Source: Diprion similis (Eukaryota > Arthropoda > Insecta > Hymenoptera > Diprionidae). Taken from it: 64,000 nt of DNA. The notes beneath the pieces were generated by a model. The model was not told the DNA's origin and did no database searches. It saw only the letters and a program-made list of their open reading frames with translations. The position numbers and the translations under genes are program-made. Positions 1-64,000 of this stretch are shown piece after piece; the stretch's first letter is position 1; each line of letters begins with the position of its first letter. The stretch covers positions 22,284,501-22,348,500 of the forward strand of contig NC_060112.1 in NCBI RefSeq assembly GCF_021155765.1, read 5' to 3'.

Positions 1-14
1 TTTTATTTGTACAG

Positions 15-1296
15 ACGAAAGAAAAGACCGTCTATTACTGGTGAAGATAAATTCAACAAACTCTCTGACGAAATGATTCTGATGATCTTGAGGTGGCTTC
101 CGAAAAAATGCTTGGTAACCTTCTAAATTTTCTCTACAACGTGCATTTCGGTCTGTGTTTTTGCGTAATTGAATATTTGTATAATCTGTCTTCAGGTGCG
201 GTCAATGCTTGTTTGCAAACGATGGTGTCAGATTGCCCGTGACGAGGCGTTGTGGAGTCGTTTAGACCTCGGTGGTAAAGTTTTGGTAGAAGGAACCCTG
301 GGACATATCCTGCCACGAGGTGTTCAAACATTGAGACTGGCTCAAGCAGAAATCGCAGACCCAGTATTTCAGCCAAATAGCGAAACTCTAAATGAAAATT
401 ACATCAGTAAGCTGCAATATCTAGATTTGTCAATGTCAGTTATATCGCCCGATGGATTGGCAGCTTTGTTATCCGTTTGTAAATTTTTGAAAAAATTATC
501 TCTTGAGAAATGTACACTGAATAGGCTTTGCTGTACTGCTATAAGCGAAAATCGAGACCTGGAAGTTCTAAATTTAACCATGTGCGAAGGTATTGATAAA
601 AAATGTCTACAGGATGTTCTAAAACTGCCAAGGTGAGGTACTTGCTTCCCAATGTCTACTTGTTATTTCTTATTTGAAAGCTGTAATCTCAGTTTCATTT
701 CCATATTGTTACCTGTCTAACAGTTTTTGTTCATTTTAGATTGAATGCTCTTAACGTTGCGTGGTGTGGTTTGGATTTAGAATGTATGACATTACTTTGT
801 CGACAATTACCAAGCACCATTACCCGGTTAAATATTGCTGGATGTCGGAAAACCATGACAGATGATAGTAAGTATATAAATACATAATAATAGGCAATTA
901 AGTACTTTGACCCTCGGCAAAGTATTTACAAGCTTGTTTTTTTTTCTAGATGTCAAAGAGCTGGTTAAATGCTGCCCGCGTATTATTGAACTCGATATGA
1001 GTGATTGTACAATGCTTACAATCAATGCCACCCAAAGTCTGTTAAGCCTCACAAAGTTAGAACACTTAGCCCTAAGTCGCTGCTACAGTATTCCCCCTAC
1101 CACTTATTTAAGACTAGCTCACATGCCCTGCTTAATGTACCTGGACGTCTTTGGATTAATGGCCGAACCTACTTTAGATACGCTGCAAGCAAGTTGCGGA
1201 AATACTGAAATAAACAAGTTCCTATACAGCTCAGTCGCCAGACCGACAGTCGGTGTTAGGCGGACGAGTATTTGGGGTCTTAGAGTAAGAGATTAG
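15..1296 (+). CDS. Skp2: Skp2-type F-box/LRR protein, 5' end outside the window
   Basis: This is the substrate receptor of an SCF ubiquitin ligase; in the family it targets CDK inhibitors such as p27 for degradation at the G1/S transition. Four exons are visible: 15-114, 196-632, 740-867 and 950-1296, all with GT/AG borders and compatible phases. They give 336 residues to the TAG at 1294-1296. The start of exon 1 is a splice acceptor (ttgtacag before 15), so the N-terminal part lies upstream. An F-box is read across the first junction (LSDEMILMILRWLPKKCL, then VRSMLVCKRW and DEALWSRLDL). Leucine-rich repeats follow. The C-terminus has the Skp2 signature LEHLALSRCYSIPP, LDVFGLM, ARPTVG and IWGLRVRD, as in vertebrate Skp2. 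Vertebrate Skp2 is about 420 aa, so some 80-90 residues are missing. The gene converges on eIF3g. I am confident of the family. Confidence 0.93.
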
Positions 1297-1551
1297 GAAG
1301 CTAGAAGAATTGAAAAAAATCTCATTTAGTGATTTATAAAAAACCAGAGAACTCGACTAGTAGTAGGTATAGTTGTTTACAAATCGCGTTTTGTCGCAGT
1401 AACTGAGAATAAATCGGACTTAATCTCTGGTAAATACGATTGAATAATTTCCTGAAAAGTGTAGTAATAATAATAACGTAAAATGATCGTTAAGGTATGT
1501 ATTTCGAAAGTTGTGCCAGAAAGCGGTAATAGATTGATTTTCATTTTTGTA

Positions 1552-1557
1552 AATAAA
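1552..1557 (+). terminator. poly(A) signal candidate for Skp2
   Basis: An AATAAA hexamer lies 256 nt after the Skp2 stop codon, in AT-rich sequence. It implies a 3' UTR of roughly 280 nt. The cleavage site is not visible. Confidence 0.5.
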
Positions 1558-1574
1558 TTCTCATACAAAACGAA

Positions 1575-2354
1575 TAAGAAAATAACATAATGATAATAAT
1601 GACAATAATGTTGTTAATGATCAGTCAATTATCTGCCAAATGTGCCTTACTTGTTGAATATCAATTTTTTTTTGTATAATATCGCGTAAAATTCGGCACT
1701 ATAAAAAAACCTGTAATACTTTGAAAGGTAGTAATTATTTTTATAAATGATATTAGGAGAATTTTTCTTTCTTATTTTTATGTCACACAGTCTACTTATT
1801 GCAATCTGCATAACATGAATTAATGAATTCTACAATGCTTCTCCCAACAAGAGTGATGTGAAGCGAATTTGATTTCTTGTGATTCTTTTTTGGAAACCAT
1901 GATACTAGATGTAAGAATGTATGTATACTATTTTTAAGATGAATAGAAAGGAAAGTCCTTTGATACTGAAAATAATTCGATATTTTCCTTTCTTGCATCA
2001 ATATGGTACCGAATTCTCTTGGATATCCGAGATTACTGGATAATTATATTATTGACGACTCTGTGAATTAATTATTATTATGTATATTCTATAAAAATGA
2101 ATCATTATGGTTAATTCAAGTTCAATTTTATTTTGTTTACCTTTCAGCATTACCTAACTCACTTTATTTAAACCGTTTTGTCGTTAATATGTAAGAATCA
2201 ATAATAAGAGGAGCTCATACTTTGGATAATTTATTAAAGAATGAAAGATACAACTGCAGAGATTGCAAAACAATAAGTTGGTTGCCGGAAGGTGGATTCC
2301 GTTCATTCAATATATATGTGTATATAAAAAAAACATTGAAATATTCGATTATAA
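1575..2354. other. Spacer between convergent Skp2 and eIF3g
   Basis: AT-rich sequence between the two convergent 3' ends. Short ORFs here carry no recognisable domain. I see no RNA gene or mobile element. Confidence 0.5.
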
Positions 2355-2360
2355 TTTATT
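2355..2360 (-). terminator. poly(A) signal candidate for eIF3g
   Basis: TTTATT on the + strand is AATAAA on the coding strand. It lies about 112 nt downstream of the eIF3g stop codon. Confidence 0.5.
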
Positions 2361-2471
2361 ACACAAGATTTACATCAACTGGGTCTTAGCGATTGATTTC
2401 CATTTGCAACATTAGTTATTGCGTCAGAAGGATTTAATCTTGTAAAACGGAGTCAAATCCGCAATTCACAT

Positions 2472-3721
2472 TTAATTACTTTGCGTGGGGGGTTTGGACC
2501 AGTCAACATTTAAAATAAGATGATCATATCCATGTCCATGTAACTGAACAATAGCTTTAGCAGCATCAGCTCGGAATTTATAGTGAACATAAGCAAATCC
2601 TTTACACAAATTAGTTAGCTTTTCCTTAGCGAGGTACAGTTTTTGAATTGGTCCAAAAGGCTTAACAAGCTCTTCCAAATCCGCATCGGAAGTGCTTTCA
2701 GAGAGGTTGGAAATTCGGATGGCTGTTGTATCGTCACGCTTTATCATCTGCATCGAATCTCCACGTTTGTTGCCGCCATCTCGCATATTGGGTGGTACGT
2801 ATCTACTACCCTGAGGTTTATTCAGTTCAGACATTGCTCCAGGTGCTCCTGGACCTCCGGCTGGTTTCTTATCGTCCGGAACTTTACCTGAAGTAAAACA
2901 TTTCAAGATTATCAGTCAGTTACAAGATAATCTAAGAAAAAGTCAATTTTCTTCAGTTATGGAACACAATTACTGCCTGAAGGTACAAAAATTTCAACAA
3001 TTTAATGATCGATTCATCTGAGGAATAAAATTTTCAAGCTTCGAGGACACAGTTCTACCATTTGGAAAAATGTTTCCCTCGATTCAAAAAGTTCCTGTTC
3101 CTATATACAATCTTTTGATATTTCATCTTACTTTTTCAAAATTTTAATAATATCTATGAATTTATTCTAATCTCAGAACTTGTATAGTAATAGCTTATGA
3201 ATATTATGAAGTTTTTGGCAGAGCGAAGTCAACAACTTTGAATAATGGTGGGTAAATATCAGTATCAAATAACCTCCAGCGAGTACAGTGTCTTTGTAAG
3301 GACACTTTGAAGTCCAGTGATCGCCATTGCAGCTACGGCACTTCACGACACCCTTGTCTCCGATACTCTTCAGTTTGTCAAGTGAGTCTTCTTCGACCTT
3401 GTTCTCTTCTTCTTTATTCGAAATGAACTGCATGAAGACATCTTCTGCTCCCACAGTTGTGGCAGGATTTGGTCCAGGTCTGTCGTCCGAGGAGTCACCA
3501 AACTTTGCCCAGTTCTTCCGCACGGCTATAGTCTTTGATACTATGCGGCGTTCCACCTTGTAAGTACGGACAACTTTTACCTTCTTGTCATCTTCGTTGT
3601 ATTTGTATTCTGTAAGGATTTTGAATCCATTTTCATAGACCTCTGTCGGCGGAGGCAGTACTCCTCCTTCTTCCTCAACTTCATCAGCCCAGCTGGATTT
3701 TATTTCTTCTGTTACTGGCAT
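2472..3721 (-). CDS. eIF3g: Eukaryotic translation initiation factor 3 subunit G
   Basis: A subunit of the eIF3 complex that acts in scanning and reinitiation on the 40S ribosome. There are two coding exons on the - strand, 3721-3274 and 2887-2472. They join in phase 1 (g/gt makes Gly150) and give 287 aa, against about 320 in human. In order: an acidic N-terminus ([11 protein letters not shown]), the eIF3g core ([23 protein letters not shown]), a CCHC zinc knuckle (C128, C131, H135, C140, followed by PYKDT), a Gly/Pro linker, the YVPPNMRDG motif, and a C-terminal RRM at about 205-283. The RRM has RNP2 IRISNL and RNP1 KGFAYVHY, and ends [14 protein letters not shown]. The start is chosen because a splice acceptor lies 3 nt upstream of the ATG, which implies a 5'-UTR intron. 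The gene is divergent from the CHERP homologue. Confidence 0.95.
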
Positions 3722-4434
3722 GTCTGTAAGTTTGGAATAAAAAAACCTTTAATCTGGTAGATAGGTAAGCAATAGTATTGGCCCAAGCATATCAATCTTT
3801 ATGATTTTTCTACCTTTTACTAGTTCTGTTTCTCTTTAACATTTCACACGTCTTTTACTTGTAACTTATCAAACTTCTCAGCCTCTAGAAGAATTCCAAT
3901 TCAAGTCGAAGATTTTCGATTTTCAATTATTATCAATTCTCATACAGGAGCCTTCAATTGTTAAGAAATATTTGTTTACACCCCGATTCATTAAAAAATT
4001 GTAAATAGTGAACGAAGTAATTGAGTGAGCAATTTACAAAGTATACGACCTTCATAAATCCATAAATACATTTTTAGGATCCCAACGAACGGTGGACATT
4101 CAGAATGTCTCTACGTTTGAAAGGTTAGTACGACTCAGAATGGAGAATTCAACTATTTGAGGTTAGGATATCGCATCACCTCGACTCTCGATACCAATTA
4201 TTCCAATCAATTAATGAAATTATCGTGGATCACATCTAGAAACGTGACACAACGATATGGCAATTGGAAGACTCTTTAGCCTAGTAAAATCATCGAAAAA
4301 TTGCAGGAGATATTGGAAATTGCATTTGACCAGATCAGCCTCACGTGTGTCATAAATTTTGGAATCTCAGTCGTAGTTGTACGCCTTAATAATAAATGAT
4401 AAGAGATAAAAATTATTCAAACTTGCCTGTTTAC

Positions 4435-4720
4435 CGTGAGCAACGGTATCGGTGTAACGAAACGTAATATTTGGAAGATTTTCAAAGAATTTGACAACCC
4501 TTCGTCGTACATATGTCCGTCGGACAGACGATTAGCCAAAATGGAGGAGACGCCAATGGCGGTGGGGGCGAGCGCTGCTCCCTCTGTGCATTACATCGAA
4601 AACTTTTGCTAGGAATGCTGACGAGTGAGGGAGCGAGAAAGAGTTAAGAGCGAGGGAGACGAAGTAAAAAAAATGGCGATGTCTAGCGTTGTCGCTGTAT
4701 CGTGAGCATAATGGTTTTCG
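4435..4720 (-). other. Possible non-coding first exon of eIF3g
   Basis: The eIF3g ATG sits just behind an acceptor (cttacag, read on the - strand at 3730-3724). Reading back on the - strand, a usable donor (cacg, then gtaaac) ends an exon at 4435. The 5' end of that exon would lie somewhere in the CpG-containing 4500-4720 stretch. Both the donor choice and the 5' end are inferences. Confidence 0.35.
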
Positions 4721-4812
4721 GCACAATATTACAGTTGAAAATACGTTAGAGTTTCATTATTAAGTGTGAATTATTCGTTACTCGAGGAGTCTCGACTTCC
4801 CACAAAGAAGAA
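4500..4812. promoter_or_regulatory. Likely bidirectional promoter of eIF3g and the CHERP homologue
   Basis: The two genes are divergent. The CHERP ATG is at 4813 and the inferred eIF3g 5' exon ends at 4435, so both must start in this short interval. The interval is richer in CpG and GC than its flanks. No clear TATA box or Inr/DPE pair was found. Confidence 0.5.
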
Positions 4813-7800
4813 ATGGATCAGGCTCCAGCAGGTAGAGAAAAAAAATCACAATCTCAAGATTCAGCGAAGCGCGGTATTATTTCCACACTACCTATCACGT
4901 ATCAATTAATTTTTCGGCTTAATTTTTCACCTATCAATACGATATTACTATCTACGCCTACAACTCGACGAGTTGATACGGATGAAGAGACTTTTCTCTC
5001 ACCCTGTGCTAAACAAACATATCTTTGTGTACAGGAATTGTACTAGGTTATGTGACTCGGGCCAAGTCCACCCAAAATTGTTGGAATCGCCACCGCGACG
5101 AGTATTTGGAATTTTGATTTATTTCTAACTATGACAGTCTACGAAATTTTGTAACACTTAGTGAAATATTCATGATTATTTTTGATTTTTGCCTTCACAT
5201 TCATTGTCCGTTCATTGTTTCCTCTCCTACAATCACGCTGCAAGATATACAATCTTTTAATCAAGCCTTAGATATGGTTATGATTTTAATAGGGTAAATA
5301 TTCATATTTCATATTCATTTCACAACACGTGATCGACATCTAAATTGCGATCAAACAATTTCAACGAAATTTTTAAGTTATATTATAAACGACATGTTGT
5401 CCCAAGAGAAATATGTGATACTCTTCAATACTGCAATAACATTATATGATTATCCTTATCTAGATATCATATCTTGTTTTGCGATGGTTACATATTACTT
5501 TCATCTATGTTTTAAAATTAATAAAAAATAAGACCGCTAGCTAAGTGTTGGATCATTCTTGATGTTAGAACTATAACTAGGATATTATATTTTTATGTCA
5601 TAACAATTTCTTGTATATTCTAGAAAATAATTTGTCTAGAAAATAATACCGGGTAAGATTATGATCTTTTTTTTCTATGAAATATCATGTAAGCTTACAT
5701 TGTTGCTCGATGCCGACTGTTCTAATAAAGTTCTGTTTTAAATGGTTCAATAGACACGGACTTGCGCAACATCATAGACAAGCTGGCTCAGTTTGTCGCA
5801 CGTAATGGACCAGAGTTTGAGCAGATGACAAAAAACAAGCAAAAGGATAACCCGAAGTTTGGTTTCCTGTTCGGCGGAGAGCACTTTAACTACTATCAAT
5901 ACAAAGTGACAACGGAGCAAGCCAGTAAGTGGGAACAAATCCCCTTAACAACGTACAAAAAAAGGTCTTCGTTCGATGAACTAGAAGCAAACCCCCCCCA
6001 AAAAAAAAACAAAAAACAAAAACAAAACGACTATGAGAAAACGTATGAAACCGTCAAATGAACAAACATCACCACTGTGCAATGAGATGAAAATGTCATT
6101 TGTGAAAATCAGGACATCGTTCAAGATTTTGGGAATCGTTATTTATTATAAGACTTGAAAAAAACTAGAAATGTGAAAGGGGCTTTCTTAAAATACAAAT
6201 AAGAACAAGATGTAGCTTTAGGATTGTTATCTGATCCAAGATTAGCTCGGCAAGGATACAAATGTTTAAAATACCAACTACTTTTATATTTATGAAGAGT
6301 ACTACACACTGCCGCAGTAAAATCCGTTTTACATACATGCTCCTGTACTCAACTGTTGGGTGTAGCACGATGAAAGAAAAAAAGAAACACATTCTGTGTT
6401 TCAATGGCACTCTAAATTTAACAGTAGACTTAATGCATTCTTACACGATGCCAGAAAAATTAACATGTGCTATTCGGAGATATTCATCCAAAAACAACAG
6501 AATTAAAAATAATAAAAAAAAAATTAAAAAAAATTAAAAGAAAACATGGACCATTAGTTTATTTTTTCAATATCATGAAGAAATGAAAACAAATTGCAAT
6601 AATCCACCGTCATTCGTTTACAGTTTTAAAGCAAAAAGGAATAAATCCAATGCAAAATGCCGACCCACGTTTAAACGTTTCGCAGCAGCAGCAAACAGCC
6701 GCGGCCGTCGCTTCGCCACAAAATAACGTCAGTCTTGCATCGAGCCTGAGCGCTCAAAACAACGGTTTAAGCCAAGTGGTCGGGAACCCAGGGCCCGTTA
6801 TACCGGGGATAACTGGTGTACCCGGAGTATCCGGAGTTCCAGGACCAATCGGAGGGCCTGGAAATGTGGGACCACCTGTTGGGGCCATTCCTGGACCAAT
6901 AAGGAACGTGAATTCGCCGATCGGAGGAGTTAATCCTGGTGTCAATATTACCGGTCCTTCAGGGTGGTTGCGAAATGAACTTGCGCAGCTTCAATCACAG
7001 CAAGCTACACTCCGAGAACAAGTTAGACAATCTGAGCAAAACCTCGCTGCCCAACACGCCGCTTTAATGGCTCAACAACAAGGGAGAGTCGAAGAGGCTG
7101 TCAGACAAGCTCAAGAAGCATCGCTGCAAAATAATGCTCAGCATACAAATACTGACCTTTCTGCATTCGATTCTGTACTACAACCCATTATCGAGAGCTG
7201 CACCAAGGATAGCATCAGTGCTGGAAAGGCTTGGATACTACAGAATTCTATCACAGCACAAAGTAATCAAGTCATTGCTGAGCATTTGCTGAAAAAGTAT
7301 GTATATCTGTTCATCACCACTTGTCGATCTGTTACAAAAATTTCACATCAAAGCTTAGCTGGGAACAAAATTGCATTCCTTTTTCTTTTTTTTTTTTCAA
7401 TTGGATTAAAGTAATTTCTATAATAAATTCTAGAGTAATTCAAGGAGCAGCTTTCAGCCAGAAGTTACACGTGATTTACTTAGTAAACGATGTTCTCCAT
7501 CATTGGTAAGCATACAAGTGTATTTCACAGCAAGATAATTTTTTGAAAAGTTTTTTCCGACTTAGTGCTTAGCTAAAGGTAGACTAGGTAGGTAGACTGG
7601 TCAGATAGATGCAAACTGGAAATGTATACAACTGGTTTATAAAAGATATTATTCTAGAATTGGTTCTGTACCGCATTTATTCAACAGATACAATATAATT
7701 ATGTACACATTATTTAAAATCCCAAAACAACTTCGTAGCGCAAGGAAAAAATCAATCGATCTTCGCAAAGCAATGGAAAGCGTCGTTGTCCCGATGTTCT

Positions 7801-9667
7801 GCAACACGTCATTGGCTGCTACCGATGAACAGCTTAATAAATTGAACAAACTTTTGAGTCTTTGGGAATCAAAAAATAATTACTTTGACGATGGAATAAT
7901 TGAGAAGTTGAAGCAACCGAGTATATCTTGGTCAGAATATCAGGCCAGTTTAGTTTCGAAACATGCAAGTGCCATTACACCAATCACCACGTCAACCAAA
8001 CAGACTTTTGAAAATTATCAAGCTCAGCATCAGGCGTTTGTTAATCATGCTATGAGACAAATTCAAACTATAGAGCAGCAGAAAATTTCCATTGATCAGC
8101 AGCTCAAAGCTCCACCGCCTCCACCACCGCAAATGGTAAGATTGGTTCTAAAATAAACTGATATTGGACATTTGAAAAATGTTTTGTGCTTTTAATCAAT
8201 GAAGGTTTTTTTATACAGAACCAAACAAATTTAAACATCCCGCCAACTCACACTGGGCCTCCTCCCCCAATATCTGGTGGTGATATGAATTTTAGTCAGC
8301 CTCCGCCAGGTTGGGGAGTTCCTGGGGCTCCCGAACCACCTCCGTTTACTAACGTTCCATTACCGGACTTCTCTAAACCACCACCTGGCTTTGGTCCACC
8401 ACCGATCATTCACGAGCCATCCATGGAAGATCTTATGCCTAGTATGCCATACTTTGAATTACCAGCTGGTCTTATGGTCCCACTCATCAAATTGGAGGAT
8501 GGCGAATATAAGTCATTAGATCCAGATGCTATAAGACTTCCACCACCGGCTCCACCGAGCGATAGATTAGTTGCAGCAGTTGAAGCATTCTATGCCCCTC
8601 CAAATCATGATTCACCCAGAGATAGGTGAATCAATTTTTAGTGATAATTTCATTTTATACCTACACATTTAGACACGACATTCAGGCAAATATAACAATC
8701 CACAGCAATGTGACGCTGATATTATTGGAATAAATGCACGTATGCTTATATTGTTACTATCGAATTTTAGTGACGGCTGGGAGAAACTCGGTCTGTATGA
8801 GTACTACAAGGCGAAAAACGCGGCACGCAAACGGAAAGAGGAAGACATTGTGAGTGGATTAAGACAGAGGTCTCGATCACCGTCCCCTATTTTAAGGCCA
8901 CGATCCAAGAGCCCGAGTCCGCCTAAAAAACGATATAGAAGTAAATCTCGCAGCAGATCCAGGTCTAGATCGAAGGGCAGAAGCAGATCTAGATCACCAA
9001 CTAGTAATCACCGGCGCAATTCCCGTAACAGTAGCAATCACAATAGTAGGAGTAGGCGAAACAGAAGAAACAGCAACAAAGAAAGGAGTCCAGACAGCAA
9101 GCGTGGGGATAGATCTGACCGAAGTCCAACACCACCTAGTTTTCTGTAAGTATTTTTACGTTATTATATTCTTTTGAAACTTAATTTTCGAATTAAGAAT
9201 ATTGAAAATTCTGGTGGTTAGTTTTATCGAAGATTTGTTGGTACTTCCTCACATAAAATAATTACTTTGTTCAGTTTTCTTCGGTATAATTCTGGTACGA
9301 AAACCACATTTTTCATTCAAATGAATTTTACCAATATGTTGTGACGATGTGTTGATTTATACACTTGAACAGGGGATCAACATACAGCAAAGCTCAGCAG
9401 GAGATAAGTTTAGATGAGAGCAATAAAGGCCATCAATTGTTGAAAAAAATGGGATGGGGTGGAGCAGGTTTGGGTGCTAACGAACAAGGAATCGAAGCAC
9501 CAATATCAGGTGGGGAAATACGGGACAAGAATGATCAGTACAAAGGCGTTGGGATTAACTTGAACGACCCGTACGAGAACTTCAGGAAAAGTAAAGGCCA
9601 AGCTTTTATCACGCGAATGAAAGCAAGGGCGGAGGAAAGAGCGGAAGAAAGAGCAGAACGAGATTGA
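4813..9667 (+). CDS. CHERP: CHERP homologue (SURP, CID, SR and G-patch protein), 8 exons
   Basis: Nuclear RNA-processing protein linked in the family to the U2 snRNP and alternative splicing; the name recalls an older ER-calcium link. Exons are 4813-4831, 5754-5924, 6624-7296, 7434-7505, 7739-8135, 8219-8625, 8771-9145 and 9373-9667, with every phase compatible; total 802 aa. The protein starts MDQAPADTDLRN and then has a SURP domain (IIDKLAQFVARNGPEFEQM, LFGGEHFNYYQYK). A Gln/Gly/Pro linker follows, then a coiled-coil-prone Gln/Ala segment. The CID domain (LQPIIESCTKDSISAGKAWI, LHVIYLVNDVLHHC, VVVPMFC) and proline-rich stretches come next. The conserved block PYFELPAGLMVPLIKLEDGEY precedes an SR-rich region. 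The G-patch (GHQLLKKMGWGGAGLGANEQGI) and the tail DPYENFRKSKGQAFITRMKAR end it. This order matches vertebrate CHERP block by block. The 19-nt first exon is inferred from the ATG, a cag/gtagag donor and the phase match. Confidence 0.94.
5992..6027 (+). repeat. Homopolymer C/A run in CHERP intron 2
   Basis: A run of C followed by A runs broken by single C residues, about 70 nt after the exon 2 donor. It is low-complexity sequence prone to slippage and carries no coding signal. Confidence 0.7.
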
Positions 9668-9876
9668 ATTATTTTATAATTAAATATATGATATTGTCTC
9701 TAATATCGACATTGTAAGACAAAAGTGCGGTTGCTTCTACGCATACTCATGTGTGTACGTGTTTGTACGTTTATATAATGTAGATGTACACAGTGTAACC
9801 GTTAATTGTCTGGAAAAGAACGAAAATGAGAAGGGAGACGCATTTTTTTACTTGACGAAGTAAGACGTTCTTGTAA

Positions 9877-9882
9877 AATAAA
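9877..9882 (+). terminator. poly(A) signal candidate for the CHERP homologue
   Basis: AATAAA lies 210 nt after the TGA at 9665-9667. It implies a 3' UTR of about 230 nt. Confidence 0.55.
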
Positions 9883-9899
9883 TGATTTTGCATTTATGC

Positions 9900-12800
9900 C
9901 ATTTGGTATAAGAATACCGTAAAAATAATGCTGAATGATTGAACAAACTTACTACGTCGCTTATCATTTCATCAAAACGACAACTTAACGATAGTCCCTG
10001 ATTTTTGCATGGTTTTGAGGCGCTCTCCAGACTTAAAGGTTCGTTGACTTTTGAACGATATTACTTACTGATTTGTCAGTTTTTATATGTACGGATCACA
10101 ATGTGACGTTTTCTTACACGCATAACGAAGTCTACACAGTTATTTCATCGTTTAAAAGTTCGTCAGCTCTTCGAGAGGAACGTTTCACGATTGTAACTGC
10201 TATTCTGAAAGAACACAACAAAGGAACCGCAATTATAAAAACGATCAGTAGAAAGGGCGCATTCAAGCGTTACCAAGAATATAATGTTATCAACTGATGT
10301 GTACAATGTCAATACGTTTACAGAAATTTGTTCATAGAATGAAGATAATCTGTAAAAAAAGAGAATAAATGAGTAAAAAAGTTGCAGAATTTTAAAAAAC
10401 GAATGCATGCTTGTATACTATGAATTTGATTTACCTGGTCAGTAAGACAAATTTTTGGATTGTAGAAATTACGAATAAGTAATGGCGGATTGTCTGTCGT
10501 CAAAAAATCGTGTAAAAGGGCTTATGTGAGTTAATTGAGGTTCGTTGTTTGAGCTAAGATGAAGTATTAATAAAATGATGGATATTTGCGGTTGGTGGAA
10601 AGACTAGTGGTTTTTGATTTTTTTTTTTTTTTCTTTTTTAACTACCTGGAAGTCAGACATTACAAACAGTGTAGCTTAGTTCAGGCATACCTTGTGTAAG
10701 AAACAGGAATAAAAACGAAAGGATATAATGAATAAATTAATTGAAAATATATTTTATGGTAGGACGAAATATTACATTGTAACAATGAAGAGAGGAAGAG
10801 AAAACTTAATCAAAGAATGGAAAATCGCCTATACCCGTATACATTAATCATTATTTATAACATACATATTTTGCATTTCTTATTACTGGTTTCATTTGTT
10901 TATTATTTCGAGCTGAGAATAGACTCGTTATCATTACTTTACAATTACAGTTGTTTAAAGTATAATGTGTATATACGCAAGTCAGTGCATTTCTCTCCAG
11001 GGGCAACAGCATGCCTTATTTGAAAAAATGTTAAAAATTCAATAACTGTATTTATAGACTTAATTAATCATTCTATTGAACTTAACTACATCATAAATAG
11101 CTCAAAAATGAATACTGTACATTTGGTATAAATTTGTTAATAATAAATAAGTAATAACAATAACTATAACGAACGATGTGCAAAAATATTTTTAATCTGC
11201 TAGATCAGCAGGTAGCTGAAACCAAAGAGGGCTGAAACGGTGTAACAAATACTCTGTACAGTCTGAGTATCGATGCAATGAAGTGTAGACTGTAAACTAT
11301 AAGGAACCACTAAAACGATAGCGAAACTTTGAAACACGCTTCTACAATAGCTGAAGCTATTTTTCTATATTTTCTACCAGACTCCTTTAAATTTTTTCTA
11401 AATACCAGTCATTTCTTAATTCTAGAACATTCGTTGCAAGGTTATTCCGGTGAATTTGTCCTAAACGTGCCAAAAATTTCAAAGATGGAAGCAAAATCGG
11501 GCCAATAAAATCAAAATTAGGTAATAGAAAGATCAATTTCTTATATTTATCAAATAATTTGAAGGTTTAGATAATCACGAAATTTGGGCAGTTGGTCCGA
11601 TACATTATGTATTACTTCAAGATGGTTGACTTCCGTGTTTATCGTTTATCTGCAATTTTCTATTTCTATCATTTGGAAATTTTCAACTTTCTTCCGATCT
11701 TGATCAATTTGTGATACCAACTAAGAGCATTATCTACTTCTATCTGTATTGTAAAAACTGCATGACATACAGGTCTGCTGATGATAACGTATGTTTCGTT
11801 CGACTTATCACTCAAGTTTATTCTATTTTCTTATAAAGACAGCGGTGAAGCACCATGATGAACTGCTATTATTGTATCACACTTTATACAATTATATTCT
11901 ACATCCTTGGATACTGCGCGTCGTGTTACAAAGGTTGTACGTGACGTTAAGCTGATTCCGGGCTGGTATAGTTTGTTACGCCGGAACATTTCAATCGATA
12001 ACGAAAAACTTGAAGTTTGTTTCCAATGAGACCAAAGTTTCAAAAACACGTCTTATCGCGGTTAGTGTGTTTCTGCCCTGAGAACGCATCAGCGAGCATA
12101 GATATAATTTGACCGTCTGTGTACGAGCTTCGAGGGGTTTTAATCTTAGCTGCCCCTTTGACCCCCCCCAATGAGAACTGATAGCCAAACTGAATATTTC
12201 CAATGCTGAACCGGTTTCACAGATATCTCGGGCACGTAAACAGACCTCATGATCGACTTCGCAGCTTCTGCTAAAGCACAATCTTGGAGCTAATTCAGCG
12301 CAGTTTTGAATAAGAAATAACACGCTTTCCTTAGTAGTTTTTTGCTATACTCTTTCTTTTTTTTACTCATTCGTGTTGAGAATTGCAAAATAATTGTTCA
12401 ATAAGTGAGGACTAATCGGCGGAATTGACAAATAATATTTGCAGAATCAATTTTTAGGGACCCTTTTTCACGTTTGGGAACTGTGGAAACCAGAAACTAA
12501 GCACAACTTGAAATTCGGTGGGTTAGATTGAGAGCTGCGAAGATCCGACGAAATGTTTACATTTTTCCGATGTATGTCGTTAGGGGTGCATTATAGTAAA
12601 TCGAGATGAAGCGCAAACGTTTTCTTGCATGAAATTACGTGAAATATTATTATTTCGTCGAAATTCATTGGTTTCGTTATTTTTTAATTTTCCCTAAAAT
12701 TTTTCTGGGAAAATACAAAGGGGTTCGTAAGTTTTTCTTTTTTTGTGATTTTTCGAGTCGGAAGTTTTTGGTCTCAGAATTGATTTGAATGTCTCTTTAT

Positions 12801-13100
12801 TGACTAATTACACGCCGAGGAATTTGGAAAAGGTATTTAATTATTTAAAACATCGTAAGGCTAGTATCAAAGATGCTACGAACAAACCACGTAGAAATTT
12901 TTCGACACTAACTTCTGACCAACTTGTTGCAGCAACTCTAAGACCCTGCAAATTTTCGTTCTTAGAATCGATTTCAAGAACTTTATTTGACTAATTGGTA
13001 TTTTTGAAATTTAATAGAAACATTCAAAACATCGTAAGATTAACAGTTGACAAAACTGCTGCTGAGATTTTGACTTTTACTCTTTCAAAACATGTTTAAT
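9900..13100. other. Gene-poor sequence downstream of the CHERP homologue
   Basis: AT-rich DNA with only short ORFs, several of which need a non-ATG start and none of which shows a domain. Two diverged direct copies of a segment lie at 12768-12860 and 12955-13040; see the repeat entry. I see no RNA gene. Confidence 0.5.
12768..13040. repeat. Diverged direct repeat, two copies about 187 bp apart
   Basis: Copies at about 12777-12860 and 12962-13040 share, in order, an agaat(t/c)gattt block, a ttta-ttgactaatt block and an aaaacatcgtaag block. They are separated by sequence that aligns poorly. It looks like an old tandem duplication. Confidence 0.5.
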
Positions 13101-13131
13101 ACCATAGTCAAGCAGGTTCTACTTGCAATGA

Positions 13132-13477
13132 CTGCTGAAAATTTTCATTTGTCAAATCATATATATTTTTGAAAGAATTCAGCGTGTAACTTATTACAAG
13201 ATTTAATTTGTAAATTCGATAAAAAATATAAGAAATTGCATAATAAATTACACAAACACAAATCATCAGATATACTGGATAAAAAATCATGTGATAAGCT
13301 ACATAGTGAAGTATATGAATTTTGATTTAGTATATCTAATGATTCCTGCTTTTGTCATTCATTATGTGATTTCTTACATATTTTATCGAATATATTTACA
13401 AGATAAATCATGTAATAAATTACACGGTAAATTCTTTCAAAACATTTTACGATTCAACACATATAAATTTTCAGTAG
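13132..13477. repeat. Imperfect fold-back repeat, arms about 150-160 bp
   Basis: The left arm (about 13132-13282) is the diverged reverse complement of the right arm (about 13319-13477), with a loop of about 36 bp. The relation is also visible in translation: the - strand of the left arm and the + strand of the right arm both read VYLMI, then ISYIFYRIY. The ORFs are therefore mirror images of one repeat, not genes. No coding capacity or clear target-site duplication was found. It is probably a decayed MITE. Confidence 0.7.
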
Positions 13478-13499
13478 GAAAATCATCATCTTAAACTAA

Positions 13500-16400
13500 T
13501 TCTTAAATTATAGGATTAAATTGATGAACACTGTGTCTGGTGTGTCGAACTACCGGCAGTTACGGAACTTGGCTGCAGGTCCAAGGACACATCCATCGAA
13601 TTACTTTCATTATATGACCAGCGACGGGGTTTCCCGAGCTCTATAATCCTGCAAAATGACACTTAGAAGTGAAATATCGAGGTGATAAATGTGCCGAAAG
13701 AAAGTAAAACTCTGCACTCCGAGCACGAGGGTAGAAATACGAGAATAATTATTACAGTGTCGTCGTTACGTGACACTAATTGTCACTGCATGCGCAGATA
13801 TTACCACACGATTTCGTATTACGGCTCTGTTAGGAAAGGGGGGAATTGCAGTAATGGCGTAAGTGCAACGTGATCAAATTCCGAACAGTTTGAATGAGAA
13901 ACATGCGAAGTGTGAGAGAGAGAGAGCGCGATTCTCGAAGGAAAGGACCTCGCTTGGCCGACCAGTCACGGGGCTCACCACGCTTTTGCTCACGATCAGC
14001 GCCGCGCAACACGTGCGCAAAATGTGCATTCAGGGTCCGATTCGTTGCTGCAAATATTCCATTTGGGTAGTATTTATAGTGGAACGTAACGCGCGCTTGC
14101 ACATGAGACCGAGAATAAATTGTGCAAACCGAGGCGTGTGAGAACATCCGTGTTTTCCATTCGAGTTTTCATTGCGAAAGTTCTACGCCAGTTATAAGGT
14201 ACGCCTCAAGGATAATCGGATCGGTTAAATTTCGACGTAATTTCTGCAACATCGTTGAAAAATGCAGCAATCTCTTACTGCATAGTGTGCGTAGGCACTG
14301 ACCCGGAACTAAGAGAAACGCGACTCGCAACAAAACGTCAGTACTCTTGTTTTAATTGACCAAGGTCGATGGAAGGCTGTTAACGTTACAGTGGGCCGTC
14401 GTTCGCACGCTGAATCGCAATATCTATTTTGGTACGCCATATAACTACCGATGATCAAAAATCACGTGTTGTTAGCGTGATATTTGTTTCCGCAGGAAAT
14501 ACACCAGATTTTTGGTAGCCACCTGAGAACGATTTACCAATATCAAATTCATACAGGACGTAATACCCAGTCAATCGTCAGATTTTACTCTGTTAGGGAC
14601 ATAAACCATCAGTTTGCTATCGTTGTGTGCAATTGTGTGGCCGTTTTCGGAGGCTGTAACAAATTTTAGAAACAAACAATCTAATTATTGCATGTATATC
14701 AAACGTAATTAGCTTTCAAAAAGATAAATGGCGATTTCACGCGTGTGAAACTTCATCTGTTGCAGGTTTTTTTTATTCGCATCGAGAAGATGTGTAATTG
14801 TGACCGGACTATACAATGTTGTTGTGTAACGATATTTAACCAGGTAGAAGAATGTATCTCCGATAAATTGATTCGATGTAGCAAACTGAGCTCAACGAGA
14901 TGAATAGTTATTACAGCGGATCTCGAGAGCGGTGAATTCTGCACACGCCTCGTATTATGCTTGGCAAATTTTCAAATTTTCCTGCATACGTTACAATGAA
15001 TAAAAGTTGCATAGTGTTTCTTAAGGGGGTGCCCTGGTCGGTTTCGACGTTGACGTATATATCTTCGAATATCAAAGTCTATACGTTAATACGTATCTCA
15101 AAAGTGAAAAGGGGTTCAACAGCCTCATTCTATACACAATTCCGAGCAAAAATACTTCAATCCATTTTCATATGACGCAGACATAAAGAAATGGCACGGA
15201 TTGTGCGAAAGGCAACAGTAAATGCGTATATTCGAATTCTTCTTTCTCAAATTCTTATAACCTTGGACATTTTGTACAGTGGGAATTGGTGGAAGTATTT
15301 GTAAGCAAATTGAACACCGCAGACAGCATTCTTGAGAAAGTATAATGTATATGATCGCAGTTGAGTTGCGAAATTTATCGTACACAACTTCGGTAAGAGG
15401 CTCGTCAAATCATTTCCAGGAAGCTACCAGCGCGCTGACACGTCTCAACTTGATTCGTGGAAATTTTTGGGATTATAAAATAGCAAAATTCTTGCATCCA
15501 GTATTCAGCTGAGAACTTTTTACCAACGCTGAAGTAACGCATGGCAGTAATATCTTCTCAGTTTTTGTTTATAATCGCAAACAGAGAATCGCATAATTTC
15601 TCTCTGGCCATTTGCACTGGCTGTTCAATGCAGTTCCACACATACGCCATTTCTGTAGATATATTACAACATCGCGGTTCATGCTTTCGCGTAGAAATGC
15701 TAATGTTGCCAAATGGATACTTGAAGTGCGTTTAAAATCTGGCAAAAAATTTTATGTCGATTCGTGTTACGACCGACATCCAGAAACGTCCGATTTTGCA
15801 TGCTCCAGAAACGTCTCGCCGCAAGCTTACGTAACGGAGTATAAAACTGATCGTTGATCCTTCGGATGAATTTGTCCGTGATACGGGATAGGCAGAGCAG
15901 ATAGTGAGCAGATGCTCTGGAGGCGTGACGTTCCGATACCTTCGGTGTTGATAAGACTGATAAAGGCTGGTCAACCAGCCGCCGATTAGGCCGCAATATA
16001 ATCGGCGATTAATGCGGCGCTTTGAGTATAATTTTATCGCCAAAAGCCAGGTGAGAAATGGGGTCAAGGTGTCAAACTGTGGCAAACACGATAAGCGTGT
16101 TACACATGGGTAGAACGACGTCTGGCAGCACGCACTCGTGCATGTAACACATGTTATGTATAATGTGACTTTACGGTTTGAAAAACAAATGACTAATGTA
16201 AAATGAACGAAAGGCAGGGGAGAATTTATGCAGCTCCAATCGAGCTTATTGCATACCGTGTATTAAAGATTTTCTTTGGAACGTTTCCGTTGAGTAAATA
16301 ATAAAACCACCGTGCAGTCACGTATGCGCGTGCATCAGGGTACCTTACCTTACCGACTGCACTTGTCAGAAGTGATGGCTATTAAAATTCGATTACCAGG

Positions 16401-19400
16401 ATAATTGAGATTTCGTACCATACCTAGCCATTTAATAAGCTCTTTCTAGGTTTATATATACATATATAAAATTATAAATATATCTCCATCTGTCTTTCAC
16501 TCTCTTTCTATTTTTAGCAGGGTCAAGATACAAATTGCCAGAAGTATACATATAGATATATCACAGTTTGCGCATTACTGGCTATGCGTCAGCTGGACTT
16601 ACACGTGTGGCTCACGTATAGTACTTACAGTGTTAGCAGTCGTTAGTGCCTTATTATAGTTCAGCACAGAGTTAATATGCCGAGGCGTATATAATCGGCA
16701 ACAGTTCGTCGAATGAATTTGTTGCCGTTCTTCAAAGCCAAGATTTCTATACAATGAATTTTGTAAACACCTTATTATTTTCAGTTATTTATAAGAATAA
16801 TTGCACACCGTTAAGGCTGCTTACAATTATAATGTATGTATATGTACAAGTCTTCGCAATGTTATATACAAGTATTTGTGCAGTAATAACAATTTATATC
16901 AATCACTTCTTAACTCGTGGTTATGTCAAGGTTTGCCAGGGGTTCCTACAGCCGTCCTATCGCAAATGCTGATTACACGTATGTATACGTTACGCGTTTA
17001 TTTTCAATCCAGCATCCATACATACGTCTTGTAATTTTTTAAAAATAGACTTACAATCACCTATAATTCAGAGAACCGATTGTGAGACTCAACCCAAAGA
17101 CCGTCAACTAGGAGTCTGCGTGTCATTTTACCTGCATGATATTATTCCCTCGACATTCGACGAAATCTGACAACAAGCGGCTCAATATTCGAGTAATTCG
17201 CCCAGACCGATCAGCTGATTCTCAGTTTCGAAGCCATATCGCATTTTTTTTTATTATCAATTACTCGTCGAAAGAGAGAAACATCCTGAAGCATTAATGA
17301 ATTCCAAAATGAAATTTTTCCAATTTCTCGATGGAGAATCGTTGCAGCGTCGTGATTACGTCCACACTGAACTATATAGTCGGTGAACTGAAACGAAGAA
17401 TCATAAATTAGCCAAATTGTATGAGATGGATCGAGCGTGATATGGCGCCGAAAAAAGTAATTAGCCGATCGTTCGACGTTATAAATTATCAATCAAAGAC
17501 GTACCGCGAAGAGTTGGCTTTTTGTCTTGGAACTTTGAAGTGAACCGGGAGTAAAATAATTGGCTAAAAACAACTTTGATTGGTCAACATGTTCGCAGAT
17601 GTCGGATCACCGTGGAGAATTATTACAATTATACCTTAAATTTGGAAAAAAATCGGCCATAGATCTACTCACATAACGGCAGCCAGCCTAAGAAATTGTG
17701 AATCGTGCGGTAAGCTGTCGCGTGTGTATCTATGTATATACAACCGCTAATATTAGCTTCTAGGTTCGAAAATAACTCGTCTATATTTCGCTAGATTCGC
17801 GATGGAAAATACGAGCTACGTGGGTAGCTTGGAAAATACGACGCATTCGTCTGATGTACAGATTGCATGTACTTGCCGTACCCACGTACGTGTAGGTATA
17901 CCTATATTATCACAGGACGTCACCGATTGGTAAGCCGCGAATTATTTTCGGACGAAACGCTTACAGTCGAGTCGCCCGTTTCGTTCCACACGATTTTCCC
18001 TGCATGGAATATAATCGACGGTGCACGCGCGTGGAGCAAGTAATTGTACTCACACACTCCGACGAGTGATCCCCGTTTTACGTCGGCTACGTCACTTCGA
18101 CGGCCACCAGCCAAGCAGCTCGCGTGACTGCAACGGTTGATAATGCAAGTGCCACGTCGTCGCCTCGATTGTTAATGTTATTAATTAATGTCGGAGCAGA
18201 TAGCTCGAGTGCAGGCGCTGTATTATCGTCCCGCACAATTGCCACGATACTTTGTTTTGTATCACGAACGTGCCGCAATTGCATCGAATCTTTCTGTCCA
18301 ATATAGTACATGAGAAAAAGTAGTACATACATATATATATATATGTATAATACGATCTTCGCAGCTTCCTCAATCGATGGTCGACGCTTCGACGACGAAT
18401 CACCTAATCCCTGGTGGGAATAATGTTGCACTTATCTATGAATTTGATCTTGCGATGTAGAGGTATTCACAGAGTTTCTTGTAAATTATCCTACTTTTTC
18501 AGAGATTATCCTCGTTTTTAATAGATAAATGTAGAGTGGCGTGCACTTACGTGATCATTTTCTTATTGATTTAAATCGAATTCTAAAACTATCGATCGTC
18601 GCAATTTTTTGCAAAAATTCATGCTCTTTTATCAGCATTCACGGAGTTTATAAAAAGTTTTACTTTCCAACGAAGTTCTTAAAATAGTACAAGAAATAAA
18701 ATGTATGTTGTCTGGGTTCGGAATTGTAATAAATCTTTGCAAAAAATTGTAGATTTTTATAATGTTTCCTAGAAATTCGACGATTCTCCACAATCTTAAC
18801 GAACGGCATTTTATTGTAGTTTATCGTGGAAATTATTTTCACCATGAATATTATATTTGTTCAGAGTGAAAGCGACGATTACAACGAATAACAACGTTGC
18901 GCAACACGCTGGACATCGAAGGCTGCACTGCTTGACTCAATTATTCCGATCATGCAATACAGGCCGAATCCATACACGAGGTACTCGAGTCTTCGTCTTC
19001 ACTAAATTCATTTGCTTGCTTGTTAATTTGCAGTAGAAAGCTTGGACTTCGTCTAATTGTAAACAGTACATGGCATGAAGCATTTTTGCATAGATATATT
19101 ATTTTGTCCAGCATCGATCGCAAGTTTCGTTTTCATAACGCTTCGTCACAACACTTTCCGGATGTCCGGGAGTTCCTGTGAAGGTCTTTGGGTCCCGAGA
19201 CGAGCGATATAGTGCAGAATTTTGGTTGCGGAATCGGTGAATCATTCATGATGGTTACGGCGAAACGCTGCTGCAGCGTGTATTTATAACCAACTTGTCA
19301 GTGTCTGTTTAACGTTCGGCCTTTTTATATTATATATAACGATGGCCTTTCTACCATCGCGATCATGCCACTGTTCAACGCAAGAAAAGGAGAGAAGAAC

Positions 19401-20190
19401 GATCTACAAAGACGTATGTGATGACCGATCTCTTTGCGGAGCATGACGCGAAACATTTTCATGTGCAAAGCTTCACTCGAGTGACTTGGGAATCGCAGAC
19501 CTGATGGCTTATCGCTGGTAATTGATAGCATAAATAAGTGCAATTAATTGGTTCTAGTGAATGTAAAGTGACGTTGAAGCGCGCACGAGATTTTTCCAAT
19601 CCGTTAAAGTTGAAGTTCTAGTTCATCGATACAGCCACACAAGTCGCATGCCATTGCCACACAGGAATTCGTTGTAACGGTATAATTGTCATGTCATATT
19701 GTAAAAGAAAATTCATCTCCCATCGTCAGTTCAGTTGACGCCGAGGTTTCTCTGAACTGTACAAATCTGTGACCTTCGAGATGACGCAATTCCACAGCAA
19801 AGTTCTCGCCCATGCACGTTATGCAGTCAGTTATCAAAGTATAGAATAAGCGTCCCGCTCACGCTTATAGCTGCTAAATTCAGGATAATTCCTCCGTGCA
19901 GTCATATCATGTGCTCGACAGAATCTTGGGCAAACACAACGTATCTATATCTGTCTTCGCCTCAACGACGCGACATGTTGCTACGAGAAAAATAAAAAAC
20001 AGCACCAATGCGACGCCATGCAACGGTTTTTTCTCCCACACCGCCACATGTACCGAGAGAGGAATAAGAGAGGATCGAAGTACCTGCACTTCGAACTGGT
20101 TCGAACCTGCGCTTCGGAACGGTACCGACCTCTGTCTATCCACACCTACACACACCTCCGTATCCTTCTGTGCGTGAGGTCGCCGAGTAT
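13500..20190. other. Intergenic DNA between the CHERP homologue and cwo, distal part
   Basis: There is no supported gene. Open frames on both strands near 13830-14150 overlap a CpG-rich stretch that contains a TATTTATA box at about 14069, which is at most a weak candidate promoter. The rest is AT-rich with simple repeats. Distal cwo control elements could lie here, but nothing in the sequence proves it. Confidence 0.45.
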
Positions 20191-20200
20191 ATGGACACCT

Positions 20201-21039
20201 GACACGTGTCCGTAGCCATTTACCTCACACCGCCGCCGGTGAGGTGCATTAAATGATGCACACCGGGTGGGAGTGCAATACGGGAGGATATTAGTTATTA
20301 TTGGCGCGGCTGATCGAGTCGATTCAGGAATCGCAGATTTTGGGTGCAATCGGGTCACGTGATATGCGGTGTATAGAAACCGGGGAAAAATCATGCTGCG
20401 GCTACGCTAGGCTACAATGACTTTTTTTCGCAGGGGAGTTTCGATATCATTGAAAAGATGAGACGTCCGATAGCAGCGTGCCCTATTATATTCTTAACCA
20501 ATTAATCGATCTCCAAGTTGTAGAGCGCAAGGCTTAAGTCTTCGTCTGCTTCTTTAGCTGCGCTTTGTTCCAGTTTAATAATTTCTTATCACATTATTGG
20601 GATTGTAACTTTGCAATGCGTCATTTGGTGGAAAAAAATCAAATATTAATTATGTTTAATCAATGTATGTGACATGAGTAATTTGAAAGCTCAAGAATTG
20701 TAGATAAAATGGCGCTGACAACCAGGCTCTGACGTCATGTGGACATTGTCCAATAGGATTTGGGCCAGGCGGTTTTTCGACCGACGATGATGATCGGGTT
20801 GGAGAACTCGGAGAGCCTGCATGCGGTAAAACTACTCTCTGGACACCGAGTATCCGACGTTCCAGGCACAAATTAGACCCAAGTATCGTAGGTATTATCC
20901 GAGACGTGCACTTAGGCCATAGCTCTGTTCCAGAAAGAAGTGTAGCAAACAGGTCGGAGCGAGGAAAGCGCGTGACGGGACACGTGACCGAGGGCACACG
21001 GTGCTCGCGTGACAAGCCCCGTGACGTCACGCGCACGTG
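20201..21039. promoter_or_regulatory. Cluster of four CACGTG E-boxes and two CRE palindromes upstream of cwo
   Basis: CACGTG occurs at 20203-20208 (within the perfect palindrome GACACGTGTC), 20356-20361, 20981-20986 and 21034-21039. TGACGTCA occurs at 20730-20737 and 21022-21029, the latter 4 bp before the last E-box. CLOCK/CYCLE and CWO bind CACGTG, and CREB-family factors bind TGACGTCA. The cluster sits in GC-rich DNA 3-4 kb upstream of cwo coding exon 1. Binding is an inference. Confidence 0.45.
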
Positions 21040-21054
21040 TCACACAGCGTGGAG

Positions 21055-21130
21055 AATGCGGCGACGACGGCGACGGCGATGCCTCCCTTCTCCTCCTCCT
21101 CCTCCACCTTCTCCTCCTTCTCCTTCCAGG
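21055..21130. repeat. Purine/pyrimidine-asymmetric low-complexity tract
   Basis: A CGA/CGG-rich run followed by repeats of CTC and CTT. It opens long frames on both strands (poly-Arg/poly-Pro on +, poly-Gly/Glu on -). These frames come from the repeat and should not be read as genes. Confidence 0.7.
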
Positions 21131-21429
21131 ACGCCGAACGGGAGCTCGACGACTAGGCTATGGCCTAAACGGTTCCCAGTAGCGTATCTCTTTACGGGTG
21201 AGGGCGTCGATGGCTCGGAAGGTCGTCGAGACGCCTCCTTCCCGCCTAGAGAAACTCTTGCAATCGACCTAAAATTCACCACGGGGTTTTCCTGCGAAGG
21301 GTTTCTTCCCTCCACCCCCGCGATTTCCCAGGGGACGCGTGGCGTCTCTGGGATATCGATTACTATTGTTATGCAGAACGTTTTCATACCGTAATCGGGT
21401 GTAGGTGTTACTGAAAATAATTTCATTCC

Positions 21430-23570
21430 GTATATTTGAAGGATATTTTCATTTATTTATTTTTTTTATTTTTTTATAGGAACGGTATTAATTCTGTTGG
21501 GAATTCCAAAATAAAAAACGCACAAATCTTTATTTAGTATTGATAATATTATCACTATGTTTTTTGGTTATTATTGCAATATTAAATCTGTTTGTTTAGT
21601 TTCAAGTCTGCAATTTTTTAGTTGAATATAACGACTTGACATCAATTCATCGTTGCACCAATATCAAATTATCGCAATAGTTGAACGAAAACATAGCGTA
21701 ATTAGTGACTATAATCGGAAAGAATGCTACAAAATTATAGTAAATTTTCTGATCACAGTCACAAGTCTGATTTTCATTTTTACCTAGATCGAACCATACA
21801 TTTTTCGTTTATAGTAAGAAGTGAAAATAGTTAAGAACTCTATACTAACCATGCATTATCAATTTCTCTGTATGCGTATAACTTTACTGTTCGCAGATCA
21901 AAGACAACATGCAAATATTTGCACCACGCGTCTTCGCCAAGCCTTTCCATTATTGCATATTGATCCGTGCCAATATTTGGCGAAAATTAATTGCCGACAA
22001 AAATTATCCGATAGAATCTGCAGAAATGAAACGGACAGAACTCTTATAGAAAAATAGATAGGTATCTGGATGATTCGGTGTAATCGGAAAATCGATAAAA
22101 GATTCGCAACTATTTGTCCGCCGTAAAGGTCTCTCGACGTTTCCGTTCCGTTCGTTAAATTGTTCTTCGAAATAATGTGTAATCCTGCGGATATTGTATA
22201 TAGGTACATACCTAAACGTCATCAGTCTGGTTCGGAAGACGGACACGTAACAGGATGTCGTAAACGTGTATTTGAACATTTTTAACATTCTATGTTCGTG
22301 TATATACGTATGTATAATTGTGTAATTTCGTCAGTAAGTATATTTTCAGCTATATATTCATTCCACAGAAGATTGTTTATAAGAACTTTGGAATACATGT
22401 AAGTGCAGGGAGAAAATAAGTATCAGAGCAAAAGGACAAAAAACAGCATAAAAATAGAGAAACACGTTGGAATCGACGCATCTTATCGCCACGGATAGCG
22501 TTCAAATTAATTCAATTACTTTGAACAGGTTACACAAATTTCAGCGGCATGCATTACGTTGCATTTATATTGGTTTTATATTACAAGAGCACATCCAGGG
22601 TCAGTGCCTTGATTTCCTGATGTTTTTTTTTTTTTTTTTTTTGCATAAATTATCATTTTTATGCTAACTATACGCGAAAATAAAATTTCACCGCCTTTTG
22701 TTCTCCACTTTTTTTTTTTTTTCTCTTATTTGGCTTCTTACAAACGTATACTGTAACTAGAACATAGGAATAGATTAGGGGCTTAGCAACAGGCGTGCAT
22801 ATACTCAAACCATAATACCTATAAAACCTGTTTTATGTGCGAGGATAAATTTCTCTCGTAGACAATACGAAATACGATGAATCTGAGAGGTAACTGAGAG
22901 GTAAAAATATGCTTTCAGCTGCATATTTGTTTCCCTACAAATAAAAATTAAATATTACAGGTATGCGAATTTTATTTCATATTTAGATGATGCAATTATT
23001 CGGTCTGATATAATTAGAAAAGCTCTCGTTTCGGGCTAATCACTGGTGGATCAAAGCACGAAATTTTCATTTTATCGACCAGTTGGAACCTTCCGAAGAA
23101 GAGGTACACCAGGTATTTCTAATTCTCGATATGAAATCGACTATCCAGCGAATTATCTCTAAACCGTTTACGCAGATGCAGAAGAAGATGTAAATAATTC
23201 TCAAAATACTGAGCAATATCAGGCATGCTTGAAATGCATGGACGCTGAGTGCGTTCCGCAAGATGGGAAAAAATTTTGGAAATTTGCTTCCGCAGTTTCT
23301 CCGAAGGAGACCTGAAAGCCTGCCTTCTTTTTCTAAGTCCAAAGCAACGCGTGGCTTCAGATAAGCTAGGGTCGCACCTGTCGCGGCTGCTCCCACCAGA
23401 TCGACTGCATGCCAACCCGAGGCTCTCTGGCTCCGTCATGAGAATCGAAGTACGAAGCAGGCGCGCGTGTTATACCGTAGCCTGCTTGCCAGCATTCGAC
23501 ACGCGTGGTGTGTGCATCGTGCTTCTCTCGACGCAATCGCATTGAGCCAGATTTACTTGCGTCATAAAAG

Positions 23571-23603
<33 letters not shown>

Positions 23604-24040
23604 CAAAAATTTTGAAAAAAATTACGGTGCCCAGGTGCGTGCGAATTTGAAGATAAATTTGAATACGCGAAGTTGAGAAAAATTTCATTCTTGCGAACGT
23701 ATTCGGGTATTCTTCGGGGACGGGAGTGAAAAGCTACCTTTTATTATACCTGCGAGGGTTTCATTGATAGTCGATTTGTTTGTGATCCGTGAAGTGAAAT
23801 TGATTCATCGATTGGTACAATCGGTATCTACATACATATAATACTTTTCGAATGGTGGAAAATTTCGGTCGGGAAAGAAAAGCGTTTTCTTTGCTAATTG
23901 CATAGTTACTATATCGTTTTAATTGTCTATCATTCGTTGTAAAAAATAAATAAATAAATAAATATCAACAATTATACAAATAAGTGTGCTGCGTGAGAGT
24001 GCGGTGATAATTTTATTACATTAAATACATTTTGCAGTTG
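21430..24040. other. Proximal upstream region of cwo
   Basis: There is no supported protein gene. The part at 23240-23560 is richer in GC and CpG than its surroundings and is followed by a GA microsatellite at 23571-23596. The cwo transcription start is not fixed; it may lie here or at about 24047. Confidence 0.4.
23571..23596. repeat. (GA)n microsatellite
   Basis: Thirteen uninterrupted GA units, about 570 bp upstream of the cwo ATG. Confidence 0.9.
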
Positions 24041-24044
24041 CTGT

Positions 24045-24050
24045 TCAGTC
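24045..24050 (+). promoter_or_regulatory. Candidate initiator of the long cwo transcript
   Basis: TCAGTC matches the insect Inr TCAKTY with A+1 at 24047, and an AT-rich TATA-like ttaaata lies about 25 bp upstream. There is no matching DPE at +28. It would give a 5' UTR of about 115 nt. This is a weak prediction. Confidence 0.25.
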
Positions 24051-24151
24051 GTTAGTAAAGTGTGTGTATAAGTATACGTATATACATATAAATATATATA
24101 TATATATATATTTGTGAAGTGCGCTGCAAACAAGCGTGGTGAAAATATTCT

Positions 24152-24223
24152 ATGCTTCAAGATGATGGAGACTCAGCATTATTGGGAAGAGAATTCTGCG
24201 CATTCTATGCAAGTCAAATATGA
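24152..24223 (+). other. Short upstream ORF overlapping the cwo start
   Basis: An ATG 10 nt upstream of the cwo ATG opens a 23-codon frame that runs out of frame through coding exon 1 and stops at TGA 24221-24223, four nt before the donor. The uATG context is poor (tctATGc), while the main start has A at -3. Leaky scanning past it is likely if the 5' UTR includes this stretch. Confidence 0.5.
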
Positions 24224-27200
24224 AAAGTGAGTACGATGGTTGGATTTTTGTAAAATCAAACCGCTTCTCGCATTGTATAATTACAAGAGGCGACACGTAG
24301 GTAATAGATTAGACGAATAGGTTTTCACCATCGATACCCGCAATGGAAAGGATTGCAAGTAAAAATGGTGGCAGTGGCTTGCGCATTCTTGTCACGCGAT
24401 GACACACGCTTCGAAGAAAGTTGACTCAAGTGATGAAATCGGTCAAACGTGCCCGAAAGCCGCGTACTTAGGGCCGTTCGATATTCAACGGAGAAATTGA
24501 AACTTTGGAAAAAAAAATTTTAAAAATTGATGTTACTTACATCTCGTTAAGTCTGCATCAATTCTGGCAAGATTCACAAAACAAATTACAACAGGCTTAA
24601 ATAGGTCTATCACAATTGATACGTACTTAGATTTGACTCCAAAAAAGTTCCGCCCATACAGTCATCACAACAGATTTTCTGAAATCTGGATGGAATTTTT
24701 TTCCGTCTACATTCTTGCAACGGAGAACAGATGATATTCCGGTTTTTTCTTGTTGTTCATTTTACTCGAGAGTATAATAAACGTATCTTGTGTTGATCAT
24801 TATTCAGCGCTCGGGATTTCCCCCTGAGCAAATTGAGCGTATAGTGATTGGAATTGCATCGTTTATTTATAGACTTTTATATACGTTTTATACAGCGTAA
24901 CTATGCAAATCCGTCTTCTTCGTCCCCGCTTCACACCGTGATATGCTGTAATTATACATATTTTGTGTGCAATGTATACAGTATATATTATAAATATTTT
25001 TGACCGAATGTTTTTCTCAAAATCGGCAAATTCACTCTGATAGAAGGGTAATCTAATCTAATTAGCAGGCGTTATATCTGCATTATCTGTGTAATAACAC
25101 GTATCGCATACAACCAACGTATCTCTACGGCTGTATAATAGCGTAAATTTTTCACGAGAATGTAAATAATTCGAGTTCTTCGCGATGTCGGATAAAACGA
25201 TTCAAATCTCCCGCGCCCTCGAGGATTAGCTCCTCAAGTTGAATCATTTTAAGATTCCGTGTCCTTCGCTGCATCCGATATTTATTCGAATAATACGAAA
25301 CGGGTAGCCCGTCTAAAAATAAATCTCAACCTCACACCTTTCATGCCTCAACGAAGCGAGATCGATAAAGATCTCCTCGCCGTTTCGCACCGCGATATAA
25401 AATACATTCCGTATCTGCGTGTGCAATACTTGTCGACGAAATAAAGTAACGTGACGGATAAATAAGAGCGAAAACTGATAAATAAACAAATCTACTCGCG
25501 AAAAAAATGTCATTGCAACGCCAAATATTTGCAACATAATGAATCTCGAGGGTAATTGATGCGGAGTAAATTACACGTGTTACGTAATGAAAAACGCCAG
25601 CTCCAATTGAAACTGTATTACAACGCGACACTCGGATCGTTAAACTTTGCTCCCCGTCGGGTCAACGAGCCGTGCAAAGACGGAAAACTTTACGTGTTAA
25701 TAATACGCGTAACCAAATGTACATTACATTATACATGCATATATATACGTACGCCGAGTAATTTATGAAACCGAGCGCGTTTTGGAACTGAAGTAGAAAA
25801 ACGGGCACCTTTTAAAAAAAAACGTTTGCAAATTCTTGATCTCAAAAAATTTACCGATTAAGTATCTATATATATGTAAATATGCATATGTATGTACGTA
25901 TAGGTGGCGACAAGATTGTGGGTTTGCGAATGTTGGCGACAGGCTGAGTACACACCGCGAACGAATGCGATGACGAATCGCTTAATGCTTTGGCGAATTA
26001 TAAAGACATGCAGCTTACCTGTAAGCAAATACAATGGGAGAGAAATTGGCGTATAATGAGGGGGGATTGACTCCTGTTTCCGTTTCCGTTTGCTATGCGG
26101 GCAGGAAATTATTCGCCACCCGAAAGAGATCTTTCTGACGTCATGGAATATCGACTAACGGCTAGTGTAATATAGGATAGCGTGCATGTATATATATTGT
26201 CATACGGTCAACAGCCAGGCTCGAGTCACACTTAAAGTGTCTCACGTATGAGGAATCGCTGGTTACGTGATATAAATGTCATATATGTAGAATATCGTAT
26301 CGCGCGTGAACTTCCTTTTGCGATATACAAACGCAGAAGAAAATTATGGGGAAAATCGATGGATTATTATTTAACGAATTTCTTTGGCCTGCCTTGGGTC
26401 ACGTAGGCGCATTTCTGCGACGACTTACATCTACGTATATGGAACTATTTTTATCACTCTAAAGTCTAAATCGTAAAACTTAACTTCTCAGTCTCTCTTT
26501 CTGTTTCTCCGTAGGTTCAATAATTACTCCAGAACTACAGAACCGATTTTAATTTTTTTTTTATATATTGGTGGCTGTAACTTCTGGGCAGGTTTTAGAC
26601 TATTTTTTGTTTCAACTCGGTTAATACTTTTGAATATATAACCAATAGAGTAAGCCAATTCGGGACCGGATCACACACTTGTGCCAACGCTGGCTAAACT
26701 CTTAGAGGTAGAGAGCAATTGTGGTCGATGAAATCTATAAAAATGTTCTTTGCTCCAAGATTCTTTTAAAAACATTCGCGGCACTCACGGAAAATCCCTG
26801 ATTCACGGAGTGGGCTTATCTCGCTTTGAACAGGCGATGTCCGAAGTGTGTTAGGTATTGTAATAAGCACCGAAGGCATTCCGTGAAGAAGCATAAAATA
26901 GCACCTGAAAATCACATGTTACCGTTATCTGGCCGTTGAGAGCTTGCAGCTGCTGCCACGATGTGCCGGTGAAATTCCTCGGCGACCGATATCGTCATCT
27001 GCGATCATCCGTCAGAGGATAACAATCTTATAACATCGCTTAACTCTTATAGTTTCACAGATGAGAGAAATTTCCTCGTTTACGATCATAATTCTTTCGA
27101 TGTTTCCACCTTTTTGAACCGTCGTTATACAAGTATGTTAAAATTCCTCTGAACTCGAATCGAGCAAGAATTGTTGTTATAGATTTTGCTCATCTTGTCC

Positions 27201-29550
27201 TTGCTGATCGTCTTTTGCAGGTTGAGTGAAATTTCTTGTAAAAAATGACCAAACTTTTGTTTGCTCGCTTCGACGCGAAGACCGGCGTTTAAAATATATA
27301 TTCTTAGTAATGAAAAGAATGAAATTGAATGAACGACAGATAGTAATAACCCAATATTACAAGGCGTGGATGTGACACAAACTGGGTCGTGACAACATTT
27401 TCGCGTCGTGTTTTATAATATTATACCAACACGATAGTAAACAACTCGCGTCACGGGTTTTTCGAATCAGTGATTCAGAAATAGTAACGTCGGTTTAATT
27501 TATATTGCCTTTTTTTTCACCGCTCCTAATAATGGAATTTTATACAGTGATTGAAAGACTGGCACAATTTAATTGAGCTAAGAAAAATGACAGTTACGAT
27601 TTGACCCGAGAGAAATTGTTAGTAACAATATTACACAAGTGATATAGAAGTTGTGAATGTGATGTCGGTGCTGCAGTTATCTTCTCTCACGGTATCACGT
27701 GCCTCTTATCTAAAACTCGAGTCACCTGATCACCCGATCGGAAAATCCAGGTACAAAGTGCCCCACGGAGATGAGTTTCGTCCAATTAAGCTTACAGTTT
27801 TATCATCGAAACGTATACAATGATATAATCGCGGACTCCTGTGAATTATTGAACACACTCGGCTGGATAGCTACTTCAGGTATAAAAATATCTGCGGAAT
27901 GTGACTTATCGATATCTACATTATTTTTTATTCTATTTATTTGTCTGCATTTCTAGACGCTGTATAATTATTCATAAAATAATGTTTCGGGCTATATATA
28001 TATACAGTTGTAAATTGTTATCTCAATAATTATCAGCTGTATGTATAGGTGCATATAAATACATCACAACGCATATTAGAAAAAAAAAAAAAAAAAAAAA
28101 AATACATGTACAAAGAAAGGAATAAAAAAAAAAGTCTTTGTATTTTTAATTATTTATTTTCTTCTTTTATCCAGTTGTATACAGATATATCTATATACCG
28201 ACCGTAAAACACACGAGATAATGATTTGATCAAAGTATAGCAGGTGCAGATTTTCATTACAGATATATATCAGGTTAACTACTTATGTTCTAATCATTAT
28301 TTGATATTCTTTTATATTGTGTGTGAATTTGTACACGGCCGCGTATCTTCACTGATTAAATTGAAAAAATGACGAATAAAATTTACTCCGTGTAATCTTG
28401 ACGCCGGTGATTTACACAGGGCAACAAAAATAAGAAATACAAAATTGGTAGGCTTAGAACAATTATATACCCTGTACAGGGATGTAGTTGTGAAAAGTAC
28501 AAGATACATTTGTTAATATTACAATTCTTGAATCGCTATTTTAGCTGAACGTTGTAGAGATTAAAAAGTTTCGAATGTGTACTATTATTGCGTTGGATAA
28601 GAGAACAGTATTTTACAGTAGGTTTATAAAGTCGCGCGCAAACTGTATACGCGGAGTGAAATTTATCACAGAAACTACAGTAAAAAGTATTACGTACAAA
28701 TATCGTGGAGTGATTCACAAATGAAATTCATTTCGTAACGGGCAGGTTATATCATATGAGACGTTTGAAGATAATGAGAGAGAGAGAGAGAGAGAGAGAT
28801 ATTACACAATAAAATATTGGGGAATTCCAAGAAATTTTACAAGGTTTCTCGACATTTTTCAAGAATTTTCATCATTTTTAAGTTAAGGAAAAACGCGGTG
28901 CACGCATATTCACAGTTCTACTAATTTACGTATCTGTATATAATATTACGTTACAAAGGAGAGTTTAATGGAAATATTTCATCATGTTTTTTTTCACACG
29001 ATATTAATTTTGTTCTCAAACGAAACTATGAACTTTTCTTTTAAGACTACATGATTACGATTTTTTCTCCTTTTTTTGGAACAACAAGCGTATATTAAAT
29101 AATTTTCTCCATGTATCACTCTGTACGTTATACATATACTTACAGTGTAACGACTGTGAAAAATAACACCTATCTCTACAATTTTTAATCGAGAAAATAA
29201 TGGATGGTTAAAGAGTATAGAGAGAACAAAATTGGTAAGAGAGAGAGAGAGAGAGTGCGCGATAACGAAGATCTCAAACCAAAGCGCGATTTTATCTTTG
29301 ACGTAATTTATATAGTAGGTACGTAGGTACTGAGATTATATACCGCTTATATTGCCGCTGCAGCAGTTCGTCACGAGCAAACAGACCCACACACACCCAC
29401 ACACCCACACTCACGAGTTAATGTAACTTATATGTGTTTATAGAAAAAGATAATTATACAAATTGTCGTAGAAATAACACGATGGAAAATTTTTCAGACA
29501 AGACGTTCGTTACGATAAGATATTGTCACCCGTCTACGTGATCGCTGACA

Positions 29551-29602
<52 letters not shown>

Positions 29603-32600
29603 GTGCGAAGAGATACACACTCGAGGTGCGTTAAATAGACCATTACATTTTATACGGACGTTACACATTCACTCTACAGGCAAAATGTCAGTCAGCTATT
29701 AAGTGTATTATATATAGCTGTACTTTCACTGTGTTGAATGCTGAAGAAATATCAAGACGATCGAGTATATATTAAATATGTTAAATCGTTTCAAATTCTA
29801 TCTCGAAAGAGTTCTTCGTCAAGAAAGAAATTAATTTTTTTATCCTTTCAAAAAAAAAAAAAGACAATTCTAAAGACTCGGTTTTCTATGTACAGACTTT
29901 GGTCAGTTGGTTTTGAACCGTTGCGAACTAAGGTTCGGCGAAATGTGCAAAAAGTAAACGTTCCTGTAAGGGGTAAAAGAATTCTAGATTAATTATTTTC
30001 CTTTGCAAATTATATTGTACGCAGCTTCCCGTCCAAAATTCAATTATTTCACTAAGATTGTACTGCGAAGGGATTTTAAGTGGTGGATTTTGTAATTTTA
30101 AGACGTATGTAACATATTCAGCATGAATTTTCTTAAAAGGCGTGTGTTTATTCGTCGGCTGGTCGTGAACGCGGTGTAAAAATATTAACCTACATATCGT
30201 CGCAAGTGCGAGCTGAGCGCGTGCCGTGCAACGTGACTCGACGTTGCTGATTCGTCTAAAAAACCCTCGAGTATTTTCCGCACATGTTATTATAACGTGT
30301 TAAATATAATGCGTATTAACACATATTTGTGTGTGTGTGTGTGTGTGCGTGTGTGTGTGAACGCTCGATTTGTCGCCTGCCTGCAGGATCGATTAGGGGC
30401 ACTGCAGGCAATTGTGTAACGTGTTAACAAGACAAAAAGAAAAAAAAAAAAAAAAAAAAAAACCACATGCCACGTTAATCGTGTCACTGCAGGCTTGTGC
30501 GTATAATTGTGATACGACAAGTATTGCAAAAAAGAATATGGGATTCTCGGAAACGCTGGCTTCACGTGTCGAAACGTTTGAAACCGAACACGTAACTGCA
30601 TAAAAATCATTTATTCTACTCGCATGTTACAGGTGTAACATGATCTACTTACAATTTATTCGGCGATAAATATCTTGCGATATTATTTTGCATTATTATT
30701 GTGTGCATCGGATATAGTATATATATATATAATATATATAACGAAATTATTCTGCTTAGTTCGCGTAATTATATATATATGTACCATATAGGTAGAGTTT
30801 TGCACGGAGATTCGCCAAAGCATGGAATTCACGCACGAAATGCGAAAGTCGGATCGTATTTGGAGTCGTATGTTGAACGCACTTCAAGTAACACTTGTGT
30901 AATGCGATTGTAAGTACCTACCTATTCGTGATTGGCTGCCACCAGCCGAGAATTGTTATGTGCTTTTAGCCGAGTCACTGATGTTTGTATATTCGATACC
31001 GTGATGTGTGATTCTGCTCCTCTCTGTTTGCCCCCATGACTTGTATGTATGTACATACAAAGAACAAACATAGGCGTTGTTTTCACTGTATTACGACTGC
31101 AGCCAATCTATATCCTACCTCCAACGGTGCAGGACAAGATTTGCAATTACTTCCTACTTTACTGTGATGGCCTTAGAATTTTTTTTACCCTATAGCAACG
31201 CGTGTGTGTATAACGTCACAGACTTGAAATCGCACGTACGACTTTGGAAGGCAAATAAAGACGTATGTTTTTATCTATGTTAAATAAATTTGTACGGTAA
31301 TTTTCGAACACTTGTGTGTTACATTTTATTTACAAGCGAAAACTGCGAACATATTATAAGACATTCAGAAGTCAAACGACGACGACGACGACGATGACGG
31401 GCTTTTGGAGCTTGAACTACTTTTTAATTTTCCCGCTCTTTAGACGACCGACGACTCGCGAAAGAAGCGAGCCTTCTAGCGGCGAGAATTGAAATCGCGT
31501 TTTACAATTCTTGTATGTTTGAAGTTTGCGATGTTTAGAATATATTTGCGGCGTCAAATTGCGACAGACATGGGTATTAAATATGGGTTATGATTATTTG
31601 AATGTAATCATCGCGTATGACGCACTGGTCACGCGTTACTTTTGACGGTAATAAACGTTGTTATAAATTTGGGAGCTACTATCTGATACCGTTACGCGTA
31701 TGTAACGCGGACTATCTCGAGATTAAAATATATACACGGGGAAATCTCTCGGAGATAATTCCAGCTCCACCGCACTGACAAACTGCTCCGGCCTCGCCAT
31801 AGCGAGATATTTTAGGATTGGGTCGACGCCAGGTCAATGTCATTGGTCAAAATAACGAGGAAACTATAATTTCAAAACAAACGATCGCGCGTTTGGCTAA
31901 AGATGAATTAAAGAAGATTGCTCATCTATCGCTGCTTGAAAGTAGCGCGGATTTCATACCCCAGTTGTTACGAGCCGCTGCAAGGCCTGCAGTTGCAGAG
32001 GTTAAAAAATCCCCCCACCTCGGATCTTGCGACCCTAGTTTCAGCCTCTTCCTGAGTAAAAAATCCCGTTTTTTCAATCGAGTCACCAGCTCGCCGACGG
32101 ATAGACTTATTTGCGATTATCCGTTCTTGGAAAAAGTCCGTCTAAAAGCTGTTTACTAGCGAAAACGTGGGATTCAAAATGGCGCAATGCGAAGCGTGAA
32201 ACCTTAATTCTCCGAAGTGTAATTCGCCACGTGATTTGAGGTCGAGTAAGCCGTTGAGTAGAATTAATATTCTTGCAAAGCGGGAAAACCGCCGCGAACG
32301 AACACTTTGCGTCATGCCGGAGTAGCAAAAATGGAAGAGTCGATAGGAATCGCTAAAGCGCGAGGTGCCTGCACAAGATCGGCGACCAACTCCTCCTCGG
32401 CGGGGGGAAACGCGAGGCGTGGCAGCACGCGTGATCGTGCAAAAGTGAATGGCCGACGTCGCGACGTCGTCGTCGTCGAGTGGGATGTAAGGTCGGCGAA
32501 GGACGCTGCGGAGATATTTCAACGAGCGAGATTCCGATCGGTTTAAACTCGAGTGGGTTATAACGTGAAGTAGCTATATATCCGCTTATCTCGGCGGAGT

Positions 32601-32948
32601 TTTACCTCTCGTAATTATCCGCTGTGCAGGTAAATCGGTGAACGAAGGAGACGAACGATTCTCATCGACGATATGTGGAACAATTATTCAATACCTATAC
32701 CCACGCGTCGTTTCAGCGAAGGAGAAAAGAACCGAACGGCGGGAGAACAGCTTCCATCCATCAGTGCCCTTGGAGCACATGCTACAGGCGTTTCACAACT
32801 CATTTGCAATAAATTAATTCAGATCGGATTTATGACAACCGCTAGTCGTTCGTAGAGCTACGAAATGGAGGGAAAATTAGGGTACCGAATGACCTGGGAA
32901 ACAGTAACGGGACAGTTAATATTATTCCCGGATATAATTATAATATAC

Positions 32949-32982
<34 letters not shown>

Positions 32983-35900
32983 AATATAAATACTTGAGTG
33001 TATTCCGCGTTCGTTTTTGACTTAGTACGCATTGTATTGAGAATGGTGTTCAGGCGAAATTTGAAACCTTTTCGTTATTTTGATTATGACATAGATGGAT
33101 ATTTAGAATTTAGACGATTCACGTATTAGCAGGCTTCGATGATTTTCATAAAAATTCAAAACATATTATAGATACTTACAGAGTTGCAAACAAGAAATTA
33201 TCGTTAGTTATATACCGATTTTTTCATTTTTCAGGTGTTTAAAATTTTTTAGAAACTAGCAAACGCGTTAGATTTCACTCGACGATTGCTTATTTCGCTG
33301 GGAAAACTATTTTGCAAATATTCACGATAAAGAATGTTTTTGTTTTCGTCACATAGTGAGTTTAATCTTGATGTTTGTTGAGTATAATCAGTATCATTAT
33401 GACCTTGGCAAATTGAATATTTATCTCTCGAGAGAAGCGATCGTGCATGGATTGAAATAGAACAAATCTGTTCTTTGTGTATCCGTTCTATTTAATGATT
33501 TGAAACGAAAATTCGATGCATTCGTCGCTCTAGTTAAAAATTTTAGTAATTTTTTCTTCCATTTTTTGTAAAAATCATTCTACAAGCTTACGAATACGTG
33601 AATTTGACGCATCCTCAAGTGAAAAACCTTGAGCTATATCAGTTTACAAATAACTGTTTATAATTTCTCAAGATATACGTTGACCCGACGGCCATATTTC
33701 AATTCCATTTTTTCTTAAAATTTTCTCCGATACCATCTTTGTCGTGCCAAATTCTTCGCTAACGATTCGATGCTCCGAATTTCTCACTTACACAGTCTGT
33801 AGAGTTAAGCGACAATTCGTGTGGCTCGCAGTACCGTATAACTTCGCATGTAATATACAGTTACTCGAGAGAAAATGTCATCCACGTGTCTCTGTACGCG
33901 CCGTTTTCTGCTATAACTTGTATATACCTACTTTATTACGGTTGTGACACAGGCTGATGGAAGCTTCCGTATATAATCCTAGAAACACACAAAAAACCTA
34001 TTCGCGTATTTATTCCCCGTAACTAGTTTACGGTATTATAAATAATCTAGATTCCCATCAGTGTTTCAATTGCGTTAAATCCACGTGATTACAGGAAGTA
34101 CACACCGTGGTACACATGCCGTTTTCAACTACCATTCGTTATCGACTTTTCCTCTAGGTTTCCGTGCACGTATCGCCTTTCAATTTTGCGAGAATATATC
34201 TATGGGAAAAATCAATCTATGGGAAAAAAAAGTTCCGAACAAAATTCCAGATTTTTCATACTTTAAAATCAATTTGTGAAAAGGTGGTAAAACTACTTTT
34301 CGCTTCTGTGTTGAACAATCTGTGAATTGTGCAATATGCTGCCAGCTGCTTACATTGATCATTCCTTTGGCGCTTACTCAACACCGTTATCCCCAATTCC
34401 ATGGATTTTTCACGAGGTTTTCACGCAATTCGTCACACCATTCAAATTCTCATATCTTTTATCGCTCGATACTTCCACCCACATTCGGAAAAGTTTCTCG
34501 TGCTGTTTGACCACTCGTTGAGATGCAGCGGCGAAAGTTTTCGTCGTTTTTTGTCCACTCCACCTCTGTGGGACTCCCGCGGCTATTTACGGTACATACC
34601 TCCGTAACTCTATGTATAGAACAAAATCTATATTCACGTAGCTCAATTCTCGGCCGTCCCGGGTTGTTGACTGTTACGCCGACACTGTCGCCGAACTTCG
34701 GTCAAACGATACCAAACTCGAATCTATTAAAGCGATGGCCACGGTGTGAGTTGCCGGATCTGACGAGTCTCAGAATCAGAAATGTGCGTTTCGAGCTATG
34801 CGTTTTTTCATTGCTTTTAATCTTTTTCCTTTTTTTTGAGGTGGACTAGTTTTTTGGATTGAAAATCGTTAAGAAGCTTTCACCTGTGAAGGAAATCATA
34901 AATTTAGATGTTGGCAACGAAATGAGGAACTTGGGCGACTGAAATTTTATTTGAAATCACGAGGAATAAGATCAAGTTATCTGAAATCATTTTTGAAAAT
35001 TTTGGAATTTTTTGTTGCAAGTTTAGCAGTAGGTAAAGCAGTGCACTGATATTCTACACTGATTTTTATCTTATCACCTGCTCACGTCGATTTTCATGGA
35101 TTTTTCAATGACTTTCTAGCGTTTCAGTGATTTTTTTTTGCCACATCATATGAGAAAATCAGTGAAAAAAAGCGGCGAGACACTCGGAAATAATTGTAAA
35201 TGATTAAAAATTACGTGATAAGATAGAAATCAATTTCAACGGAATGGAGTTATTAATTTGATATCGAAGTGAATGTTGCTCCGGTTTCAGGGCTTTTTAA
35301 AACCCGTTTTTGTTAATTTATGGGGAGTTTGATTTTATCGCGACAGTAACCGAATGATTCTGTCAAAATGAATTTTTTCAAAATCTAAGGCTTATTTTCT
35401 GAAGATCAGTTCGAGATCAAATGACAGTCGTAATTGACTTGAGATCAAGATCGGCTTGCAGGAAATTGATAACTTCCCGATTTCGGTATATATAACCGTA
35501 CATTATAACTGTATATATGTATAGCATACGTATACAATATACATATACTTTGAACATCAATAAGTGACGAAATATATACGACAGTTTAAAAGCTAGAACA
35601 ATCGCGTTCGTATCGGTGATTTTTATCACTGGATGTCGAAGAAACTATAGTTTCCTCGGAATATGCCTATAATAACAATACCGGCAAGGTGATTGAATCT
35701 GTATTTTTCCCTCTTACACGCGTAATGCAAATAACAGAAGCCGCCTTGGTTTCACGATAATACACGTGTGTCTCAAATTGCAGACGATTTGTTTAAATAC
35801 AACATGAAAATTGCATAATAAGAAGAAACCCTTGAATCCACGAGTTTAATTTTGCCGGTTTATTTGTTTATCGTTTTGCAACTTGAGGTGCAAACGTGCA

Positions 35901-38900
35901 AACGCGCCTCGCGAACTGCAGAATGAACAATATCCATACATAATCTGCAGAGAAAGCGGCAGGCACGTGGATTTCGCGACGAAATTAGCCGCCGCGTATA
36001 GTTATAGGCATGTAAATACCAAACTCACCTCGGAATGGCCGGACCGAGGTGAGGGGGGGAGACAAAGTGCAAAAGGCAATCATAATCGAGGACTCGCGCA
36101 TGGCTCAACTTCGCTCTCGAGTGCTTGCTTATAGCGGAGTCACGTGCCGAGTCGCGAGATTCGCATCTAACAAGGTCGCGGCAAGGTCGTCGCCGTCGGC
36201 GCAAGGACTTGGCTGGCCCGCGTGCGAAAGGAAGCGTGGCGAGGGAAAAAAGACCAAGAACTTGATGAATAAGAAAAAGGAAACACGCCCTGGTCGCGGG
36301 TTTTGCGTCCACCACACTCGCAGATTCTCGATTATAGACTATGAACGATTCGCCGTCGGCGAAAACCGGTTAAGCAGGTACCTGTAAGCTCGACATTTGA
36401 TTTTATCTCAATTTCACTCCCTGTATTATTATTTATACAATTATTTTAACATTGTCGCCAAGTTTAAACTGTAACAAAGAAATTTTATATTATTTATATA
36501 TACATATGGTATATATCGTTCGAATTTTAAATTAAACTCTTTTGTTTACGACCAGCTCTTCGATGACGATGATGATGCGGATGATGATTCGGACAATTTT
36601 ATATACTTACCTATATACCAGTTGTCATCTCCGCGCATGGCAATTGCAATCGTGAACTTCGGTAAATTCGATTCACGTGTCGCATCCCGGAATAAAACTG
36701 GATGATCCCGCAGTTGTGCGGATATTAATAGTTTTCTTTTCAAGTTAATTATATTCTAACGATTTTCTATCACACCGAAACTTTCCTCAAGATCGTATAA
36801 CGATCGACGTACTGCAAACATTTAATTTACTGATTATAGTCAATTTAATCAGGGATCCGTATAACATAAAGTTTGGTAAATAAAAGTAAACATGTATATA
36901 TACGAACATTTGTGTGAAGACACAAGATTTCCGCATTTAATTCTCAAGGAGGTATGACGATGCAGCTGCTTTTCAAACGAGCGGAATTTTTCGTTAGCCT
37001 GATTAGATATAACTAGATTTATTTATACAACGCAACGTGTTGATTTCAGTCTCGATGGAAGATCGTGTAAGGACGAGATTTATAGAATGGGCCTTGGGAA
37101 CGGTTACTGCGAAGGAAACTTGAACTTTGCCACCGCCTCCGAGGACGATGAAGTTTACACAAAGAAAAAGGTCTCCAGAGTAAGTATTACTATATAGGCA
37201 TATGCATGTATATTTCCTGCTATTGCATTTTCCTGCATCTCAACGCGTATTATTGCGATAAGAAATTTACTGCAGTAACCGATTCGTGAGCACTATTCGT
37301 TGACAGGTGTCGAGGATTTAGAAAACAAAAAAAAAAAAAAACAAGATTTTACAGTTATTTTCCTTTCTTTCTTTTATCATCAAGAGATCGTCTCGAAGTC
37401 GCTGCATGATTTAATCGTCTTAATTGCTCACCGACGATGATAAAGGACAGCAAAAAGAAAAAGAAAAAAAAAAAACCACAAGTGCAATTCGGAGTATACA
37501 TTTTGCGACTTCCCTTGAACAATACCAGGAAACATTAAAACCAACAATTCGCCGCTGAGCGTCAATCAATTACCTACGGAATTTGGGTCATGATAGAAAG
37601 CTTTTCCGTGTTGTCGAATCAACGGTGATGCAATATACGCAACAGCCGAGCTGAATCGAAGGCGGTCACGTTTAGATGGAAAAAAATCATCCCGCTAAAG
37701 ATTAATGAGTAAGCAACGTGTAGCATCGCTTCTTGTACGGAACCGCGACCGTTCTTTTAATCTTTTTTTACTTTCAACATTCGCAATAGGTATACGAGAC
37801 GTAGTGCAGCTCTGCAGTTGCTCTGTCGATATATGCTCTCTCAATTTAAATATACCTACAGAGTGAATTCCTAACGACTGCATGCCCGTCGTTTGCTGAA
37901 ATTTAAAGCGCACGCGCCACAGTTGAAGACCGGTTGATTGCCAGGCCCACCAACTGTCTCTAACCTCAAAAATTTTTACAGTTGTAAATTAAACAGTACT
38001 TCCATCGACGATTGTCAAAATTTTTGAGGTTACGTACGCTGCGCCTGAATTTACGATGGTTGGTCACCCTGCAGGTAAACAGTTACTCTCGGATTGTTGC
38101 GCTGCGCATTAAATTTTAGAAGACTGCGGACCGTGCAGTCTTTAAGAATTCACTGTGTAAAAGAGAAAATTGCAGCAGTTGACGGCCAGTGAATTACATC
38201 GATGATGCATTGTCCGATCGGAATGTGGCAATTATTCGAATTCGGTGTAACGAATCGTTTAAGAGAGTTCTACCGCAAAATGAATTGACGGTTAGAAAAT
38301 AATGAAAATTGAAACGTGAGTAGCTTGTATAAACGTGTAAATTTCTGTGATTCAATACATATTTCGTATCACTTAATAATTGACGGTTCCAAATCAATGA
38401 AATTCATTTCTGATAAACATTTTGAAAAAAGTAAGTTTGCCTTCAAGAGAACATGTTAAGCGATGCAAAATATGTATCGAATCACAAAAATTCGTCTCGC
38501 ATGTTCAGCTACACACGTTTCAACGTTCATCTCTTTCTAAACGTCGATTCATTCGTCGCGACAAAACCTCCCTCGGCAATTTCATCCCTGACGAAATATC
38601 GGGGTACATATCGAATCAAGCTGCAATTACTCACGTCACACGTGTAGCAGCTACCCGAAAATTTCGTCACTGGTAATCCCGGCTCTCTATCGCAAGAGTC
38701 GAACCGGATCGCGTGCGACGCGACGCGACGGTACATCGGCACCAAGGCTGTACGTACACACGCACAAAACGCACACACGTGAAAACCGTAGGTCAAACGA
38801 GTTTCGAAACTCACAAGAATTTCAATCCGTACGTGTTGTGTGCACCAAGTCAGCGAGCGGCCGTCGCCACCGCGGTGAATCATTCCCCTGATCGTTGCTT

Positions 38901-41900
38901 CGTTCTTCGAACATGTAATCGACGAACGAAAGTCCGTTTTCGTGTTCACCGACACGTACGCCTCATAAAGGAAGTTCGTCGCTCGGGAAAATGTCCACCA
39001 TCTCTTCCCAGCAATTCGTAAACTCATCTTATGTCTCGTTCCATTTATCATGTTGAAGTTAGTAACGTTAACGTAACGAAACTGAGCATGGAATAAATCG
39101 TTTTCAAATTTTCGAACGACTTCGAAAAGGACTTGGCTTTTCAAATTATCATGTTTTATTTATTATGATCGACCAGATCAGCTTTAGACAATCTTAAGGC
39201 TGTGAAATAAAGACTTTCCTGAACATCCAAGTATAACGTTACCAACTTCAACCTCATTCTCATTCGTCGTTATTCGAGCAGCTGGGTACATAACAGATCA
39301 TACCATCGTTTCTCGCCATTTTTCAAAAACTCTTCGTATTATCAGTCACCTTTTTGCGGCGAGAAAATTTCCAACTATGACTGCAAGTTATCAACTTTAC
39401 TTTTAATGCTGTCTTCGAACTAGTTTTGAGCACTAGTTTTTAATACTTGCATTAAACTTAGTTGACCCACCAACGTTACAGGTCAAGCCATCTTTGGTGT
39501 TCTCTGCAGGCGCTTTATGCACCATTTGTTACACCGTGTAAACGAATAATACAGCCAGAACTAGATCCAACGATGCCCATAATTAGCTGTAGTATCTCTA
39601 AGGTGAACAGAACCGGCACATCATAATTACTTTTAAATAATGAATGAAGTCGAAGGAAGTCGACTTTCAATTTCATTTTCATTCTAATCCTGGTCCTCTG
39701 TCTAGCCGCCCAGTCCTGCAAGAATCTCAATCCTAGTCTCAGACCTGTGACTTATAAATTGCAGAGGATTAAATTAGAGGGGAGCTCAGGCTGACGAGTG
39801 GCTTCTGCACGACGAAAAAGAGAACGGGGAATTCGGTCTTCGAGAAGGGCGTGTATAATTAACACGCGGACACGTAGATCGAGCGTCTAGTCGCAGCTCT
39901 CGCAACATTGTGGGCACCAAGATTCGTACCTCGAAAAGTTACGTCACATATTACAGCCCTGCGTCGTAGAAACGGAGCCCTCGTACCTGATTGGCACATA
40001 CCTGCAAAGGATAGAAATTTTCACCGTAATGGCAATATTTGATCAATCACAAGGTCCGCGTGATCTTCGTCGGCGAATCCGGGGATCCTAGAGTCGAAGG
40101 CCTCGGATGATCTCGAGGGCAAAAGGGGGCCTAATTGGCGTAACCTTCGGCGTTTCGAAAGGTCATTGTGGTTTTGCTAAGAACGAAAGCTAATCGAGGC
40201 CGTGAGGCGGGATTATAAGACAGAATTGTCTTTCCTCCGGATTCAATTATCGCGAAGAAGATTTCGCTTGATTCGTTTTTCTTGTGGACGAAAGTCAAAA
40301 GCTATACGTGCTATATATTGGGTATTATATTGCTTTTGCACGCGGCTTAAGGTCTCGTAGTACTCCTACCCTTACCGACCGAGCAAACTCATCCTTTTTC
40401 TTCTTGTATTAAGAAAACCAAACGAATGAATAGAGTTGCGGCACCGCAGAATTACACTTATCATCTTTATTTGCCATATTACACCCATGGTCAGTGATGG
40501 AATTTAGAAATTCGCGAGACTCAATGACGAGTCGACGTAATTCTTTGTATATCCATGTATTATATCCAAGACGACATTGACTTCGTGTTGGCACCTGGAA
40601 TTTTCTCCTTCATCTCATTTCGCACGAGCTAATAAACTTCCACGGTCACTCCCAATGATCAGCGACGATGGGCTTCTGATCGTACGACGAGAGGATTCTG
40701 TCGCTGTAAAATCAGTCAACCGTATACATAATTATGTGAAAATTGGAGTTGATTAGGTATAGATTGATTTGCTTCTCGATTTCGCTGCGTCTGTGAATCT
40801 CGAATTGCGGTATTTATAACCGCGAAGAATAAGCATCGAGATCCGTCTGGATGTAATTTATACACCTGCTTGGTTCTAATTGAATTGGCAGAATTCTCGA
40901 GACCATCGGTGTATACTCTGCGGCTGTTTTCAATCCGTTCATCTCCACGCAGAGTTAACAAAACGACTGATCGACTTCCCTTCACTTCCCTACAGAATTA
41001 AACAATTCCTCGAGTAATACAATGTAATGCTGAGCACTATAATACATCATAATAACGACTCGGATTAGCGTCTGAATCCAACTTCCGTTATTATCGGTTT
41101 CCCATTGCTCGCCAACGGCAATATCGGTGACGACACCGGAAGGCATCATATTAATGAATAATGAAATCGTATTATTTCATTTCGTTTAAATCGCATACAT
41201 GATTAACGATCATTCGCGTGTGTACAAAAAGGCAAAAGCAACGGTAAATAAATAATGATTACCGATCGAAGAATCTCGCTAATATATATTTTTGACCAAT
41301 TGACAAGACGTTTCTGTCACACCTATGCCAGCTGGATACGTATGTATTAAGCCGTGAATTTTTTTCTTGCTATTTGCCCATAAATTTGACAATACTATAA
41401 TATATTATTATTATTACATACATCGCCTTGGTTTGAATAATCTAATGTTTAACTCAGCTTTGGCAACAATAGAATGAAATTATTCAAATCGGAAAGGTCG
41501 CAGATATTACGGGTATAAAATACCACATTTCCTTCTTAGGTACATACATTAGGTATACAATAATCTGTTGATGATAAGTTCGACCAGCTTTTTAACGATC
41601 ACCGGCGAGCGTGTAAACAGATGACGCGTGTTATAAAACTCTACCGGCTATCTTCCATGCATATATATATATATATATGTATATATATGTGTATATGTAT
41701 ATACGTATGTATAATGCATATATTTCGTCGCTGCATCGCATACGTACATACATATTACATTACAATATGTCGAGATAATACAATTGCGACGGAGATTCGA
41801 TCCTGGGGAATATAATTATTTTCAACATTACTACAAGAAGAAGAAGAAGAAGAAGAAGAGAAGAATGCAGAAAAAAAAAAACACAATCAAAAATACGCTA

Positions 41901-44900
41901 TCGTAGAATGTTGTTGAATTTTTAAACGTGCTAAAAATTCCAATTATGGCACATTCGCATACATTCACGTTATAGAGACATATATTTAATATATATATAT
42001 ATATATATACATGCATACAGATAGATATAGATGTAAGAAAGAGACCGACTCGAGGTAAACATGAGGAATCAACGACTCGGCACGTGATTATTCGACTCGA
42101 CCGCGTTCCGCCTCGCACGGCTGGATGGAGCACAGGAAGATCTTGCTTCGTTCAGAGTCTCGTTTCGAAGATAAGAGACAGCCGAGATCCAGCTATATCT
42201 GGATTTATCGTTATAAAACGCGGAGGCATTCGACCGGCCGGGCAACGCGGTCAGATCGCTCGAGATTTCCTACAGCGGAGGCGAGATGATGACGTTTGTA
42301 GAGCAAACACGGCGACACTCGAGGTGTCTGCAGGAGAAGAAGAAGCGAACGTGAACCGGTCGAATCTGGATACTTGATAACACTGTTCGCGATTTTTTTA
42401 TTACTTTTTATTCAAGCGCCTTTCACCCCCCGCCACTTAATCATATCACTTCATACTTTAATTACAGTGTTCATCATCGTCGTTGTAATTTTCAGTACAA
42501 CAGATTGCAGGCGAAATATAAATTATAATCACGTGCGTGGGTATGTGATGAAAAATGAAAGAAAAAAAAAACAACCAAAATTTTATCATATAACATGTAT
42601 ATCGAGGGATATTTTGTGTAATAAGGTATACAAAACGTTCGATTATTATATATATGTATATCACAAGTCGCGACTTCGAGATATTTATAATTTTACGAGT
42701 GGAAAAGAATTTTATGATCTATATACACGATATTTTGTACAATAATGTATGTTGATACTATATTAATTCAACATTTCGCCCTTGATTTAATTGCGATTCT
42801 TCATAATCATATTACTAAATACGCGTTGCGTAATAAGTGTATTGCTGACGAGAATTTATACGCTCGAGGCGGTCTGTACGTGTAAATATGTATTAAAAGA
42901 GAATAAAAGATACGAAACAAACATTTCCACGAATCACTTGTTACGAAGCACGCGTTACTTTATTATCTCAAATATAATTAAAAGTTTTGGGGTATAATTA
43001 TTACGAGTGTAATATAGCATATATTTATCAATTCGGAATTCAATCCGAGAATATAAATCGGTGGTAATGAAAATCTGTAATTATACGAATAATAATGAAG
43101 CGAACAATGATGGAATTATATATAGAAATTGCAAGCTGAAAATGGGAATAGAAATGAGAACGTGATCGCGGGCACTGTGCGTGCCGACTAAATACATTGT
43201 TATCATTTTATACTTCCATGGAAGTTGAATTCTATAGGCTGGTACGCGTGATGGTAAACTTTCCGCAAGCACGCGGTAAGGGTTGCCGAAAGCTGACGAC
43301 CCCTTTCAAACTCTACCAAGCCTGCAGCCGGACTTATAAATATATACATTAGGGTGGTCGTCGAATGATTTTTTTACGGAATTTCGGTGTTGGATCTTCG
43401 TAGATCGGCTTTAAACATAAAAACAACATTCCTCTAATTTTTTCAGATTTTTATTTCCAGCCCTTAGTCTTTATGCTGGCCTTTTTTCTGTACTTAATTC
43501 TAGAGCACAAGAATGAAATTCAATCAAGATTTAAAAAAAAAAGTATAAATCCCGACCTTATATAGGTTGAAAAATGATTGAAAAATGATAAACTAAAGTC
43601 AAACACTCACGACTCGTATGGAATATACGATCTTTATGGAGACTAAGGGCTGAGAATAAAAATGTGAAAAAATTAGAAAGCAATTTTTTCCACACTCTGA
43701 ACCGATCTATGATTATCCAAGATGATCTTCGATTTAACGATCACCATTATACCTATTTTCCGGCTCTATTTTCTCACGCGTGCGAAATTTGCCGAAATTC
43801 CGTTTAGTGCCGATGGGCCAATTATACTTATTACAGTCGTTCTAATTTTAGACTCTGCATGCGCTTCGAGGGAACTTTCCACGGGAAACCGTTACAGGCG
43901 ATCGAATCGTTTATACACGTGCATATGCACCTGCACATATATACGCAGATCTACATTATACGCATGTGCAATGCGTTTTCACCTGCAAGGTGACGTCGAC
44001 GCTTACGTGGCTGTGTTTCTCAACGTGTTTCCTGCGTTTTGAGGTGAGAATTAGCATCGACTAAGTTCGTCGCAGTTTGTTTTTTAACGCGGTGCAAAAT
44101 ACTTGCTGAGGAACGAAGAGCGGGCTTTTGGCTTTTCTTAAACTCAGAGATTGAATGCGATTCCCAAGCTCACACTGTTGCAGTACGACTAATTGTCGAC
44201 TGTAATTATACCGAGGAAAAAATGAACGAATTAATATCTCGTGACAGGAAAATCTGTTTCTTAATCGAATTGTAAACTGTAGAAAGTTGAATTGTACATA
44301 TAAAATTGTTCCCCGTTATATCGCTGTTATCTGCTCTTTGACCTCCTGCACCTGAGAAAAAAATATCCCTCAAATTCTGATCTCTGTATAATTATAAATA
44401 CGCATTCCTCGGTCCGGAGGAATTCTGCCACAACTGGACCGATCGTGAGACATTAATCCACGTGGTGGATTACGATTCGACCAAAAGTAGAACATCTATC
44501 TGCATCATTCAACGAGTCTCCCGAATTGTAAATCTATATAAAGTTCGTCACGTTCCACTCTAAACTTTTCTTGCGTGACAATGTCCTGTATTCAGGGTGT
44601 ATAAGGACACTTCGTTGAAAATTTGTATTTGTCATAAAGTGAGATGTTAATATTAACCACGAACAGGGCTGATTATATCGAGGATAATGGAAGAGGGGCG
44701 TTTATATTTAACATAAAGATGGGTATTCTCGGTTCGCGTGATCGCGTCGAGATAGAACTCACGTGTCGAACGGCGAGCGCCACGTGACGGGGGTCGGAAA
44801 TTTTGCGTTGTTATTGAAACGGAGGCGGCGCAAGCTCAGCAAGCTCCGCAAGCTCGTCGAACGAGACTACTTGACGGCGACTGACGCTCCGCGGGTCATT

Positions 44901-47513
44901 CAAGTTTTAGCAGCATCTCGAGCCGGTTCTTACTGCTCGTCTGGCTCTAATCCTCGTTCTCGACATTCCGTTCTAGTAACGAACAATTTTCCAAGTGTGT
45001 CGCGAATTTAATATTTCTCATTACCCTTAACAATAAGTTATATTATAAATAATAAAGTAAAAACGGTGTGTAAAATATCGACAATTTATATTCAGATTCA
45101 TAATATATTGCAACTGATCGTAGATAAAGCTAACAATAAGGTTTATATTAAAGTTCGTCGAGTTGTGTACAATGTTGACAAAAAGTAATTCAGTCAACTG
45201 CAGGGACATAAGTGATAATTATTACGTCGTCGATGATTACAGTGTTGACAATATTTCGAACGTGCAGTTCTACGCGTCTCCGACATCGAGTGACGGACTA
45301 TCTCAATCACCGCCAAGGAAAAGACGGTGCATAAACAAAGAGGTGATTTGATGGGGAAAAAAAAGAAAGAAACTAACGACGAAAACGATGGAAAAATCGT
45401 GCCAACATGTATCGCGTTGTAAATATGGATATGTATCTATATACATGTGTGCGAACTCGTTAAGCTCGTATATAACACGTTTCACGTGCTTGGCGCAAAC
45501 CGAGTAAACTCATTATACATGTAACTGGCGTAAAAGTATATCCTATATGACCTAAATTTAGGTAAAGGATGCTCAATATAATTCTCGAACAGTGCTCACG
45601 AGACTGACAGTAAATCTTATTACATCGCATTTCATTTTATTCATTTATTTATTTCCGTTTCTTTAATTTCAATCGAAACTTAAACTTTCCACGAATCAAG
45701 TTCCAGTTTTCTTTTTTCGGATCTGTATCTTATTATTACGCACGCGATTACATATTCTTTACATCGTTTTTACAATTTTTACTTTTTTCACATTCCGATG
45801 GAACAAGCATGAAAGTATATAATTGGTGGAGATTGATCGAGTTATTGTCTTTGTTATTATTATCATTATTATTATTATTATTGCTATTTTTATTATTTTT
45901 ACTTTAATTTTCATTTTCTTGGATGAAGAGAAGAGACGAAAACACGATGTTTTATTTATTTTCTTCCGTTCTTTAGCAAGATCCAATGTCTCACAGGATC
46001 ATCGAGAAGCGTAGAAGGGATCGTATGAACAATTGTTTAGCCGATCTCAGTCGTCTCATACCTGCAGAGTACCTTAAAAAGGGACGAGGCAGAGTTGAGA
46101 AAACTGAAATCATCGAGATGGCCATCAGACACATGAAATATCTGCAGGGCGTAAGACAAGGTAATTATACGTCTTTTATACTTCTATGACTCGACTTCTA
46201 GAGACTCTAGTGTATACACTGTGATATATACGTAAATTGGTGAATAATTTTATCGTACATAAAAACGGGATCAAAATCTCAGCTATCTCTGGTGAAAATG
46301 ATTTCTAGTATCTTCTACGAATTTTTCGATAAATTGAAATACTTTTAATATCTAACGTAATATGCAATAGTGTTTATCGTAAAAACTTGTAGTAGATTTT
46401 AATGAAAATTTGTAATTTTTCAATAAGAAATTTGCAAGCTAGTACTATTTTCAATGTAAATTAACGTATTTCTTTACATAAAAAACTATTCACATATACA
46501 ATTTTGTACGAAAGAATGCAAAATTTTTCAATTTCTATCAAAATTTGTAGTAGTGGGAAATTTTCACCAGGGATAGCGCGCGTGGCTCATTGTCAATACT
46601 TGAGAAGATGACGAAATTCTTATATCCTTTCCAGACGTCAGACATCCGGCTGTAGCCACGGTCCATTCGCACACCGACGACAGCGTCGACAGCGTTTCGC
46701 ACTCGGCGTCGACTTCCTCGGCAGCGGACCACTACAGACTGGGCTTCCAGGAGTGTCTGAGCGAAACGATGCACTTCCTGGTGGACGTCGAGGGTTTCTT
46801 CGCGAGAGATTCCCTCTGCGTTCAGCTGATAAGCCACCTGCAACAGCATTGCGACAAAATGTTGGCAGCAAGTGAGTGTCCACGAATCGAGTTTCGTTTT
46901 ATAACAATGATATAAATATAATAAATTTATATAAACCCGAACGTTTATCCTGCGCCCCTTAGGTGACAGACTGGGCCTTCCGCACCCGGAAATGCCGGCC
47001 TCAAACGGCACCGGAAACGGTGTTTTCCTTCACACGAGCATCCCGGCAAGCTGTCCTCCCAACAGCCACTCGGATCAGGGTTCAAGTTCGGGGGTGAGTT
47101 CCCTCGGGGATCCGGAGCGTCCGTTGCGGCCGATAATTCCGGGCCCGACGATCGTCAGCGACGACAGTAACCACAGCACCCATTCTCACAGCAACGCGTT
47201 ACCGGCGGTATCGAGGCCGACGAATTACAAGTTCAAGAGTTCGATAAAGCAGCGATTCTCCGCGGAGAGGGTCAAGTCCCACACCCCACCTACCCCGGAG
47301 AAGCCCCACGGGGTGCCGATTTTCGCCCTCCACGAAGCCGGGGCTTTTTATATTCCCCTGACGGTCGAGGCCGAGCTCCTCAGGCCCCACCTGACATTTA
47401 CTCCGGACACCGGGCCCGAAATGGTTCTGCATCCGGTGACGATATCGGTAAACTTCAACCACTCAGCTCCTCCGGCGTGGTCGCATCACAGTCCGACGCA
47501 TCAGCAAACTTGA
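24162..47513 (+). CDS. cwo: Clockwork orange, bHLH-Orange circadian repressor (long isoform)
   Basis: CWO is a nuclear repressor that competes with CLOCK/CYCLE at E-boxes and shapes circadian amplitude. The proposed exons are 24162-24226, 37050-37179, 45977-46160, 46635-46871 and 46963-47513. All borders are GT/AG and all phases agree, giving 388 aa. Residues 1-65 come from the first two exons and carry an acidic-then-basic stretch ([15 protein letters not shown]) before QDPMSHR. The bHLH covers about 69-124 ([14 protein letters not shown], then [19 protein letters not shown]). H71, E75 and R79 are the class-B residues for CACGTG. The Orange domain is at about 159-203 ([20 protein letters not shown]). 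The C-terminal cwo blocks are [12 protein letters not shown] and [17 protein letters not shown]. There is no WRPW at the C-terminus, as known for cwo. Introns of 12.8 and 8.8 kb separate the N-terminal exons. The family is certain. Exon 1 is the least certain, resting on the phase match and its VKYE ending. Confidence 0.88.
25574..25587. promoter_or_regulatory. Composite E-box plus PAR-bZIP (D-box) site
   Basis: CACGTG at 25574-25579 is followed without a gap by TTACGTAA at 25580-25587. With its flanks, the second site (GTTACGTAAT, starting inside the E-box) fits the RTTAYGTAAY consensus of VRILLE/PDP1-type factors in full. It lies 1.35 kb into cwo intron 1. The sequence match is direct; function is inferred. 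Confidence 0.5.
28080..28102. repeat. Poly(A) tract
   Basis: A run of 23 A residues in cwo intron 1. No retroelement body is recognisable on its 5' side. Confidence 0.85.
28776..28799. repeat. (GA)n microsatellite
   Basis: About twelve GA units in cwo intron 1. A second, shorter GA run lies at about 29240-29254. Confidence 0.85.
29557..29594. repeat. (AT)n microsatellite
   Basis: About nineteen AT units in cwo intron 1. Similar runs lie at 32951-32980, 48595-48616 and 54768-54792. Confidence 0.85.
30328..30359. repeat. (GT)n microsatellite
   Basis: About sixteen GT units with one GC interruption, in cwo intron 1. A long A run follows at about 30440-30462. Confidence 0.85.
37050..37179 (+). 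other. cwo: cwo coding exon 2A (130 nt)
   Basis: A short exon easily missed by ORF searches. The tgatttcag acceptor ends at 37049 and the gtaagt donor starts at 37180. The entry phase matches exon 1 (aa/t makes Asn22) and the exit phase 0 matches the bHLH exon. It encodes 44 residues, ending with [15 protein letters not shown]. That gives KVSRQDPMSHR at the junction, a typical acidic/basic lead-in to the cwo bHLH. It is open only in this frame. Confidence 0.8.
37942..38071. repeat. Small fold-back element, possible MITE (about 130 bp)
   Basis: The ends are inverted and imperfect: CAGGCCCACCAAC at the left, and the complement of CAGGGTGACCAAC at the right. Inside, AACCTCAAAAATTTTT is mirrored by AAAATTTTTGAGGTT. 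No convincing target-site duplication was found, so the family is open. Confidence 0.5.
38250..38580. repeat. Imperfect fold-back repeat, arms about 125 bp
   Basis: The left arm (about 38250-38381, read on -) and right arm (about 38453-38580, read on +) align along most of their length. Translations show it: [13 protein letters not shown] with [15 protein letters not shown], against [13 protein letters not shown] with [15 protein letters not shown]. The long - strand ORF at 38527-39144 runs through the right arm, which makes that ORF suspect. Confidence 0.65.
41836..41861. repeat. (AAG)n microsatellite
   Basis: About eight AAG/GAA units in cwo intron 2, followed by an A run. Confidence 0.85.
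43350..43749. mobile_element. Fold-back MITE-like element, about 400 bp
   Basis: The two outer parts of about 130 bp are diverged reverse complements. The clearest block is TAATTTTTTCAGATTTTTAT with CCAGCCCTTAGTCTTTA at 43436-43475, mirrored at about 43638-43680 (actaagggct, gaataaaaat, gaaaaaatta). The ends are TAGGGTGG-like at the left and the complement of TAATGGTG at the right, which could include TA target duplications. There is no coding capacity. The superfamily is not settled. Confidence 0.6.
44760..44930 (+). promoter_or_regulatory. Candidate intronic cwo promoter: two E-boxes, Inr and DPE
   Basis: CACGTG lies at 44760-44765 and 44781-44786, 21 bp apart, about two helical turns. TCATTC at 44896-44901 fits the insect Inr TCAKTY with A+1 at 44898. 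GGTTCT at 44925-44930 occupies exactly +28 to +33 and fits the DPE consensus RGWYVT. A third E-box lies at 44459-44464. No ATG occurs between 44898 and the ATG at 45172, so the transcript would start translation in exon 2B. A 9-bp CAAGCTC-type triplet repeat sits at 44831-44857. Confidence 0.55.
45172..45342 (+). CDS. cwo: cwo alternative first coding exon (2B)
   Basis: The ATG at 45172 opens 57 codons that end at a gag/gtgatt donor in phase 0, matching the bHLH exon that starts at 45977 (NKE then QDPMSHR). The peptide is acidic/Tyr-rich ([18 protein letters not shown]), then Ser-rich, and ends in a basic cluster ([11 protein letters not shown]). With exons 3-5 it gives a 380-residue protein with the same bHLH-Orange and C-terminus. 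It has no match to exon 2A beyond the acidic-then-basic pattern. A cag acceptor inside it (exon from 45204) also fits the phase of exon 1, so a mutually exclusive internal exon is the alternative reading. Confidence 0.6.
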
Positions 47514-48735
47514 AGAGGTTACTTTTCCTCATTTACATTCTCTCGCAATATTGAAAATATTCGCAGTAGTGACTCCGAGACGAGAATACTTGATTGGCTG
47601 TTTCTTATTTTTCCTTCTTCTTTTTTTTCCCCTCTCCGCCATCCCCCTCCCCGCAGCCACCCTCGTTGCGCGATACTTGCGAAAAAGAATATTGTAATGT
47701 ATGTTGTATATAATTGTTATACGTGAATTACAGCTGTGAAAATTTTATAGCTTATATTCTGTAGTGCGTGAACTATATTCGCCTCAGTAAAATAAGAAAG
47801 TAAAACAACAAGAAAAAAAAAAAAAAAAATTCATCATCGAGTCTTATATACATATATATATATATAAAATATGATGATAAGGAAAAAAAGGTGATAATAA
47901 AGCAAAAACGAAGGAAGAAATAAAAATATGATGAAATTGATCAAGTTAACAAAATTACATTAATCGTTATCGCTAGAAATCTGTATTTCAGCAGTCTTCT
48001 TATCCCTTCGCAGTAATTCTATTTTCTCTGTATAATTGTTACAAAATCCTGTATAAAAATTCAATCACGGACCAAGTCTGCGGTATACGTTATATACAGT
48101 TTGTACATAAAAAAAAAAAAAAAAAAATACACGATGTTACATTATGTGATAAAAGTGAAACCTGATCGATCGAGAGAATATGAAAATGTATACCTATATG
48201 CTATTTAGAGGGTTACTCAATGTTGACCCAAGCTTGCGGTATTATCGATGTATTAATTATCCTAAGTGAGAATTATATAATTTTCTATCATACACCAACT
48301 CTCACGTGTATATAAATATGCAAAAATTAACCTGCCACGATCTCTCTGGAATTAATTATACGTATACATATATGTATATTGTATAAGCGCGCGTACTGAT
48401 GATTAATATATAGACTTGATAACGAAGGACTGGGTCTGCTTGGAGAACCTCGGTTGGCCTCAGGAACTAAAGACTGACCGAGACCTGCATTACATTGTTA
48501 TAATAATATTAATAACAACAACAACAACAATAATAATAATAATAATCATTATTATTATATAAAATCGTCGTGTTGATAATTGTATATACATATTATATAT
48601 ATATATATATATATATGGTATATTATCGTTGTATAGTATATAATATCATATTGTATTTAGCTGTTATATACTTACATGTTATAAGGTTAAGAGAAGATAA
48701 AAAAAAATAAATATTATTGTGTTAATAAATTATAT
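47514..48735 (+). other. cwo 3' UTR
   Basis: About 1.2 kb of AT-rich sequence after the TGA at 47511-47513. It ends at two AATAAA signals (48706-48711 and 48724-48729). It contains A runs, an AAC/AAT repeat near 48510-48546 mirrored by ATTATT just after it (a possible hairpin), and an AT microsatellite at 48595-48616. Confidence 0.6.
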
Positions 48736-50019
48736 TTACCATAAAAACGATAATCGTGTCGTGCGATTTTATTCATTACGCATATAGTTTTTTCTCAAAT
48801 TCTGTTGTACGTGTCAAAAATAATTTTTTACAAATTACTTAAATAGGCGAGTGTTAATGAGTTTTCTTTATGTTACATTTATGTTATTAATGTAATATAC
48901 TTACGCTGATATAAGATAGATTTTTTTTTAGGGCGAATAAGACAGATTTCTAGTTTTTTTAAATTAACTTTTTTTTTTTTTTTTTATTACATCAACTTGG
49001 TATTGGTTCAAGGGTCTAAACGAGGGACAGTGCATATTGTGCACCGAGGAGACGGGGGATATTAGAAAGACCTTTTTTGTATACAATGATCGTACAAAGT
49101 TGAATTGAAGGATTTAAAATACGGTTATTAAAAATATTGTTATAGTAAGTCCAGCGATCTCTAAGGATATATAGATAAATATAGGTATATTAAACGGTGA
49201 AATTAATCGTACGAATTTACAACCGAACATCATCTGTTACCTCGTTAATAATATAAACAATTGTTAAAAACCTTATTATAAAAAATTCCTTACAACGATA
49301 ATAATATATATAATCGATTAAAAACTGGGGACGTTGCATGTGACGGCCGTTTCTGTCGTGTTTGACGTAAAGATCGTGTTCTTGTACTGCAGGTACAGAA
49401 ATATAATATCTTTCTTTCAACGTTAAAGAAAAAAAAAAAAAAAAAAAAAAAAAACAAGGGAAGAAACGAATTAAAAAATAAAAAGTTGAATTCGTTATCC
49501 CGAAAGTGAGAATGAAATGGAAAAACAAATCGCATAAATTTGTAAAATTGTTGTAATACGCCGAAGAATGTTGAACATGCGGAATAACTATATATCAAAC
49601 ACATCTCGAGATATTCTCCAAGATTAAAAACCTAACTACGGAGTTCGAAAACTGAGTATATATCGTAATGTATATATAATACGTTTTAAATTCAGTACAA
49701 CGTTGTAAGAACGATTAAGCGATTGCGCGTATAATCGACGATCCGGTGAACAATCCTAGCATATGTGGGGCGTGCGAGGAGCATGGGTGAACTGAATGTG
49801 GAGGTTGGGATATATACGGGGATTCAATACTACCGGGTAGTGCAATGGGGGTAGGTATAAGCACATGTTTCCAATTCTGCTCGTGCAGGTGTTCATTGTT
49901 AAGCAAGAATTCGAAGGGATTGCTGACGTAGAAAATTGAGCCCTGCAGTCGGTTCGCCTGATTGGGACTCTCGACGGACGCCGACCGACGAACTGCGAGC
50001 TTCCGAGGAAGTCTGATGG
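48736..50019 (-). other. 3' flank or 3' UTR of eEF1A, convergent with cwo
   Basis: AT-rich DNA with an A/T homopolymer near 49429-49454 and no coding signal. The only AATAAA I see on the - strand here is at 48773-48768, which would give eEF1A a 3' UTR of about 1.25 kb ending some 40 bp from the cwo poly(A) signals. A non-canonical signal nearer the stop is also possible. Confidence 0.35.
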
Positions 50020-52095
50020 TTACTTTTTCTTCTGGGCCTTCTCCGCGGCCTTTGTTACCTTCCCCTGAGTGTCCTTGAAGTTGACGCTCTGTCGAAAGAA
50101 ACCACGAGGGAATTATTAACTCAATCATATTATTTTTTCATTTAACCCTTAGCGGCATAAGTGGCATTCCAGAATGCCACCTATTTTAAAACACGTTTTT
50201 ACGATTTTAGAGTAGTTTTATTCGATTTAACCGGGTTTTTTTTTGTAATTTTATGATCTTGATATGCTAGAGGATCAAAGTTCATGTTCAAATTGTTTTT
50301 ATGTTTCGTTAATTTGCTTATATAAATTAACAAATTCTGAAAAATAGCACTTTTTTTTTTTTAGAAAAAATGTATTATTGAAGATAGTTTTAAGAGTACC
50401 CTTACGATTTTTGATATGCGGGACTTTGTAGGGTCGCTGATTACGAATCCGTTTTCAGATTTGCAAAATTCAAAATGGCGGTCACAATATGGTGGCCGTA
50501 TACTTCAAATGATGGATTTTATGACCGCAAAACGATTGCAATTGATTTGAAAGTATGGAAAAGATCTTGGGTTTTATGATTTGCGAAGGTCAAACGACTT
50601 TGCGTTTTGGTCCGCCATATTGGATCCACCATCTTGAATTTTCAAATTTTGAGTGCAGATTCGTAATCAGCGACCCCAAAAACCCTCGAGTACAAAATTT
50701 CAAGTCGATAGTAAGTAAGGAAAAATGTGTGCCGCTAAGGGTTAAATTATACGTTACGCAGTGAGATAAGAAAATGACCTTGATCACTCCGACGGCGACG
50801 GTCTGGCGCATGTCGCGAACGGCGAATCGTCCGAGGGGTGGAAACTCCTGGAAAGCTTCGACGCACATCGGCTTGCTGGGTTGCAGCATGACGATAGCGG
50901 CGTCGCCGCTTTTGATGCTCTTCGGATTTTCCTCGGTAGTCTTGCCGGTTCTGCGGTCGCACTTCTCCTTGATCTCGGCAAACTTGCAGGCAATATGAGC
51001 AGTGTGGCAATCGAGAACGGGGGTGTAGCCATTACTGATCTGTCCCGGATGATTGAGGACGATTACCTGGGCGGTAAAATCGGCCGCTCCACGTGGCGGG
51101 GAGTTTTTCGAATCGCCGGCGACGTATCCTCGGCGAAGCTCCTTGACGGAGATGTTCTTGACGTTGAATCCGACGTTGTCACCGGGCAAAGCCTCGGTCA
51201 GAGCCTCGTGATGCATCTCGACGGACTTGACCTCCGTCGTAAGAGCCGCGGGGGCGAAGGTGACCAGCATCCCCGGCTTCAGGATACCCGTCTCGACCCT
51301 CCCGACCGGGACGGTGCCGATTCCGCCGATCTTGTAGACGTCCTGGAGCGGAAGTCGAAGCGCCTTGTCCGTCGGTCTCGACGGCGGCAAGATGGCGTCG
51401 AGGGCCTCGATCAGACACTTGCCGTCGGCGTTGCCGTCCTTACGTTCGACCTTCCACCCCTTGTACCAGGGCATCTTCGGCGAGGGTTCGAGCATGTTGT
51501 CACCGTGCCATCCGGAGATCGGTACAAAGGCGACGGAGGCCGGGTAGTAACCGATCTTCTTTATGTAGGAGGAAACCTCCTTCTTGATCTCCTCGAAGCG
51601 ACTCTCCGAGTACGGCGGCTCCGTTGAGTCCATCTTGTTCACACCAACGATCAGCTGCTTCACCCCCAGGGTGAAGGCCAGCAGGGCGTGTTCTCGCGTC
51701 TGTCCGTTCTTCGATATCCCGGCTTCGAATTCCCCCGTCCCGGCAGCCACTATCAGCACAGCGCAATCCGCCTGGCTCGTCCCGGTTATCATGTTCTTTA
51801 TGAAGTCACGGTGACCCGGGGCGTCTATTATCGTCACGTAGTACTTGGCCGTCTCGAACTTCCAGAGGGCTATGTCGATCGTTATTCCCCGCTCCCGTTC
51901 CGCCTTCAGCTTGTCCAGCACCCAGGCGTACTTGAAGGAACCCTTGCCCATCTCCTGGGCCTCCTTCTCGAACTTCTCGATCGTCCGCTTGTCGATACCC
52001 CCGCATTTGTATATCAGGTGACCCGTCGTCGTCGATTTACCGGAGTCCACGTGGCCGATCACCACGATGTTTATGTGGATCTTCTCCTTCCCCAT
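50020..52095 (-). CDS. eEF1A: Translation elongation factor eEF1A
   Basis: A GTPase that delivers aminoacyl-tRNA to the ribosomal A site. There are two coding exons, 52095-50779 and 50088-50020, joined in phase 0 (GVIK then [22 protein letters not shown]). They give 461 aa, the usual length. GTP-binding motifs are GHVDSGKS at 14-21, DAPGH at 91-95 and NKMD at 153-156. ERERGITID marks switch I, and the basic C-terminus is typical. The start is the methionine of MGKEKIHIN; a TTG two codons upstream is not a start. No stop, frameshift or lost key residue is seen, so it looks functional. The GC-rich, codon-biased exon contrasts with the AT-rich flanks, as expected for a highly expressed gene. The donor (aag/gtcatt) is weak. 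Confidence 0.96.
50142..50745. mobile_element. piggyBac-like MITE in the eEF1A intron (596 bp plus TTAA duplications)
   Basis: TTAA at 50142-50145 and 50742-50745 flank an element from 50146 to 50741. It begins CCCTTAGCGGCA and ends with the exact complement. TTAA duplication with CCC...GGG ends is the hallmark of the piggyBac superfamily. Next to the left end is a near-palindrome (GTGGCATTCCAGAATGCCAC). Subterminal inverted copies of ggtcgctgattacgaatc lie at about 50433-50450 and 50660-50680. There is no transposase ORF, so it is non-autonomous. Confidence 0.85.
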
Positions 52096-52135
52096 TTTCA
52101 ACCCTCACGCGTCGCTCTGCCAACTTCACTTCGAT

Positions 52136-53017
52136 CCTGGATCTAAAACTTTTAAACAATCGTTAGACTGCCTTCGATGCCTGTCTTAATTGGAAGGTAT
52201 TCCTACGATATGGATAAAAAAATTTCTCCATTTTTCGGATTTATTAATTAAATAATTACTCAGCATGATTATAAATATAATGTCAATTATATCGCTTGTA
52301 TTTAAAAACGGCTGAACTAAGTCGCTTCGAATTTGAAACCTCCGAGTTTCTAAAGCAAATAAAAAAAACGAAGCACAATCGCATGGGATAATCGATTGCC
52401 AAGACACAAATTCCCGAAATTCCCTCATTTATTCTGCCGTCAATTCGCAACCCGAAGGCACGTAATTCCTCAAGCATGCGAGAATCCTATTTCGTTCAAT
52501 CTTCACCGGCATCTTAATAGTCACAGACTAAACATCAACAGAAGCCAATTGACGATGACAAACGTCACACTATATATACGTTACTTGTTGCTGGGGCCAT
52601 TCCGCATATTTATAGAATACGTAATAAAATAATTGTTATCTAATAAAAAGAAAGCCTAAATATCGGTCGGGTTTTGGGTCGAAATTTCGTTGGCAGATTG
52701 CCTCGAGATTCGCGAGAAGAAAAATTAAACTGCTCTAGAGATATTGGATAAGAATTTTTGGCAATACTCGATCAGGGTCCACGATAAGGTTGAAGACGTT
52801 TACTTTATCGCGAGATCGTTCACACCAAATGAGGCATCACCAGCCGGGGTTACGCAGTTTGCTAATTTTTTCGTCTGACAACCCCAGAAATCAATACGTC
52901 TCGGGCTGATCGGGGTCTGCCGGCTACTTCCCTTAGGCTGGCTATAGTTGTGAAATTTTCACAGAAGATACGGTGTAATTACGATCTACGAATAATCGAT
53001 GAGGTTCTTTACTTACC
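52136..53017 (-). other. Possible 5'-UTR intron of eEF1A
   Basis: Reading the - strand upstream of the ATG, acceptors occur at 52143 (tttag) or 52137 (ccag). A strong donor (gctcg/gtaagt) occurs at 53016, so a non-coding first exon could end at 53017. A second gtaagt donor exists at 56346. The choice is not decided by the sequence. Confidence 0.35.
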
Positions 53018-53019
53018 GA

Positions 53020-56000
53020 GCTTGTGTTTACCGGTTGAAAAACGACGTTGATTTACTTATTTTCGTTACTAAATTTGCGAATATCTGGAGACGTGAAATA
53101 CCTCGCAAATATCCTCTGCCATTCGCATCGACAAGAACTCAGACTCTATTGCGACGGCGTAACAAACATGGCCGACGGTTTTGCGCACACCAAATGCAGA
53201 CGGATATTTCCTTGGGAAGGTTCATTTTTATTTACGAATTAATTAATTAAAACATCGAGGAAGTGCTTTTCTCTCGATGATTATCGGTTCAGCGCTTCGC
53301 GATTATTAACCGTTATTACCGTTATTTACGGTGATTTATTATTTGGCTGTTGAATATATTGTGCATATACATATATGTATCGACAAAGGCTAGTACGCGG
53401 AGCCTTTGTTAATTTATAATATACAGTAATTGGATCCAGATGACAATTATTTGCGAGTTACATTTTCCGTTCATATCTGATTAATGAGAGAAACCTTCGC
53501 GGATGCTATAATTCATCCCGAACACACCTTTGAATTGAAAATGAACTTGCAAGTTGCAATGTACAAGTTATTCCCGTTAGTTACGAGCAATCACGCGTGC
53601 CAATCTCGGTACTCAGACAGCTTTAACGATCGCTCGTTAAATCTCGATTATATTCATTCCGCATTTATTTAGATTACCATAAAGTTAAAAAGACCGTAAC
53701 GATCACGAGCGGACAGATGTGAAAAAGAACAAAGAAACCGTCCGAGTAAAATCGAAAAGCGATATTAGCGATTCTCCAATTCAACTCTTTGTCCCTCTTT
53801 TTTATTAGTTTCGTCTTCGGCGCGGTTGATCTTCGCGAATGCAGATCGTAAAAAAATCTCGCTGTCGTGGCTTGGATCCGACGATAACTTGCAGCAATTT
53901 CGCGATAATTATTTACGATATATCTATTCGAAAGACGGATGTACGTTGGTGTGTACCTATGTGAGTGAGTGAATTAATACCGCAGTTTGAAGATGAAAAT
54001 TTTTCCGTTTATTATGGCACTCGAGAGATATTGATGCGAGGGTAACGCTCACCAGACACAAGGTAGTCGCAAATTTATTGCCAAACGGTTCTGAACTGAA
54101 CGGAGTTGGAAAAATCCATAAATACACCGGAGACGTCTGGCGTTTGCGTTTTACCGAGCTGCGAATGACGGAATTCAGGGAATTCAGGGAATGTAGAAAG
54201 AGAGAGTGATCGATGCTTTTCGTCATATTTTTGAGGATCATCTCAAGCCTGAAGGATGTCATCGATCCTTCGGCGGTTGAATCTACGCAGCGCAAATAAT
54301 CCATCCTCACCCAACGGAATTTACCCGCGTCTTATTGCATCTGCGCATTCTGCAGCCTTTGACGTCGGAGCGCGTCTATTAAAGGAGCTGCTGCTCTATT
54401 TCTGGGGTAATTCGTCAAGATATAGATCAGCGGGTGGTGCAAACGTGTTTACATGCACTATATAAAATATGGATGTACGCTTTAAACGTGCAAGAGAAAC
54501 GGAACATGGTCAAAAGAAAGCGGGAAAGAAGAAGAAAGAGAAAAAAAAACTACAAGGCACAGACGAAAAGGAAGGGAAAAAGACGGAAAACAACATATTG
54601 ATCATAACAAACTGCAAGGAATGATCCACAGAGTCATATAATTCCGACACGGTTGCAGAATCTCGCTGGCAACTCATCCCGCGATGCAGTTCGAGACTCC
54701 ATTAAAACGTTTTCGCGCTTTTAAGTTCAATGTTTTAAATCCGCGTGCCAAAATGCAGTATACCTATATATATATATATATATATATATATAAGCTTGTT
54801 TATACATGTATATTATTATTCCAAACTTCGCGTAGTTTCAGCAGCAACGTGACGTCAGAGATGTGGAAATATGGGGTGAAATGCACGCGAGGAAAAAAAG
54901 CTGCAATGGAAAAACGAAAAATAGAAAATTCTTGAGGCAGGCTGTGGTCTGTAGGACATATAGACGTGGGAGTATCGTTGGTGGATGATTGTGAGGTAAA
55001 AATTTTCGAGAGGAGCTTGTTTTCGTTTACATAAGCGTCGGCAGTTATTGACAGCATTCGAATTGGGCCGATGCCAGAGTTAGAGACCCTCGCGGACGTC
55101 ACTTTTCGCGGATCCGATCGCGATATGTCGTATTTTCGTTTGTCGGAAATTCGGGTGGGAGGCACGTGCGCCTCATGCCTTAAAACGGCTCGTCTTTGAC
55201 GAGCTGTGACGCTTAGGATTCGCGAAAATAATACACACCCCCGTAAATTCCTTTGTCATTAGTCCCGAGCGTCGGGGCATCGGGGTTCATCCGGTTTGCG
55301 CAAAAGCTGAAAAAGAAACTGAAGAAAGAGAGAAATAGAGGCAACTTGATTCTTTGTTCTTCGACGCCGACGGCTATACTAATCTTTAAAGACAAATCGA
55401 ACCTCTTTTTCTCCCGTTTGTTTTACATCGTTTCGAATTCCGCCGAAAGCCTTGAGCATAATAGAAGAAAAAAAAAAAAAAAAAAAAATTTCAGAGGTCC
55501 CAAAAGACGAACGATTCGATTATTTCACAGAATTTTATATTTCTAAACGACGAGATCACCAGAAATCCAAAATTACCGGCTTTCATTTTATAAATAATTT
55601 ATAAAGAATCGATTTTTACGCCGATTTCCACCGATATCTTGACCGTGAAAAAAATTACAACGATTCTTTGATATTACGTAGAATGTTAAACGAATGTAAT
55701 GTATCGAGCAATAAACATTGCTTCTGAAAGATCACTTTCGGAGTATTATTGCATGAGCCAATTTACGTATATTTTACCAAACATTGGTAAACATATTCCG
55801 AGATGTCGCGATCACACTTTCAATTCGTGATTTCGCAGAAAAGATTTCAGAGAAAGTATCGATCTCTGTTACATTTCAATATTATTATTATTATTATTTT
55901 CACAAAAAAGGAAGTCCGATCTAAAAATCCTTTCACGAATTTTATCTCTCAATGGTGAACTTATCTTCAATAAAAAAAAAAAAAAAAAAGTACATAAAAA

Positions 56001-57765
56001 TTTACTAAAGAAATTTTCGATCGTATGTATTTACGAAAATAATTCACAAAAAGGAATGGTTTTTATGAAAAAGAAGGATAAAATTCATTCGAATACATGG
56101 AGGCTCCGGATAAATCATCTCCGAGGGTTTCCCTCCTCCCAGTTGTTGAAAAATAGGGCTTACATCCCACGGGATGGCGATTGAATAGCGACCTGCGTCC
56201 GGGTCTCGGATGTTTGGCATTGATTTTCCAACGCAAGTTCAGTTTACCAAAGTAGAATATAAACGTGCAGCTGACGAGAAGACGTGGATACATTTATATA
56301 TATATATATGTATATTGATTGACTCGAGTTCTTGACATTCACTTACCGAATATTCTTCTCGTCTCGAACCTCCGCAAATTATATCCCTTGAGCATTAAGC
56401 ACGTGCTATATCGCTAATTTGTCGACGATTGTTCACCCTGAATGAGAGTAAAACTAATTTTTGCCACACGCTGCCTGCATCGGGAAAATTTATATCCTTG
56501 TTTATCGATCGGTTGGAATTTCTACGAACGCAAGAGTGTAATTACCGAGGATTGATCAAGTCCGAGGGGAATTCGGCCGGAGATTACATCCGGTGTCTCG
56601 AGATCATACGGGATTCGCATTCGCTTGGCATCCGGCCAGCGATAAATCTTGAGAAAGCACGATGGGTCGACCGGGATTTCGGCTTCTGTCCTAGAATCGG
56701 ACAAGCAATCAAAATTGTGAAACCGAGAAATATCGGCGGGGGTCAGAGCCGCAAGGCCTTGCTCAGGCGCCAGTCTTCGACCTCGACATGCCCGTCTCCT
56801 TCATTTTGGGTCTTCGGGTCTGTCAACCCGAGAATATTTCGGGCACGTGCCGCGGCGTCGAGTATAAAAAATCAGAGAAGGATGATCGATCAATTAACCG
56901 GTCGTCGTTCGATAATGGAAATTTTCATACGAGGCCGAGGGCTGCATGTTTACGGAAATTTAACCCTGGCGTTATGCCACAAAAATTATAGGGTAGACAA
57001 TTCCGGGATGTTTTTTTGAGTATATTGTATTTCAAAGGAAACCAGTTATTTTTAAGAAAATAAAATTTTTAATGTAAAAAAAAAAAGAATTCACGACTGA
57101 TTGTGAAACATTTAACTGGAAAATTGATCATTTTAATCAAAAAATCATAACTCACTGGATTTTCAATCTTATGAGCGAAAAATTGATCGAATAACTCTAA
57201 AGAGACAGATTGTACGTGAGAAAAAAAAAGAAGGTATTTATTTGAGTGAGTGAGGTTGAATTTTTGGAAACACAAGTAATTCACGATTTTTAAGACATTT
57301 CATTATTCATCTTGGATGAAATCAGGTTATTTTGGATATTTTTCATACGAAATTTTGGCCCCGGTGTGCAGCGTAAGGATTAAATAACGCATATGTATAT
57401 ATGCTTGAAAGAAACTGCACGAGGTCATAACTGAGAAGATTTGCAGCTTTTTTTTAACTGCAAGTACGATGCTGAAGAGAATTAAGATTGATCCTGTCGT
57501 ATAACACGAGATCACAGGAAAGTATGTACACGAGTTTGCTCCTCGACAAATGTGTTTCGATGTCGAACCTAGTGCCCCAAAAATATCGCGTTGTTCACCT
57601 TCGAGATCACAGCCATTCCAACCTCGTGTTCTTCTTCGTCTGATCAGTTAGCTTTGCTCAACATTTTTCATCTGCTCTTTATCTTTTTTCATTACCTACG
57701 TCTCGTTACAAATGGAATCTTGCGATTTCCAGTTTATAAATCAATCCTCAATGAATATACGGAGA
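53020..57765. other. Sequence upstream of eEF1A without a supported gene
   Basis: AT-rich DNA with A runs, an AT microsatellite at 54768-54792 and a short GGAATTCA tandem at 54170-54192. A + strand frame at 56429-57019 (196 codons) starts at TTG and shows no domain. It was not accepted as a gene. Confidence 0.4.
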
Positions 57766-57897
57766 TCAACCCTTTTAGTCATAGAAGCCACCATAGTGGA
57801 AACCTTTTTTTTTTTCTTTTTATTTTGTCACTTTTTTGTTATATTCTATGCAAAATCCATGCGAAAGAAAACCGAATTGCGTGATTAAAAGGGTTAA
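57766..57897. mobile_element. Small piggyBac-like MITE candidate (124 bp)
   Basis: The ends are CCCTTTTAGTCA at 57770 and the complement of CCCTTTTAATCA ending at 57893. They are flanked by TCAA (one mismatch to TTAA) at the left and TTAA at 57894-57897. Like the eEF1A-intron element, it has a small GCCACCATAGTGG-type inverted motif just inside the left end. The copy is short and degraded. Confidence 0.4.
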
Positions 57898-57899
57898 AA

Positions 57900-60800
57900 A
57901 ATTAACGTTGCGTGCATTTTTTCATCTCATAATATGTATACCAGATGATTAAAATCTGTTACATACTGGGGTGAAAAATTTTATTGTCAATGAAATTTGG
58001 ATCTAAAGCTTGCGAGATTCGTAATTCTCGAACGTACGTTCTGCGCTATTTCTTCACAGTTTTTTGGTGCTGTTATAGATGCAGCATCGGCCTGTAAGAA
58101 TAGAAACTGCGTCAACCGATAAGGAAGCTACGAAGAAGCGAAGTGCGCAGCAACGGATATTTCGAGTCGTTGAAACGACAGCATGAAAAAATGAACCGTG
58201 TGCACGGAGCTTAATTTGGCTGACGATGAATCAGGAGGTTGGTCGGCCAAAATTTGCTACTTTTTGGTCATTTTCTAACGAGATCATCGAGCAACGAGTA
58301 TTTGACGAATCGTTGGATTCGCAGGCGCTGAAGATCTCTACGACGATAAGAAAACTGAAAATACTTAATTAATTGTAAAAAAAAGCTGAGATATCGACAG
58401 TTCATTTCAAATCGCTTGAAAATAGTAAAAAATCTACTATCAAAATTCGTTCGTCTTTAATTGACGATAACTGATTCAATAAAATCCTGTGATATTCCTT
58501 TCTACGCACTGCGGTTACTCCATGCGCGTGAAGTTTGCACCAGACTTGAATAAACTGCACACTATGTACTTGCGTGTGAGCGAAATCTTTACATAAGTAG
58601 GTAAAATCGCGGATGTGTACGTGGCACGTGGTTTTCCTGCCGCTTTGAAGATCGAGATAACGTCTAAAATCGTGCAGGCAACACTCATGCACGCCAGGAT
58701 GTCATCTCCGTGGTTTATGATGAGTCAGTGTAGAATTCCGCCTTGCGAAATCCACCCCGCTGACTAGATTTTCGGTCTCGCCTAATTACTTCAAAATTCT
58801 AACCAGCCAACCCAGCAACCGAGCCTGCCAACTTCGCCGCACCTGTTTCATTGTCCCGTGGACTCATCCACGCGGACACAAACAGTTACATCAGCACCTA
58901 CGTATTTGCAAAATAGTGCAGAAATTTTTTTAAATTTCAATTTAATTATCATCAAAATTTTTCACAGAAATTAAAAAATTTAATTATATCGCGTTACCTT
59001 TTAAGGTCAGATAGGGAACAACGATTCATTTGAAAGATATTCTTTCTAATATACGGTTCTCGAGTATTTTTGTCTGCTACAATAAGCGAAGAAAATTAAT
59101 GAGAAAATCAAGTTATTTTGTAACCTTTCTTGTCACGAAAGGGTGTAGTAAATTAATCAGAAAATATTGACAATTAAAATGACACTGAACATCTTACTTG
59201 CACTAAATTTTCTAATAAAAGTAAAACAATCATTTTACAAAAAAAGTCAAGTAACCAACTCATCGTGTATCACCGCAGATTTAATTTCGGTGTTATTACA
59301 TGACGTGACGTGGAACATCCATATCTGCCAGGTTGTTACGCGTCAACGATCTAATGAGAAAACAAAAGCACAGGGAGAAAAAAATAAAAAGAGGGAGGAA
59401 GAAGACGGGAAAACGAAAAAAAAAAAAAAAAATAAATAATTCTTCAAAATTAGATTATCCGTGGTCGTTAAGGTGTCGGAAGAATATTTTTTTCTGCCTT
59501 CTATTTTTCCTTTTTCTTTCTCATCTTACATCGACGTCGTTGACAACCGACGGCGACGTCTGATTCGCGTGGGTCGCGGGGATCCGGTCGACGCTCGCGG
59601 ATTTTCACGCTCCGTATCGACGATCAATGGATCCCCTCTTCGTCTTGGCGAACCTCGAGAGAACCTGGAATTATTTATACAAAACACGTGGAAATTTACA
59701 GCCACGATAATATACAGACATATAATTATACGTGTATAAGTATGTATATAAATATTGTTGTGTTAGGTAATGTTTCTCGTCGCACACCCGCGCAAATTTC
59801 ACTCTGCGGAATTTTGTTTCTCTAATTTCTTTTTGCCAACGCTTAGCACGGCAGCTACGTTTGTCGCGTTTTGCGTCATCGTCGGGATATCTGCCGTCGG
59901 TGACGCCGTGAAAACTTTACCTATACATATACGAATATTATACATATATCTATATCCACATGTACATATGATAGGGTCGTCCTTATTTTGGACTTTTTCG
60001 AAATTTGACTAGGACGTCCGCCAAATTGGTTCCAAATGAATAAATAGAAATCTCCTCAAAAGCACAGATTTTATATATCTCTCAAGGTCTGTGAAGTTTG
60101 CCATTAAAAATATATACGAAGTGAAAAATAAAAATCAATTTAATATAATAATAATAACAATAATACACTTCAATTAATAAATTTCGATTCTATACATCGA
60201 ATAATAACCAACATCTTCATTTATTACTTAAGAAGTTTGATTTTATCTTTTTTACATTGATGAATATATATAAAACTAATAAATATTCAGAAAAAAAAAC
60301 TTGAGAAATTATTTTTCATTTATTCACAGGGTTGACTAGAAACTGGTTTTTTCCCTTGAGTTTATATTTGAATGAATGAATTTTGATTCTACATATACAT
60401 CGAATAATAGCTAAAATCTTCATTTATTACCTACTTACGAAATTTACTGTTATCTTTATTAGGTTGATAAATAAGTCTTGAAAGTTTTTTTTTTGATAGT
60501 ATAAGCAGCAGTTTGTATGTAGTGCGTTGAAATAAAAAGCAAAATTTATCTAATCAAAGTATTTTTTATTTTATTAGTCACGTGGGAGAAATAAAAATTT
60601 GCCATTTAGAAGCCAGACTCAAAATTCATGTTGCCCGGTGAATTATTGAAACACAGTGATATCTACACGGATTTTTGAATTGTTTTATTACGCGACACTA
60701 AACGGCTTGGCGGAACGCGATGCGGATCGTGATCCAGAGCTTTTTTTACCCCCCGGATGACCGCTCACGTCTGATCGTCGCCCGCGACGACAGGGAAAAT

Positions 60801-63800
60801 TTTTATAACGGTGCGCGAATTTATCACTATAATACACATATAAGTTAAGAATTCGGAATGCCAAAGGTATTGCAGCCAAACTTTTTGCCAAATAATATAT
60901 CTGCAACATTATACATAACAATAATAATAATGACGGTATATTTTTACTTAAAAACTATGATCATTGCATTACGTAATCGCTAATTCCATTCGATATTCCA
61001 CATAATAATTCTGCGTTGATCGGACGAGCAACTTATTTTTTTTTTCTTAAACCACGATTCAAGATCTTTTCAGAAATCCGAATCACGGCATGAAAATTGT
61101 ATTTGGCACTAAAATGCGCCGCGTTATCATCAGACAAAAGTATTCTCTGAAATATGTGCCAATTCAAGCTTTTCAATAAAGCTCTCCCGGAGTGGGGATC
61201 GTCAGGTTTTTTCCACCTCTTTGAGCTTGCAGTTGAATGTCTGGATTTGTGTAGAATTTCATGAAAGCTGGTCGAGCAATCAGCTGCGATGTTTGAGGGA
61301 TAGCTCGTAGATTTGTTCCACATGTATTGCGTTCGACTTAGAAAAAAGCTCGAACTTGGAAAAATACGATTTGTATCATGCGAGCAGGTATAACACATGC
61401 GGACAAGTCGTGTTAAGTACTTTGTTTTCTCGGATACGATGTTAAGCACACGCTTGCGCCTATCTACTCGAAACAAATCGATTTTTCAATATTTTTCCAA
61501 GCTTTGGTACAACGCTTTTGCCAATGTTTATTCGCGCGGAGCTTTAATCCGGCCTCTCGAGACGCAAAACAGGATTCAGGGTCGTCGTGTTGTTTTTGGA
61601 CGGAACCTTCGCACCCGCGCGCCTCAATTATAGCCCGTCAACCTCTCATCGATAATTTCTTCTCGACATATCCTCTCGCTTTTGATGCTTCGAGATCACA
61701 ACGAGCGAGAGAACCGAATTACCTCGTCGTTAGACTCCGCGCTCTTTTATCGCTTCGAAAACACGTGCGAGGCAATTTTTTTCACACATTTTTTATCATC
61801 GCTTTTAGCCGCCTCAATGGCAATATCGAAATACGTAATGAGGCGCTTTGATTTTCCTGTAAGTTGGCATGATTGGTTGTAATTTGGAAAATGATACTTA
61901 CAGGAATTTTTTTAGTATTTTTTTGCACGTCATTGCATCGTTTAAAATGTTCAATTTTATAAAAATTTCACTGATACAGTGATTATAATCGACTACTTTA
62001 ATAAAAGAAAATCTGTTTCAATGAAATTTTAGAAATTAATCTTTGGAACAATAGGAGTCAACGTTATAGAGTGAAAATTGAATCATTTGAAATCTGAATT
62101 GTTTCATAAAATTCAAGTATTTTATATTTTTATATTTTCAAATAGACCGTCTTTGTTGCTTCCGAGTATATAGAATGACTTGACGAATACTCGATGTTAT
62201 GAAACTGTCTTGTAATAAAATTACTAACAAGTATCCTCTATCGTCGAACAACCGTTTTGAAGTCAACATGATTATTTCCATCGCGAAGAATAGAAGATAA
62301 TTCAAAGTTACGAGAACTTGAACTCGTTCTAAACACCGCAATTAATTAAAAAAAAGTTGAGAATTCGCGTTATTCGAGTAGAAGACAACTTTCTCTTCCG
62401 CGACGGACTCGGAACTTCATTCAGAAGCTTGCAGGGTGTCCCCAGATCACGTGAGGCGATTTAGATTCTTGGCATCGGCGTCGTAATACCTGCAGGAAAT
62501 ATCTAATACGCAGCGAGGCGTAAATCTGGATGAGATTTTGAAAATTGGATCGAGTTTATGCTTGGCCGAATGGTAACCGAAAGGGGTCGGCAATAAGAGC
62601 GGAGCTTGCGACAGACCGTTTCTGCGAATATGTGTTTCTGCATCGTGAAGATGAGTCTCCGGCTTCGTACGTCACGGAGCGATTCATTGAGGCTTTGGCT
62701 TGGCGTGCCGGATTTAATTTTGAACTTCCGCCGCCCGTTTGGCTCTAGGAATTTGTTTATTCGAGGGAACTCGCACAGGGATTGGCCTTTATCGGAAATT
62801 TTCGAACTCGCGCCGCCGTAAGCTCAGCGGGAATAAAATCTTTTATACAGCGATCTCGAGCGATTCTTGACGCTCATGGCCGGCTGATTCTACACAAAAT
62901 ACGGCCTTGGAGGGGCCGGAATGTTTTCGAATTCCAGAATCTACATCTCGAGGCGTGCAACGAGAGGCCTAAAAAAGATTTGACGCTTAAAATTAGCCAC
63001 GAATACTTCACAAGCGAGCCTTGAATAACTCGGCGCCGATGCGATGCGCCGACTCATCCCTCTTTTTTAACTGCAGGGTGGTTGGAACTTTCTTTTAGTT
63101 TGGGATTTTGAGAAAACATTTTTGTTATTATATCCAACGATTTTTACTACCGAGTAATCCCACATACGCTACACTTCTTCGCTGCTCGTAATAAATGTCA
63201 AGAGAGAAAATTTACCGCAGGTTAAACTTTAGGCTTTGCTCGTGTAAACTTGAAATTATTTCAAGAACCGGAAGCCGCGTTAAGATGTCGTTGAAACGGA
63301 GAATCGTAAAAAAATTGACTGCAGTCAAACTTTGTTACCAAGTCTGAAAAGGAATTCGAATTTAATTTAGACCTTTTCATTGCCACGCGTTTCAACCACG
63401 CTTTTGAAATGACTAATCGCTAATTTCAATACTTTTTACACTCTTTACGTCAGACATGTCACATTTTGTCTGATGAAAATAAATGTAGAAACGAATTGGA
63501 TAGATTTTAGTTCTTTCATTCGACGATTTATGATCGAAAAAATTTACTTCTAGAGTTAGAATTGTGGCTTCTTGATTTTAAAATTTCGCATTTCCCTGGC
63601 GAATTGAAGTTCCATGAACGTAACTTACGTAATTTCGCATGCATCAGAACTGAAATTTGAACGAGATTAATTGCGTTAATTATCTATTTCGAAAATTATC
63701 CGACAACGTTATTCACGAGTTTCTAAATGAGAACACTGCTAAGCGAAGAGGAGTTCCTTTGTAAAATATAAGTGACTTACGAGTTTCTACATTTGTGATC

Positions 63801-64000
63801 GTAGGATGGGTGGGACCCTAATTTTTTCCGTTGACATAAAACAACAAGAGAAAATATATGCTCGGCAGACGCATGAAGGATGAGGTTATCGCTCTCTCGG
63901 TATTTTCGAAATCCAAAGAGTCAATCCCCCGAAAAAAAATTTCTTTCTATATAGATATCAGACAGTATAATTTGACTTTACGATCTTCTTTGATAATTTG
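57900..64000. other. Right-hand flank without a supported gene
   Basis: Only short frames without domains. It contains A/T homopolymers, a diverged direct repeat at 60172-60475 and a GC-richer stretch at 62540-63030 that is open in several + frames. That stretch has no splice-consistent coding pattern that I can recognise. Confidence 0.45.
60172..60475. repeat. Diverged tandem repeat, unit about 200 bp
   Basis: Copies at about 60172-60265 and 60370-60475 share a gattcta block, then acatcgaataata, then atcttcatttattac, followed by a less similar AT-rich tail. Confidence 0.55.

Follow-up and report, generated by a model that had tools for sequence, protein, structure and literature searches.

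Clockwork orange (CWO) competes with CLK/CYC at E-boxes, tuning the amplitude of the clock. A clock transcription factor of another family, the bZIP protein Pdp1, offers an experimentally established N-terminal isoform, Pdp1-epsilon, which we take to be made from its own internal E-box promoter that gives it a different N-terminus. The available part of PMC6890465 singles out Pdp1-epsilon as the only Pdp1 isoform with a role in circadian regulation. The same text cites from FlyBase three Drosophila cwo mRNAs (RA, RB, and RC), none of which is presented in that part with a first exon from an internal promoter, and describes RB as a frame-shifting skip of exon 2. In the excerpt of PMC11009632, the Drosophila timeless gene has CLK/CYC-bound E-boxes within an intron, like the putative sites in the cwo region treated here, but these act as an enhancer and a new first exon is not mentioned. 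In the clock modulator taiman of Pyrrhocoris apterus, the alternative first exons of three promoters are joined to a common exon, as reported in the portion of PMC10511111 at hand; taiman is a different gene and its exons were shown by full-length reads, whereas the cwo exon is predicted from sequence. Alternative promoters are ordinary in insects, with 646 of 12,453 expressed honey bee genes having start sites that differ between nurses and foragers according to the consulted text of PMC4466890, in which a cwo start site is absent. A Colletes gigas "transcription factor cwo isoform X2" is named in the accessible part of PMC10231066, where the difference is unstated, and more than one cwo model is therefore annotated in that species. 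In the openly accessible literature listings searched and the excerpts consulted, we found no description of an alternative cwo promoter or first exon.

The window analysed here is a 64-kb stretch of the 269-Mb Diprion similis genome (NC_060112.1:22,284,501-22,348,500), and all positions below are counted from its first base. In it, cwo probably possesses an alternative intronic promoter that feeds a separate first coding exon, a reading to which we assign a probability of roughly 0.55. The long isoform, modelled by sequence, has five coding exons and 387 codons:

24165-24226, + strand: long-isoform coding exon 1 (20 codons plus 2 bases; upstream ATG-frame scan)
37050-37179, + strand: long-isoform coding exon 2 (130 bp; gene model)
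45977-46160, + strand: common bHLH exon (gene model)
46635-46871, + strand: common exon with the Orange domain (gene model, Pfam)
46963-47513, + strand: common last coding exon with the VPIFAL C-tail (gene model)

In the joined 387-aa product, Pfam finds HLH (5.2e-14) and then Hairy_orange (1e-11), the bHLH-then-Orange order expected of clockwork orange. The last exon also holds the C-tail characteristic of insect CWO (VPIFAL), as described in the available text of PMC3496728. The exon borders agree in phase with the fly borders that can be read from the isoform primers in the portion of PMC6890465 seen, and exon 2 being 130 bp long, its skipping would shift the frame. Coding exon 1 was located by scanning upstream ATG frames for fly N-terminal motifs and a phase-2 donor. 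Its frame has possible starts at ATG 24162 and ATG 24165, and the exon (24162-24226) sits 12.8 kb upstream of exon 2. The long isoform thereby has 64 residues ahead of QDPMSH, which align to the fly CWO N-terminus with a score of 63 (5000 shuffles, 23.3 ± 4.4, none reaching 63), and it carries the conserved CWO N-terminal exons. The original prediction began this isoform within 37050-37179, a version that lacks its start because the conserved first coding exon is 24165-24226. An acceptor-like ATTTTGCAG near 24038, judged by eye, suggests a non-coding exon further upstream of 24162-24226.

The second product would arise from the intron that precedes the bHLH exon, where the following features lie:

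44681-44961, no strand: putative promoter region, a CpG peak reaching 28 CG per 200 bp
44760-44765, + strand: E-box CACGTG at -138 (sequence match)
44781-44786, + strand: E-box CACGTG at -117 (sequence match)
44896-44901, + strand: Inr-like TCATTC, putative A+1 at 44898 (consensus match)
44925-44929, + strand: DPE-like GGTTC at +28 to +32, fitting the consensus RGWYV
44898-45171, + strand: putative 5' leader without ATG (sequence inspection)
45172-45342, + strand: putative alternative first coding exon of 57 codons with donor GAG/GTGATT, phase 0

We propose that this intron holds a TATA-less promoter composed of the CpG peak, the E-box pair, and the Inr/DPE at 44898, and that a transcript starting near 44898 would be spliced from 45342 to 45977. 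Its translation would yield a protein of some 380 residues that retains the bHLH, the Orange domain, and the C-tail of CWO, and in which the 64-residue conserved head (24165-24226 plus 37050-37179) would be swapped for 57 unrelated residues. CLK/CYC would activate the internal promoter through the E-boxes, via which CWO itself may repress it. The junction it would join matches the fly exon 2/3 border, as read from the primers in the excerpted PMC6890465, and the N-terminal variation of the fly mRNAs likewise lies ahead of the bHLH exon, at the same junction before CAAGATCC. However, fly RB and RC, in that excerpt, result from skipping of exon 2 or from use of a different 3' splice site, and both are predicted to be left without the basic region, whereas the D. 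similis variant would come from a new promoter and first exon and would keep the whole bHLH.

The sequence elements of this model were claimed in advance, and each is borne out by the letters themselves. ATG 45172 is indeed the first ATG after 44898, with none within 44898-45171 and the nearest one upstream at 44719, 453 bp distant. The donor at 45342 is in phase 0 and fits the bHLH exon at 45977, into which the frame reads on as QDPMSHRII, so that, by sequence, the predicted first exon has a plausible donor and keeps the reading frame of the common exon. On the donor matrix used, it scores 3.80, compared with 4.37, 2.72, 4.45, and 4.87 for the other four of the gene, and at least 3.80 is reached by 1.08% of 13,738 random GTs. 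The isoforms had been said to differ only in the 57 residues before the DNA-binding domain; the predicted alternative product has these 57, and their counterpart is a 64-residue head that the original version gave incompletely. The CACGTG pair stands where it was placed (44760 and 44781, a 21-bp step that puts the boxes at -138 and -117 relative to 44898), and the Inr at 44898 with a DPE from +28 is likewise present as sequence matches.

How much weight these elements bear depends on their surroundings. Canonical E-boxes lie near the putative start, in a window that is dense in CACGTG throughout (40 copies, where 100 shuffles average 9.68; 6.25 per 10 kb versus 2.25 per 10 kb in 20 background loci), and two of 11 other palindromic hexamers, CTCGAG and ACGCGT, likewise rise 2.3-2.4-fold there. 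The Inr/DPE match is weak evidence on its own, because 13 matches at this spacing occur on the two strands of the window (shuffle mean 3.54); the 20 background loci have 0.2 per 10 kb per strand. There are six CpG peaks of this strength in the 64-kb window and nine across the 200 kb of background loci. Two CACGTG boxes within 60 bp of each other occur twice in the window (44760/44781 and 20981/21034) and once in the 20 loci. We rejected the idea that the 21-bp spacing is special: of 823 genome-wide pairs with gaps of 4-30 bp (197 in the reversed control), 23 have a gap of 15 (control, 8), fewer than the roughly 30 pairs of an average spacing. The 20981/21034 pair falls within a CpG peak at 20881-21161, some 3 kb ahead of coding exon 1, where it could belong to the long-isoform promoter; regulation through E-boxes is thus not necessarily exclusive to the internal promoter. 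This peak and another at 38541-38961, each with two CACGTG boxes, are candidate promoters or circadian enhancers. An ATG-less open frame of 89 codons (44742-45011) crosses the putative promoter region and includes a 9-bp unit repeated 2.9 times (44830-44855); as a known domain it was rejected, having no Pfam match at E 0.01.

The same surroundings would suit an intronic enhancer, on whose E-box pair CLK/CYC and CWO would act to regulate the upstream promoter, with the frame and donor present by chance. The 40 CACGTG copies and the several CpG peaks of the locus that hold or adjoin E-boxes agree with this, as does the intronic E-box enhancer of fly timeless in the part of PMC11009632 seen. What speaks against it is that an ATG-free leader, a 57-codon frame, and a phase-0 donor seldom come together in background sequence. 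This combination was sought in 249,400 stranded bases, consisting of three window stretches and nine of 20 fetched loci on both strands; the other 11 loci, some of which have long coding ORFs, were excluded from the codon, pseudo-start, and scored-donor tests and added in a repeat with plain consensus donor strings. For features that were chosen after looking at the sequence, the search for at least 57 codons, a phase-0 donor of at least 3.8, and 270 ATG-free bases upstream returned 0 matches in 249,400 stranded bases, likewise 0 with 150 bp ATG-free, and 1 with upstream ATGs ignored. Consensus donors with the 270-bp rule gave 0, 2, and 1 matches in the same background and 0, 2, and 1 in 455,600 stranded bases (the 20 loci plus window 9.3-44.6 kb). 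The corresponding expectations per 8.8-kb intron are 0, 0.07, and 0.04 in the 249,400-base background and 0, 0.04, and 0.02 in the 20 loci plus window introns, and they range from 0.04 to 3.3 without the ATG-free rule. For 57 codons with AG/GTRA and no ATG rule, there is one match in 12 non-coding pieces and there are 30 in the 20-locus set, which includes coding exons. The rarity thus rests largely on the ATG-free leader, because dropping that rule yields many more matches. The pseudo-start test gave five successes in 21,340 overlapping trials. An ATG gap as long as 453 bp is found in 0.35% of 3665 background gaps, and one of at least 274 in 2.6%; upon shuffling, 44722-45171 is free of ATG in 0.2% of 1000 cases and 44898-45171 in 1.8%.

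Within its own intron, 45172-45342 is the sole such frame on the sense strand, even at settings of at least 40 codons and a donor of at least 2.7. In intron 1, the looser setting (40 codons, donor 2.7) brings up one 52-codon frame with a phase-0 donor (32331-32486), within a CpG peak (32281-32661) and near a CACGTG at 32228. This frame may have arisen by chance in a GC-rich island, which would count against the proposed exon, or it may be a second candidate first exon; the GC-rich E-box islands of cwo can therefore yield such frames by chance, and this shorter frame in a similar island favors the enhancer account. So does the indecisive codon usage: the alternative exon scores 0.014. At least this score is reached by 45 of 225 chance ORFs, and scores as low are seen in only 9.1% of 110 coding windows, in a model that was built without locus L014 although the windows include it, whose coding training ORFs were picked by eye, and whose non-coding set contains the 62-bp exon 1. 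The score falls between the two distributions and does not set the exon apart from chance frames. Overall, we consider the enhancer account the main rival, possible but on the unlikely side.

The region is single-copy: no second copy was found, and a repeat or transposon origin was rejected on this ground. Descent by duplication of the long N-terminus was rejected as well, as the local score of 22 is no higher than the mean of the shuffles; against the long head and fly CWO, respectively, 47% and 52% of the shuffles score as high as the 57-residue head. By this alignment and these shuffles, the alternative exon does not match the conserved CWO N-terminus. A search of viral contigs for relatives gave two stretches that matched the pattern, neither of them confirmed, and three peptide strings (8-12 letters) do not occur in the printed papers searched.

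Taken together, the sequence is best read as holding an alternative promoter that leads into a first coding exon of its own, because the ATG-free leader, frame, and donor are uncommon in combination, a CpG peak is present just upstream, the donor is within the range of the gene, and the region is single-copy. The original prediction to this effect stands in its elements, frame, and donor and gains from the rarity, the CpG peak, and the single copy; it is weakened by the codon usage and by the incomplete long isoform. Its two isoforms might also be separately timed, as it proposes, but CACGTG is frequent throughout the window, and the pair in the 20881-21161 peak could act on the long promoter.

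A real exon could also begin elsewhere. It might be an internal one, reached from farther upstream through, for example, the acceptor-like site at 45096, where TTATATTCAG precedes with a pyrimidine fraction of 0.59, compared with 0.53 at the exon 2 acceptor. In the long-isoform frame, an exon from 45096 stops at 45186-45188; as part of the long mRNA it would act as a poison exon that ends translation early, and after an upstream leader it would allow a start at ATG 45172. Judged by pyrimidine fraction only, however, three of four cwo acceptors are far richer (0.76-0.88), and five other candidate sites upstream of the ATG reach 0.35-0.59. The CpG peak and the Inr/DPE moreover fit a start at 44898 with no extra intron needed, and we regard an internal exon as very unlikely. 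Most improbable in our estimation is that the segment belongs to a separate non-coding RNA or is functionless. The segment may be under low constraint, but the frame, phase, and donor suit the cwo bHLH exon, and Rfam, with no family at gathering score across 37000-46500, favors no known RNA.

If the alternative promoter and first exon are real, primers in the shared exons would mix two cwo products. The conserved head contains an acidic SEDD that the fly sequence shares, and the alternative head has S-P-P-R beside a basic patch, RKRR; we take the former to be a CK2-type site and the latter a proline-directed site. Conceivably, D. similis would then have two full-length DNA-binding CWO repressors differing in kinase input, with promoter choice setting both timing and phospho-regulation, an extension that we hold to be quite doubtful. 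A second E-box promoter whose product is a full DNA-binding repressor with another N-terminus would also give an explanation, open to testing, of why cwo timing differs among lineages, the mRNA peaking near midday (CT6-7) in fire ant and honey bee and near CT12 in the fly according to the part of PMC3496728 consulted.

The contig also carries a fragment of period (L036, G000:C8:22700440-22700619, minus strand) some 370 kb away from cwo, with 53% identity to a piece of fly PER (E 3.7e-15); the 6-kb stretch at this fragment contains one CACGTG.
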